Assembly: GCA_958295665.1 (NCBI GenBank) | Contig: OY282558.1 | Coordinates: 29,843,045-29,907,044, forward strand | DNA: 64,000 nt | Source: Tipula vernalis | Taxonomy: Eukaryota > Arthropoda > Insecta > Diptera > Tipulidae | Direction of reading: 5' to 3' | Part shown: positions 1 to 64,000 of the stretch, in pieces | Numbering within the stretch: the stretch's first letter is position 1 | Layout of the letters: every line of letters begins with the position of its first letter | The notes under the pieces: generated by a model | Seen by the model: the letters and a program-made list of their open reading frames with translations, nothing else | Databases searched by the model: none | Told to the model about the DNA's origin: nothing | Made by a program: the position numbers and the translations under genes

Positions 1-177
1 ACAAATATTTTATTGTAAACTTTTATTTTGCTAATTTTAGATGGAAAATTAATTAATTTATGATGCGCCGTAATCCTGAAAGCTTTAAAATCGTGTTGTG
101 ATGTAACAGATTGAAAAAAATAACTAAATAATTCTCGAATTTACGATTAGCTAGTTTTTGTCTGTAGGGGGTGTAAA

Positions 178-270
178 GTACGTGTAAGAGTACGTCGAGT
201 GCGTGTAAGAGTACGTCGAGTACGTCTAAGAGTACGTCGAGTACGTCTAAGAGTACGTCGACTCGTCGAC
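178..270 (+). repeat. 21-bp tandem repeat array, about 4 units
   Basis: Four near-identical 21-bp units beginning TAAGAGTACGTCGAG follow each other with 0-2 differences. Diverged units occur in inverse orientation at 2878-2935. They form the subterminal array of the foldback-like element. Confidence 0.85.
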
Positions 271-1793
271 TATGCCTAAGAGTATGGACAGTATATTATA
301 AGAGTATAAATAGTTGGATAGTTTTTTGTAGAAACTATAATTGAATAGCTGTTACACAAACTCGGGAGTACGTGGAGTATGTTTAAAAATATATATAGTA
401 TTTCTAAGAGGAGGAAATGTAGTATTTCATGTAGTCTAAACGTACGTAAAGTATGTACATATGTAAAATATTTCGTTTAATAATTTTTGCTCTGGAATTC
501 AAGCAATAAGTTTTAAACGTACTTTTATGAATGGAGACAAAGTTTCAAAATCGAAACGTGAGGTTTGTCATTTCATGTCGGATGGTTTCGAATTTTTTTC
601 CATTATGCGTAAGTGTAATAATATTAAGCACGTTTCGTGGTTACGATGCACAGTTCATCACTCATTCGATTGTAACGCCTTTTCTTGTATATAACATAGG
701 GTGACCAGATTTTTTTGGAGTGAATGTGGTACAACTAGAATGAGAATTTAAAAAATGAAAATATTTTTGTAAAACTATTTTTATTTTTTTATAAAATTAT
801 ATAAATCCAAAAAACAGTAATCATTTTTTATTCATCTCATCAGGCCCTAGCGACTAATTTGCTAACTTATTACCTGGATTATTTTCTTTATAAAGTCGTT
901 TGTCAGGTCGAAATTGAATTTGCAGAACTCTTAACAACTTCTCTCTACGTAAAATATTTGTCTATCTGCCTAATTCCAGAATAACTTAAATAAATTTCAA
1001 AATTCCATTATAAAGAGATAATTCAGGTTTACAACGAACGACACATAAATTAGCAATTCGGTATGAAAGGGTCTCAGCTTCGCATTTGTGGTATCTAAAA
1101 ATTGGTTTTAGAAGAAAGAATTCTAAATTTAAATTTTATTTTTTATTTTAAAGAATTTTAAATTTTGTTATCACTTGGAATTATGTATAATAATTTATTC
1201 ACTAATTTGTTATCACTATTTTATATTTGTTAAAATTCTAAATAATTAAAATTCGAAGATAAAATTTGTCAATTTTTTGGAAAATATCCGTAGTAAATTT
1301 ATAGTAAATTTTTATGTTGTTGTTTTTATTATTTTGACATTTTAATCATTATGACCTGATTTATGTGACCAAAAATTAACTTTATATCGAACTCAATAAA
1401 AAAAATATGTTTTAAATGAAACGCGATTCATCAAAATGCGTTTTCGAATTTTTTCGATTTGAATTTTATATATTTTAACTTTTTGTATGGGCAAGGTAAT
1501 TTCAGTAAATTTTTTACCAACGTAAAAAAAAATAAATTTTACTATAAATTTATAATGGTCTCAAAATCTATCTATATATCCGAATAGGAATAACTTTTAC
1601 CAAATTAAGACGGCAGTTATTATACTTACGCATAATGGAAAAAAATTCGGAACCATCCGACATGAGATGGCAAACTTCAAGTTTCGATTTTGAAGATATT
1701 ACTCAACCCACACTAAAAGTACATTTAAAACTTATTACCTGAATTCTTCTATCCAGCTATTTATACTCTTATGATATACTATCCGTACTCTTA

Positions 1794-2875
1794 GGCAGGC
1801 CACACACGTACAGTTTTAACTGACAGTTTAAACTGTGCAGTTATAATTGTTTTAACTGTGAACTGAGATGCACACACACGTTCAGTCTAATCCTTCAGTT
1901 ATTATCATGGATTTGAATGAGCGGAACGATTTGTCTGCTCTCGGTGTGGTTTTTTTAATATTAAAAAAAATTAAATAAAAAAAATTCCTAAAAAGTGGTG
2001 CAAAAATTGGCTTCAAAAACGAAATTTAACTTCCGATTTAAATTTATTAAAAGAATAGAAGAACCACTAGATTCAGGCTCTTAATGAATCTGATAATACT
2101 ACTGGCCGGTACAAGATACATACTATCCGGGCTAATGGTTCTCCCTCCTAGATGTTGAAGTCTTTCCCGGAAAATGGCTGGGCATTGGCACAGAACATGT
2201 TCCGCTGATTCCAATTCCAGATCGCAGAAGCGGCATGCATCTGTCGTACTTAGGCCCATCTTGTTAAGGTGATACATTAAGGGGACACGACCTGTGAGGG
2301 AGCCAGTAAGCAGCCTCAACTCAGGTTTCCTAAGTTCAAGACACACCTTAACCCTGACAGACGAAGGTAATAAAAATTTCTTCGCCTGTTGTAAACCTGG
2401 AATTCTGCGCCAGCAGGAGGACTTTTGAAGATCCTCCAAGCGTTTTACTGCTGCTCTAAGGTGTCCCTTAGTGACGCCGCAGAAGGGTTCTGGTTCAATA
2501 AATGGAGAGGCAGAATCCTCACGGGCGAGGCCATCAGCTGCCTCGTTTCTTTCGGTTCCAGTATGACCTGGCACTCACATAAGTATTTGAGCCTGCCAGA
2601 TGTTTAATAACCTTCAGCAAATCTCATACCAGCCCTGACTCAACGGTACAAGACCTAAGAGCCTTTAAGGCCGATTGGCTGTCTGATACGATATAAATCT
2701 TTGCATCGTTTAGGCCTTTTGCTATGCCTATCCTATCGCAAAGTTCTATAGCATGTAGCGTTTGCATGAAAATTATATAAATAGTCGAACTAGTTTTGTA
2801 TAATTCAATGTTTTAGTTATTATATGACACGTCCTCTCATCACTGTCAGTTAAAACTGTACGTGTGTGGCCTGCC
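1794..2875. mobile_element. PIF/Harbinger-type element, 34-bp TIRs, TTA duplication
   Basis: Perfect 34-bp terminal inverted repeats lie at 1794-1827 and 2842-2875, starting GGCAGGCCACACACGTACAG. They are flanked by TTA on both sides (1791-1793, 2876-2878), the target duplication used by PIF/Harbinger transposases. Inside the left end, a short + strand reading starts at ATG 1909 (MDLNERNDLSAL). A further stretch, KKWCKNWLQKRNL near 1990-2035, resembles the N-terminus of Harbinger transposases. The reading then runs into a LINE insertion. The element sits in the right arm of the foldback-like element. Confidence 0.75.
2050..2771 (-). pseudogene. LINE 3' fragment: RNase H and C-terminal zinc motif
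   Basis: On the minus strand, 2771-2574 reads as an RNase H domain (AIELCDRIG...VSDSQSALKAL), broken by at least one in-frame stop and a frameshift. 2574-2047 continues with VPGHTGTERNEAADGLA, the conserved last RNase H motif of I/LOA/R1-like LINEs. It ends with the zinc-finger-like CRFCDLELESAEHVLCQCP typical of the C-terminus of such reverse transcriptase ORFs. The RT and endonuclease are absent, as in a 5'-truncated insertion. It lies inside the Harbinger-type element, so it is the youngest layer of the nest. Confidence 0.8.
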
Positions 2876-2945
2876 TTAGATATACTAGACATACTCTTAG
2901 ATATACTCGAGGTACCCTTACATGTACTCCCTGTCCGAATAGACA

Positions 2946-5000
2946 CTTCCTATTTATTTTACCAAATACAAATAAATGTTGATCATCTTTTGTTTGTGGA
3001 AAATAAGTATTGCATAAGTTCCTTGCAGAGATATAATCCATATTTAAGTGAATAATTATAGTACACGAGGAACAATGTAAGTCCACCATTTTGAAAATTT
3101 TAATTATGGAATCCAAATTAAAGTCGCGTATACCGTCATAATTAGACTTTTTAAGATATAAATTTAACTTTTAATTTAGTGGAATATTGAAGTCGATTTT
3201 ATGCATCAGGGCATCAGACGCCAAATAGTGTAGCGTTCACACTTTTTAATACCTAACTAACACTTCAGTTTAGTACTCGAAGTAGTTACTAAATAGAAAC
3301 TATTGTGATTAAGAGATAAATTGAAGAATATATTTCAATTGTAATATTGGATACCTGAAATTAGATGGACTAGGTCTTAATTTGAATTGATAATCCTTAA
3401 GAGTTATTCTGAATATTCAGCGTTGAAGATGACAAATGATTTAAATTTGGGCTACAAAACTTACGTCGTATATATGTAAGTGAGAAAATTCAACATTTTT
3501 AATGGTTTGGATAACTAAAGTATTTTATCTTTCCACTCGTGGACTACATTTTTTTTCGTGAATTGCAAACTCGGTCGAGCGGAAAATTTGATCTTAGCAT
3601 TTACAATATAAAATGGTCAAGTTTTGTTTCAATTTGTTAGGCATGATTTAAGAATTTGTTAAAATATTCTTATCGATACGAATTTAAAATTTTACGATTT
3701 TTAAATTTGCCTCGGATATAGAATACAGTATTCAACAAAGCTAAAGTACAATTTATATGCAACGCGAGCAAGTACATACTCGTATACGCAATAATACTTA
3801 TATCAATGCCTTTTTTGTCTTTAATTCTTCCTAATTTATGATATTATCGATAATGATATGTAAAAGTGTATATTACTAAGAAAAAAAGTGCATATTACTA
3901 AGTATAAAAGTGCTATTACTAAGTAAAAAACAAAAAACATTATTAACTTATTAAAGTTTTTTTCGTATTTACACTGAAGAAATTGCATATGATTACTCTG
4001 AAAGCTGGAGAGAGTGGGGTCCATTAAGTATATGGCATGGCTGCATAGTAGCTCTTGTCAGTAGAATCACTAAAAAGTCAGATTGAATTTTAGGCCTTTT
4101 TGTTTAAATATTTCCAAAGAAAATGCAGCAAATATGTCAGCACGTGAGATGACGCATTTTATAGAGCCAACAGACTAAGCTCACCTGAATCAATATCAAT
4201 ACCTGAAAAATATATGTACTCGTATGTATATACAAACAAGCTATATTTATTCAGATAAACTAATTGGCTTAGATATGTATATACTTTTTAGAACATTTTA
4301 ATACGTAAAACACCAATTTATAATTTATTACAAATATTTTACATAACAAGTATCATTTCAATTAAAAATATATTTTTATTTTTTATCTTATTTAAATTTA
4401 TTTTTTATTTTCTATAAAAGTCAAATTAAATAAAACAAGATTATAAATTGTCGCTAGAAATTAAAAAATGACTGTAGCGCATGCCTCGAATTCGCCGGTA
4501 CACAATGCCAAATAGTTTAAGATTTATACTGTATAACTACATAAATCGAGGGTTTCCGTTTGATTTAGTGTAATATGCTTGTCATATTAAGTAATTATTT
4601 TAAAATCCTCGCCATACAGTCTATGAAAATTTAATGTATTTTGATTTAAACCAAGAATTAGATAAACTTAAAGGTGGAATGGTTTTGTGACCGAGTAAAT
4701 TTCAATTTATTAGAAGGCTCTACAAGCCTAAACTTTATCTATATAGATACAAAAAGTAAACAATAACCATTTTCAAATGACGAAAATGGTTTAAACTTGT
4801 TCTACGTCCTCTAGAAATTATTGGTAGTTTAAAAATAAACGGGAGCATGGGAGAAAATCCAGTGATTACATCATTGTAGTATGAGCGAAGATAGCTAGAA
4901 GCCAAGCGAACTAAACGTCTCTCGTTTAAGCTTCTCTCAAATTTGCAAAGGCGAAACCAAGGTTGTGCCTTAAAAGTGACCTCCTGCTACTGTACGGTGA
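2946..5000. other. No gene recognised, AT-rich interval
   Basis: Only short, low-complexity ORFs occur here. A small direct repeat (TATTACTAAG with AAAAAGTG) is visible at 3870-3930. I see no conserved protein or RNA signature. Confidence 0.5.
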
Positions 5001-5002
5001 GC

Positions 5003-5800
5003 TACCATTATTTTACCAAAATTGTCAAGGATATTCTGGCATAACTGCAGCTCAATTTCTTGAATACAATTAAATTCTCCTTTAGGTCATCAATTGTTTG
5101 TGGATCGTCGGCATAGACTTTTGCCTTCAAATAGCCCCATAGGAAATAATTTAGGGGTGTCAGATCGCAAGTCCTAAGCGTCCAATCCAATTAATGCATT
5201 CCCGCAAAAGATCAATTGTTTCTATTATTGTATGACATGTGGCAACACCCCGCTGAAACCACATATTCTAGACATCCGTACCTTCAAATTCGCCAAACAA
5301 AAAATTCTTAATCATATTCCGATATAAGGGTCCATTCATTTATAAAGTAACAGCAATCCCATTTTCGTTTTCAAAAAAAATATGGTCCGATTACTCCACC
5401 AGCCCAAAAACCATACCAGACTTGCTTCGTCGCTAAGATGACTTCGCTGCAAAAATTCGCATTTTCAAGTTTTTTTTTTGTATGCTGCAATTAGCGAATT
5501 GGCGACGTAATCCAAGGTCTGATGGCTTTATGTTTTGAGTTATCTGAATGTTGTATGTCTTCTAATGAAGATCTTTGTGCAAAATTCTGAATCAAATGTT
5601 TGATGGAATGTGTAATTGCTGTGAACGATAACGAATTGATGTTTTTGGGCTCTGATTAACACTAGCACTTGCAGTAGCAATATTTTCTTTTAGAGAAATA
5701 AATACGTTCGTCTGACTGGAAATTTGAAAGTCAAAGCCTATTAAAGATCCACCGTCGTTCGATTTCGCTTGCGAAACTTTGATTTTCATGTGCGTTTATC
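5003..5800 (-). pseudogene. Decayed mariner-type transposase
   Basis: Read on the minus strand in shifting frames, this stretch keeps the order of a mariner-superfamily transposase. It has a helix-turn-helix-like segment with SIRYRSQQLHIPSNI (5640-5592), then RILHKDLH, then FFENENGIAVTL (about 5370-5340), FQRGVATCHTIIETIDLLRE (about 5260-5200), and CDLTPLNYFLWGYLKAKVY (5170-5115), the end of the DDE domain. The catalytic block FQ-D-GATCHT has lost its Asp. Several stop codons and frameshifts make it non-functional. TIRs were not identified. Confidence 0.75.
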
Positions 5801-6322
5801 CTTCGTAAATTACTACACAATGACGGAGATGAACAAATTTGAATACTGTAGTTTTAGAAAAGAAGCTTCCAGTTAGGTATGGCTATTTATGTTGCGCCGC
5901 ATCGATCGCGGGATGCTTCCATTAGATTCCGGATAATTTTAGCCCATTTGCTTTACTTAAACAAAGAAATGGTCAAGAAAATATGCACCTAATTTTTTTA
6001 ACGTCATTTTCCCAAAAACTTTTAGTGGCCCTAGTTATTATAACATCTTCGCAGAGCCATTTAAAAAATGCATCCAAATGCAGTAACAATTTAAAACGTA
6101 GCACATTTGAATTTGTAATGAATTGCCAAAGGAATCTATCAAGACAAAAATGTAATTTTTAGATGGAAAGAGGGGTGACAGAAGTGGTTTAGTTCGGGTA
6201 GGTCGAAGCTAATGCCGATTAAGTGGACTACCTTGGCTATAGAAGACAGCTTTTCAAACGAAAAACTTGCAATAATTTTGATTTAAAACATTTTCTTAAA
6301 TTTTAAATTATTTTATCTCATA

Positions 6323-7820
6323 CGGTCCGTTACAGTTGATTAAATCCAATGAAAACAATGTAGGAAATACCCTTGTATGATTTAATTTTAACCCCCGTGT
6401 TATTTGGGTTTTTACTAAAATTTAAAGAACATTATCACTAAAATAAAAGGCTGAACATTTTGTTTTTTTGAGTTTTAAAGTCGTTCATTTTGTTATTTTG
6501 TTGGGAAGTACCAAAAAATTGCATTGTTTTATTGTTACATGTGAATAAATCCACGCCAGAATTTGAATAAATACACGAAATATTTTTATGAAATTATAAT
6601 TTTTTTTTAATTTTTAAGTTTATTTATTTATAATAATAAATTTTTTTATTTATTTTAATAATGAGTGCTGCCTCCATTCTTTGAAATAAGCTCAAATATT
6701 CTATTGGGCATTGAATCGTATAGCGACTTCAAATAATTCAAAGACATGTCGGACCAAGCAGCTTTGATGGCTTCAATAAGCGACTCCTTATCATTATACT
6801 GCATATCCCCTTCATAAACCTTGCGAGAAAGCCATCCCCAAACGTTTTCCATAATATTTAAATCAGGAGAGTACGGGGGCCATTTAAGTAAATCGACGTT
6901 TTTCTTGGAAATCCAGCCTTTTACAATCCTTGCCGTATGTATAGGAGCGTTATCTTGCTGATAAGTCCATTTTAGTGGTTCGAACAGCTGTTGGAACTTT
7001 GGAAATGCTCTTTGCGTAGGTCATGGAAATAATAGTTGTAACCATCGGGCCCGTCTAAATTGAATTTTTCCTCATCCGAAAACACGTCTTTATACATACC
7101 ACTGGTTATTCCATGTCATATGCTCTTTCCCAAATTGAAGCCGATTGTTTTTTCGAGCTTCGTTTAATGGTGGCTTTTTCGTAATTTTCATCCGTTTAAG
7201 ATGTTTAGCTTTCTGTATGGCGCGACGAACGGTTTCTACACAGACATTAACACCGGCTTTCTCCTTGATTATGCGAGCAGATAGAGCAGAATTGGAGGCA
7301 ATACGAATTATTTTACACTTATCTACCGGTTTTAATTTCGAAACAGAACAGCCTTTCATATTTTTTCCATAGTTTTCAGGATTTCTTAAATAATTTACCA
7401 CAACAGTGTGAATCGGCTCGAATGTCTTTGATCGTGGTAAGCATTAATTTTTCTCTTTTCAACATCGTTTAGGCTTTTGTTTTTTTCCCATTTTTTTAAA
7501 AAACAATTTACAACACTAATTTAATTTTTATTTAATATTTTTTATTTTAATAAAACTAAACAAAAGGAAGGAAAATGAACTGGATTTTTTCACGTGTAAC
7601 ATTAAAACTGATTTTTTTTACCGTGTTTAAATGAAAAACAAAAAAAGGAACATTTCCAAAGCCAACTAGAAAACAAATTTTTAGTCATTTGATTAGTGAT
7701 GAAATCAGTATAGAAAAAACCTTTCAGTATAGAAAAAACAATAGCGATAGAATCCAAAAGAGATTAATTCGGGAATTCCCATTTTTTTATGTAGTGGATT
7801 TAATCTGATGAAACGGACTG
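6323..7820 (-). mobile_element. Tc3-like Tc1/mariner element with TIRs and TA duplication
   Basis: The ends CGGTCCGTTACAGTTGATTA (from 6323) and the inverted AATCTGATGAAACGGACTG (ending 7820) form imperfect TIRs of roughly 28 bp. Each is bordered by TA (6321-6322, 7821-7822), the Tc1/mariner target duplication. The interior carries one transposase remnant on the minus strand. The total of about 1.5 kb fits a Tc1-type element. Confidence 0.8.
6655..7440 (-). pseudogene. Tc3-like transposase, frameshifted and internally deleted
   Basis: The N-terminal half is VVNYLRNPENYGK, then ETVRRAIQKAKHLKRMKITK (HTH region) and HMTWNNQW (7440-7095). A frameshift follows, then SDEEKFNLDGPDGYNYYFHD carrying the first catalytic Asp (about 7085-7025). 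The C-terminal half has QQDNAPIHTARIVKGW and WPPYSPDLNIMENVWGWL (6965-6840), carrying the second Asp and the final Glu. It ends at MPNRIFELISKNGGSTHY. About 35 residues usually found between the first and second Asp blocks are missing, so the gene is dead although all three DDE blocks are still readable. Confidence 0.85.
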
Positions 7821-7822
7821 TA

Positions 7823-10366
7823 CATATATGATTAAGCTGCCATATGTTTGTTGTTTGTCTTCTGTTCGTGGTATTTGATTCTTACAACAATAATCCAATT
7901 GTATTTGTCGTAATAGTAAAAATATTAGTGTTACAAACATTTACGTTTTTTAATATTACAAATTAAAGAATTTCCTGCCTCAAATTTATGATGCATAAAA
8001 AATATGGTCGTCACCAATAAACGTAGAGGTTCAATTCAGCTCAATATGCACAAAAATTGTTCAGTATAGCAAATATTGCTGGGTGGTATTTGTTTTCGAT
8101 TGTATTGTTTGTGTTTTATTTGTTTGTATTGCTCGAATGGTCCATGTCGATGCTCCGTCGAGACTGAAGCACTGAGTAATGAATTATATCGGCCATTTCT
8201 CATCTTGCTCACATAATGTTGTGATCTGAACAAGCAGCAAAAAATCTGCAGAAATTAACATTTTGAACACTGTCGATGCCCTCTGAACGAAGTATGAGAT
8301 GTATATAAATGGATCTAATTTTTAAATGTCGAAGATTAAAATTTTGTCATTTGCATTTACCATATATTGTCATGAGTTCATGACCAATTGAGATACTGGG
8401 GAAGTTATCTTCAAATTCAAGAAAATCCAAGACATCTTTTATGGATTGTCCTGGTCAAAATAACGGAATATTTTCGTAAAATGTAAATGGTGTAATATTC
8501 GTAACACAATCATTCAACATATGGAATCAGATTTATGCCTTCTAAAGAAATGAAGTCTTGCCGCTCTTCTTTGTTTTGAGCACTAAAACTAAGGGTATAT
8601 TGTTTTCAAAATGAATGATAAATTCGATGATTATTGATCATGATGTAAATTGTGATCAAGCTGCTTGATTTGAATTCGTTCAAAATTTCAAATATCTCAG
8701 ACTAACCATTGATACTCTTTCTTTTACGAAGTGTAGTTTAATTTTACTATACATATTATTGCGTATTATTGTTTTGTAAATTGAGTATCTACAGATTGTA
8801 TTTTTATATAAATAAATATGACTGAAGCTGACTAAATGGCTGTTTTTGGGCAGTTTTCGAAAGGGATGGGGATGAGGCTCAGTAAACATGCAAGTAAATA
8901 TACGGTAGCCAAACCAAAACAACATACTGCAACTATGTTTTTATTGTGCGATTAACGAGTAACCCATAAGAATATAGTTGTTTCTTAACCTTGTCGTAAC
9001 TTATAACTTATTTATGACTAAATGTAAAAAACTGCGTTATACAACTCTTTTTTTATTATTTTCATTTCTAGTCTACTTTAGTTCCAAAACATTTTACACC
9101 TATACATGCTAAGCTGCAGAATACTGTTTTTTAAATGATTTTGTTATTGATACATAGTTGTTAAAGGTTATACACTTTTGCTTAGTATAACTACCAGCGT
9201 CGTTAAATATACAAAAACCATTACAATTTTTTTAGTTTTTAATAATTGCACGCAGTTTTTTTATTTCGATATCAATAATACAACACCAAATATGTAACGT
9301 ATAGATACATTAAAAATATTAATAAACGATTGATTATACGAGTACGTGACTTAATACTTATCTACAAATACTAAATATTTTAATAATCTAAGTGGAATAA
9401 GTGAATAGCGCTTCCGGATCAATGAAATTCATATAAGATCATCTCTCGTGTCGTTCATATATTTTTATTTGTACAATTAACTAAATTACCAGAGGACACA
9501 TGAACACTTTTTATATATGCAATTATGTTCATCTTTCACAAAAAATCGCAATTTGTAGGTCGCATGAATTCGCATAAAAACCAAATATTTTTCCAATGTT
9601 AATTGGTTGGCTGAAGGTAGAATTCTTAAATTTACACTTTATCGCATAAACAGATATAAAAGCTTTATATAAAACAGTAACAGTCTTTCACAAGAGTATT
9701 AATCGTTAAAAGTAATTTTATCTTAACTTAATGTTATTAGATTCATCTATCACCTCATTTACGAAGTATGATCGCACCATAGTTTAAGTTCAACTTGTTA
9801 AGTTCAAATCGATAAATTATGCAAAAAAAAATTTTACAATTTATAAATTAATTAATTCCGCTTTTATCAATTTATTGAATCAAAATTTGTCACGTATATT
9901 ATAATTCTTCGTCGATCGATTTGATCCATGAGCGCAATGAACATAAATTTTCAAATGTACACGAAATAAAAATTAAAAATAGAAAAACTCTGATTTTTGT
10001 GTTTTTAAAGTATCGAATGCAAACACTGTAAATAAACATTAATTACCATTTTAATAAAAATAAAAATTGATCAATGACCGGTATCTCCCTCATTTCATTG
10101 AGTTTTCGTTTTTATTTTATACTTACCTACTATTATTAAAAAGCCATTTTTTAAGAAAGATTAAAAAGCAAAAAAATTGTCATCATAAAAATCTCTTTAA
10201 AATGTGTATGCGAAAGCCTTGATGAAATCACATGATCGTGAATGTGTGTTGTTTTAACAGCATATAAAATGAAAGAACAAATTTTAAATTCAATCTTAAA
10301 CGCGACTGCTAATGAATGTCAAGTTTTTTAATATTGCTTTGTATTTTTTTATTTTTTGTATTACAG
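7823..10366. other. No gene recognised; probably 5' intron or upstream of the channel gene
   Basis: AT-rich sequence without a conserved ORF. Because the first visible channel exon at 10367 begins mid-codon after a splice acceptor, this stretch is likely intronic for that gene. I could not identify an upstream signal-peptide exon in it. Confidence 0.4.
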
Positions 10367-12251
10367 TTCTGAACCGGATTGTCCATCACTAGATGACGCT
10401 GATAATTTATCACAGACCCAACTTCTTCAAAGATTAACACATCAATGCCGATACGATCGATTGGAACGGCCAATTACCCGTAAGTGTCTTACATATCAAA
10501 AGATTTTATTTTTCTATCATAATTTATTTAAATTTACTTATCAGTAGGTGAAAATAATACCCGTCTTCCAGTCAATGTGTTCGCCAGAGCCTACATATAT
10601 TTTTTACAAAGTTTAGAGGCACATGATTTAGTAAGTATTTTATAGCTATACATTAAACATACGAGTACAATTTGGGCTAACAGATAAAACTCATATCATT
10701 ATTTTAATTTACTTAGCAATTTAAAATCCATGCATTACTTCAACTACGGTACGTTGATCCACGGCTTGTATTTAAACAAGTGTCACCAAAACGGACGGAA
10801 CCGATTATGGGTGAAAATAGTTTAAAAGAAGCATTGTGGGTGCCACACGTATTTTTCGCAAACGAGCGATCTTCAAGTATTTTGGGTACAAGCGAAAAGG
10901 ATGTTTTAACCTCAGTTTCACCGGATGGTACCGTTATTATATCGTATCGTATACAAGCGACGCTGTATTGCTGGATGAATTTACAAAAATTTCCATTTGA
11001 CGAACAACGCTGTTCAACAATTCTTGAAAGTTGTAAGTGTTTTTAGTAACTTTTAATATATACGTACTAGTTATAATACAGTTACATTTTGCAGGGATGT
11101 ACAACACTTCTGAATTAGTATTGCATTGGGAACAGAAATCCCCTGTAACTTTAGCCCCGGAACTTCATTTGACGGAATACGCACTTTTAAGCATGGTAAC
11201 CAATGAGACTATCATCAATGCAGATCTAAGCGATTTAAGACATGGCGCTTTCGGTAAATATTAAAGAAATATTATACAAAAGCTCATAGAATAATTTTTA
11301 TTGCGAATTTCTATGTACATATATAGCTGGCAACTATAGTTCACTCAGTTTTACGGTTCACTTGGCTCGTGAAATTGGTTTCTATTTAATGGATTATTTC
11401 CTTCCATCTATGATGATAGTTTCCATTTCTTGGGTTTCGTTTTGGCTACAGGCAGATCAATCAGCTCCCCGTATTATGTTAGGAACAAGTACTATGTTAA
11501 CATTTATAACATTGGCATCGGCACAGGGTAAAACATTACCAAAAGTGAGCTACATAAAAGCCTCAGAAATTTGGTTCTTAGGATGTACTGCCTTCATTTT
11601 TGGAAGCCTGGTCGAATTTGCATTTGTCAACACGATATGGCGACGAAAAAAAAATGTCGAATTAAAAAAAGTCAATAGTAAATATATTTTAAAATCGACA
11701 CTAACCCCACGACCGCAACGTCGTGAAATAGGGATCAACAATAATTCGTTACAAAAATCACATTCATGTTCGAGTTTAGATGGACAAACAAATGGCGCAC
11801 ATTTATCATCGAATTATAATAATTATTTGACAGTTCATGTGAGTTAATTAAACTAGCTAGGGCTATGATTTTCAATATTTTAAACATGCGTATTATTTTG
11901 TTGGTATATTTCCAGAGTTTTCCATCGAAATCAAACTTACCAACAATAACAACACAAAGTGTAGACGATTTCATGAATGAAAATGGTACAAATATAAGTA
12001 TAAATATGGAGCCCTCATCCAGTATTACAACACTACCGGTAAACAATCACAATAATAATAATAATAACAACAACAACAACTCGAATAATATATGTAGCCC
12101 AACCCCGTCCCAACAATCTCTACCAATTGGTTGGACAACTATGACGCCGCAACAGATTTCAACGTGGATTGATAAGAGATCACGATTTTTATTTCCAATT
12201 GCATTTTTAATATTTAACATGTTCTACTGGTCATTCGTATCGTTCTTGTAG
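10367..12251 (+). CDS. pHCl-1: pHCl-1-like Cys-loop ligand-gated chloride channel (3' part)
   Basis: Six exons join in frame: 10367-10479, 10545-10630, 10717-11032, 11095-11253, 11327-11838 and 11916-12251, all with GT-AG borders, giving 506 residues plus stop. The 5' end is missing: the first base completes a codon from an upstream exon. The extracellular domain has YVDPRLVFKQ, LWVPHVFFANE and the Cys-loop CWMNLQKFPFDEQRC with 13 residues between cysteines. Transmembrane segments follow: M1 (MDYFLPSMMIVSISWVSFWL), pore-lining M2 (APRIMLGTSTMLTFITLA), M3 (EIWFLGCTAFIFGSLVEFAF) and C-terminal M4 (FLFPIAFLIFNMFYWSFVSF). The proline-containing start of M2 (SAPR) marks an anion channel. The family is pentameric at the plasma membrane; pHCl channels are gated by alkaline pH. 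KKVNSKYILKSTLTPRP after M3 resembles insect pHCl-1. The M3-M4 loop holds a polyasparagine tract. Other insect Cys-loop chloride channels are less likely alternatives. Confidence 0.85.
12047..12092 (+). repeat. (AAT/AAC)n tract encoding polyasparagine
   Basis: A trinucleotide tract inside the last channel exon gives a run of ten or more Asn codons in the cytoplasmic M3-M4 loop. Such tracts are length-variable, so this part of the protein may be polymorphic. Confidence 0.85.
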
Positions 12252-12332
12252 ATCAAAGAAATCATTATAATTTTAATTTATTTATATTATTTATAATTTT
12301 ATTAATTATAAGATTTACTTCTATATAAATAT

Positions 12333-12338
12333 AAATAA
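12333..12338 (+). terminator. Polyadenylation signal AATAAA of the channel gene
   Basis: AATAAA lies 82 bases after the stop codon in AT-rich 3' sequence. It is the first canonical signal downstream. Confidence 0.5.
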
Positions 12339-12591
12339 AAAAAGACAAATGTGCCTTCGTAATAGCTACAATTTTTTAATTTAACATTACATTTTATTGT
12401 ATAATTATTTAATTATTTATAAATATGTCGAACTGAAACATGCTGTAGTGTGCTTTGTGCTGTAGTATATCATTATGCTATATACTGAAATATGCCACAA
12501 TGAAACGTCGTCGTAGCGATCAAGACCCCAGTGGGACTGTCTATTTTGATAGTTTCTGACCAAAGTTTAAGTTTCATCTATTTTTGAAACA

Positions 12592-13115
12592 ATTGTCGTA
12601 AAGTCAGATTTTTAAGCATTTTACACATCTCTGGTTTTGAGTAGAGATGGGTAAAACGCTAAAAAATCTGACTTTTCGACAATTTTTTCAAAAACAGGTC
12701 AAAAACCTTTAATTATGGTCAAAAAATGTCGAAAAGTCTGAAAAACTGTCGAAAAGTGTTAAAAGCTGTTTCGTGTACAAGTTTTTGAAATATATTTCGA
12801 AACAATTTAAATTATTGAAACAGTCTTTAACGTAAATGAAGCGAAAATTTTACATTATTCAGTTTTTTTCGCTGTCAAAACATCTTGTTAAAAAGTGTTT
12901 AAAACACAGGTTTTGAAATACTGTCACGAACTCGTGTCGAAAATTGTATCTTGTCGTAAACTGATATTTATAACACAATTTTCGACACTTTTCGGCATGA
13001 GTATTATTGACAGCCTTAGAAAACCCGTGTTTTCGACATTTTTTGACAGTGAAAAAAATTAAAAAATGCACAGTTTGAGCTTCATTTACGTTTAGAATAC
13101 TTTCAACAGTTAGAA
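12592..13115. repeat. Imperfect inverted-repeat element
   Basis: Two nested inverted repeats are visible. A compact one pairs about 12596-12632 with 12644-12685 (AAGTCAGATTTTTAAGCATT against its inverse). A longer one pairs about 12815-12925 with about 13010-13110, sharing AACGTAAATGAAGC inverted as GCTTCATTTACGTT. GTCGAAAA motifs recur throughout. There is no coding capacity; it looks like a MITE or foldback remnant. Confidence 0.6.
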
Positions 13116-13169
13116 CAGTTTTAAAATTTGCCGGAATATTTCAAAAACTTGCTTGGTAGTTTTTCGTCG

Positions 13170-14890
13170 TTTTCTTTATTAATAGATAAAATATAACCAC
13201 AGCAAAACAAAACAAAAACAAATTCGAAAATAAATGTCAAAATTTCTTAGTGATGCTGCAGATTTGCGAACACAACTCTACAATTCCTTATTGCCACGAT
13301 TCGTAAAGCGAAATTGGTTATAGAAACGGAATATAGACTTCACCTAAAACATCAGAATAATGTGGAATACTCTGTGATTTTGGTTTGTGAATGGAATATA
13401 GTCGATAAGTCTTTGAAAATCACAAAAGGGAAAGTATCAATAATCTCACGTACCTACAGTATGTAACTCAAAAAATCATTCAGGCAAGCCTCGAAAATTT
13501 GGAATAATATGTAATATCATGAAAGCAACATAACCCGAAAACTCGAATTTTCTGAAAAATCTCGAATAATCTGGAATCCGAACAATTTAATGCCAAGTAA
13601 ATCTTGAAAACCTCTAAATTTGCAAATTTTCTCAATTTCTCGGAAATTGAGGATCAATTCAAACAGCACGAAATAAAGATACCTAATTCAACATCAATTA
13701 CAAAGTTTTAATTGCATAATAAGTAAAATTCGCGATCCTGGATAAAGATTTATGGAAACAAAAAAAATCTGCAAAAAAATTTATCATATATAGTATAGTA
13801 TGTATAATAATAATATGTATCATTGCGGAGATTTATCCTATGCAATTGTTGTTGTAAATTTGGCAAGGAAATACCCTTATTGTTTATCGATTTATTAATT
13901 TATTTTTTTTGATATACAATACGACACTGAGCACACAAAAGAATGAAGTAAATTGTGTTGCGTGAGAGCGTTATATAGCAGTTTCAACTTTCAATAAAGG
14001 ACTAGTCTGTGGCTCACAAGAGTTTTGACATATTTCAGCATAACCATATCTGGTTAATAACCTTAAAAGACACAAACAATTCGTTTTTTTTGACAATTTT
14101 CTTTTATTATGACATCAGTCATTCCAATTTTTTTTTCATTTTGACACGATATACTGAGCAAATTCATAAAGCGCCAAATTATAAATTACCAAAATTGGCA
14201 GAAAGAGCAAAAAGTTGAGCAAGATTTATTTTGACGATTTGATACCCCTTCTGAAAATTCAACATTCCAAATTTCACAGTATTGCTCTCATTGCTATGAC
14301 GTTATTCAAAAATCTTGAATATAATTAGTTGTCTCGGTCAGGGTTGGTTTTCGATTTAAGCTTAAGAAGGTTAAAATTAAAGATATTTATGATCTAGCAA
14401 GACCAAAATATTGTAGCAGGATGCTAAGAATATCGAATATGATAAGATTCTACATGGTTTTATCAACAAATTTGTCAACCACTTGCGAGATGTTATAAAT
14501 AAGCAACCAAAACGGACCATCTGCATACAAAACATAAGTGACTAACTATATCATAATGTAATTGTGTAATATTAATTAGCCAAAAATAATTAAATAATTG
14601 AATTAAAGTGGTATTTTTGTCTGCACAAATAATTTTGTTAAAAACTAAATTAACTGTAATTTTTCCTAGAATTTAAATTTAAATTTAAATTTTTTTTTTT
14701 TTTTGATTGGAATAGAAAGCAGAATAATTATGTTAATTAAATAAAATTGAATATTTTTGAAAAGTTTATTATTTATATAATTTTTAAAATTGTTTATATT
14801 ACGTTGCATTAAAAATTGAGCATGCAGAAATTATTTGGTTGAGGTACATAATAATTAAAAAAAATTTGGGCCCACAAAAATAGCGGTAAT
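13170..14890. other. No gene recognised
   Basis: AT-rich sequence with a homopolymer T tract near 14690-14704 and no ORF that I recognise. Confidence 0.5.
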
Positions 14891-14896
14891 CTTGCA

Positions 14897-17800
14897 TTAC
14901 CTGTTATTTTGTTGGTTGTATTCCTCGCATGTCATATCGCCGTGGATCACGTGGCATTTGAAACAATTATAACTTTCACAGAGTGGACAAGGGTATAAGT
15001 TCCTTCCTTCTGTTTTGTCCACAAACCAAAGACCTTCACATTTTTCCTTTTTACAGAAGAATAAGGTCTCATGTGAATCTTCATCGTCATATTCAAATAA
15101 TTCAACGTTCTTAAAACTAGAAGGAGCTTCTACGATAAACGGTTTTGAATTCGGCATAATTTCTTTATTATTCGTACCAGACTCAGATAAGCTGCTATCT
15201 ATCGCTTCAAATAAAGATGCTATAACATCAACTTCTAATTTAAAATTACATTTAAAAGACTCCGTTTCGAAAAGGCAATTTGGATCTTCAAGAGAAATGG
15301 AAGAGAGCAAACATTGTGGACAGCATAAATGTTGACAGTCCAACTTAAATGCATTTTCATTTGAAATTTACGTGGTTTTGATTTTTTGCCGATATTCACG
15401 TTCTTAGGAGATGGAGGTGAATTTTGACCCATTTTAACAATTTGCCCATCGGGGTCCTGGTTAGGCAGAAAAGCAGCTGGAACTAAATGAAATGTTAAGT
15501 TAAATAAAATGTATGTACATATAATTGAAACGTAATGTAAACAAATATTACCTTTACGTGACATTCGAAGAAGCTCGGAAATCCCTAACATTATCTTGCC
15601 GAGAAAATTGATTTGATGGTGGTGTACCTGTTTTCGACTGATTTACGTTTAAAATAATTAGTGGTTCTAAAACCGGTTTATTAAAATCAGATCTTTCAGA
15701 TTGGTAGCTATTTTGCGCAGAAATGTTAAGTATTTGTGACCTAGTTGCTTGATGAATTACTAAACCTTCGAGTCGTTTATCGCCACGTATACAATAGGCA
15801 GAGACGTCTTGAACGTAGTAAATTACTCGTACTTGGAATTTATTTTCTTCATTAAGATTGGGGGTGTCCTATAAATGGAAAATTTAAAATATTATGTCGG
15901 AATATTATTAAGTTGTTTTAGAGATAGATAACAAATATAGCCGATGATTTCCCTTCTTATTACAGGAAAGTATTAAGTAACATTATAAAAATATAACGAC
16001 CCCTTTTTATTTGAAAATAATTTAGACTAGGCAGATTGTTTAGTATTTAGGATTGTCTGTCTTACGATCTTAAAATTATGATGATAGACCATACAACATG
16101 TCTACGGATTTTGATTTTCACTTTTCCTCAACCAATAAGTTCAGACATGAATCTGATTGCGTCAGATCACATCTTTCTAAAATTATAACAATGAGTGTAA
16201 TTTTTATACGCAAATATCAATAAATTGTTCTTCCTCAACTTAACCTAGCTTACACCGACACTACGAATAAGTTAGAAATCATTCTCGAAAAAAGATAACA
16301 AAAGTAGTTTATTTGATTTCTATGGGGTGCTAATCTCTCAGAAACGGGATCTAAAAATCAGCGAAACGAAAATTTTCCAACTTCTAGACAAAAAAGGTTA
16401 GTTAGCGTATGAAACCGGTATTACCGTAAAGCCGGTTGTGCATCTCGAAGATATCATTTCGACACCCATTTTAGACGCATAATTCCGTGAGATCTCAACT
16501 AATTCGGACGTTAGGGTTGTCGATATAGCAAGCCTAATGCTATCTTGAACAAAGGTTAAATATACAATAAATAATCCGGACAGAGAATCAAACGTTTACA
16601 GAACTCAAAAGTGGTGTCAAACACCATAGGTCAAAAGAACAACACTAGACGGATCAAATAAGCCCAAGGCCACTTTAAAGGAGTACAAAACATGGCAGGA
16701 AAGCTTAAAGGCTATAAAAAGTGAGTCGTTAGATTCGCTTGTACCTTTTAAACAGCTAAACGTAACAAAACGTGACGCACACCACTATACGAAAAACAGA
16801 CATTTTTAAAAGTAAGCCGATTTTACGCGTACAATATTTTATAGCAAAGTATATTTCTTGTAGAAAATGTCAATTTTAAATATAAAAGGTTAGTACTTTT
16901 TCTCCTATTAAATAATATGAAGATGTGTGCAAAAAATAATGCAAAAATAGCAACACATAACACTTCTAAGATTTGATGTTGACATGTTATGAGTTGTATG
17001 GATTGAGTGAGCGGCTGAAGCGTGCTTACGAAACATGCATAATATAACTATTCTCTTTTATATTTTTCTAAACTTTTTATTAAGGTTCATTTAAAAAATG
17101 GAGGTGTGGCCAACACACGACTTTCTTTTACGAACAACGAATTTTGATAAATTTTCTTTTCTTTTATTTTTTGGAAACATTTTGTATTAAGTAGTTCTTG
17201 TAAACCTTATACTTTTTAAGATATTTGCAAAATAAAATTTTCTGGGCCAAGGGAGTGGCCACTTCCGATTAGCCGATTTGGAGTAAAATTCACTGGGACC
17301 TCCCAATTTATCAAAAAAGCTTAAATCTGAAGTTTCAGTTCGATTGGTTAAACTATCTGGGCTGTAGAGAGAACACAGACTGACAGACAGACACCTTTCC
17401 AAACCCACTTTTTCGGACTCAGGGGATCTCAAAACAGATAAATCTCTAAAAATCTCAAGGTCCAAAATTTTTCATGATTACTACACTTTATTTTACCAAC
17501 GTAAAACAAAAGTAATATTTTAGGAAAAACCCATTACAGGATGTAATCGCATTACCGGTATCTCAACAATGCCGTCTTTCAATATATATACATACAAACA
17601 AAACCATTTTCATTTATTCATTTCATAAGCAAAATAAAATTTTGAAAGTATCTATAATATTCTATGACTTTTATTGTTTTAGTTTTATACGTGAATGTGT
17701 TATGAAGAATGTGTTATGAATCCGACTACCTAGAGATCTTAGCAATTCCTTGTTTTTCTTATTTGATCAAGGTCTAATAGTCTGTCTTTGTTTCATGAAA

Positions 17801-18848
17801 ATCGGATGAGTACTTTTCGAATTACTATTTGTTAACCGATATCAACAGCGGGGATATAAGGCATCTCTCTCGCTCTAGTGCTTTGATTGAGTTGAGATGC
17901 TTAAAATGGAGAGAAACCATAGAAAGAAAAAAAAGAAAAAATATTAAAAACTTGATTTTGTTAAATTTTGGGACAATAGGTTGGAGTGGCTGCTTACGCA
18001 CACTTAGACCGGTGACGGTCCATTGTGATTCAATTTTGGGACAATAAATAGTTTATAAGTTTAGACGTTTTGGGAAGCAACCAATGTGGGAAGCTTAACG
18101 TTTTCTTCTAATAATTGTGTTATTAATAGTATTTATTTTTTTGCAAGAGCTCCAGTAATTTTCTTTAGAAAAAATAAAACTTCTAAACTACACCAAATTT
18201 TATCGACCGTACACTTAAAATTTGCACTGAAGCTCAGCCGTTTAAGTGTTAATACCTACAAATTTCGTAAGCTACAAAATAAATCAAAGAAAACCGGGAA
18301 TCACCGAAAATTAAAACGCAAAGAAAATTTTTTTATGATTTTTCCACTTACGCCTACAGCCCTGACTAATGCATGTGTATTTCACATCCCATTAACATCC
18401 GAAAATTATTCTAAAAAACGAGACGATTACATATATTTTAAAGTTGTGTACTGTATTCTTATCTAATTAGATAAGATAAAGTTTGTACTTACGATTAAGT
18501 CCAAAGCAAAATACTGTTCAGGTTCAAATGATGGTACATCCATTATAGATTTAACACAAAAATTCACGTTAATTTTGCTATTGGGTATCTCCAAGTTTAC
18601 CGTAATATTATCACCTTTCCGTAACTCACTTATAAGCGACCAGCAATTATCGTCCAATTCTTTAATATTTTCTTTTTCACATTTGTACGACTCGTTTTCA
18701 AAGCGGTTATTATCGTGATCATAAAGTTGTATGACATAATCCTCCCCTCCAAATTCTCCTCAATTATTTTTAATAATTGTCCTGGGACAATTTTACCTTG
18801 TGTGCCCAGTTTTGTACAAATAGCGTACATTACTTTGTTGGAAGTCAT
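14897..18848 (-). pseudogene. Truncated, frameshifted copy of the HOIL-1-like RBR ligase gene
   Basis: Three exon-like blocks mirror the first three exons of the gene at 22700-26761. Block 1 (18848-18493) starts MTSNKVMYAICTK and ends YFALDLI at a GTAAGT donor. It has a one-base frameshift near 18745; beyond it, NITVNLEIPNSKINVNF matches the intact gene. Block 2 (15868 to about 15552) has YYVQDVSAYCIRGDK and runs into an in-frame TAA just before the donor. Block 3 (15476-14897) has lost the part coding the first RING cysteine pair and is frameshifted there. It then keeps DCQHLCCPQC and the IBR-like LFFCKKEKCEGLWFVDK, and stops at EEYNQQNNR. The NZF finger and the whole main RBR are absent. 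Introns hold unrelated sequence, including 17090-17470 with a CAGACTGACAGACAGACAC tract resembling dispersed insect repeats. It is a dead duplicate. Confidence 0.85.
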
Positions 18849-19380
18849 TGTTTCACTTAAAATCAGTCACTTACACACATAATATTCAAAAATTAGCTCT
18901 CATCAATTTTAAATAGTTTCGTTTACTTCTACATACTTACGATTAGTATAGCGTAGTAACTGAAATAAAACGCTATCTTCGTATGCAGCAAATACAATAA
19001 AGTTGGATTGATTGACTAGGTAGTGTTATATACATTTTTGAAATGGTTGAATCTTGGTAATTTTCCGATTTTTTATATTTATCATATATCATAACGTTGC
19101 GATAAATCAAAGCACCTAGATATAAAAGCCATCAGCTTCAGAACAATTTTAAAAGAAGCTTAATTTATGGGGGATACATTTTACGATTTCCTATAAGAAC
19201 CCATGTAAAGTTGAACATTTTTGATTAAAATGTTATCAATGAAAAATTCTCGTACCAGAAAATATTTTTAGGTTTATATTTAAATCAAATCTTTGAGTAT
19301 AACATATTTTAAAACCAATAACTTAAATTTAGTAATTTGATTAATACAATTAAAATAAAATCTATAGAAGTATAATATAC

Positions 19381-19433
19381 CACCTTATTCTTAATTAAAA
19401 TCAATTTTAATAAAATTTTCTAAGAATAAGGTG
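19381..19433. repeat. 13-bp perfect inverted repeat (hairpin)
   Basis: CACCTTATTCTTA at 19381-19393 pairs exactly with TAAGAATAAGGTG at 19421-19433 across a 27-base AT-rich loop. It borders the mariner remnant and may be a tiny MITE. Confidence 0.6.
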
Positions 19434-19437
19434 TTAC

Positions 19438-19800
19438 TTGTACTACATTGTATGGGCTGAAAAGTTTCCTACATTGATAATAAAAAGCAACTTTTTGGCA
19501 ATATTTTTATTTTGTCTTCAATATAATCTCGTTTTAGCTCAATACACTTCCTGTTTATGCAAAAGTCAATGCAAGGTATTTTCTATAAATTCTTTTGGTG
19601 TTTACGATGTCAACCATCTCACTTAACTTCACTTTACGAAGATTCAATAAAATATCACGGATTTTCTCTATCATTTCATCACCTCTTTTGGGTTCATCAT
19701 CAAAAACACTTATGTGACCAAGTTTAAATTCACCGACTAAAAAACGGGATGTTTCATAGGATGGTGTAGACATCTCTTGAAATTTATCCATTCTTCACAA
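19438..19800 (-). pseudogene. Mariner transposase N-terminal fragment
   Basis: The minus strand from 19791 reads FKLGHISVFDDEPKRG, then EMIEKIRDILLNLRKVKLSE and MVDIVNTKRIYRKYL. This is the DNA-binding helix-turn-helix of mariner transposases (the EDEPRSGRP-like hinge and the following HTH). The catalytic domain is missing. The sequence GGGCTGAAAAGTTTCC at 19453-19468 resembles a mariner end, suggesting an internally deleted copy. Confidence 0.7.
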
Positions 19801-19879
19801 AATGCAGAATGCATCTGTATTTCAGAATAAGCCAATTTTGTTGCTTGTAAAATGCATACTAAATGACAGATCGACTTGA

Positions 19880-20820
19880 AAATGGAAATAGCGCCTAATA
19901 GAAGCTACTAGCACTACAGGACATTTATTTATCAATAAGAGTAGTTACGTAGTAGATTTGAACTATTTTTGAATAATTTTGATATTGCAAATTATAGTAT
20001 GACTAGAGAAGTATCCAGTATCTATTTGGAAATGAATTCATTTCAGTTTAAACCTCACCTAAAATCATGCAATTACCAAGTTGAAGCAGTTGCAACTTGC
20101 AAGCACTTCAATTCATCTGCATCCATCTCTGAAGATTACCTACACAAAGTTGATTATTTATTCACCATTTTCAAGTCACCCACAGAATTGCCAATATTGA
20201 TAATATGGAGCGGCATTGTTAAAAATAAGCAGTTAGCATTTGTTGGATGAATTGTTTAAACTCGGCTAAGAGGTTCATTCCAAATAAAGTTTCATGGAGC
20301 GCCACAATAAAGAATAATTTCAGCAAAGGAAGTTTTGGTGGCTCTTGAAACTACTATTGCTTCAAATTGCTTGGATTGATGTAACCTCTTTGACCATTTT
20401 TAACTAAATCAGGAAACTAAATCTGCTAAATCTATTACTACTAAAGCTTCTCTTGTAACGGGCCCAATAATCAATTTAGCTAATTTATGGCAGGCCTTTT
20501 CGACACATATGAATTTTTTTAATTTTAATCTTGCCCCTTTTCGTTGTCCACATTCACTTTATATAAGTACGTTCGTAGAAAAATTAAATTCTTGATTCCC
20601 TTAATTAATAAAACCATAGATTATTTTGCCTTTTTAAGTTTTTTATGTAATGGATAGAGCTACCTACATACGTACATTTAAATATACATTCATTCGAGTG
20701 AGTGTATGCTGTACACAAATTGAAAATATTTAATGAATCATATTTTGTTTTAGTAATTAATAGAAGCTATGGAAGAAAATGAAGACGATCCAGATAGTGC
20801 TTTTATTTTCAGCACAATAA
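19880..20820. other. No gene recognised
   Basis: A 93-codon + strand ORF (19969-20250) has no family resemblance that I can see. Nothing else stands out. Confidence 0.4.
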
Positions 20821-21047
20821 AGGTTCTGTCACACCAAGCGCGGCGCGTCGGCGGCAAATTTAAATACCAGGTTTTTTGCTTATGGAGTAAGGAAATCATG
20901 TACTAAAGATACATGTTAAACCGAAAGTGATCTGACTGAAAACGTCCGAGATAAATTCAACATGTAAACGGTGATTTGACTGAAAGTTGTTATCTGAATG
21001 TAGTTCGAGTTCGGTCAACTTATATTTAGTTGGTTGAGTCACTTTGT

Positions 21048-22180
21048 GTGTTCGATAGCAGTTATCGGGGGCGAATAAAAAACGCAGCTTTAAATACGTA
21101 TTTATTAAAATTAGGGCGTGTCCGATTTCTGTGATAAATATTTCTGCTGTAATAATTATGACATTATTTTGTATGCAACCAAATTATCACAGCCACTACG
21201 TGTTGTAAATTTGACACTTCTGTAATTATATTCATGAACAAAACCGCGCAATAACATTAATTAAGCCGCATCACGTTTCACGTTCATTTATTTCTAAAAA
21301 ATGGTACAAATAAATTTGTATAAAAATTAAATTAAATTTCCAATGAACTTATAACAAAATATGGATGAGAAAATTATTTCACTCACATCAAAATTGTAAC
21401 AAAAAGAAATATGATCACAGAATTCGGACACGTCCTTCAATTTTCACGTCGATATGACATTTGAATTTGACATACATGATACATCAACAATTTCCAGGGT
21501 TGTACAAAAAACAAAAAAATTACAAATTTCCATTTGCTTCCGATAGCAGCAAAAAATTTGTTTATTTTTCCTTTTTTTATTATAATTAATTAATTTTTAA
21601 TTATATGACAAAAAAACGTAAGATTTTAATATTTAAGGCGATTTACTATTAAACATTTTTATACAAAAGATTTTAAATACGTACATATTTATTTAAATAC
21701 GTCTTTATTATTCAGAAAACGTCACGTCGATATGACATTTGAATTTGACATACATCAACATTTTTAAACCAAAGTGAAGTTTGCCGCAATTTCTAGGGTT
21801 CTTCAAAAAACAAAAAAAATGTCAAATTTTCCTTTGCTCCCGATAGCAGCTCCAGATAAATAGGTAGAGCTAAATATTTTTTTATAGATTTTTGGATAAA
21901 AAGTTGAATGAAAAATTATAGATTAGTATCAAATAAATTAATTATATGCATAAATAGCTTGTCAAACATTAGGTTTATCACAGAAAATAAGCTGCTCCGA
22001 ATACAATCTATCCGGAGCTAATAAAAAAAAAACGTGACTATTTAGTGCGGTTTTTTATTCGCTGTCCAGAGCTGCTATCGAGAGCCGTCATATGAAATTC
22101 GTTATCGGGAGCAATCTTTATATGGCGGCTTGCGGCTCTCGACAGCTGCTCCGGATAGCGAATAAAAAAACGCAACACGT
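21048..22180. repeat. Cluster of related repeat modules around GATAGCAGC / GGAGC motifs
   Basis: The motif pair CGATAGCAG...GCGAATAAAAAACGC occurs at 21050-21095 and again, in both orientations, at 22046-22175, where the flanks form an imperfect inverted repeat of about 45 bp. A second module starting CGTCGATATGACATTTGAAT occurs as direct copies at 21447-21545 and 21724-21850, each ending near CGATAGCAGC. No protein is encoded. The layout suggests a non-autonomous transposon whose interior was hit by another one. Confidence 0.6.
21114..21437. mobile_element. MITE with about 25-bp TIRs
   Basis: AGGGCGTGTCCGATTTCTGT at the left end pairs with the inverted ACAGAATTCGGACACGTCCT at the right end, with three differences. 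The interior is AT-rich and non-coding. It lies inside the repeat-module cluster. A target duplication is not clear. Confidence 0.7.
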
Positions 22181-22512
22181 ACGATTCGAATAGAAATACA
22201 TGTGTATAGTGCTTTATTTAGAGAGGGGTAGAAGACGAATCGAAAACGACATTACTGGCGCATATTTCAAAAATAATTTCAGTAACTTTTATGGTAATTT
22301 CGCAACAGAAGAACTTGACGGACATAAACTTTTTGGTAAAAAATTTTAAACTTCAACAATTCGTAATCACGAGCTAGGAAATTTTTCTCGCTGAATCCAC
22401 CATAATCTTGAAAAGATTTGTAATTGCATTGATCCACCGTTAGCGGAAGTTTTCATGAAACATATTTATTTTTAAATTTTAGGTTGAGCATGAATTACAG
22501 AACCTTTTTTTC

Positions 22513-22518
22513 TTTATT
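22513..22518 (-). terminator. Polyadenylation signal of the HOIL-1-like gene
   Basis: AATAAA on the minus strand lies about 180 bases after the stop codon of the minus-strand RBR ligase gene, followed by an A-rich stretch. Confidence 0.45.
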
Positions 22519-22699
22519 TGAAAAATTCAATGTGATTAAAATTACAGTTCTTTAAAATAATAATTAACAGATAATACAAAATAACTATAATATTCCAAAT
22601 ACAAACACACTAATAGCAATTGCATTGGATATAAAAAAATACAAGCTAAACCATTTTTAGATTTACCCAATGAAATTTTTATGTAACAGTTTAAAAAAA

Positions 22700-25600
22700 T
22701 TATTTTATGTTTAAAGTTCTATTAACCTTTCGCCCCCACGTAAATTGGGTTTTACACATGCTGCAGTTCATTGATTGGCAGCCACCGTTTTTAACAACAA
22801 TAATCTAGAAATACAATAATTTTTGTGCAAATTCGCAAATTTTGGATTAGATTTCCAACAAAATGATACTTACGTTACACTTGGGGCAATGTTCAGCTTC
22901 ACCGTTTGTCAACATTTGTTCCAATTTTTGTCGGGTTTCAATTCCATTTTTATCCTTAGAGTAAAATATATTTTGCTGATATGTTTTGCAGTTTATTGAT
23001 GGATGACTTGCCTTGCATGAAATACAATTTTCTGTTCGACACGCAGGGCAATTGTATGCATAAGTGTTTTCGGTGTATATCCAAAATCCTTCGCAATTGG
23101 GCACACAGCATTGATAACCGTTCTTAATTTGGGTTTTGCCGACACGCAGAGATATTCCTAAATATCGAGCGTACATATCGGGTGATACAAGCCTTTTGAT
23201 CTCCCGATCTTCTAAAATATTGGTACATCCGTCAAATGGACACTTGATCTCAGGTTCTTCATTAACGGCAATATATTTTTCAATGCAGACTAGGCAGATA
23301 TTGTGTAAACAGCCTCGTAATTGGACTCCATTGTCCGGTTCAATCATGTCAGTACAGATAACGCACTCAAACTCATCAAAGTTTGGTACGAAATCTTCAT
23401 TCTCTTCCAGTTCAATCAAGCGGTAATATTCCATTGCATTAATTTGTTTCGTTTGCATAATAGTATTATTTGTTCGTGAGCAAACCACGCAAATAGCAGT
23501 ATCCGCTAAATTTTCGGTATATGAGCAAATTTCGCATTTCCATGTGGGCTCATTTGGAGGATTTTCTAATCTCGAGTTATTATAAGGATGCACCGAATTA
23601 TGCCGGTTGTATTCTTCACAAGTCATGTTATCATGAATCGCTTGGCATTTGAAACAATTATATGTCTCACAGAGTGGACAAGGATATGTGTTCCTTCCTT
23701 CTGTCTTGTCCACAAACCAAAATCCTTCACATTTTTCCCGTTTACAGTAGAATAATACCTCGTTTGAATCATTATCATTATATTCAAATAACTCTTCCTC
23801 AACCTTCTTAACATTGGATTGAGGTTCTACGATAAATGGTTTTGGCTTCGGCAACATTTTTGTATAATTAGTGCCCGGCTCAGATAAGCTGTTTTCGATC
23901 GCTTCAAATATAGATGCTAAGTCATCAGCTTCAAATTTAAAGTTACACTTGTAAGATCCCATTTTGAAAGGGCAATGTGCATCTTCAAGGTTAGAAAGGC
24001 AGGAGATTAAACATTCTGAACAGCACAAATGTTGGCAGTTCAACTCAATAATATTGACACCCAATTGTTGACAAATATAACATTTAGTCGCTTTTTTATT
24101 GTGATTTTGTTGATTTTTGCGACGATACTTACGTGGCTTTGATTTTTTGGAGATATTCACATTCTTAGGATGTTGCAATGAATTTTGATGCAGAAAATTC
24201 TCCGACGGTTCGACTGCTATCGACGGTTTAACGGTAATATTTTGGTATTTTTCAATATAAATATGTCCATCGTCATAAGGCGGTATTTCAAATCGATTAA
24301 AACTTGTTCCGACCGATAAATTTTCATTATTCTGCTGGATCTTATTCAGAATATTCTTAGGCGTTGATTCGCTTACAATGAAAGGTTCTTCGCGATCGAC
24401 TGGCGGTAAATCAATAGGTGTAAAACTTTGTGGGATCGATGCGTTTTCAGTATTCTGCTGGCTCTTACGCAGAATAGCAGCTGGAACTAAATGAAATAGT
24501 TAAATGAAACGTATAATTAAAACGTAATGAAAATAAAAATTACTGTTGTTTGCAGTACTCGAGGAAGCTCGAAAATCCCTTACATTATCTCCTCGATAAT
24601 ATTGTGCTGATGGTGGTGTAGGATGTCGCATAGATGTTGCAGACCCATCAAACCTATTTTCCAACATGTTGACGTTTCTCGCTTGTAGGTCCTGGTCGAT
24701 TATATTGAACTCAAATTGATTAGTTCGTGCATATTCGTTCATACCATTTGGTCCTTTTTCTGTCAAAATACGTAAATCACCTAAACCGTTTTTTAAATGT
24801 TGCAATTGAAAATCAATTAAATTATTGACTTCAAAACCTGCTACCGATTGATTTACATTTGAAATAACTGGTGGTTCTAAAATAATTTTTTCATCAGTAA
24901 AATCGATTAGAGATTCTTCGAGTGGCGAGAAATTTGCAAATGTCTGACCGGTTGAGCTTGAGGGTGTTATATAAGTAGCAGAATTTGGGCCATTCGATTG
25001 CGGCGGGTTGTAATTTGTATTATTATTTGGTGCCGGGGGCTGGTAGGTTTTTTGCGTAGAGTTAAATGTTTGTACTCCAATTGTTTGATTAATTATAGGT
25101 AGTAGTTCAAGTACTTTATCGCCACGTATACAAAAGGCAGAAACGTCTTGAACGTAGTACTTCATTCGTATTTGGAATTTTAAGTCTGCATTAAGAGAAT
25201 TGTCCTGTAAATAGAAAATTTAAAATATTATTGCTTTTTGATAAGGCTTTGTGAATAAATAATATAGTTCAACAATTTCCCTTCCTTAGGAGTAGTAAGA
25301 AGTTAAGCATTAATTTAATACACAACATAAATGCTTTGGTCGGATTTAAAATTTCACATTTCCTCAATGAATATTTTCAGAGTAGCTCCGATTGCATCTT
25401 ATTAAAACTTTCTAAAAGAACTACTCCGAGTGTACGCAAACGAACTGAGATTCTTCAAGTTAACAGAGTTAGTGCTGGCTAAGGAGATTCCGAGATCTTA
25501 CGAATACGTCAGAATCACTTCTTGAAGACGTCTTAGAACGGAACCTCAATTCATATTTCAAGTCACCAATGCGTTTGATTTTCACCAATCGGATTTATTT

Positions 25601-26761
25601 AAACCCGGAAGCATGCAAATATTTTAACTAAACGTTATAAAAATGTATTAATCAGATGACTGCCTTTCCTTGAAAAGAAGAACTGGTCCTTCTATTCTGA
25701 TTTATTTCTTTTAACGAAATTTTAGTTGTGAAAAATAAAATTGAATAAAAGGCCAGTCCTTCTATACTGAAGTTAGGGGAGTCCGTTTCAAGTTGAAATA
25801 TTCTAACAAGTTTACTAATATTTATTCAAAATAAATTCTCCTTGGCTCTGGATTATTTAAAATTAGAAATATATAACTGTAACACAAATAGCTCGTAAAT
25901 TTTGATAAAATTTTGTAAAAATAAAATTTATAAAATAAAAGCAAAGTTCAATAGAGAAAATAACGATTTGATTTCAGTTTGTATGAATTTCCAACATAAC
26001 AAACAAAAATTTTTGCTCGTTATGTTGTAAATTCATAAAAACCTTTAATTCAAATGTAAAAAGTTTTTTGATTTTTGTAGTGAACCATTTTAGTTACGCT
26101 ACGTTGGTAAACCTGGTGAAATTTTTGTTCAGAGTTGAGAACAATTCAACTTTTTATCAAAAATGTCCCATGTACGCACCTTTAGGCAAAACCCATTTCC
26201 CCATCGTAAAAAAAAAAATGGGAATCACCGAAAATTATAACGAAAAAAACTTTAAAGAATGTGCATACAATATATTTTTATTACAAATTTTAATTTACTA
26301 TACACACCATGAACGTGTGAAAATGATTCTAAAAAGAAAAGATTGTTTTTTCTGCTTATCTAACTAGATAGGGTAAAATTACTTACGACTAATTCCAGTG
26401 CAAAAAATATTCCAGCTCCGAGCGACGGTATATCACCAATAGATATAACACAAAAATTCACGTTAATCTTGCTATTGGGTATCTCCAAGTTTACCGTAAT
26501 ATTATCACCTTTTTTTAACTCACTTATCAGCGCCCAATCTTTATCGTTCAATTCTTTAATAATTTCTTTCTCGCATTTGTACAAATCTTTCCCAAAGCGT
26601 TTATTATTGCGATCAAAAATTTTGATCACATAACTTTCTTTAAACTTTTCCGAAATTATTTTTAATAATTGTCCTGGGACAATTTCATGTGGGGTGCCAA
26701 CAATTTGATTGGTTATTGCACCCGATTTTATACAAATGGCGTACATTGCTTTAGAAGTCAT
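22700..26761 (-). CDS. HOIL-1/RBCK1-like RBR E3 ligase, CYLD-like N-terminus, extra RING-IBR
   Basis: Four exons join in frame (26761-26387, 25204-24544, 24480-22874, 22804-22700), giving 915 residues. The start MTSKAMYAIC is shared with the neighbouring pseudogene copy. Residues 1-160 resemble the CYLD N-terminus and first CAP-Gly (GAGIFFALELV, then YYVQDVSAFCIRGDKVLEL) but lack the usual GKNDG groove. Residues 160-470 are a low-complexity linker. An extra RING (C479, C482, C494, H496, C498/C499, C502, C515) and IBR (591-633) follow. An NZF ubiquitin-binding finger (W659, C661, C664, C676, C679) has one residue more than the usual spacing. The main RING1 is C718-C764, IBR 803-843 and RING2 877-904, with candidate catalytic C890 in GGC. 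RBR ligases pass ubiquitin from E2 to this Cys. RING2 lacks the His two residues later and ends without the second zinc pair, as if it were an accessory subunit. HOIL-1 similarity is strongest in 655-915. Function is inferred. Confidence 0.85.
25984..26037. repeat. Hairpin, about 18-bp arms
   Basis: ATGAATTTCCAACATAAC pairs with GTTATGTTGTAAATTCAT (one difference) across a short AT loop, inside intron 1 of the HOIL-1-like gene. It may be a small MITE. Confidence 0.6.
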
Positions 26762-27762
26762 GGTTTCGTTTAAAATCAATCATTTACACACAAAATTACT
26801 CTAATCAATTTTTAATAGTTTTTGTATAACATCAAATATATCAATGACTACTTGACTGAGGTGACTAAAGACACTTTATGTATGTATCACAATCACACAC
26901 AAAATGAAAATATAAAGTAAAATACAATTTAATTGAACGGGAATCTAGATTATTATGCGATTTTATGCCGCTACTTCACATGAGTATTGTATTCCCCATG
27001 TTCTTATCTCGTTATCCATAAACTACCCTCTAAACAAAAAAAGCGATTCGAAAAAAACGATATGATTGCGATATGTGAACCATGCATATTTTTTATATCA
27101 TAACACGAATTTTTTTTTATTTCTACTCAAATAGAAACAACGAAAATAAAAATTGTATATTGTGCGTTCTCTTTACTAGCCATTTCAATTCAAGTTTAAC
27201 CTAAAACAAAAGCGGACGGCGATAATTGTGTTGAGTTTAACAAAATAATTATATATTTCTTTTCCAATTTGTTTAAATCATTTTAGTTTATTAATTTAAT
27301 CCTTATACATACTAGGTAGTTGTTTATTTTCTAAGATGTGAACAAATTTTATTACTACCGATTTAATTGAGGAGCGAAGTATTATTAAACCCGATACAAT
27401 TAAACCGTCATATAAACAATTAAATTTTATTTATTATATATATATATATATATAATGTAGAAATAAAAAAAAAATTAATCGTATTTTAAAACTAACTTTT
27501 TATTTTTGCTAATCCAAAATAAATACTATCGTAACCAACACGAAAAACACGACACGTAAATATATCGTATAATTAGATCTGTTTACGATATGAAAAGTAA
27601 GTGTCGCAAACGTATTTTAAAAATGTTTCTATTTCCGTTACGTAAAAAATTCTCATCATGGGACGTTGGATTCGTTAACATATCGATTTCGAATCGCAAA
27701 AACGATTCGTAAACGTTATTTTCGTAAACGAATCGCTTTGTTTAATGGGTAGTTTATGGATA
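26762..27762. other. Intergenic, upstream of the minus-strand RBR gene
   Basis: AT-rich with repeated CGATTCG / CGTAAAC words around 27040-27740 and a (TA)n tract at 27434-27455. No gene is recognised. It should contain the promoter of the minus-strand gene, but I cannot place a core element with confidence. Confidence 0.4.
27434..27455 (+). repeat. (TA)n microsatellite
   Basis: Eleven TA dinucleotides in a row. Confidence 0.9.
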
Positions 27763-27797
27763 ATGGCGCAAATTTCAAAACTGTCGACAGTTATATT

Positions 27798-28267
27798 GAG
27801 TACGTTTATGCTTAGGGTTCAACCTGGTTTGAACCTAGGTTATCTTTTACTATAAACAGAGTCGAGTCATCTTGTAGTTAACTCGACTCGACCTAAAAAA
27901 TTTCTAGGGTCGAGTCGAGTTAACTCTAAAAACATTCACTATAAACGGAGTCGAGTCGAAAAATAAAAACAACAAAAAAATAATAATAATAAGACACCAT
28001 TTTGATTTCTTAATTCGTGTGCGAATCTTCGATTTTTGTGTGGCAATAAAACTTTGTTATTTTGTTTTTATAAAATTCAGAAAATAATACAAGAAAAACA
28101 TATAAGCATACGATAGTAAATGATTATTTTTGACGTTTCTGACTCGGTTTCAACCTAGTTTCGACTCGACTGCGATTTGACTCTGCAGTATAAACGCTAA
28201 AAAAGATAAGTACAAGATGATCCAAAGTTAACTAAAAGATGACTCGACGCTGACCATAAACGTACTC
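27798..28267. mobile_element. MITE 1 nested in host MITE, ATT duplication
   Basis: The ends GAGTACGTTTATG and CATAAACGTACTC are perfect inverted copies, with ATT on both outer sides (27795-27797, 28268-28270). The interior has many GAGTCGAGT/ACTCGACTC words, some shared with MITE 2. No ORF. Confidence 0.8.
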
Positions 28268-28270
28268 ATT

Positions 28271-28627
28271 GTATATGCTACGAGGCGAGTCGACTTTAAT
28301 CCTAGTTTAACTCTCACAAAAATAAAAAACTCAATACCAAAACAAAAAGTTATTATTAAAATGAATTAATTAAAATTTTAATAAATAAGATATTTAAAAT
28401 AATAAATTTAATTGAAAAAATTAAAACGAATATTTTTTTATATTGGTGCACGAATTTTTCTTTAATTTTGTTGTTGTTTTTTAACTCTACTCTACTTGTA
28501 TATAGCGCATTTTTTAGAGTAGAGTTTAACTCGACTACAAATTATTAGGTCGAGTCGAGTTTATCTCGACTCCATATATAGTGAGAGTTAAACTAGGATT
28601 AAACTCGACTCGACTCGCAGCATATAC
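28271..28627. mobile_element. MITE 2 nested in host MITE, about 48-bp TIRs, ATT duplication
   Basis: The ends GTATATGCTACGAGGCGAGT and the inverse (from about 28580 to 28627) match over nearly 50 bp, bordered by ATT at 28268-28270 and 28628-28630. It abuts MITE 1 and shares its ATT. Its AT-rich interior is non-coding. Confidence 0.85.
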
Positions 28628-28954
28628 ATTATAAGTAACTTTTTTGGTAATTTTGCAACAAGAAAACTTGACGGAATTAATTTTTCTCATCTTTTTCAAA
28701 AACTATACGATTTCGCTGTTGAAAAAATACGACAAAAGTTACTGTCGACAGTTTTGAAGTATGTGCCATAAAGAAAAGGGGGACGAAATATGATGAATAC
28801 CATAGAGTTAAACAAATAGAGCTAAAATAAGCAAACGTGAAGCATTGAAAATTCTGTGCGAAAAAGAGGAAGACTAAAATATATTAGGGCCGTATTTAGA
28901 ATTTTATTCAATGGTTTAGAATAAAGTGGGTTGCTTAAAATAAAACAATTAAAG

Positions 28955-29470
28955 CATGGTTTCCACGATGGGGAGGCGAAAAAATTAGTCAAACTAAAAA
29001 GAGAAAGCAAAAATTCACCAATAGTACGATAGAGAGAAAATACCATTTTGACAAAAAAATTGGGACGGCGTTTTAAAAATTTTAATTCAGCACTCCGAAA
29101 TAGGAAGTATAATCCGAAAAAAAGATTACATGGATCATCTTTTTTCGGATTGCGGAATTCAATTGTCAATTTGAAGAAAATTTTATATTTATTTTATTAT
29201 GTATTAAATATATATATTTTTTTTTGATTGGGGGAACACATTTTTCATCGCCAGAATCACTCTCAGTGCTACTTGAAAACATAACGGCATATATTGCCAT
29301 TAGTTCCTCAACAGTATCCATTTTTAACAAAATTTAATTTTAATAATCGAAACGTCAAAAATAAATAAATAAAATTTCGGAGTAACGACTTGTTGCTGTT
29401 TCACTCACTCTTATGTTATTTTTTTATTCCTTCCTCTTTTTAATTTGACTAATGTTTTCGCCTCGCTATT
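28955..29470. mobile_element. Harbinger-like MITE remnant
   Basis: GAGGCGAAAAAATTAGTCAA at 28973 onward is inverted at about 29437-29466 (CTCTTTTTAATTTGACTAAT..CGCCTC). Inside, a minus-strand reading from ATG at 29321 gives MDTVEELMAIYAVMF followed by an acidic Ser-rich stretch, like the first codons of some PIF/Harbinger ORFs. Outer borders are uncertain because another element adjoins on the right. Confidence 0.5.
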
Positions 29471-30046
29471 CCATGAGAAAATTTTACTGAATAGTAAAAT
29501 TAAAGGAAGAAAAAATATATATTTGCTAGATGGCAGAATGAAACACAAAATCCAATCAGTAAAAAAATATTTGTGTCTGTAGTTACTGCTCTAAAAAGTA
29601 TCAAATCGAGAACTTTTTATAGGAGTGTCACTAACACACGTACATAAAATTTGTATATGATGAAAAATAATTCTCGCACACACTAATAATTTTAATATAA
29701 TGACGATTTTATAGTAGAGATTTTTTAAATTTTTTATTCTGTGACGGAAATTGTTCGAAAAATGAAATTCTGATATGAGTATTAATAATATTTAATTTTT
29801 TAGATAATTTAGAGACGAATAAAAAATCGAATAATACTAAATACATACATAATTTTTTTAGCAATTATTGGTTTATTTTGGTTTAATGTCAAATTTTCCC
29901 TTAAAACTTTTGCTATAAAAAAATAAATATAAAACATACCTTCTCCTTGTTTATTTATAAGGTATGATTTATATTACCATGGTGTTTGATTTTTATTTTC
30001 TCTTTTTGGCGTATTTTACTATTCAGTAAAATTTTCCCATGGAATA
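29467..30046. mobile_element. MITE with palindrome-containing TIRs
   Basis: TATTCCATGAGAAAATTTTA at 29467 onward is inverted at 30013-30046 (attttactattcagtaaaat then TTTTCCCATGGAATA). Each arm contains its own palindrome ATTTTACT..AGTAAAAT. The interior is AT-rich without an ORF. Its right end lies about 190 bases before the start codon of the HOIP-like gene, so it probably borders or forms part of that promoter. Confidence 0.7.
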
Positions 30047-30133
30047 GCACCTTTATTCTGCCTTATGTTGTTTAGAGGGCAATAATTCTTAAAAGTCAAA
30101 AAATAGGGGAATAGAAACGTTGTTTCTTTATGT

Positions 30134-30178
30134 TCAGTGTATAGTTCTTGTTTTCACTTTTTTCAGTCATAATCACGA
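30134..30178 (+). promoter_or_regulatory. Candidate initiator motifs of the HOIP-like gene
   Basis: Two arthropod Inr-like sequences occur, TTCAGTG near 30133 and TTCAGTC near 30172, 60-100 bases before the ATG, which has a good insect context (CAAAATGG). There is no clear TATA box. This is a weak, motif-only call. Confidence 0.3.
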
Positions 30179-30235
30179 CATTACGAAAGTTGGAAGTGTA
30201 GTTCTATTCCTGACTGTATCAAAAAATTAAACAAA

Positions 30236-33081
30236 ATGGAGAAATCGCATTTCGGGATTTGTATTCAGGAATGCCAAGCTTATTTCGAACGGGATATTAA
30301 TGACCAGCAGCTCTTATTACAAGGTGCGCTAGTACAGATTATCGAGGAAGATAATTCAGGTGTAAGCACCATTAAGGTATTTTACGTGGATTCAACGAGA
30401 GCATTATCTTTAATTGATAAGAATTATTTGATCGAACAAAAAAATGTTCAAAAAGTTCATTTGAAATTATTTAGATTTCTGATATCAGTCCAACCGGCCT
30501 CTGAACGTTCTCAATTGCTTGCAAAGGCAGATATACTGTGTGATTTAAGAAATCATAAACAATTTCTTTTAGATAAACAATTTTTGAAATATTTCGAAAA
30601 TATTATATGTCAATTGATATACATCGGGGAAGTACCTGAATTGGGTGTTGGTGATTTTATAGGCATCAAATTGATGGTAAATTTATTTATTTTTTCTTGA
30701 AATTTTTCTAATTATCTAAACCTAAAGGAAGACGCAATTAATTAGAGTAATTACATATCTCAAAAAGTACCTACTTTTTTTAATTTTTTCAGAATTGCAG
30801 CTTACCGCTTATAATGGTCGGTTCACAAAAAGACTTCGCCCCAAAATATATCGGCGATTTACAGGATTCGTTAATAATATCGGCTCTCGAATTCTGTAAA
30901 TTTTATATAAAAGAAATTCGGCAGACCACTGGCAACGTAGTCCTGAAAGCGCAACAATCAGGCCCAAAAGCCTACATGTGCAGCAAATGCAAAGCTTCTG
31001 ATCATATAATACATTTTCGGGCTTGTCCACACAACATGTGTAAAGATTGTCTGATTGAAAAATTTAAGTTAGGGCAAAATCTTGAAATAACCTGTGGATA
31101 TCGTTTTTTTCAAGATCAATCATGTGAAAAAATTATAAATTTGGAACATTTTAAATTCCTGTATCCGGAGTTATCCGAAATTTTTAACCAGATTAAAAAA
31201 AAATTACGGAAATTTTGTTATAAATGCTTAACAAAAGAAATTGATAACACGGGAAATGTTCTACCAATTAGTGACTGTTTACATTCTATATGTAGATCAT
31301 GTGCTTTAGATTCATTGACATGTGAGCCAAAGGACTACTGCCGGTTCTTGATGGATAATGGTGATGAATGTAAAGCCGCAATTCAAGACAAGTATTTAAA
31401 AAAGATCTTGTCATCGGAAGACCTGGCCGCTTACGAGGAGCGAAAATTTGTCCATATTTTGGAATCGACTCCGAATAGTCGCCGCTGCAAAACACCAAAT
31501 TGCAAGTATTTTTGGATTGTTGATGTTAATACGCCTTATACATCTTATTTTTGCAAATTATGCAAGAACTATAATTGTCTAAAATGTAATGCCGTACATA
31601 ACGTCTCGTGCAAAGAATATGAACGGCAAATTTTAGATGGGTCGGATGAAGTAAAGAAAAAAGAACTGCTCGACAGGTTAAGCAAGGATGAAATTGCGGA
31701 CCATGACTTAGTTCGTCAAGGTAAGGTGGAAAAATATTCGGAAGCTGAAAAGTTTCGGCTTCTTCGATCAAAATATTTAAACTACGATGAGGCGGATTTA
31801 TTGTGGGCGATTCGACAAAGTGATGAAATGTCTATCATTGAAAAATCCTTGAATATCGAGTGCAATTTTTGTGGTGAAACTTTTTCGCACAATAATATTT
31901 TTGGAATGATCACCTGTGAGCACACATTTTGCATGAATTGTGCTAAAACTTATTTTACGATACAAATTACTGAAAAAACCATTCGGGATTGCATTTGCCC
32001 TGCGTGTAAATTACCGAAATTAGACGATGATAGCAGCGAATCTGAGTATTTCGGATTAATTGGAGCTTACTTAAAAAACATTTTAGAAGCAAAAATTTAC
32101 GAAATTTTTGACCGTAAAACGAGAGATAGAGCGCTTTCTCGGCTTCAAAATTTTGCGTGGTGTGTAAAATGCGTAAATGGATTCGAGGTAAATCCCAATC
32201 GGGCAAATGCTACTTGTACAGAATGCAAGTCTGTTTTTTGTATTAAATGTTACGAACCCGTAAGTATTGCTTAAATTTTTAGTCGTTTATATTATTGTTT
32301 TGATTGTGCTTTTTGTGTACAGTGGCAAGCCCAGCATGAAGGCCTTTCTTGCGATTTATTTAAAACGTGGAAAGATGAAAATAATCCGCAAAATCAATCT
32401 GAAGGTGTTATGAACTATTTAGAGAAAAATGGCATTGAATGCCCAGCACCAACCTGTAAATTCAAATATTCTTTGGCTAAGTAAGGATCATTAATGAATA
32501 GACTTCAAAATAATTTGTGTGCTGATATCTTAGAATTTTTGCTTTTTAGGGGTGGTTGTCTTCATTTCACCTGCACCCAGTGTTCGTATCAATTCTGTTT
32601 TGGGTGCAGACAACCAATGCTGGCCGGAGCTAAATGCACGAAATACAATGATTGTGCCACCAGAGGACTTCATGCGCATCATCCACGAAATTGTTTATTT
32701 TTTCTACGTGATTGTGCAGTCGCATCACTCGAAGGCTTACTAAAAAATGCTGGTATAAATTTCACGGGAATACCGCAAAATGGAGGAATTTGTCAAATTC
32801 CGATTCAAAAAGAAATGCCCGGGAAAATGATCGATTGCTTATGCGAAAAACCAACCGTCAACGAAAATATTGGATTGTGCGAGCAGCACTACAAAGAAGG
32901 TTTGGTGGATTTAATATTTAAATCAAAAATTGATCCAGTTGATATTTTGGATTTGGGCGAGTCAGTCGGGGAATTAACTCGAAATCATGTTGCGCTTCCG
33001 GCTCGTTTGGCCACCGACACCGATGCCACTTACCGCGACAAATGTGTGGCCCAGATTAAACAGCAAATACCCTTTGCTTAA
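30236..33081 (+). CDS. HOIP/LUBEL-like RBR-LDD E3 ligase with CYLD-like N-terminus
   Basis: Four exons join in frame (30236-30676, 30793-32259, 32323-32480, 32550-33081), giving 865 residues. Residues 1-150 resemble the CYLD N-terminus and a degenerate CAP-Gly strand pair (YIGEVPELGVGDFIGIKLM). Two extra RING-like modules (C210-C233; C289 onward) and an IBR (379-423) precede the main RBR: RING1 504-552, IBR 604-646 and RING2 676-717. RING2 holds GGCLHFTCTQC with catalytic Cys C692 and His H694. The C-terminal 150 residues match the HOIP linear-chain-determining domain (LHAHHPRNCLFFLRD, GLCEQHYKEGLVDLI, final QQIPFA). In HOIP this domain positions acceptor ubiquitin so that Met1-linked chains form in NF-kB/IMD-type signalling. 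The PUB, NZF and UBA parts of HOIP/LUBEL are not seen. The first RING2 zinc pair is C-x4-C, not C-x2-C. The gene is divergent from the HOIL-1-like gene 3.5 kb away. Linear-ubiquitin activity is inferred. Confidence 0.9.
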
Positions 33082-33143
33082 AAAATCATCTTTTTATTTT
33101 ATACATTTTTGTTTAATGTTTTTTATGGATTTATAGATTGTTA

Positions 33144-33263
33144 TGTGGAGTTCTATTGGGCAAAATAAATCAATTTACTGTAAAAAAAAAAATGATTTAC
33201 GTAATGTTATTATACATTTTTTTTCACATTAGATTTATTTATTTTGCGCAATCGAACTCCACA
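33144..33263. mobile_element. 120-bp MITE carrying the poly(A) signal of the HOIP-like gene
   Basis: TGTGGAGTTCTATTGGGCAA at 33144 is inverted at 33232-33263 (TTATTTTGCGCAATCGAACT then CCACA), with TTA on both outer sides (33141-33143, 33264-33266), a Harbinger-type duplication. The left TIR contains AATAAA at 33164-33169, the first good poly(A) signal after the stop codon at 33081. Confidence 0.8.
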
Positions 33264-33617
33264 TTAATTATTTGAAATATATCATTCAATTTGACAAACT
33301 ATATTAAATGTACATAATAGTAGCATCGGGACTAATGTTTCATGCCGCATACTCGAAAACTGTCGACCGTAACCTTTTGCTAATTTCGCCTCTATGGCGT
33401 GAAGTCTTATAAAATATTTTGTTAATGTTTAAAGCCCCTACAGACGATGTAATTTCGTTGCACCAACCAAATTGCTGAGGTTGGTCCAACAAAATTGGTA
33501 TTGGCTACACACCATGCAACTTGATTTGCAATTTGGTTGTTACCAATTTTGACGTTTAGTTGTTGATTGGTACAAGAATTTGACATTTATTTTTTGTTAA
33601 AAAATAACAAACGCGCC

Positions 33618-33903
33618 ATGTCTATTTTATCAAAAAAACAAAAAATTGGAGTTGCACTGGCAGCCTCAATAACTTGTAACTTACCACCAACCAGGCCTAG
33701 AAATTTGTGGGGATCGAAGGGACCGAAAAAAATTTAGCCACATTATATTATTAAAAGAGCTGGATAGTGACGATTTTCGCAATTATCTGCGAATGGAAAG
33801 CGATTGTTTCATGGAATTATTACAGCTAGTTAACCCTTTAATATCGAAACAAGACACAGTCATGAGTGAAGCGCTCAGTGCTGAAGAGCGATTAGTTGCA
33901 ACA
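33618..33903 (+). pseudogene. Harbinger transposase N-terminus
   Basis: Starts MSILSKKQKIGV. After a frameshift near 33725-33740 it reads LLKELDSDDFRNYLRMESD and CFMELLQLVNPLISKQDT, then SAEERLVAT, the standard N-terminal block of PIF/Harbinger transposases. It breaks off before the DDE catalytic residues, so it cannot be active. Confidence 0.8.
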
Positions 33904-33904
33904 G

Positions 33905-34024
33905 GGCGAGACTGCTGATTTGCAATTCAGCGCGGCAATTATTACTTGATGTATCCCAGAGACAACTAAATTCTCTATAGAGTTCTAATAAATCAATAAT
34001 TATTTCCATCTCTGTTACCGCCAT
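33905..34024 (-). pseudogene. MADF-domain protein N-terminus (Harbinger second ORF)
   Basis: From ATG at 34024 on the minus strand: MAVTEMEIIIDLLELYREFS followed by CLWDTSS, the first helix of a MADF/Myb-like DNA-binding domain as found in the second Harbinger ORF. It ends at the deletion junction shared with the transposase remnant. Confidence 0.7.
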
Positions 34025-34427
34025 TTTCTTTTTTAATTATTTTTTCGGAGATATTTGTTTTAAGAAACGGACTATATGAATAAATTCTACTATGAAAACA
34101 CCACATATGACGAAATATCGCACCGACAACAATACACACGATACAATTTGGTTGGTCGGTTGGATGGAATTTTCCTTGCAACTCATGCAACTTAATTTTA
34201 TCGCACCGACATGCATACACACTATGCAATTTTACCTCCAACCCAACTAAATCGCACCAATCAACCAACCAAATTGCATCGTCTGTAGGGGCTTCCACAC
34301 GTCTACTACATAATTACCGAAGTCGGTTACGGATTTTCACGTAAATTTATTATGTTATTATCCGAACTAAATAAATATTTTGGATTTGACGCTGCAAAAT
34401 ATATGTGCAACATTTTGATTGGCACGG

Positions 34428-34668
34428 ATTGGTTTTAGCTGTCTCACTTGACAGGTGACGATGGCAAATTTTGGAAAAGGAAGATTTATTATGTTTTTAA
34501 ATTAAAACAGGAATTTACTAATGTTTATTCAATTGTGTATTATGTTTGCAAATTTTGGAAAAGGAAGATTTAATGTTTTTTTAATTAAATAAACAGCGAT
34601 TTTTAGTTATTAATATTTCCACACCAAGAAATAAATGGCGCCACTTGACTGAGACAGCTAAAACCAAT
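34428..34668. mobile_element. Small MITE, 19-bp perfect TIRs
   Basis: ATTGGTTTTAGCTGTCTCA at 34428-34446 is inverted at 34650-34668. Inside, a 25-bp direct repeat (GCAAATTTTGGAAAAGGAAG...) occurs at about 34463 and 34549. No coding potential. Confidence 0.7.
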
Positions 34669-34669
34669 G

Positions 34670-37600
34670 CTAGCCTTTTGATTTTATTGGACTGTATGAA
34701 AATTCCGAAACTGTCAGCATTATTTGTGAGTTTTCAAGCAAGAAGTAACGACTATACATTTATATGCGATTTATATTTAACTAAAGATAGTTCCTCGGAT
34801 CGGACCTCAAATTTACTAATTAAAAAGATTAAGAAGGCAAACATTAAAAAGTTGAGTTGAACGATCTGGAAGGTAAAACTTTCCGAAAGTTATTAATATT
34901 AACAGTTAGTTTCGCTTCCATTAGTATCACATTTTCTACTATTTTGCCTTTAACGCTTGTTGTTTATTTATTTGTATGCAATCTACTCTATTCTGGGGCC
35001 CGAGGCACTTCCTACCGCTCTTTATATAATATATTCCACTTAAAACCCATTCCCCTTAAAACCCATTTATCTTGGCTTATTCCCTGAGGTTAAAATTGCG
35101 ATGTTCCGAGAAGTTTTAAAATTTTTTTTCGAGTATCTCGGAAGTTCTCGAAAATTTTTCTATTTTGTAAATTAGTACAATTTTATGAATAAGAAAAAAA
35201 TACTTTTCCTAGTTTCCTAACGAAGAAACATTTGTTTCATTTTGAGCTGAAGTATAGGCCGAAAAGTAACGATCTACCTGGGCCTCCTTATAATTTATAG
35301 GGTCTCGTGTAATTTGACAAGTCTAGGAAAACCGTGGAAAGCAAAAAAAAATTGTTTGTTATTGCTGCCTGGCGGACCTACATAGGTAGATTGGAAAAGA
35401 AATGGAAGGCCCAAGATCTAAGAGCACAATAATTCCCGTTTAAACATAGAAGCGGTTCTCGACACGTGAAATGACCATTTAATATTTGAGTTTTTAGTAA
35501 CCGTTGGAATAACTGCCATTACAAATCAGCTTTATAAAATTACTGTTTTCATAATTGGTGATATTTTGTTACAAAACCATTTGCATATTTAGCGAATTTC
35601 TATAGTTTCGAAAATTTGATGATGTCCTTGCAGCTGTATGGAAGGTTTAAAATTGTCCAAGGGCAAGTACACCGTAAAATAGATCTAAGTAAAATTGAAT
35701 AATGCCCTCTGAAATAAGTAGTACAGTGCTCCTTTTGCTGAAAGTTATAACTAATTTTTCGAAAGGATTTAAAATTTGAGCAATTATTTATTAGAAGTTC
35801 ACTTTGACCAGTGTTTTAAAGTCAAAAGTCTTAATATTGTGCAGAAAAGGATTTTAGCTAAATTCCGGGATTTTAATCAAAATTCCCGGGAATCAGGATT
35901 CTAAACAAATTACTAATCTGCCGGGAATTCCCGGGAAGGACCGACTATTGCACTGTCATGTTTACTGCATGAAAATGTATGGTGTGTACTTTGCGGAGAT
36001 ATTGGCCGAACATTTTATTAATTGAGTTAGGTAATAATTGCATTAGAGTAAAAATTCTCTCAAGATCAAAATTCGAATTTAATATGCCATTTACACTTTA
36101 AACGGCTATGGCTGGCTGCTAGCCATACGAAATAATTGTATTTGAATTTTAGAACCAAGCCTACATTTAAGATATGTATATAAAATAATCCCTCGGCTCT
36201 GAAGCTTAACAGAGTTAATCTAGAAAGCACAACACTTATTTACGACTGAGTATGGATAATTTTCAATTTCCAACTAATATGAGATCGGCACAAAAAATAA
36301 ATAATCTAATTGATTGGCACATGTCAACAAGGCGTCAAAGAGGAAAATATTTTTTTTACCAATCTACTTATATAAAAATAAGCAAAATGTTTTTCTGTTT
36401 TATAGATATTTTGTAAGATGACAAAATAGAAATGTAACATGTTTGCGAGAATTCCAAGATTTGCACAAAAAAATAAAGTTCGATTTCATCATATAAATTG
36501 CGTCAAGGCTAAATGCTTGAATAGTGAGAAAAAAACTAGTCTCGTTCGCACCTAACTATATACAGTCAAGTGTGAATTTAGACAAAATATGTTTAAATGT
36601 GAGACACCCACACGATCGTAAAAAAAGATCACCCAAGTGTTTTATATAAATGTCCATTAGGTTTGTCATCATTTTGTGTGCATGATGCGCGCTGGTTATC
36701 TGCCAAATTGATCAAAATCACATATTTTGTGTTGTTGAAAATTAAAGTTAATTTTTTGTATGTGCTGCATCCTAATACATGGATTCTTAATAAACGCAAT
36801 AAAAAACTTTAAGTGACTCTTTTACGTTATTCTTGAACTCAGAACTAACACGTATGCTTAATATGTAAATAGTATTATATATATTTGAATAGTCTATTAT
36901 ATGTTAACCAACAGTTTTTTCATCGTTTATGAAAAAATTTAAGAGCTCAAAAATAGAGCCAAATTCACAGTTGACTGTCCCATTAAGTTTCTCCACCTAC
37001 TTAAATTAGGGTCGCATATGACGCTTTACGAGACTAATCTAAAATCAGTGAAATCTTATGAGATATTTGTCTTATGGCCAGCAGAGCAAACAATAATGGA
37101 TCTTGCTCAATGCTGCTCTGATGAAGACTTGCCCGAAGCACCACTGAAATGAAGAGTTGGCCGCACCATCACTACTTAGTAGAGAACATATCTCTTCATA
37201 AGGAACACTGACGGCGGGGCCTTCTTAACCAATTTGAGTACCTTGGGCTAATAACAAAATGGTGTCCTGCCTCCTGAGGAGTTACCATAATATACTTTTT
37301 GCGACAGCTATAGGCCGCGAATTCTATGGAGTATACTAAAATTAGGTAAACCATTATAATTTTTACAGTACTTAAGAAATTCCGTAAAGCCACAGCTTTA
37401 TTTGGAAAAGCGAATTCAATTTGCTAGATAGCGCATTTCCGAAAAACAACAATCTTTTCTATGAATTATTTTGAAAAAAAAAACAATTTTATGTGCAGAA
37501 AAATTAAAAAAGTATTATGGCCACTTTGCTCGTTCACATTTCATGGTTCATAATTGTTTTACTGTTTTTCGAGGTGGTTGAATCAGCACGAGTGACGCTC

Positions 37601-38530
37601 CGCGCTCAGGGCGCAGACATACCACTAAGTAAAATCTCACAGTGTTCCAAGAAGAGACTCTTGCCATTGAGGTATGTACGTTTCAGTAGCAAAACCGAGC
37701 TCAGACCTGGAGCTGCAATCAACAAATATACGAAACTAGAAGATCCGAACCTGTATTGCATCATATGCTCTATGAGAGACGTTGCATTAAAATTTTTTCT
37801 GAGATGGTTGTCTTTGGTGACAAACCGCCATGTAAGGGGCACGCCTTGGTTTCTAAAATTATATTTATATGCGTTGATACACCTATCAAAAGAACTAAAC
37901 TCATTTTCAGTTCAGTTACATCTTGACCCTTAGACATCGGTGCTGGTAGAAAGCGCTATAGTTAAAGCACCTTTGATTCTTGAAAAATCATCTAGCGCTG
38001 AAATCAGTCGCCGCAGTGGGCAATGTATATGCTGGTGAAGTTGCTGAACTTTCTCTTTGACACCCAGGTCGGATAAATTATCAACCATACTAATGGCAAC
38101 AGAATTAAAGAGAAAATATGATCGTTATAATTATAAGGCAATAAAGAACATTTCTACGAAAAAAGTCCAGTAACAAAAAGGAAAGTACTTTGTCGCGTTT
38201 GAAAGGATGTAACGGATGCTGACAAAGCGCCACTTTTCGCTCTAGATACACAAATAACTATTTCTTTACGCACAGAAACAAAATTTAAACAAAAATATCA
38301 TAAATCGATGATTATAATATGATCTTCTTGTACGTGGTGGCCACAAAATTAGAAACAATGAGCGTGTCCAACGAGGCCTTACTAAAAAACAAGTTGGATG
38401 GCCCAACGATAAACTAGAATGTTAGATACTCTCAATAATAATTTTAACCGCAACAGGCATTTAATTTTACAGTATTTGGTTTTCAATTTTGTTTTGTTAA
38501 ATTTTTGTTAGCCGCATTTTCTGAATAATG
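34670..38530. other. No supported gene; two unrecognised short readings
   Basis: An open + frame at about 36976-37150 (MTLYETNLKSVKSYEIF in its middle) and a + ORF at 37517-37933 (MATLLVHISWFIIVLLFFEV start, a signal-peptide-like hydrophobic run) have no family I recognise. Palindromic TTCCCGGGAA-type words occur at 35865-35945. The rest is AT-rich and featureless. Confidence 0.35.
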
Positions 38531-38539
38531 TGTTGAACG

Positions 38540-39470
38540 AGAATTTTTAAAAAAATGTGGGAAAATGAGATTGGAAAAATGAGCAAAAACAAGAGCTGTA
38601 TACATTAAAACTTAGAATGATACGGGGCATTTCGACCCAGAAAAGAACTAGCTTGGAAAACAAAGGAAAGGGAAGATGATGCCAGGTAAATAAATTAAGC
38701 ACATGAATACTGTATACATGAGTTAAAAGAAGAAATAAGATCTAACCTAAATCCTAGAAAAGTACCAGGACAAATCACAGGGCAAATCGTCAAAGCATTG
38801 CCTGAGAAAGCAGTACGAAAATTACTAGATACTAACTATGTCAATATTCAGCAGCTATTTGAAAAGTTGCTATTTAAAAGAATTAAACCGTTAATAGGGG
38901 ATAGAAATTTCATTCCATCACAAACAAAATTCAAGCGCTGCAGAGGGACTTACCACAGACACTTTCAAACACAAGTCAGCGTCTTGGGACCAATTTTGTA
39001 TCTACATTATACAATAAACCCACCAACAACAAGAGAAGGAACTATTGCAACAGTTACTATTGATACAGTCATTATGGTCCTTGGAGGTATTGTTGAAGGG
39101 GCAACCAGCAAACTACAGAGAATCACTAATGAGGTTTGTAACAGAACAAAAGAATGACAGCTCAACGAAACGACATTCGTTCACATCTGCTTCACTAAAC
39201 GAAAGAGTACCAAGAAAGAAAATTAATTCGAAACAGGTTAAGTATGTTAATACAGCCAAATATTTAGGTTAGGACGCTAAGTTGAACTGAAAAGAATACG
39301 TGAAAAAGTAAAAGGAAGAACTTAACATTAGATGTAGGAAGATTTATTGACTTATTGGACGAAGCTTAGAGTTAACTATCCACAAAAAATTGCTCCGTTA
39401 TCGGAAAATTTTGAAACCAATGTAGACGTATGGTATCGAGCTCTGGGGATGTATACTCTTAGAAAAAGAC
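38540..39470 (+). pseudogene. Jockey-type LINE reverse transcriptase remnant
   Basis: Shifting + frames follow a jockey/BS-like RT: ITGQIVKALPEKAVRKLL (38770-38830), QLFEKLLFKRIKPLI (38850-38895), SVLGPILYLHYTI (38980-39015) and VTIDTVIM (39055-39080, where YADD-like residues are expected but lost). Then come NSKQVKYVNTAKYLG (39229-39270) and a thumb region with KKKEELNIR-like and KIAPL words. The central fingers-palm segment is deleted and stops are frequent. Confidence 0.75.
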
Positions 39471-40429
39471 GAACAATTCTACGAAAAAGACGAACGTTCT
39501 ACGGAGTATTGTTGATGCACCTTCGTACGTAAGAAATACGGATTTTCGTCGGGACCGATCAGGACCGATTCTGTATTAGAAATTACACAAATTAATCAGT
39601 TAACATTCAAAAATTAAAACATTTTTTAGATCAGTTGTAACATTATTTATAATAATAAAGATACAATATCCTAGAATCTTTATCGCTGAATAATGAATTG
39701 AATTTAAGCTAAATTTTCCCATTGAAATCCAATTTCAAAGGAATATAGGAATCAACCGTAATGCATTCTGGAAGACTTTGGGTCACTTGCATCTTCATCC
39801 GCACATCTGTTGATGCCGTAAATGAAGGTGATTACAACGGTAAATGAATATGCTGTGAATTTATTCTTGTACTCACCAGTTTACTATACGGTTTAAAATA
39901 GAGCATGTCAACTAATTTTCACTTATATCTACTGCTTAATTTCACTATATTTACACTTTACACATCTACATTACATTTAATAAAATCAAATCAAAATACG
40001 ACTCATTTTTTAAAACTTAATTACTTTGCAACAAGATCAAAAAATGAAACAAACGAATCGAATGACATTTTAATTTTTTAAGCTTTTGGTGTTACACGCA
40101 TAAAGCGCGGTGTATAAGAAAAATTTGATTTTGTATGTTCATCATCCGTATTTAGCAAAGACATATTTTAAAAATTTACTACATATTTGCCAATTTAACG
40201 CCACCTTGCTTGGATGGGAATGAATGAAATTAAATTGAGCATTGCAGCAGGCAAAATTGAGAACGTTTGGGCTGCTAATTTCATTAACACATTAAACCAC
40301 AACATCTTATAGTCATTGTGAATGGTCTTCCCCAACGTTCAGTTATGTCTCTCACACAACAGGGTATGCCAACAGGGTAAAATTTAGCGAAATTAATTCC
40401 AGGCATGCCTATAATTTCGTCGTGGCAAT

Positions 40430-40660
40430 ACCATCATCATGGGTAGACAACGAATTATTAACAATTTATACAGCATATTTTCATTCACGTTTAGCATATA
40501 ACTGACGCTTCTGGGCAGGTAGCCCTCTTACTCATCTGACTCTTTTGGATCGCATCCAGAATAGACATACATATATAATCTGTAACTTATTCATCAACCT
40601 CATTAGAAACGTTGCCCATTTTTACAAATATTATTATAAAATAATATTTTTATAACCAGA
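40430..40660 (+). pseudogene. LINE C-terminal fragment
   Basis: The + reading AGSPLTHLTLLDRIQNRHTY followed by LIRNVAHFYKYYYK resembles the end of jockey/BS-like ORF2 (SLLQLLDRIQKKA..., LAHRR..ASLTLFYRYY). It may be the tail of the remnant at 38.5-39.5 kb, separated by about 1 kb. Confidence 0.5.
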
Positions 40661-40669
40661 ACTACCAAG

Positions 40670-42735
40670 TCGATTTTGAAATAATCTAGAGATCACTAAA
40701 AAATTGAGAACTTCTACCAATTCTCTATTCCTATTCGGACGTTAAGGGCCTTAGAGTATTAAAAAAACCTGGTTGACCAATTTGATAGGTTCACCAAATT
40801 CGACTTTTTACTATAATGCAGCAGCCGATAATGAGCAATTTGGAATAATGATATTGAACATGAAGTAAACGGTAAATAGCAAAAAAGAAGCAAACATGTA
40901 ATTACTTTAATTTGGTTCTTGAACATGTATGGTTTTCTTTTAAGGATACCATTCATTTTGAATATCGTCCTTACAGTACATCCTTTGACTATTGGCCCAG
41001 TGTGAACCAAGTTTAATTTTTGCGTATAGGCCGCAATGAACAGGCTTAATATTAGGCTATCGAACAAAATTTGGATACCAATTTAGATGTGAGGCCTACC
41101 AGACTTTAGCCAAAGGGGTCTACAATTACAAATTATCTTTTAAGATTCATATATATATTCAACGAACCAGTAAATATTGGATGTCCAAGAGTTTTAATAA
41201 AATTGACCATCTCATCGACTTTTACTTAAGCAAAGATATAGCTTTAAACATAGATTGAAGTAACATTATGGTCCGAACTAATTTTTATTGGTTTTTAAAT
41301 TTTGTTTGGTTTAATTTTAAATATTATTCTTATTTATATGTACTATGTCAAGTAAATTTGAAACTGTCTGTTTTAGGTCAAAGGATTGAAAATCGTCAGA
41401 TTTTATCGTTTTACCAAAAATCTCGAGTTTGTGAAATAAAAAATCAAACAAAACTCCAGATTTAAGAAAATCAGTAAAAATTACTGTTGTTTAATTTCTT
41501 TGAGCTACACCTTATAAATTTTAACCAACAAAAATATTTTCCAACTCATTAAAACAAAACAAATTATGTTAATTTTTTTTGTTCCGACGTCCTGTATGTT
41601 CTTAATTAATAATACAATTTTTGTAAGATATGCCATTGTAACTTCACTTATACTCATTGTTCTACAATTATTAATCCAACTATTATTACATTATTTGTCT
41701 CATTTGTTAAATTTTTGTTGGTTCTGTTTTCTTCGTGTTTATTAACGAATACTTTATAATTTTCTTCTTCTTATTCTTCGTTTCCATTGTCTTGAAAATA
41801 GTTTTGAAGAATTTTGTTGCATTTTGTGACAATTATATAAAATTTTTATTTTTTACTTTTTAAGTCTTGTAGTTCGTCTTATTTCTTTTTGTAGTTTTTT
41901 AATCATTTATTATTGTTGTTTTTGTCTTGTAGGTCATTTTTTTTTTGATTATATCTCGGGATAAAAGTATAATAAATATTTTAAGGCATCCAGCATCGCT
42001 CTTAGATAGAGTTATTTAACCAACGCAAACACGACAAACACGGAGAAGAAATTATTATTTAAACATTGTGTTGTTCTTGTAAATATAATCAATCAAATAA
42101 AAAACAAAACATTTTTTGGGTTTTTGATTTTGTTTGATTAATAACCATTAATGAGGTGCATAAATTTACCCCGAAATAAAAAAACCGTAAAATATGATTA
42201 ATTTTTAATGGTTCCAGAATTATTACATTTATTCCCTGAATTGTTTGTTTTAAAATTTTTAAAGACTGGCGATATTAAAAAATATATGTATGTTTGTACA
42301 TATGTACGTACCTACATATTGTACATGTTTTTAAGAATTAAGATTAAGTTTATTTTTGTTTTGTTTATTTATGGGCAAAATGCATTTTATTGTCATTGTT
42401 AAACAATTTTTTGGGTACGCGAAAGCGCAGATACAAAAACGAAAATAACATATTGCATGATGATTTTACACCAACAACCTGTCCTTGTGTGTCAATGCCA
42501 CCGATTAATGAATAATGTGCTTATATATAAATGAGTGAATTAAGATTTGTGTATGCAGTATCGTAAATGATCACTAAAATTGACTGCTTACAGTAAACAT
42601 AATTCGTTACATCTAGAAATATTTATTTAGAAGATTTTAGTGAGAGCACTTCTCTTATACAGTGACAACCAACTTTTTTTACCTTTAGTTTTTGTTTTGC
42701 ATAAAGCAGGATTATATTATGCGTCTGGATTTACA
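40670..42735. other. No gene recognised
   Basis: AT-rich, with T-rich runs at 41700-41950 and a CATATGTACGTACCTACATA-like repeat near 42300. No conserved ORF. Confidence 0.5.
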
Positions 42736-42739
42736 TTTC

Positions 42740-42940
42740 TTAGTTCGCAAGATAATAATATTGATGACTAAGGTCTACGAATGTCCTTTTCATAAAATTT
42801 CTCTAACACCATCCTCAAAGTAAAAGCTTGATTGGCCGTTGATCTATTTAAACGGAAACCAAATTGGTAATCGCGCAAGATCCTCTCATCATACATATAG
42901 TATGTATGTTGATAAATATGCCGCGACTGCTTTGGCCAAA
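42740..42940 (-). pseudogene. Possible reverse-transcriptase fragment
   Basis: The minus-strand reading YQFGFRLNRSTANQAFTLRM followed by VLEKFYEKDI (about 42875-42785) fits the QxGFRxxRST-x-QxF block of LINE reverse transcriptases. Nothing else of the element is recognisable. Confidence 0.45.
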
Positions 42941-42944
42941 ACAT

Positions 42945-45125
42945 TTTGTTTTAGACCATATTTTTAAATCAACCTTTTACCGCGAATTTCCAGTATATAC
43001 TCAATTTAAGCTTAGTTCCAGAATAAGCTCCACTTGAGTTCCACTGGATGGAATTCAAAATCGTACTCTCAAAAATCGGGTTCGGTTACTTTCTTCAGGA
43101 CCATCTATGTTATCTGAAGCGATCTTATGTTCCAAACGTTCCGGTTATGATAGTTTCGTTATTTTTTAACCTCAACATATTTGAACACACTTTTGTTTTT
43201 TGATCAAAATTTTGATCCGAGTGTTTGCATTTCTTTGTCGTTTCCTGAAACAAGATTTTATCCGGCTCAAATGAAATGTCAAGAAATACAGCCAATGTAA
43301 GCATTAAAGAGCCGTAAAAATTGTCTTGACCAAGAGATTTCAAGATTTATTGCCGCAATCCTTACAAATTATCAAAGCGGAAAACTTCTGCTAGATATAA
43401 GTTTCCCTTCCCGCAAAAATTGTGTACTACATACTTTATAGCATATAACTACATAAGAATAGCCTAACCTGAGAGATGATCAAAATATACTGAGAACAGA
43501 CTGAGATGTTTTAATGATGAAGGAGAAAATTAATGATCAAACATTACTACAATCTGAAAAAGTGACACTCCTACTTTTGCACCAAAAAGCTGAAAGATAC
43601 CGCAATAGAAGCTAAAAAAAGGGGGGGGGGAGGAATGGGTGATTACTGTGTCAGTTAAACAACCCGATGGAAAAGGACTCTTAAGCGGAAGCATCTGATG
43701 TACTGCATTTAAAAGAGGTACAAACATTTTTTTACAAGACTGCATAGAGTCATTCAAGTGGATTTTCTAAATTTGCTTTGTTAAGGCCAAAAAATTGTAT
43801 ATTTGCTGGAGCTATTGGAACGTATTCGATTTGTGTGTGCATTTATCATGAAAACGTCAATCTGATATTAGACGGATTAAATATTAATGACACAGGATCC
43901 AGATATTTTTTTAAACATTTTAAAGACTGTTTTTGTTCTTTTAGTGTGTTGTGAAAAAATAGTCTACATAGTCGCACGTCTCCCTTAGAATCGTGACACT
44001 AATTGATCTTCCGCATGATAATTTTTTCGAGTGAATACATATGAAAAAAAACAATTTGCTTCCCTATATTAAGCTTAACCCATGTGTATATAATCAAAAA
44101 AATTCATTATTCTCTAGACAGCTATCCGAGTTGCCAATGCGTTAGTTTATGTCTTCTTTATTTATTTGTTGCCCTAACTCATTTTAGAATCGAGACGGGA
44201 ACTCAATGATGACCTCTTACTTAAACAACCCTAGGTAGTAGCAAAAACCGTAATAGCCGATATTTTCAAAGGATCTGGCAAAACAATTAGATTTAACGGA
44301 ATGTGCGATGAACACACAAAGTGCAATTAGTAAAATTAATTAAAGTGAATTATTTTTTTCTATTATTGAATTTTACAAAATTTCTATTTGATTTATTTTT
44401 GTGTAACTTATGTGATATTCCAATATCAATTTTTTAAAACAATACAAATTTTTTACAAAACCAATATTAATCAAGTATATTTGGCTTTTGTTGGGTATCA
44501 GCGTTGCAGAACAAGGGAGAAAATTTTAAAACAAACAAATATCAACTTGAACATGTTTAAGGATGTCGACGGGTTAGAACCTAGTACTTTAAAAATTAAT
44601 TTTACGAGCATTTAATATCAAATGGCTACTCGGGTCATCAGAATTTCATCGTTAAGCTTAGCCATCTAGTTCTAGTCATAACCGAGCCATAGGTAAACAA
44701 ATTGAAGTTTCTGAAGAAACATCTAAATAATACATAGATTTTATAAATACCATGAAGCATTTAAACTCCAGAACTAAAAATATGATTCAATAGTGAAGCG
44801 AAATTATTTTAGAAACAAATTCAACAATACTAATAGACCATTACGGATAAACGGAGAATTGTTGATGAGAGATTGGAGAAAAATAAGCCTAGGAATAATA
44901 TTGATTGCTTTTCTGTATAAAAATACTTCTAGAATTATTGAATTGAAACTTTGAAAATTCTGTAATTCCAACTGACTTTTATAATTCGCTTGCATTTTCT
45001 TATATAGTAATTTATTTTTTACTCCAGCGTCTGAAACTGAAACTTGTGCTATTGTTGGGGCCCTAAATATCTCTGGTGCTTTCATTATTGATAATTCTGT
45101 TGTTAACTATGTTTTAATTTATATT
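42945..45125. other. No gene recognised
   Basis: Contains a ten-base G run at 43621-43630, unusual in this AT-rich window. Short ORFs have no recognisable family. Confidence 0.45.
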
Positions 45126-45129
45126 TTCA

Positions 45130-45560
45130 ATCTACGTCTTGAAATGGGGTTTTTTACATCTGGGATAAAACATGGTTTAGTCTTACCGCTTCCTTAAAAA
45201 CACTCGACTATAGAATTCTAAATAATTACAGGCCTTTAACCTTACTTAGTACCTTATCCAAAATATACGAGAAAATTATTAAACATAGGCTTGTGGGATA
45301 TCTCGAAAAAATGATTTTTTTTTTGGTATAGACAATATGGCTTTAAAACGAACAAAAGTACTGAAGACGCCCCTGTTAAGTTTCCTTTCAACATTGCATA
45401 ATTATTTAAATAAAGGGCATACTGCTAGGTAGGTCCCGTTTTCAGGCATCTCAAAAGCTTTTGATACTGTCAATCACAAACTTCTCTTATACAGAAAATG
45501 ATTATATTACGTACCATTTGCAACAAAATGTTACTTTAGGAAACTTTACTTTGCTCTGTG
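45130..45560 (+). pseudogene. CR1/jockey-like reverse-transcriptase remnant
   Basis: In shifting + frames: NYRPLTLLSTLSKIYEKIIK and HRLVGYLEKM (45216-45315), QYGFKTNKSTEDA-like (45328-45370), LSTLHNYLNKGHTA (45378-45428), then ISKAFDTVNHKLLLY (45440-45495), the first catalytic Asp block. It stops before the YADD block. It is broken by frameshifts and stops. Confidence 0.75.
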
Positions 45561-45619
45561 AAGTTCAATGCCAGGATTCATTAGAATCATAAGCAGCCTT
45601 ACGCATTAATTAATTTAAA

Positions 45620-48190
45620 TTTTCGGTTACGTCTATTAAATTATAATGAAATTTATGTTTTGTTTTATTTTTCTCGAGTGTCTCGGGAATTCTTCAAATT
45701 CACAGGAATTTGCTGATTACACTTTTATTTTTTATGTTAACACTTTTGGTGAATTTGTGAAGCATCTGCATGTTTAGGGCTCATTAATTATTTCCTCAGT
45801 TGCCACTTCCTGTAAGAAATTCATTTCATAAATGTTTGAAAATTTAAGGTAATCCAATCTTTTTGTGAACGGTAGCTTCAAAAATGGCCGAGATCTACAT
45901 ACATCGGTATTTCTCTATAGTTGAACAACTTCACTATTTTTTTATAGAATTATATACTTATGTATGTATATAGTAAGTACAATAGAAAACCCCAGATCGC
46001 TTAATTTTGTTATCTTTTTCTGGTATTTCAAACCATTTTATGTAAAATAATGTTTCCATCCAAAACTAATTAAAAAACAAAAAAATGAAACCGAATTTAA
46101 ATGTCTTAAGTAAATTTTATGATTTGTTTGTTTTTAATTTTATCGTCTTTAACTTGAAAAAAAACTAGAAAATTAACGCATTCTTCCTAAATGAGAAATT
46201 ACCCGAGAGTTAGATAAGTCAACAGTTTTTTTTTTTGTTTCTTTTCATGTTTATGGGAGGCTCAGAACAACTTTTCATGACAAAGGTCTACTCAGCATTT
46301 TTTTTTTAAATTGTCATTCCGTTTGTCCTTTTAAGTTCTTTATATTTTAGAAAAATATTTTGTAATTGTTGTTTAGAAAAAAATATAATCAATTTGGTTG
46401 ATTAGTGTCGGTGAAATCAATAACAAAAAATTAAACTAAAACGAAAAAAAATAGGAAATGAGTCGATCGAAAATTTTTTTTTGTTATTTATTTCGGAATT
46501 TTACTTTTGTAGAACGGAGACAAGCTATTGTAACAAACAATATATAATATAAAATGGTATATAAGATTGGTTTGAATTTCAAGAAATCCAAATTTTTGTA
46601 TTTTGTGGACGCTCATATACATACGTATAACTAGTACACAACAACAACAAATGTCATATATTTTAGATTCTAAATCGATCATCATCGATCACAATGACGT
46701 ACAGAAATTGAATGCGATTATTTACTGGACATTATGTGTATCCAATATACAGTCAGCTAAACCGCCTGATGGAGCGGTGTGATATAAATTTTTCTCCTGC
46801 GTGGATTATAATTAGGTCAATATTTAATTATGGGTTTCATTTCAAGGCCATTGAAAAATCTCGTTTATGTTAAATAGGCCATTAATATATGAAATTTTAT
46901 TTTTTGTAACCGTGTAATTTAAAATTAAAATTTAAACATTTTTTTTTTTTCATATAAATTTGTATTATGATTATTATTATTTATGTATTTCAATCAAATG
47001 ATCCAATAAGTTTAAAAAAAAAAATATACATATACATATATGTACATATGTATATACCAACAACAATAAAATCGTCCAGAATCATTCTGTGTGGTTTCAT
47101 ATTTCAATTCTCAATCTTATAATATTATTACATATTAAGAAATTTGGTATATTTGCAAATGATGCATTTCAATAAGGCAGGTAGAAAAATGAAATATTCT
47201 CGTATAATATTGAAACAGAACAATAATTCGAGTATAATTGGAACAAGATATAATCAATATCTTGATTTAAATATATGAGAAAAGGCTTACTTCTTATATT
47301 TATGTACACATGTATAAATATACAAATACGTTATATGTTATGTAAACAACGAACAGATTTTATATACGAATTTCTATCCTCCAAATAAAAACAAAATCTT
47401 TTATCATCAATCCTTCTTATGTTCGTCGTGCGCAGGTAAATTATTTGGAGAATTTAGAGATCATTTCATATTGGTTGGTGTTGAATTTAAAAAAAAAAAA
47501 ACAAACAAAACAAATTTTGTTCAGGTTCGTCGCTTAATTGATGTCTTTTGATTATTTTATTTATTTGTATATTTATACATTTTATACATGACTTGGGATA
47601 TTGATTTTTTTTTTTTTTATAATTTATGGTAAATTCGTGAAAGGGATAATGATAATGACTGTATATTTATCGAAATTTTAGTTTGATTTATTTCGATTTA
47701 TTTTGCTACTGTCTTAAGTGCTTTGGGTACAGACTTTTTTAATCGTATTTGTTTTTGTTTTGTTGTAACTTTTATGAGGATTCTTGCTTGTTGATTCACT
47801 TTAAATACATGTAGGACGGCAAAGGACCAAAGAGTGTATTTGGTGTCTTTCAAATCTGAGGTAATTCTATTAGGATGTTCGGTAAATTTTTACTCAAGTT
47901 TTTTTACTCGTTTTTTCTCAGTTTTCTTCTTTTTCATTTTTCTTCAAAACTCAATTTTGCACAGTGACTTGTTCCCAATAATTACCTGACCGATTTTGAT
48001 GGTTAATGGCCCAAACGAAAGGTAATAGCTGGTATTTTATGTAGGTCTATTAAATAAAATCCAAATTAATTTCTTGTTTTGAATTACGGCATTTTGGTGA
48101 CCCTGAGTAGAGCCACCTAGTTTTGAAAACACGTATTACTATTTTTCTAAAATGATGATGTACTCTCTTACTTAAAGAAGCTTATTAACA
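45620..48190. other. No gene recognised; microsatellites
   Basis: Alternating TATG/CATA tracts (e.g. 47025-47057), poly-A and poly-T runs. No conserved ORF. It could be intron or intergenic. Confidence 0.45.
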
Positions 48191-48194
48191 CCAA

Positions 48195-48317
48195 TGAATT
48201 ATTAAACTATTTGTCTGAAGGTTTTATTGTCTAAATAGTGGAAAAGCAGGTTGACATACCTTCCTTTCAATTTTTTTTTAGTCAACAGTACCTTCAGACA
48301 AATAGTTTGGTAATTCA
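48195..48317. mobile_element. Hairpin MITE, 28-bp arms
   Basis: TGAATTATTAAACTATTTGT with CTGAAGGT at 48195-48222 is inverted at 48290-48317 with one difference, separated by about 65 bases. It is compact and non-coding. Confidence 0.75.
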
Positions 48318-49369
48318 TAGAATTAAAAATTCAAAGTTAAAAAAAAAAATTAGTTAAGCATAAATATGCTCGATTTGTGAAATTTAAAACATTTGTCACT
48401 TAGAGTGTGAAGTAAAATTTAATGACGTGAGTATATAAAGTTAAGAAAAGTCAATAAATCTTTAATTGATTTATGTAGCTAGAGATTTATAAAACTTAAT
48501 AAAGAACCATCTAGTATTTATTTGGATCGAGAATATTTACCTCCTCTTTCATAAATTTCATCAACACTTCACTACTCCAAGGCAAGTTAACTTCAATTAA
48601 TAGTTCTCCTTTTGTACATAAGAAAATGAGATTTAAAGGTTATAAAGAACAAACATTTCATCGCAGGCATCATATATGGTTTTAACATAGGGACAAAAAA
48701 CTAACTAGCCTGGAAAATTCAAGAGAAATTTCATGTATCAAACAGATTCAAGAAGATCATACACCGGAAACCAAATTGTGATCTAAAATTCTTAATCAAG
48801 AAATTCGGATGTCGGTGCAGAATTTTTACGAAGATGATGAAATCATTCGGATGTCTACTTGTATATAAGATTTCGAGACAATGTCATCAGAGGCATCACT
48901 CAGAGACTTCATTTTATGAGCCTTCATGAGCAATATGTTGGTAGCTCAGCTATATATAGTATATGTATGTAAATAAAGGTTATTTTTAAATTAAGTTCAC
49001 TACAATAGGCCATCCTTATCTTCACAATCATAAGGGGTCATATCATGAAAGAAAAAACCACGTCTCACTAGTTTATAAGTTTTCGCAACACCTACATAAC
49101 CTATTTCATGGTACTATGGGATTACTTCGTTCTCTAAAATAGTCGGAACAAACAAAAGCAATCTTCGTATGACTTTCCGTCAATCCAACAATCCGTCATT
49201 TGCACTATCGAATCACACGGATATCATGAGTGCATCAACGTACATTCATCTTGTTGCTCGATTTGTGAACTATTTGATATTGTGACGGTGACACCTAGTG
49301 TGTAATAGAATAAGTAAAACTAATAGCTCAATGTTTACTGTACTAAATGGAATTTTCCATGATAAAAAT
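48318..49369. other. No gene recognised
   Basis: AT-rich interval without a recognisable ORF or RNA. Confidence 0.45.
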
Positions 49370-49778
49370 TGTTACGTACCTAATGTTTCTACGCTATTCC
49401 AACTGGAAAAGTCGTGAACTTTCGAGAAGCTTGGTTTGTGTATATAAAAAGGCGAACAAGATCGAATTGGATTATTCGTATTTGGAACGCGATAGAGTAA
49501 ACTTGTAAGATTTAGTAATATTTGGTAAGCGATAGTATAAAGATTAAAAGGAATCAAAAAGTGAATTAAAAATGTGTCTTTGTACGAAATAAAAAGTAAA
49601 AGTGATCAGTAAAATTTGAGAATAATTTATATAAAGTGATTTTGTGAATTTTGATTAATAAACTGTGTTGTAATAAATTTTGTGAAATAAATAAATTCGT
49701 TGGTGATAAATTGAATTGATTTTGTATTATTCACAATCCAGTGATACGAACCTTGATTGACAAGGCAAAAACGTAACA
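49370..49778 (+). mobile_element. Probable solo LTR, 409 bp
   Basis: Begins TGTTACGT and ends ACGTAACA, the TG...CA borders with inverted tips typical of LTRs. It contains a TATA-like TATATAAAAAGG (49440-49451) followed by a 5'-leader-like AGTG-rich stretch, and AATAAA-type signals (for example near 49690). No + strand retroelement body follows; a minus-strand pol remnant adjoins. It therefore looks like a solo LTR inserted in another element. Confidence 0.6.
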
Positions 49779-50780
49779 ATATGAATAATTTTCTAAAAAT
49801 AACGCCGACCGTAATATTAAAGTTTGTTTTACTGCTTGACAATCGGTGGTGACAATAACAAACTCGACACTGTACAGGTAAATATGGTACCTTTTCAGAG
49901 CATAAACAATCACAAGAATTTCTAACTCATATTGAGTGAGATTTACTCTCCAAATTGGATGTATTGCATTGTCAACCTGCTGTTGGAGCAACACAGCGCC
50001 AAAACCAACTTGGAATGCGTCTGTATGTAGTTTTGTATGAGCATTAGGGTTATATATTGCAAGGACTGGGCTTGACGAAACTATCTGATTGATTGTTTAA
50101 TAAAAAAAAAAAATATCAGGAACGTCTTTCGGAATTGAATATTGCTGGACATCAGCATTTACATGGAGGTAGCTTGGGCGGATAACTTCCTTACTAATAT
50201 TGTATCCCAAATATTCAATGGATCGTTTAAAGAATTTGCATTTAGAAGTTTGGATGAACTTTGTTACCCTAGAACATCGGGGCTTACATGGTGGTTTGGA
50301 ACAATTGATGGACAATATATCTGGCTTTTAAACAATTGTGCCATGTTACCATTTTATCCGCCGTTCGTTTCGATGTAGATACCATTCCGCTATTTGAATT
50401 AATAAATGTTGATTTTGTTGGTTGTAGCATTTGTCGATCATATCGAGACACATTTCTAATCCTGAGGATTTTTTATTAACAAACCATTGTAATTTGTCAC
50501 ATAGATCTGATGTTTTTTCAATAACTGTTGATCTCAATATTGTATTACAAGTCATGATCGTTTATATTTCATTTAATGTAGTGAATCATAGTATCTGCAT
50601 CTATTGTAATCAATCACATACCTTGGCGTCTGAGCTCACCAAAATATCAACACAACTTTTACGCCGCTCAACGTTGTCATCATTTGGAAACAAACGCATG
50701 TACATAACACAATAGAACTTTGTCTCTTCCATCTGAAGTGATAAACACAAAAATAAAATAAATTAACTTTTTTTTAGTCT
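49779..50780 (-). pseudogene. Ty3/gypsy-type retroelement remnant
   Basis: On the minus strand, CKFFKRSIEYLGYNISKE (about 50245-50190) is the end of the gypsy reverse transcriptase. LTQYELEILVIVYALKRYHI and VIVTTDCQAVKQTL (49935-49820) are its RNase H. Upstream, a reading with DKLQWFVNKKSSGLEMC (50505-50455) and a start METKF-like near 50740 may be gag, joined directly to late RT, so most of pol is deleted. Stops and frameshifts are present. Confidence 0.7.
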
Positions 50781-51259
50781 CGCCTCGGATATCAACGCGA
50801 CAACAAGTCGCTCTTTAACACATCGCATTTTGTGTTGGCCGCCGGCCATATTTTATTACGCATGGTGGTGATAAAATTAATAAGAGAAAATTTGTAACAC
50901 AAAGACACTTTATTTGTACTACAAAACAAATAAATTACATGAAAAGTGAATTAATTATTAAAAGTAGCGTGTTTTAATTATTGTTGTACACATCAAATTC
51001 ATCGATTTAATACTTATACTTGGTGGCTTTATTCAATAATTTTGACTGTGAATTTAATTGCATTCTTCCAAACAATATAAGTCAGATACAGAATGATTCA
51101 TTATTCGTTGATGCAATGTTTTTGGTTATAATTTAAACCGAATTAACTCCATTGTTAATAATCTGGTGAGGTTTTTAGATCTTGTCTTCACCAATGAAGT
51201 AGATATAGGGAATATTTATTTATTTATTACCAGCACTAACAAATAACAAAGGTTACAAT

Positions 51260-52505
51260 ACCAATAATTTTGTATATAAAAAAGTGTTACAAATTATTAT
51301 TTTGAATACGACTCTTAAAAAGATCCATTGAAATGTTAAAATCGAAAAGTTCTGAATGTGTTGAAATGTGACTGTTAAACTATTTTGACGTACGCGCGGC
51401 CGGTTCATCAATTCCATAATTCGTACAATGAAAAGCAATACTCAGTCTTAACTGTCGTGGACGAAGAATTCTCTTAGGAAAGTAAAATGAATATAAGTCC
51501 AGCAATACCGGGCAATCAATCTCAGCACAAATTACATCCCGAGCAAATATTGCTTGAATCATCTCTCTTCTGAATTCAAGACTACGAATGTTCAAAAGTG
51601 TACAAGGGCCGGCATAAGAAGGTAAACTAAATCCTGAAGTTGACCTTGGAAGTCTTCGGAGGGCAAATATTAAGAACTTTTTTTGAATCCGCTCAATACG
51701 ATCACTAAAGATTTTATAACCAGAACTCTAGATAACTACAGCGTATTCCAAAATAGGCCTAACAGAAGCAATATATAATGTCTTGAGTGTATATGGGTCA
51801 GAAAATTGACGAGCATGTCTCTTTTTATGAAACCAAGCTTCGAGCCGGCTCTAGCTACAATTATTTCTATATGTTTAGTAAAACTTAGGTTACCTGAAAA
51901 CAAAACACCTAAATCAATAAACTGAGTAACTCTATCTATTTCCACGTTTTGTAAACTGTACGGAGCTACAACTAATATCTTAATTCGTGCAAATAACATT
52001 GTTTTACATTTGGAGATATTGAGAGCTAAACGATTTTCGGTAGTCCAATCACTAAATCGATTAAGGTCCTGTTGTACCAATAAAACGTCTGCACCATTTC
52101 GGATAGTAGCGTAAATTTTAAGGTCATCTGCATATAACAGACATTTACAAAACTTAAAACATGTAACAATATCATTAACGAATAGAATAAATAATAATGG
52201 ACCTAAATGACTGCCCTGAGGAACACCAGATGAGACTGTAAACTTCTCAGAATAATTTTGACCAATACGTACTAGTTGAGACGTTTGCGACAAATAAGAT
52301 GATAACCATTTTATAGGAATAAAATTAGAATTCACTTTAATCAATTTATCAAATAATAATTTGTGATTAATTTTGTCAAAGGCCTTACTGAAATCTGTAT
52401 AGATAGTGTCAAGTTGGGCACCTTTTTCTAAACAGCATATCGCATCATTAACAAATACCGCAAGATTGGTTGTCGTTGATCTACCAGAAAAAAAACCGTG
52501 CTGTT
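51260..52505 (-). pseudogene. LINE reverse transcriptase with intact YADD
   Basis: An open frame from about 52505 to 51736 reads HGFFSGRSTTTNLAVFVN, TDFSKAFDKINH, SSGVPQGSHLGPLLFILFVN and LLYADDLKIY (catalytic Asp pair present). After a frameshift near 51740 the C-terminal part continues (NIRSLEFRREMIQAIFARD, 51595 on) to about 51260. Early RT motifs are missing near 52530-52560, where the frame also shifts, so it is inactive. Confidence 0.8.
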
Positions 52506-52946
52506 GGGAAACAATTAAGTTTTTAATATTAAGATAAATACAATCCTTTACCAGAATAAACGGATTTGAAAAACGTTACAAATAATTCACAAACAGCATT
52601 TATATCATGAGCTTGCCTATCATTATAACTCATGGATAAAGGATAACCAACAGATTTTCTTTTAGAGTTAATATAATGCCAGAAACACGATGGACTGGAC
52701 TTGTTACCAGATTCAATTTCTAACAAATAATTACCATACATAAATTGATTCAAAACCTTAAACTCATACCGAAGGTGAGAATACAATGCATAATCAGCTG
52801 ATGTGTTCGTCTTTTTATACAGTTTGTGTGCCTTAGTTTTACGGTTATATAAATTAATAAGTTTTTTGTTAAACCACTTTTCACGATACGAATTATGTTT
52901 GTTGACTATACTGTAAAACCGGCTAGTCATAATTTCAATATCCTTC

Positions 52947-53711
52947 TCATTCGTCATAATCACCATTTCTAAAATCAAAGATTAAAATATTATCATTTGG
53001 AACATAATCGTCGAAACATTGAAAACTTAACTTAATTAACAACGGTGTATGATGAGTACTTGATGAGCGAGCCAGGTCTTCACAAGATGAATCTATCACG
53101 AAAGAAGTATTGGCAGTGTTACCAAACGGTGTAAGTATTCTGTCAATTCGTTTCCAATTTAAGTTTGGAAAGTTAAAATCACCCACGATGCACAAATTAT
53201 CATTTTCTTCCATTTTGGGGTGAATATTATTTCCAATTATATCGATAAATTCATTAAGGAATTCACTTGTAGATTTCCCGGGAACATACATAGCACAAAC
53301 GAAAAGGTTTCCTTTGGCCATTTTTACCTTTACTAAAAGGATTTCAATATCACCGGATGCAATATTAATTTGTAGACATTTATACTGATTTATTACAGCT
53401 ATTAGTAGACCACCACCAACATCCAGACACTCTCCAGTTTTGTGCCGATCTCTGCGGAAAACTATATAATATGCAGGAAAGAATTCCTCATTCTTTATAG
53501 CAGGCACTAGCTATGTCTCAGTTATGACTATGATGTTATAATCTTCTTCCATAACCGATCTAAAAAATTTATCCACTTTTGTGCGCATTCCACCCGTGTT
53601 ATTGTAATATATATTAAACCAATATTTATCGTTAGTCATATAATTACCCACTTCTTCGTCACCATTATTACCATCAGTTATTATTATTATTATTTTTATT
53701 ATTACTGTCAT
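52947..53711 (-). pseudogene. LINE apurinic-type endonuclease
   Basis: GGMRTKVDKFFRSVMEEDYN and IIVITET (53600-53511) give the catalytic Glu block. CAMYVPGKS and CIVGDFNFPNLNW (53310-53150) give the Asp/Asn block. The final SDH block reads SSTHHTPLL, so the catalytic Asp appears lost. One stop separates the two open parts (53515). Confidence 0.75.
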
Positions 53712-54574
53712 TATTATTAATAATTTTTTCGTAATTTACTAAACTGGAGACTTTATGCGACGGCTCTGTTGAAAAAATTGGCGATAAATATCCGGATTCA
53801 CAAATTCTTTAACCAGTACAACAATCTGTCCACCATGTTTGCTGAAGTATTCACTTTAAATGAAGCATACTCCATTTCAAACCGATGCTTTAGTTTAAGG
53901 CAATGAAAATTGTGAATATCAAATTTACCCTTGATATACTCCATAATTTCAGCATCCGTTGTTGAATTCCGAAGGCGGGAAATAAATTCCCCACTATTAA
54001 TCTTCATTAAATGTAGGGATAGTGACATTTTTTAAATGATTTTGAGTTTTTGTTTACTTAGTTTTATTTATAAAATGATACAATGAGCAACAATTTAACA
54101 AAATTATTCATAATAAAATGAAGATGCTCCTAAATGTGATGCAGTGTTTGATTTTGATTTATATGATTTTAACGGGAACTGTATTCCCCAAACACGGTTT
54201 TAAGGTTAAAGTAAATGAGTCAGTTAATCTATTTGTCGTAAATGATATCAACCACAAGTTTTTGATTTTATTTGACGCTATACTGACTGTATGCCGAAAT
54301 ACTAGAGTAATACTAGATCATCGGAGAGTTAAATTTTGGTATTCTCCACAGTTTTTTTGATTGTTGGTTTTCAGTTGGTGTTCTTCTACTCAAGTTGCCA
54401 TCTGCTTAGCAATTATTTTATCTCTATCTTCTTCATCACCACCAGTTAGGTTGCAAATCTTCTCATGAAAAGCTATAATTTGGTCAATGAGTTTTTGTTG
54501 ATTACTGCAATTCCGAGATTATTCGATTTGACCCTGTCTTCAAGATGTTAAATTTAATATTAGGAGGCATTTTT

Positions 54575-57500
54575 TATCTCTAGTTCTTAGTTCATCTGAA
54601 TATTTACTATATGCTCTCTGTTGTAGTGTTTATTTTCACACAACTTTAGCTGTAAGTCTTTATATGTTCGTAGTTGAATATCAATTTGTTTCACACAATG
54701 TTTTGATAAAAGTGTGCACAACATTGTAGAAGACACTTTAAAAAAATAGACGACCGTCGCTTTCCGCGCCAGAATAAATATACCACAATTAAGTATCATA
54801 AAATCGTAAAGAAGTCACCCAGAATGAACATTTGCCGGGGCCGAATACAATAAACAAAATCAAATTTTTTGTTGCATCCGAAACTATTAATTAAAGTAAT
54901 CAGATTATTTCTAAACCGCGGTCTTTTATTTTCTTATACACAATTCTTCAGCTTCATATTTTTCAAGCAAAGGATTATAAAATTCTTCTTCAAATGGAAT
55001 TCCAGGTAGTCCAAAAGCAACGCAATAGAGGTTAAACACAGCAAAATGTTTTGTTGACCGACAGGTTTTGTTGACCGACAGAATTTCTTGAATATACTGA
55101 ATAATGAAAATCAGTTTAAAAAATCCTATATCTGTCAATTTCCAATAAGACAAATGGAAAGAAAAGCCATGTATTGCATGTAAAAAACAAGCAATATTTT
55201 GGTGACATTTGACTGTAAACTTGAGAACTGGAAGATAAAATTGCAGGAAGATTATTGCAGCTAGGTACACAGTTGAAAAAATGTTGCTTGTGTAATGCAA
55301 ATTGCATTACATGTAGGTCAAGTGCAAGGCTGTTTTACAAAATGATAAAAAGCTTGCATTAAAAATTAGTTTAATACAATTTGCATTGATTTGTAATACA
55401 GCGATTAGATTAAATTTTAGTGCAATATTCCATTAGAATATAAAGCAAATTGTAGGAGAAAAATCAATCAACTGCATTAAAATTTATCAAAGACTGTATT
55501 AATAAAATATTTTAGAAGTATTAAATTTTAAAGCAAGTTGTATTAAAAGCTCCGTAATTTTAGCGATTTTTTTTTTGATTTTTCCGGGGTTGTTCTTTGT
55601 TTTTGGTGCCTTGAGGTTGAGGGTCGAAATCTCAGAGAGGTAACATAAATAATAGATATTTTCGAATCAGGAAAACTAAATTATTAAAGATTTATTAAGC
55701 TGCTTATATTTCATGTAGTCGGTTTGATTTAGTGAATTTTATACCAGTAATGAAAAACTCGTGCTTGATCTTATTATTCAAATATACATTTAACTCGTGT
55801 TAGCGAATTTTATGTTGGTATAATTTTTCAATTTGAGCAGGTTGCTTTAAAATGTTTAATAGTTGTATTAAAAATATTTTTTACTGTGTAGAAGGTAGAA
55901 CACTAAAAAATCTCTAAATCTCTAAACACTAAAAGGCTGCTTCATAATTTGAGAAAGATGGAAGAGAAAAGTTTGACTTACTTACTTAAGCTATGACTTA
56001 ATAAGCGGTTGGAGAAAAGTATTTAAACCATGCTAAAGACAAGCAGTTAGAACATATAAGACTTGACATTTGAAAGGCGGATCTTAATTTTCCGTAAATA
56101 TATTCGACGACACCATATCTTCATTTATTACGTTTTATTTTATTTCCTGTTTTTCTGGTTAATAAACAGAAGAGCCGGGTAATGCTGACTATTTCAACTA
56201 GAAGATTCATATTACGTGTAAATCTTATAATTTTTAAATTTAGTACATAATATGTGGAAGTTGTTTCTTGTATAATAAATTTTATAGGTATTCATTTACA
56301 AAAAAAAAAAAAAAACCTTACACAAACCGTAGATTTTACTATACATTTTTATATGTTCCTTGCGTTGTTCCTGTACCAATTTTTGTTCTTCTAACTTTTT
56401 ATGATAAAAATCAACATGATACCCGAAAAAAAAAAAAAATTTAAACAAACCATTTAATTTTTGATGTTTTTAATGTTTTTAAGACGATTTTGTTGTTGCT
56501 ATTGCTGGTGTGCTTTGTGTATAAATAAAACGAAATACATATGCATGTACTTACATATATACATACATATAAGCTTATATACATATACTTAAAGTATTTT
56601 TTATTTTTTTTTAGTCTAAGATTTTTTGATTGATGAAATACTTTATGTAAAAATAGAATTATTAATAATAATATTTTTTTTTAATTTTAGTTTTCTAAAT
56701 ATCAAAATATCATCTATCTTAAAATTTGTAACCGTACTCAAATCATTAGAGGATTAATGGAATTACTTATACACAATAAAAAAAAAAATTGGAGATGTCT
56801 ATACAAAGAAATGTGGGAATGGTTTTAAGGAAAAATGTTTATCTGGTTGGGACTTTGTTTTTATTAAATAAGGCGCACCGCCGGCTTAAATCTTTCAATT
56901 TAACATTTCATGACATTTTTAGTATACAAGCAAGTAACATTTGTATACTGACAATTTTTTATTTTTATTTATTTTCATACCCAAAGGTGGCAAAAAATTA
57001 TACATTCGAGTTTATTAAAAAAAAAAAAAATAAAAAAATAAAATCCATAATTGCAAAATAACGAACCCCAAGTCGTAAACTGCTTCTATGTAGATCATAA
57101 TAATTGCAGTAAAGAAACGTCCTTCTGCTAGTTATTTTTTTTTTTCATTTCTTTACTGTGGTTCTAGCCAAGGAGGATACAATTTACATATTTAATTATT
57201 TGTTTCAATAAAAAGAAAAAAAAAAGATTTTCTGCTAATTATATTGAAACTGAAACTTATAAAAACCGATATGAATAAACAGAGCTTAGGTCAAGTAAAA
57301 TGGAATAAATGAAATGTCGTCATAAAACATTATTTTACGAGAAAGATGTGTATGTATTTAAAAGATTTATAATGAACACATTGATTCTAAAGTACATACT
57401 ATATTTCTATTTAGGTATTCAAATCAATATGCCAACATTTTATGCTAATTAATTTTAAGTAGTATTAATTATGGTTAGGTATAAAGTTTTTAATTCTAAT

Positions 57501-58865
57501 AACCAGCTTAAAGGGGTTGTTGCGGGATAATTGGTAGCAGCTATTTTTCTCATCAAATTTTCCGAAAAATCAAATATTAATTAAAACAGCGATTTTTTTT
57601 ATTCCAATTTACAACTTAAAACTTTATAATTTATTAACAAAATTTATAATATTTTAGTGTGCACAGCTCTCAATCTCAAATCAAAGTGAAAGAATTTTTT
57701 TATATAATTTTCTAAATAGCCTAAATCACTGGAAATGGCAGTATTTGTTAATCACTCTATCGATAATAACAAGATGGTAGTGCGATCAACAAATACCTGT
57801 ACACTAAATATCGATAACTTTACGGTTAGGTAAACCAAATATTTTTATAAATTAAATTCATAATACTAATTAAATACAATTCAATTTTAGATAAATAAAT
57901 AAACTATATAGTGATGAAATCAATTATATAAGATAAGTTTTATAATTAAATTATAATTCAATGCAATTTACAATTTTTTTGATCCCGAACAGGAGTTGCT
58001 AAGGGATCCGTAGCTAACAAACTTATTTTAACTATATAGGAAACCTGTTAAATGTTACAGTCTCTTAGAATTCTTCAATGATCACCGTTATGCCAAGAAG
58101 CCTGCAAATTTATCAAACTAAAGCAGCAATGGCAATAGGCTTGATTAAACTAATCGTTTAGTCAAGGTTTGATCTTCCTGATTGCTTCGAAATCAAGGCA
58201 TTCATTTTCATGAAAAGAGCGTTTACAATTTCACCGTTGACAATAGGTTCATATTATACATTCAGATCGCTATATAGATTCTGAAAGTTGGCTTCTCGTG
58301 TATCAGAACCTCCAAGAGCAGTTCGCTAATTTCCTGTAAGAATATTTGGAGTTTGGGGCACAGGGACGATGTAGAATCATAGATGAAGTCAAATGTGACG
58401 AAAAGCAGTGTTTTTATCTACTGTATCACGCACAATCGGAATTTCTTTCGACAATTCAAAAGGATTTGATTCCCATTTTAGATTTTTACGAACCCCTTTC
58501 AAGGAAATCAAGGAACTTTTAGTTTTTAATTATATTTTTGCTAAACAAAGCATAAAGTATTTGTAAATTAGCATAAAAACTGAACAATTATAAATTAGAG
58601 TTAGTTTATATCTGATAATCAAGAAATAAAGTCATTTTTTTCAAATCCTATGCACAAAACTCGTTAACTGATGAAAACGAGAAAAAATTGCTTCAACAAA
58701 CTTCTGTTGAGTAGTAACTAAAACCAAGGAACATCAAATTTTGGTTGGAACAAGTATACGCTCATGGGAACATAGTCGCTTACCAGCCAAAAGAATAATT
58801 TAAAATACTATAGCTACGCCATTAAATTGAATTGTTCAAACAACAACAAAATAACAACAACATTG
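54575..58865. other. No gene recognised
   Basis: AT-rich with poly-A runs, CATATA-type tracts (56540-56590) and words rich in GCATTA/TGCATT at 55290-55550. Short ORFs look like chance. I cannot support any gene here. Confidence 0.45.
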
Positions 58866-58869
58866 GGAA

Positions 58870-59300
58870 CACCTCAAAGAACTGTTATCATCTATAGAGA
58901 TAATCATTTCTATTGACTTCGAAAAATCATTTATTGACCAACGCCTGGGATGTCGCAATTGGTGCCGTACTATTAGGTGTACTTCCTTTATATCTCCAGA
59001 TCATCAACAAAATCGAGGAACATTATGCAGTTAATGAAAAGGAGATGCTAACAATCATTTGATCATTGGACAACCTTAGAACCTAGCTATAAGAAGCAAA
59101 ACAAATTAAAATTCTTTTGCATTGAGCAACAGAAATAACAAGACCAAATATGTGTAAATTACTAGCTTATCTAGAACAATAAGGTTACAGATGCCTTAAC
59201 CAGCCTTCGTAGCGCTGAAGAAGTTAGTATGGACTTAATCCCATATATAAAGAGGAGCATCGATCAACATGTTCAAAAATCGATTTGTAATAAAACAATA
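58870..59300 (+). pseudogene. LTR-retrotransposon RNase H remnant
   Basis: In shifting + frames: WDVAIGAVLLGVLPL (58947-58992), INKIEEHYAVNEKEMLTII (59008-59060), SLDNLR and KVTDALTSLRSAEEV (59184-59230). This is the RNase H block of Ty3/gypsy pol (DASxxAxGAVL, YxxxEKEMLAI) and its linker to integrase. It is broken by stops. Possible integrase traces continue to about 59640. Confidence 0.6.
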
Positions 59301-59639
59301 TAGGGAGATTTATGCTTTTGAAAAACTATATTCCACTTATTTCAGTTATTCCATTACCTTATCAGAACAAAACAAAAAAATTCTAAGGAGAATGTTGAGG
59401 AAACGCTCAATCCAACCTAAATCAAAGAGTAAAAATACCTGAAAACATACTCAAATCTTACAAGAGAACATTTTTCCGGATCGAAAATTCGTCTCATTGT
59501 ACCTTACCAAAGTTATAGTTTTCTGGAGCTGTATATTGCTAGCATATCAATTGAATATATCAATAGAGCAAAGACGACGGTAATTCGGAATACTACGTGT
59601 GGGCAAACTACGAATGATGTTATTATTTCGCAAGGTCTA

Positions 59640-61740
59640 AGTACGCTAAGCCACGCTCAATTTCTGCTCAATCAGAACCTTCATTCAACATGTCACCTGT
59701 ATTCGATTATCAAGATGACATGTGCATGCTATGATGTTAGGAGGCAGGGAACAAATATCAAATTACTTGCATACGTCACAATAGCGTCTTCACTGGAGCA
59801 AGCTTGAGTGCAAGGTAAAGAAATTTTTGATGTTTTGAAAATGGCCTAATCTCATTATTTTGTTAAAACAAACAAACATTCTTTGAAGGTTAGGTAATCC
59901 TTTTTCCATTATTATTCAACTGAGCATAAAATACGAATACTAAAAGACTTTTACGATTAAAGATTCGCTAGACGAGGTTAGTCATAATTGTTCATTTCTT
60001 TAAGTTCTGTTAAGTTGCAATTTCTAAATTATGTTATAATTCTGTTATAAAATTTAAATTAATATTTAAATTACCCTTCGTAATTGTCACATTAAATAAT
60101 TATAATAAATGAAATAATTTTTGCAAAATTCTCAAATATATAGAGTGGAATAAAGACTTTCTTTTAATTAAAATTTGGTATTTTGCTGCAATATTGAATT
60201 TTGAAGAGGTTAATCATAGTCTGGATTTTAATTTTGTTTAACATACACATAATTAGAGAGAGCTCCACGGTTAAGTTCGCTTCAAAAGTTGAAAAGTTGC
60301 GTATTATGATGCGATTTTTTGCCGTAGTAAAAGTATTCAGGAATGAACTCCAAAAAAAAAAATAATAATAATAATAAATAAATGATTATGATCGTCATCA
60401 ATGGTGATGATGATGACCATAAATACAAAAAAAAAAAAAATAAAAATGATAATAAAGAGAGCAAAATGGTAAAGAATTCTTAAAGATTTTATGTTAGTTT
60501 CTTATATGTCCATACAAAAGCATTTCGATTTTTTTCATGTGTGGATACCTCGCGTATCTCGTACCTCACTATGTAGTGTAAAAAAAGAGAGCAAGTTTTT
60601 TTTTATGTTTTCAAACATAATAAACGAAGAAAAAACAACAAAAAATATGTGTTTTTATACATATATTGAAGAGCCGGTTTCTTATATAGTTATGTTGGAT
60701 TTTATTTAAGACTTGAAACCTCACAATATAATCATTACTGATATGTGTTAGAAAAACAACACTATACATAGAAATGAGTGTGTTTATATAGGTGTCGTCT
60801 ACCTGCTGACCAGGTATATACATACATATATGTATATATGAGACGACATACCAATAATAAGTTAAGAACTTTCTTGATGCGCAATGTTAGCTCATAATTT
60901 TCTAGTGTGTGATTTACATATAGCAAAACGAGGATGATATAAAATTCAAAGGATGTTAGAAATTTGTACGATGTTGATTTTAACAATTTGTTGTGAGATT
61001 TTTATTTTTTATTGTAAGAAGAACTGCGCAAAGTGCATACGTTTGAGGTCTAAACTTGTTGTGAATGTATTTTATCAGGTTTATGAATTTTTATCCCTTT
61101 TCAGCACTCACCTGTTCTAATTTTATCTTTCCCATTTTAGCGATATATCAATTTTTTTTATATGTGTTTTGAAGGAAAGACACAAACTGTATATACATAC
61201 ATATAAATAAAAGAAATTTTTTATTTCTTTACGAGAATTCCATCAATATTTCTTACCATTTTTATTATTATTTTTCTACCATTAAAGAAATAAAAAAGTT
61301 AAAAACAAGAAACAAAAAATATGAACATTCTTTGGTCTTTTAACATTGCGTGTTTTAAGAAAATATTTTTAAAATGATAAGTTGGTACATTTCCCCGTTA
61401 TATTTTGATTTGATTCACCTGGCTGATGCGATCAAGGTATAAAGTGTTAATGGAATCGATTCAATAATGTTTACTTTCTTCATACACATTTATAATATGA
61501 TCGCTTTGAGAATAGAATTACTCTCTGGTCGCCTAACACTTGTACAAAACATGTACTTCCATCTTACTTGCACCTCCAAGAAACCATGAAACAGGGCTCA
61601 CATACGTTTGTACACACACACAACAAAGCACCGTCTCAAAACAAAACGGAATAAAACAAATTCTTCTGAGAAATCTTTAAGAGTTAATTTTTTATTTGTT
61701 TTTGTTAAGAAAACAAAAATTCTTGTTTTTTTTTTTTTTT
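59640..61740. other. No gene recognised; microsatellites
   Basis: AAT and GATGAT trinucleotide tracts at 60359-60420, and a CATACATATATGTATATATG palindromic run at 60820-60840. No conserved ORF. Confidence 0.45.
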
Positions 61741-61754
61741 AGTGTATGTAGCTT

Positions 61755-62140
61755 AAGTGCTCAGTTTTAAGTCGTTCGCGATATTGTTGAGATTGGTTTT
61801 TAACGGGGAAAAAAATCAAACGATCTTATAAAGAAAAAAAAAAACTTATTTTTGGTGATTTAATATATTTTATTATTCAATTAAATTAAATTATTTTTAT
61901 TAAACGGTCGTGAGTGAAATTTTATATAAATTTGGTGAATTTGAGTGAAAATTTTATTATTTTATATTTATATTTATGGTATAAGAGTGAAAATTTAAAT
62001 CAAAATGTATAAATAAAAATATATTGTGTATAAAGTGTATAAAGTGATAAAAAAAGTGTGTTTTAGATAAAATAAAAAAAAAAAAAAGTGTGGAAAATTT
62101 ATAAAATAAAAAAGTTTTAAGTGAAATCTTAAGTGGTAAT
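61755..62140 (+). promoter_or_regulatory. Possible TATA-less promoter and 5' leader on +
   Basis: CTCAGTTTT at 61760-61768 resembles an arthropod initiator. AGATTG begins 28 bases after its A, close to a downstream promoter element. The next 350 bases contain AGTGAAA/AGTGTGT words repeated many times, as is common in fly 5' untranslated exons. No start of a coding exon is seen before the window ends, so the gene, if any, would continue beyond 64000. This is a weak, pattern-based call. Confidence 0.25.
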
Positions 62141-62590
62141 AAAATTTCTATACTCGTATACACGCTTGATTGACGATGATGATGGATTACCGCACAATGT
62201 ATAAATCAAATTGGATTTTTCCCCCGAATATTACTGCCTGTATTTACGTTTATATTTATATAGATAATTTTATGACGTAAGACGATTTTTGAAGAAAATG
62301 TTTTGTTGTTGTACTTGTTTTATGTGATAAGAAATATCCCATTTATATACAAATTTATATATTAGAGAGCTCCGAGACTGAGGAACAAATTCATTCGTTA
62401 AATATCTATATAAAATTTCCTTCTTTTTCACATTCTTATTATTATTTTCTTTTATTTCGTCTTTTAATTTTTATATCTTACCAAATTGATTGAATTTTTT
62501 TTATAAATTTTTGTTAAAAAAAAAAACTCAACGTATGCTCATCGTATGCTGCAGATTTATATACATAAATATATTTATATGTATTACATA

Positions 62591-62595
<5 letters not shown>

Positions 62596-62641
<46 letters not shown>
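62596..62641 (+). repeat. (TA)n microsatellite, about 23 units
   Basis: An uninterrupted alternating AT run. Confidence 0.95.
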
Positions 62642-62646
<5 letters not shown>

Positions 62647-62649
62647 ATA

Positions 62650-64000
62650 CACATGCAAGAAATAAGCGGCGGCGAGACGATTTTCTTCTTAATTTTTATT
62701 TTTCCTTTTAATCAAAACTAAAATGAAAAAAGGTTTATTCTTAAGAAACATTTTTCTTTATATTTGTCTCATTCTATTTTCATTATCATTCCATAATTTT
62801 TTATGTTATTTTCTTATTATTATTTTGGGTCCATATTCTTCTTCTACTTCTTTGGTAAAGAGATCTTCGATTTAATCTTTATTTAAGGACTTTGAACTTA
62901 AAAATTAAAATCCGACGGTTTATTACCTAAAATTTGTTCAAGTGCGCGCTCTGCCACCACATATGTATTCTGTGCAAAACGTATACTACGATAAATGTAA
63001 TTTAATCATGATTCGTTTGTTCCAATTTTTGCTCCTAACTAACATATTATCTTTCTGATATCTCAGCACACACAAGTTTATTTATTTCCTTATATGCATA
63101 ATATACAAATCCAGTATGTTATTTATATCCAAAAGAAAGTAAAATTAAAGTGTAAATTGGGTGGTACATAATTTACCAAAATAAAAGTTCGATATCAATT
63201 TTCATTTGCTACCGTTTGGTGATTTATGAGCGAATTATTATTACATTTTTTTTTCAATTGTACAACCAGTAGTCGCCTACCACAGCTAAATACAATATCA
63301 TACAGTGTTATCACTACTGGTGAATTTTATGGAGGGTAAAATTAGTAAAGTTACATAATTAGTAGAAATTAGTAAATAGTTCTCGAATTTCTTAATATTA
63401 ACACTTATCACATTAGAATTAAGTCGATTTGTTATTTATTTGGTTTTTAAATTCATGAGAAAAAATTGTCGTAGGCTACATATTTGTGCGACAAATAATT
63501 AGTTGGCCCACCTGGGCTTTAAGATTAGCGTACCTATGTTAATTTCTATACACTATATCTAGTTATTTTATGTGATAATTGTAGTGATATGCATAACTGG
63601 AATGCACTGTACTATAATTTAATTAACTTAAGTCATTCATTCGAAGCGAAATGTGAATACGTTTTTATGTAATTATATACGTTTTATAAACTTATTTGAC
63701 TTGAACTTTATGGTTGAACTCTAAATATAGGTATTTGTTTATTAGTATGTTAGACGGATGTGTGTGTCACTACATTTTGATTTTGTAAAAGATAATTTTC
63801 TAAATAATCTTTTATTTTATTTAGTCGGTCATTATTCTACAAATCCTAAAGAAAAAAAAATTAATTAATCAAAAAAATATTGGCAGAAAACGAAAGACTT
63901 AAGCGACGAACCCGATTTTCTCATATATAAGTACATATATGTATGTACATGGCTTACTCAGCAAACTTAGATTTTTTCCTTAAAATTTCAATAAAAATTG
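62650..64000. other. No gene recognised
   Basis: AT-rich sequence without ORFs. If the leader-like stretch at 61.8 kb is real, this would be its first intron. Confidence 0.4.

Follow-up and report, generated by a model that had tools for sequence, protein, structure and literature searches.

The window, that is the whole stretch of 64,000 nucleotides analysed (contig OY282558.1 of the dipteran Tipula vernalis; AT-rich, 31% G+C; the assembly comprises 340 contigs and 1.27 Gb), contains two divergent genes lying 3.5 kb apart, here termed gene A and gene B, along with a broken partial copy of the latter (Table 1). Gene A has four exons, with splicing modelled from GT/AG junctions, and its product combines an N-terminal head, a middle part of HOIL-1L type and a tail of HOIP/LUBEL type. 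Elsewhere in the window, open frames at 11290-12251 on the forward strand have, by eye, the look of a partial Cys-loop ligand-gated chloride channel.

Table 1. Features of gene A, gene B and the broken copy, in window positions
Feature	Position	Strand	Basis
Gene A, 865 residues and stop	30236-33081; exons 30236-30676, 30793-32259, 32323-32480, 32550-33081	+	GT/AG at junctions; stop ends at 33081
Gene A exon 1: CYLD-N-like region and first part of CAP-Gly-like domain, residues 1-147	30236-30676	+	Family profile
Gene A, remainder of CAP-Gly-like domain at start of exon 2, residues 148-185	30793-30906	+	Ten-row alignment; shared donor
Gene A, extra RING-like finger, residues about 207-262	30970-31137	+	Cys/His spacing; weak BLAST match to HOIL-type RING1
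Gene A, HOIL-1L-type RING1-IBR without HOIL RING2, residues about 286-427	31207-31632	+	PDB 8eaz, 7yui
Gene A, tentative UBA2-like stretch ahead of RING1, residues about 452-500	31705-31851	+	
Gene A, HOIP RING1, residues 502-556	31855-32019	+	5edv alignment
Gene A, HOIP IBR, residues about 585-650, split by intron 32260-32322	32104-32364	+	Pfam PF01485
Gene A, HOIP RING2, residues 672-718, split by intron 32481-32549	32428-32637	+	Pfam PF22191
Gene A, catalytic-position codon C692	32557-32559	+	Within RING2
Gene A, LDD, residues 749-865	32728-33078	+	Pfam PF18091 at 749-833, over cut-off
Gene B, divergent neighbour, 917 aa (modelled)	22700-26761; exons 26761-26387, 25204-24544, 24486-22874, 22804-22700	-	
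Broken partial copy of gene B	14906-18848; head pieces 18848-18448, later pieces 15892-14906	-	tblastn pieces

Domain composition of genes A and B

A preliminary description of the locus had assigned the last third of the gene A protein to a HOIP/LUBEL-type RING1-IBR-RING2-LDD unit running to the final residues, with GGC-x-H (C692, H694) and LFFLRD in place, and this assignment was upheld. Residues 503-864 recovered the human HOIP RBR-LDD (5edv) with an E-value of 3.2e-87, covering 3-364 of the 365 residues submitted, and the Pfam models IBR_1, IBR and LDD (PF18091) all scored over their cut-offs. The GGCLH motif occupies residues 690-694 and FFLRD residues 739-743, with C692, H694 and D743 (of LFFLRD) at the spacing of HOIP, in which their counterparts are C885, H887 and D936. 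In a 12-row tree the HOIP/LUBEL rows, including gene A, were split from the HOIL-1L rows, including gene B, with support of 100/100, the branching within the HOIP group being without resolution. Read from its sequence, the tail of gene A is thus a complete LUBEL/HOIP RBR-LDD. A single departure is seen in the first knuckle of RING2, which is CX4C (C676, C681; CPAPTC) and not the CXXC of HOIP; zinc binding may survive this change. The stretch ahead of RING1 is UBA2-like only tentatively, because its score of 41 is exceeded by the best of 1000 shuffles (50). A Pfam search of gene A admitting E-values of up to 1 recovered no NZF, B-box or PUB domain, except for a B-box-like match (E 0.02) inside the IBR.

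The middle of gene A matched the RING1-IBR of human HOIL-1L (8eaz, E 1e-13; 7yui, E 7.2e-13) and 31 of 31 HOIL-type proteins (E 2.9e-15 to 3.0e-10). No HOIL RING2 was found after this IBR, the 8eaz match stopping behind it; what follows is the UBA2-like stretch and then the HOIP RING1. Gene B shows a related layout, in which the same kind of head is followed by a RING-like finger with an IBR, an NZF-like finger recognized by eye and an RBR of the HOIL-1L type that matches 8eaz with an E-value of 6.3e-41 and has C892 at the catalytic position. Its model may end without the final HOIL residues; visual inspection of 2 kb of downstream sequence did not reveal them. Pfam recovered no ubiquitin-like domain in either gene. 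The broken copy of gene B has frame breaks, and no RBR end was found for it. The preliminary description, which had recognized the two extremities of gene A, was incomplete in that it missed the HOIL-1L-type RING1-IBR, the UBA2-like stretch, gene B and the extension of the CAP-Gly-like domain into exon 2.

The N-terminal head and its relation to CYLD

The likeness of the N-terminus to that of CYLD with its first CAP-Gly domain, also proposed in that description, is borne out through a family profile of ten rows and not by gene A alone. Exon 1 of gene A by itself recovered no significant relative in Pfam or PDB. A genome search with it returned 11 places including gene A, nine of the ten others stopping at query residue 145 or 146; the first exon of gene B was not among them. 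Nine places (L038-L046) were read, and these, together with A and B and minus the near-duplicate L039, make up the ten-row alignment A3. An HMM of A3 scored 37.4 bits on human CYLD 1-304 (best of 1000 shuffles 7.1), and hhalign matched A3 to CYLD 20-201 with a probability of 93.7, P 1.9e-7 and a score of 50.6, against 19.9 for the best of 150 shuffles. A family profile built without A and B gave 39.9 bits for human CYLD 1-208, the best of 1000 shuffles reaching 6.2; for gene A it gave 79.9 bits (10.1 for the best of 1000 shuffles) and for gene B 64.3 bits (best shuffle 8.9), while one built without gene B scored 68.5 bits on the gene B head. Because a profile of the pre-CAP-Gly part alone finds CYLD 1-123 with 30.8 bits, where 1000 shuffles gave 11.5 at most, the head resembles CYLD's own N-terminal region and not the CAP-Gly domain only; on CYLD CAP-Gly1 this profile scored -1.2 bits. 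In the human CYLD sequence used as query, K33 of the 1-123 part is consistent with a variant given in PMC8633398, and the letters of the CAP-Gly domain match 1whl.

A profile of A and B alone fails to recover CYLD, scoring 0.1 bits where the best shuffle scored 12.0; that of the four RBR-linked rows scored 10.4 bits on it (best shuffle 7.1), and by HMM CYLD CAP-Gly1 by itself gave a non-significant 3.3 bits, below the 5.2 of the best shuffle. Comparison with the general CAP-Gly model, which the preliminary description had proposed as a check, came out divided: Pfam CAP_GLY (PF01302) matched five of the ten family rows when E-values of up to 1 were admitted, the best being 2e-5, and did not match gene A itself, human CYLD CAP-Gly1 hitting the same model at 5.5e-13. 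A PDB search with the head profile returned no CAP-Gly chain, and on reading the alignment no GKNDG, the CAP-Gly signature that this genome's CLIP-190 and p150 display, was evident in the heads of A and B. An AlphaFold2 prediction made on exon 1 of gene A only, with a two-row alignment, had a pLDDT of 38.7, too low to inform. The family HMM of the head had no match in 36 HOIP/HOIL proteins. In sum, the profile comparisons support the head of gene A as a divergent homologue of the CYLD N-terminal region and first CAP-Gly.

The border between exons 1 and 2 of gene A falls inside the CAP-Gly-like domain. In 8 of the 12 head copies (A, B, L038, L039, L040, L044, L046 and the broken copy) a GT donor, placed between two codons, comes directly after one and the same residue of the alignment; in the remaining four (L041, L042, L043 and L045) there is no GT at that residue and no intron at the border, and the reading continues into a readable CAP-Gly-like second half. 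Because the residue and phase at which the donor splits the domain are common to these eight copies, exon 1 belongs with exon 2. In L040, a single open frame of 323 residues reaching the end of the locus includes both the end of the CAP-Gly-like domain and a RING. The human CYLD position that matches the donor of the heads is presumably 168/169, inside the interval of codons 156-203. Between these two codons lies the exon 4/5 border of human CYLD, placed at 190 by a table of PMC8633398, the text of which disagrees on 190.

Head-bearing, RBR and CYLD genes across the genome

A search of the genome with the HOIL-1L RBR of a sand fly recovered 63 matches, among them B, the middle of A and, with 72% and 81% identity to the query, the canonical HOIL-1L at C1:227.81 Mb. 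The heads L039 (227.75 Mb), L046 (110.13 Mb), L044 (72.33 Mb) and L040 (72.32 Mb) are each followed on their own strand by a HOIL-type RBR, such that, counting A and B, RBR domains follow 6 of the 12 heads. Behind L038, L041, L042, L043 and L045 this search gave no RBR match on the strand of the head up to the next one. The head-plus-RBR layout, an architecture that the preliminary description did not know of, is no one-off but forms a family in this genome, and with these further head-bearing genes the unusual combination in gene A looks genuine. Among the heads without a ligase part, L041 and L043 (C1:41.18 Mb) have a Pro-rich stretch followed by CaaX-like tails (CSIM, CIIM), and L045 (C1:223.70 Mb) continues, by eye, into hydrophobic membrane-like segments. 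The RBR-less head gene L042 (forward strand) and a HOIL-like RBR gene on the reverse strand (C1:241911598-241914281) face each other with their 3' ends.

Two further sets of HOIL-like genes were encountered. One, L036 with C1:59.14-59.27 Mb, consists of near-identical units in tandem; every unit has a RING together with a HOIL-like RING1-IBR, and five successive IBR matches have a spacing of 1305 bp. The other, at C2:28.05-28.34 Mb, contains ten HOIL-like RBR or RING2 matches, most with a well-kept HOIL C-terminus, and is a second HOIL-type expansion.

The Pfam LDD model matched gene A and one other gene in the genome, the canonical LUBEL at C1:166.05 Mb, which shares 182 identities with gene A over 422 aligned columns; among the 12 heads, gene A is the only head-bearing gene with an LDD. 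The last LDD stretch of the canonical LUBEL (L033-L035, C1:166047209-166047584, reverse strand) is present in two tandem versions, of which one passes the Pfam cut-off and the other falls short of it; these could be alternative last exons. A separate CYLD lies at C1:54943775-54944842, with 52% identity to the human USP domain, and a CAP-Gly-like exon is discernible by eye ahead of its USP region. We infer a history in which a CYLD-type head was joined to a duplicate of HOIL-1L near the canonical gene, the combination spread, and a LUBEL tail was added behind the HOIL RING1-IBR in gene A.

Possible function and comparison with known systems

These observations make it fairly likely that gene A encodes a chimeric and probably active Met1-chain ligase that is aimed by a CYLD-type docking module. 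By analogy with HOIP biochemistry, its RING1 would take the E2~Ub, the ubiquitin would pass to C692 of RING2, and the LDD with H694 and D743 would place the acceptor Met1, such that Met1 chains are formed. In studies of human CYLD, CAP-Gly1 is described as binding a helical peptide motif (PMC13376213), and CAP-Gly1 and 2 as aiding microtubule binding, with ubiquitin binding by CAP-Gly1 undetectable (PMC8511506). By extension from such work the head of gene A probably docks on peptide motifs and not on ubiquitin, and would in this way direct the ligase to the sites of CYLD or of further proteins that bear the head, including the head-only paralogues. The HOIL-type RING1-IBR lacking a RING2 is probably concerned with regulation or partner binding, and the likeliest partner would be gene B. 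More tentatively, one might envisage that a CYLD-type head became fused to ligases of HOIL-1L type in a single lineage of insects, with the LUBEL tail in gene A yielding a single-chain HOIL/HOIP ligase, and that these writers share the docking sites of the eraser, competition between them setting linear-chain signalling.

A different emphasis, which we regard as rather unlikely, would make gene A a competitor instead of a re-aimed ligase: its head would block the docking sites of CYLD so that Met1/K63 chains persist, the head-only paralogues would do likewise, and the ligase would be secondary. The five intact-looking heads that have no downstream RBR match, two of them with CaaX-like tails, speak for such a role; however, the tail of gene A keeps its catalytic residues and LDD, for which a pure competitor would have no need. 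Still less probable is that gene A is inactive, as a chimeric remnant or pseudo-ligase. The CPAPTC knuckle of RING2 and the broken copy of gene B nearby could be taken in this sense, but the frame is open over four exons, the match to HOIP extends over the full RBR-LDD, and C692, H694 and D743 are all retained.

Other alternatives concern the head itself. It could in principle be a generic CAP-Gly or SH3-like domain without specific kinship to CYLD, given that it has CAP-Gly-like motifs in common with KIF13 (12.2 bits, E 0.0057) and that hhalign against a CAP-Gly set gave P 2.3e-7, a value that comes without a shuffle control. This appears improbable in view of the pre-CAP-Gly part, which finds the N-terminal region of CYLD and scores below zero on CAP-Gly1. 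That exon 1 is a separate gene, joined to the ligase only by splicing that is itself a model, can hardly be sustained, as the border cuts through the CAP-Gly-like domain with residue and phase shared between copies, L040 carries the end of that domain and a RING in one frame, and gene B shows the same layout.

For the comparison of gene A with known systems, the domain lists of HOIP and LUBEL were those of PMC5090701. Gene A resembles HOIP (RNF31) and Drosophila LUBEL (CG11321) in its RING1-IBR-RING2-LDD with the catalytic Cys and His and, tentatively, in the UBA-like stretch ahead of RING1; unlike them it bears a head of CYLD type together with a RING1-IBR of HOIL type, and the B-box, NZF and PUB domains were not found by Pfam. 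With HOIL-1L (RBCK1) the middle of gene A shares the RING1-IBR and gene B an entire RBR whose catalytic position is occupied by a Cys, whereas gene A is without the HOIL RING2, and both genes bear a CYLD-type head and no Pfam ubiquitin-like domain. With CYLD, gene A shares, by family profile, the N-terminal region and first CAP-Gly (CYLD 20-201), in contrast to the second and third CAP-Gly and the USP domain (UCH), which Pfam did not find in it.

We found no report of a protein combining CAP-Gly and RBR domains in the open-licence literature. PMC5090701 describes Drosophila as having HOIP (LUBEL) without HOIL-1L or SHARPIN and a CYLD with a single CAP-Gly, and reports that LUBEL RBR-C bound CYLD in pull-downs; in mammals, according to the same source, the adaptor SPATA2 links HOIP and CYLD. 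A ligase that carries the N-terminal module of the eraser would, if true, be a genetic version of the SPATA2-type link between writer and eraser, and gene A would make the role of the CYLD N-terminal region testable. Finally, the HOIP and HOIL-1L parts that cooperate within LUBAC (PMC5090701) are in gene A placed on one chain, with a HOIL-type gene adjoining, whereas LUBAC is composed of HOIP, HOIL-1L and SHARPIN. This arrangement would provide a natural test of which LUBAC pieces need proximity.
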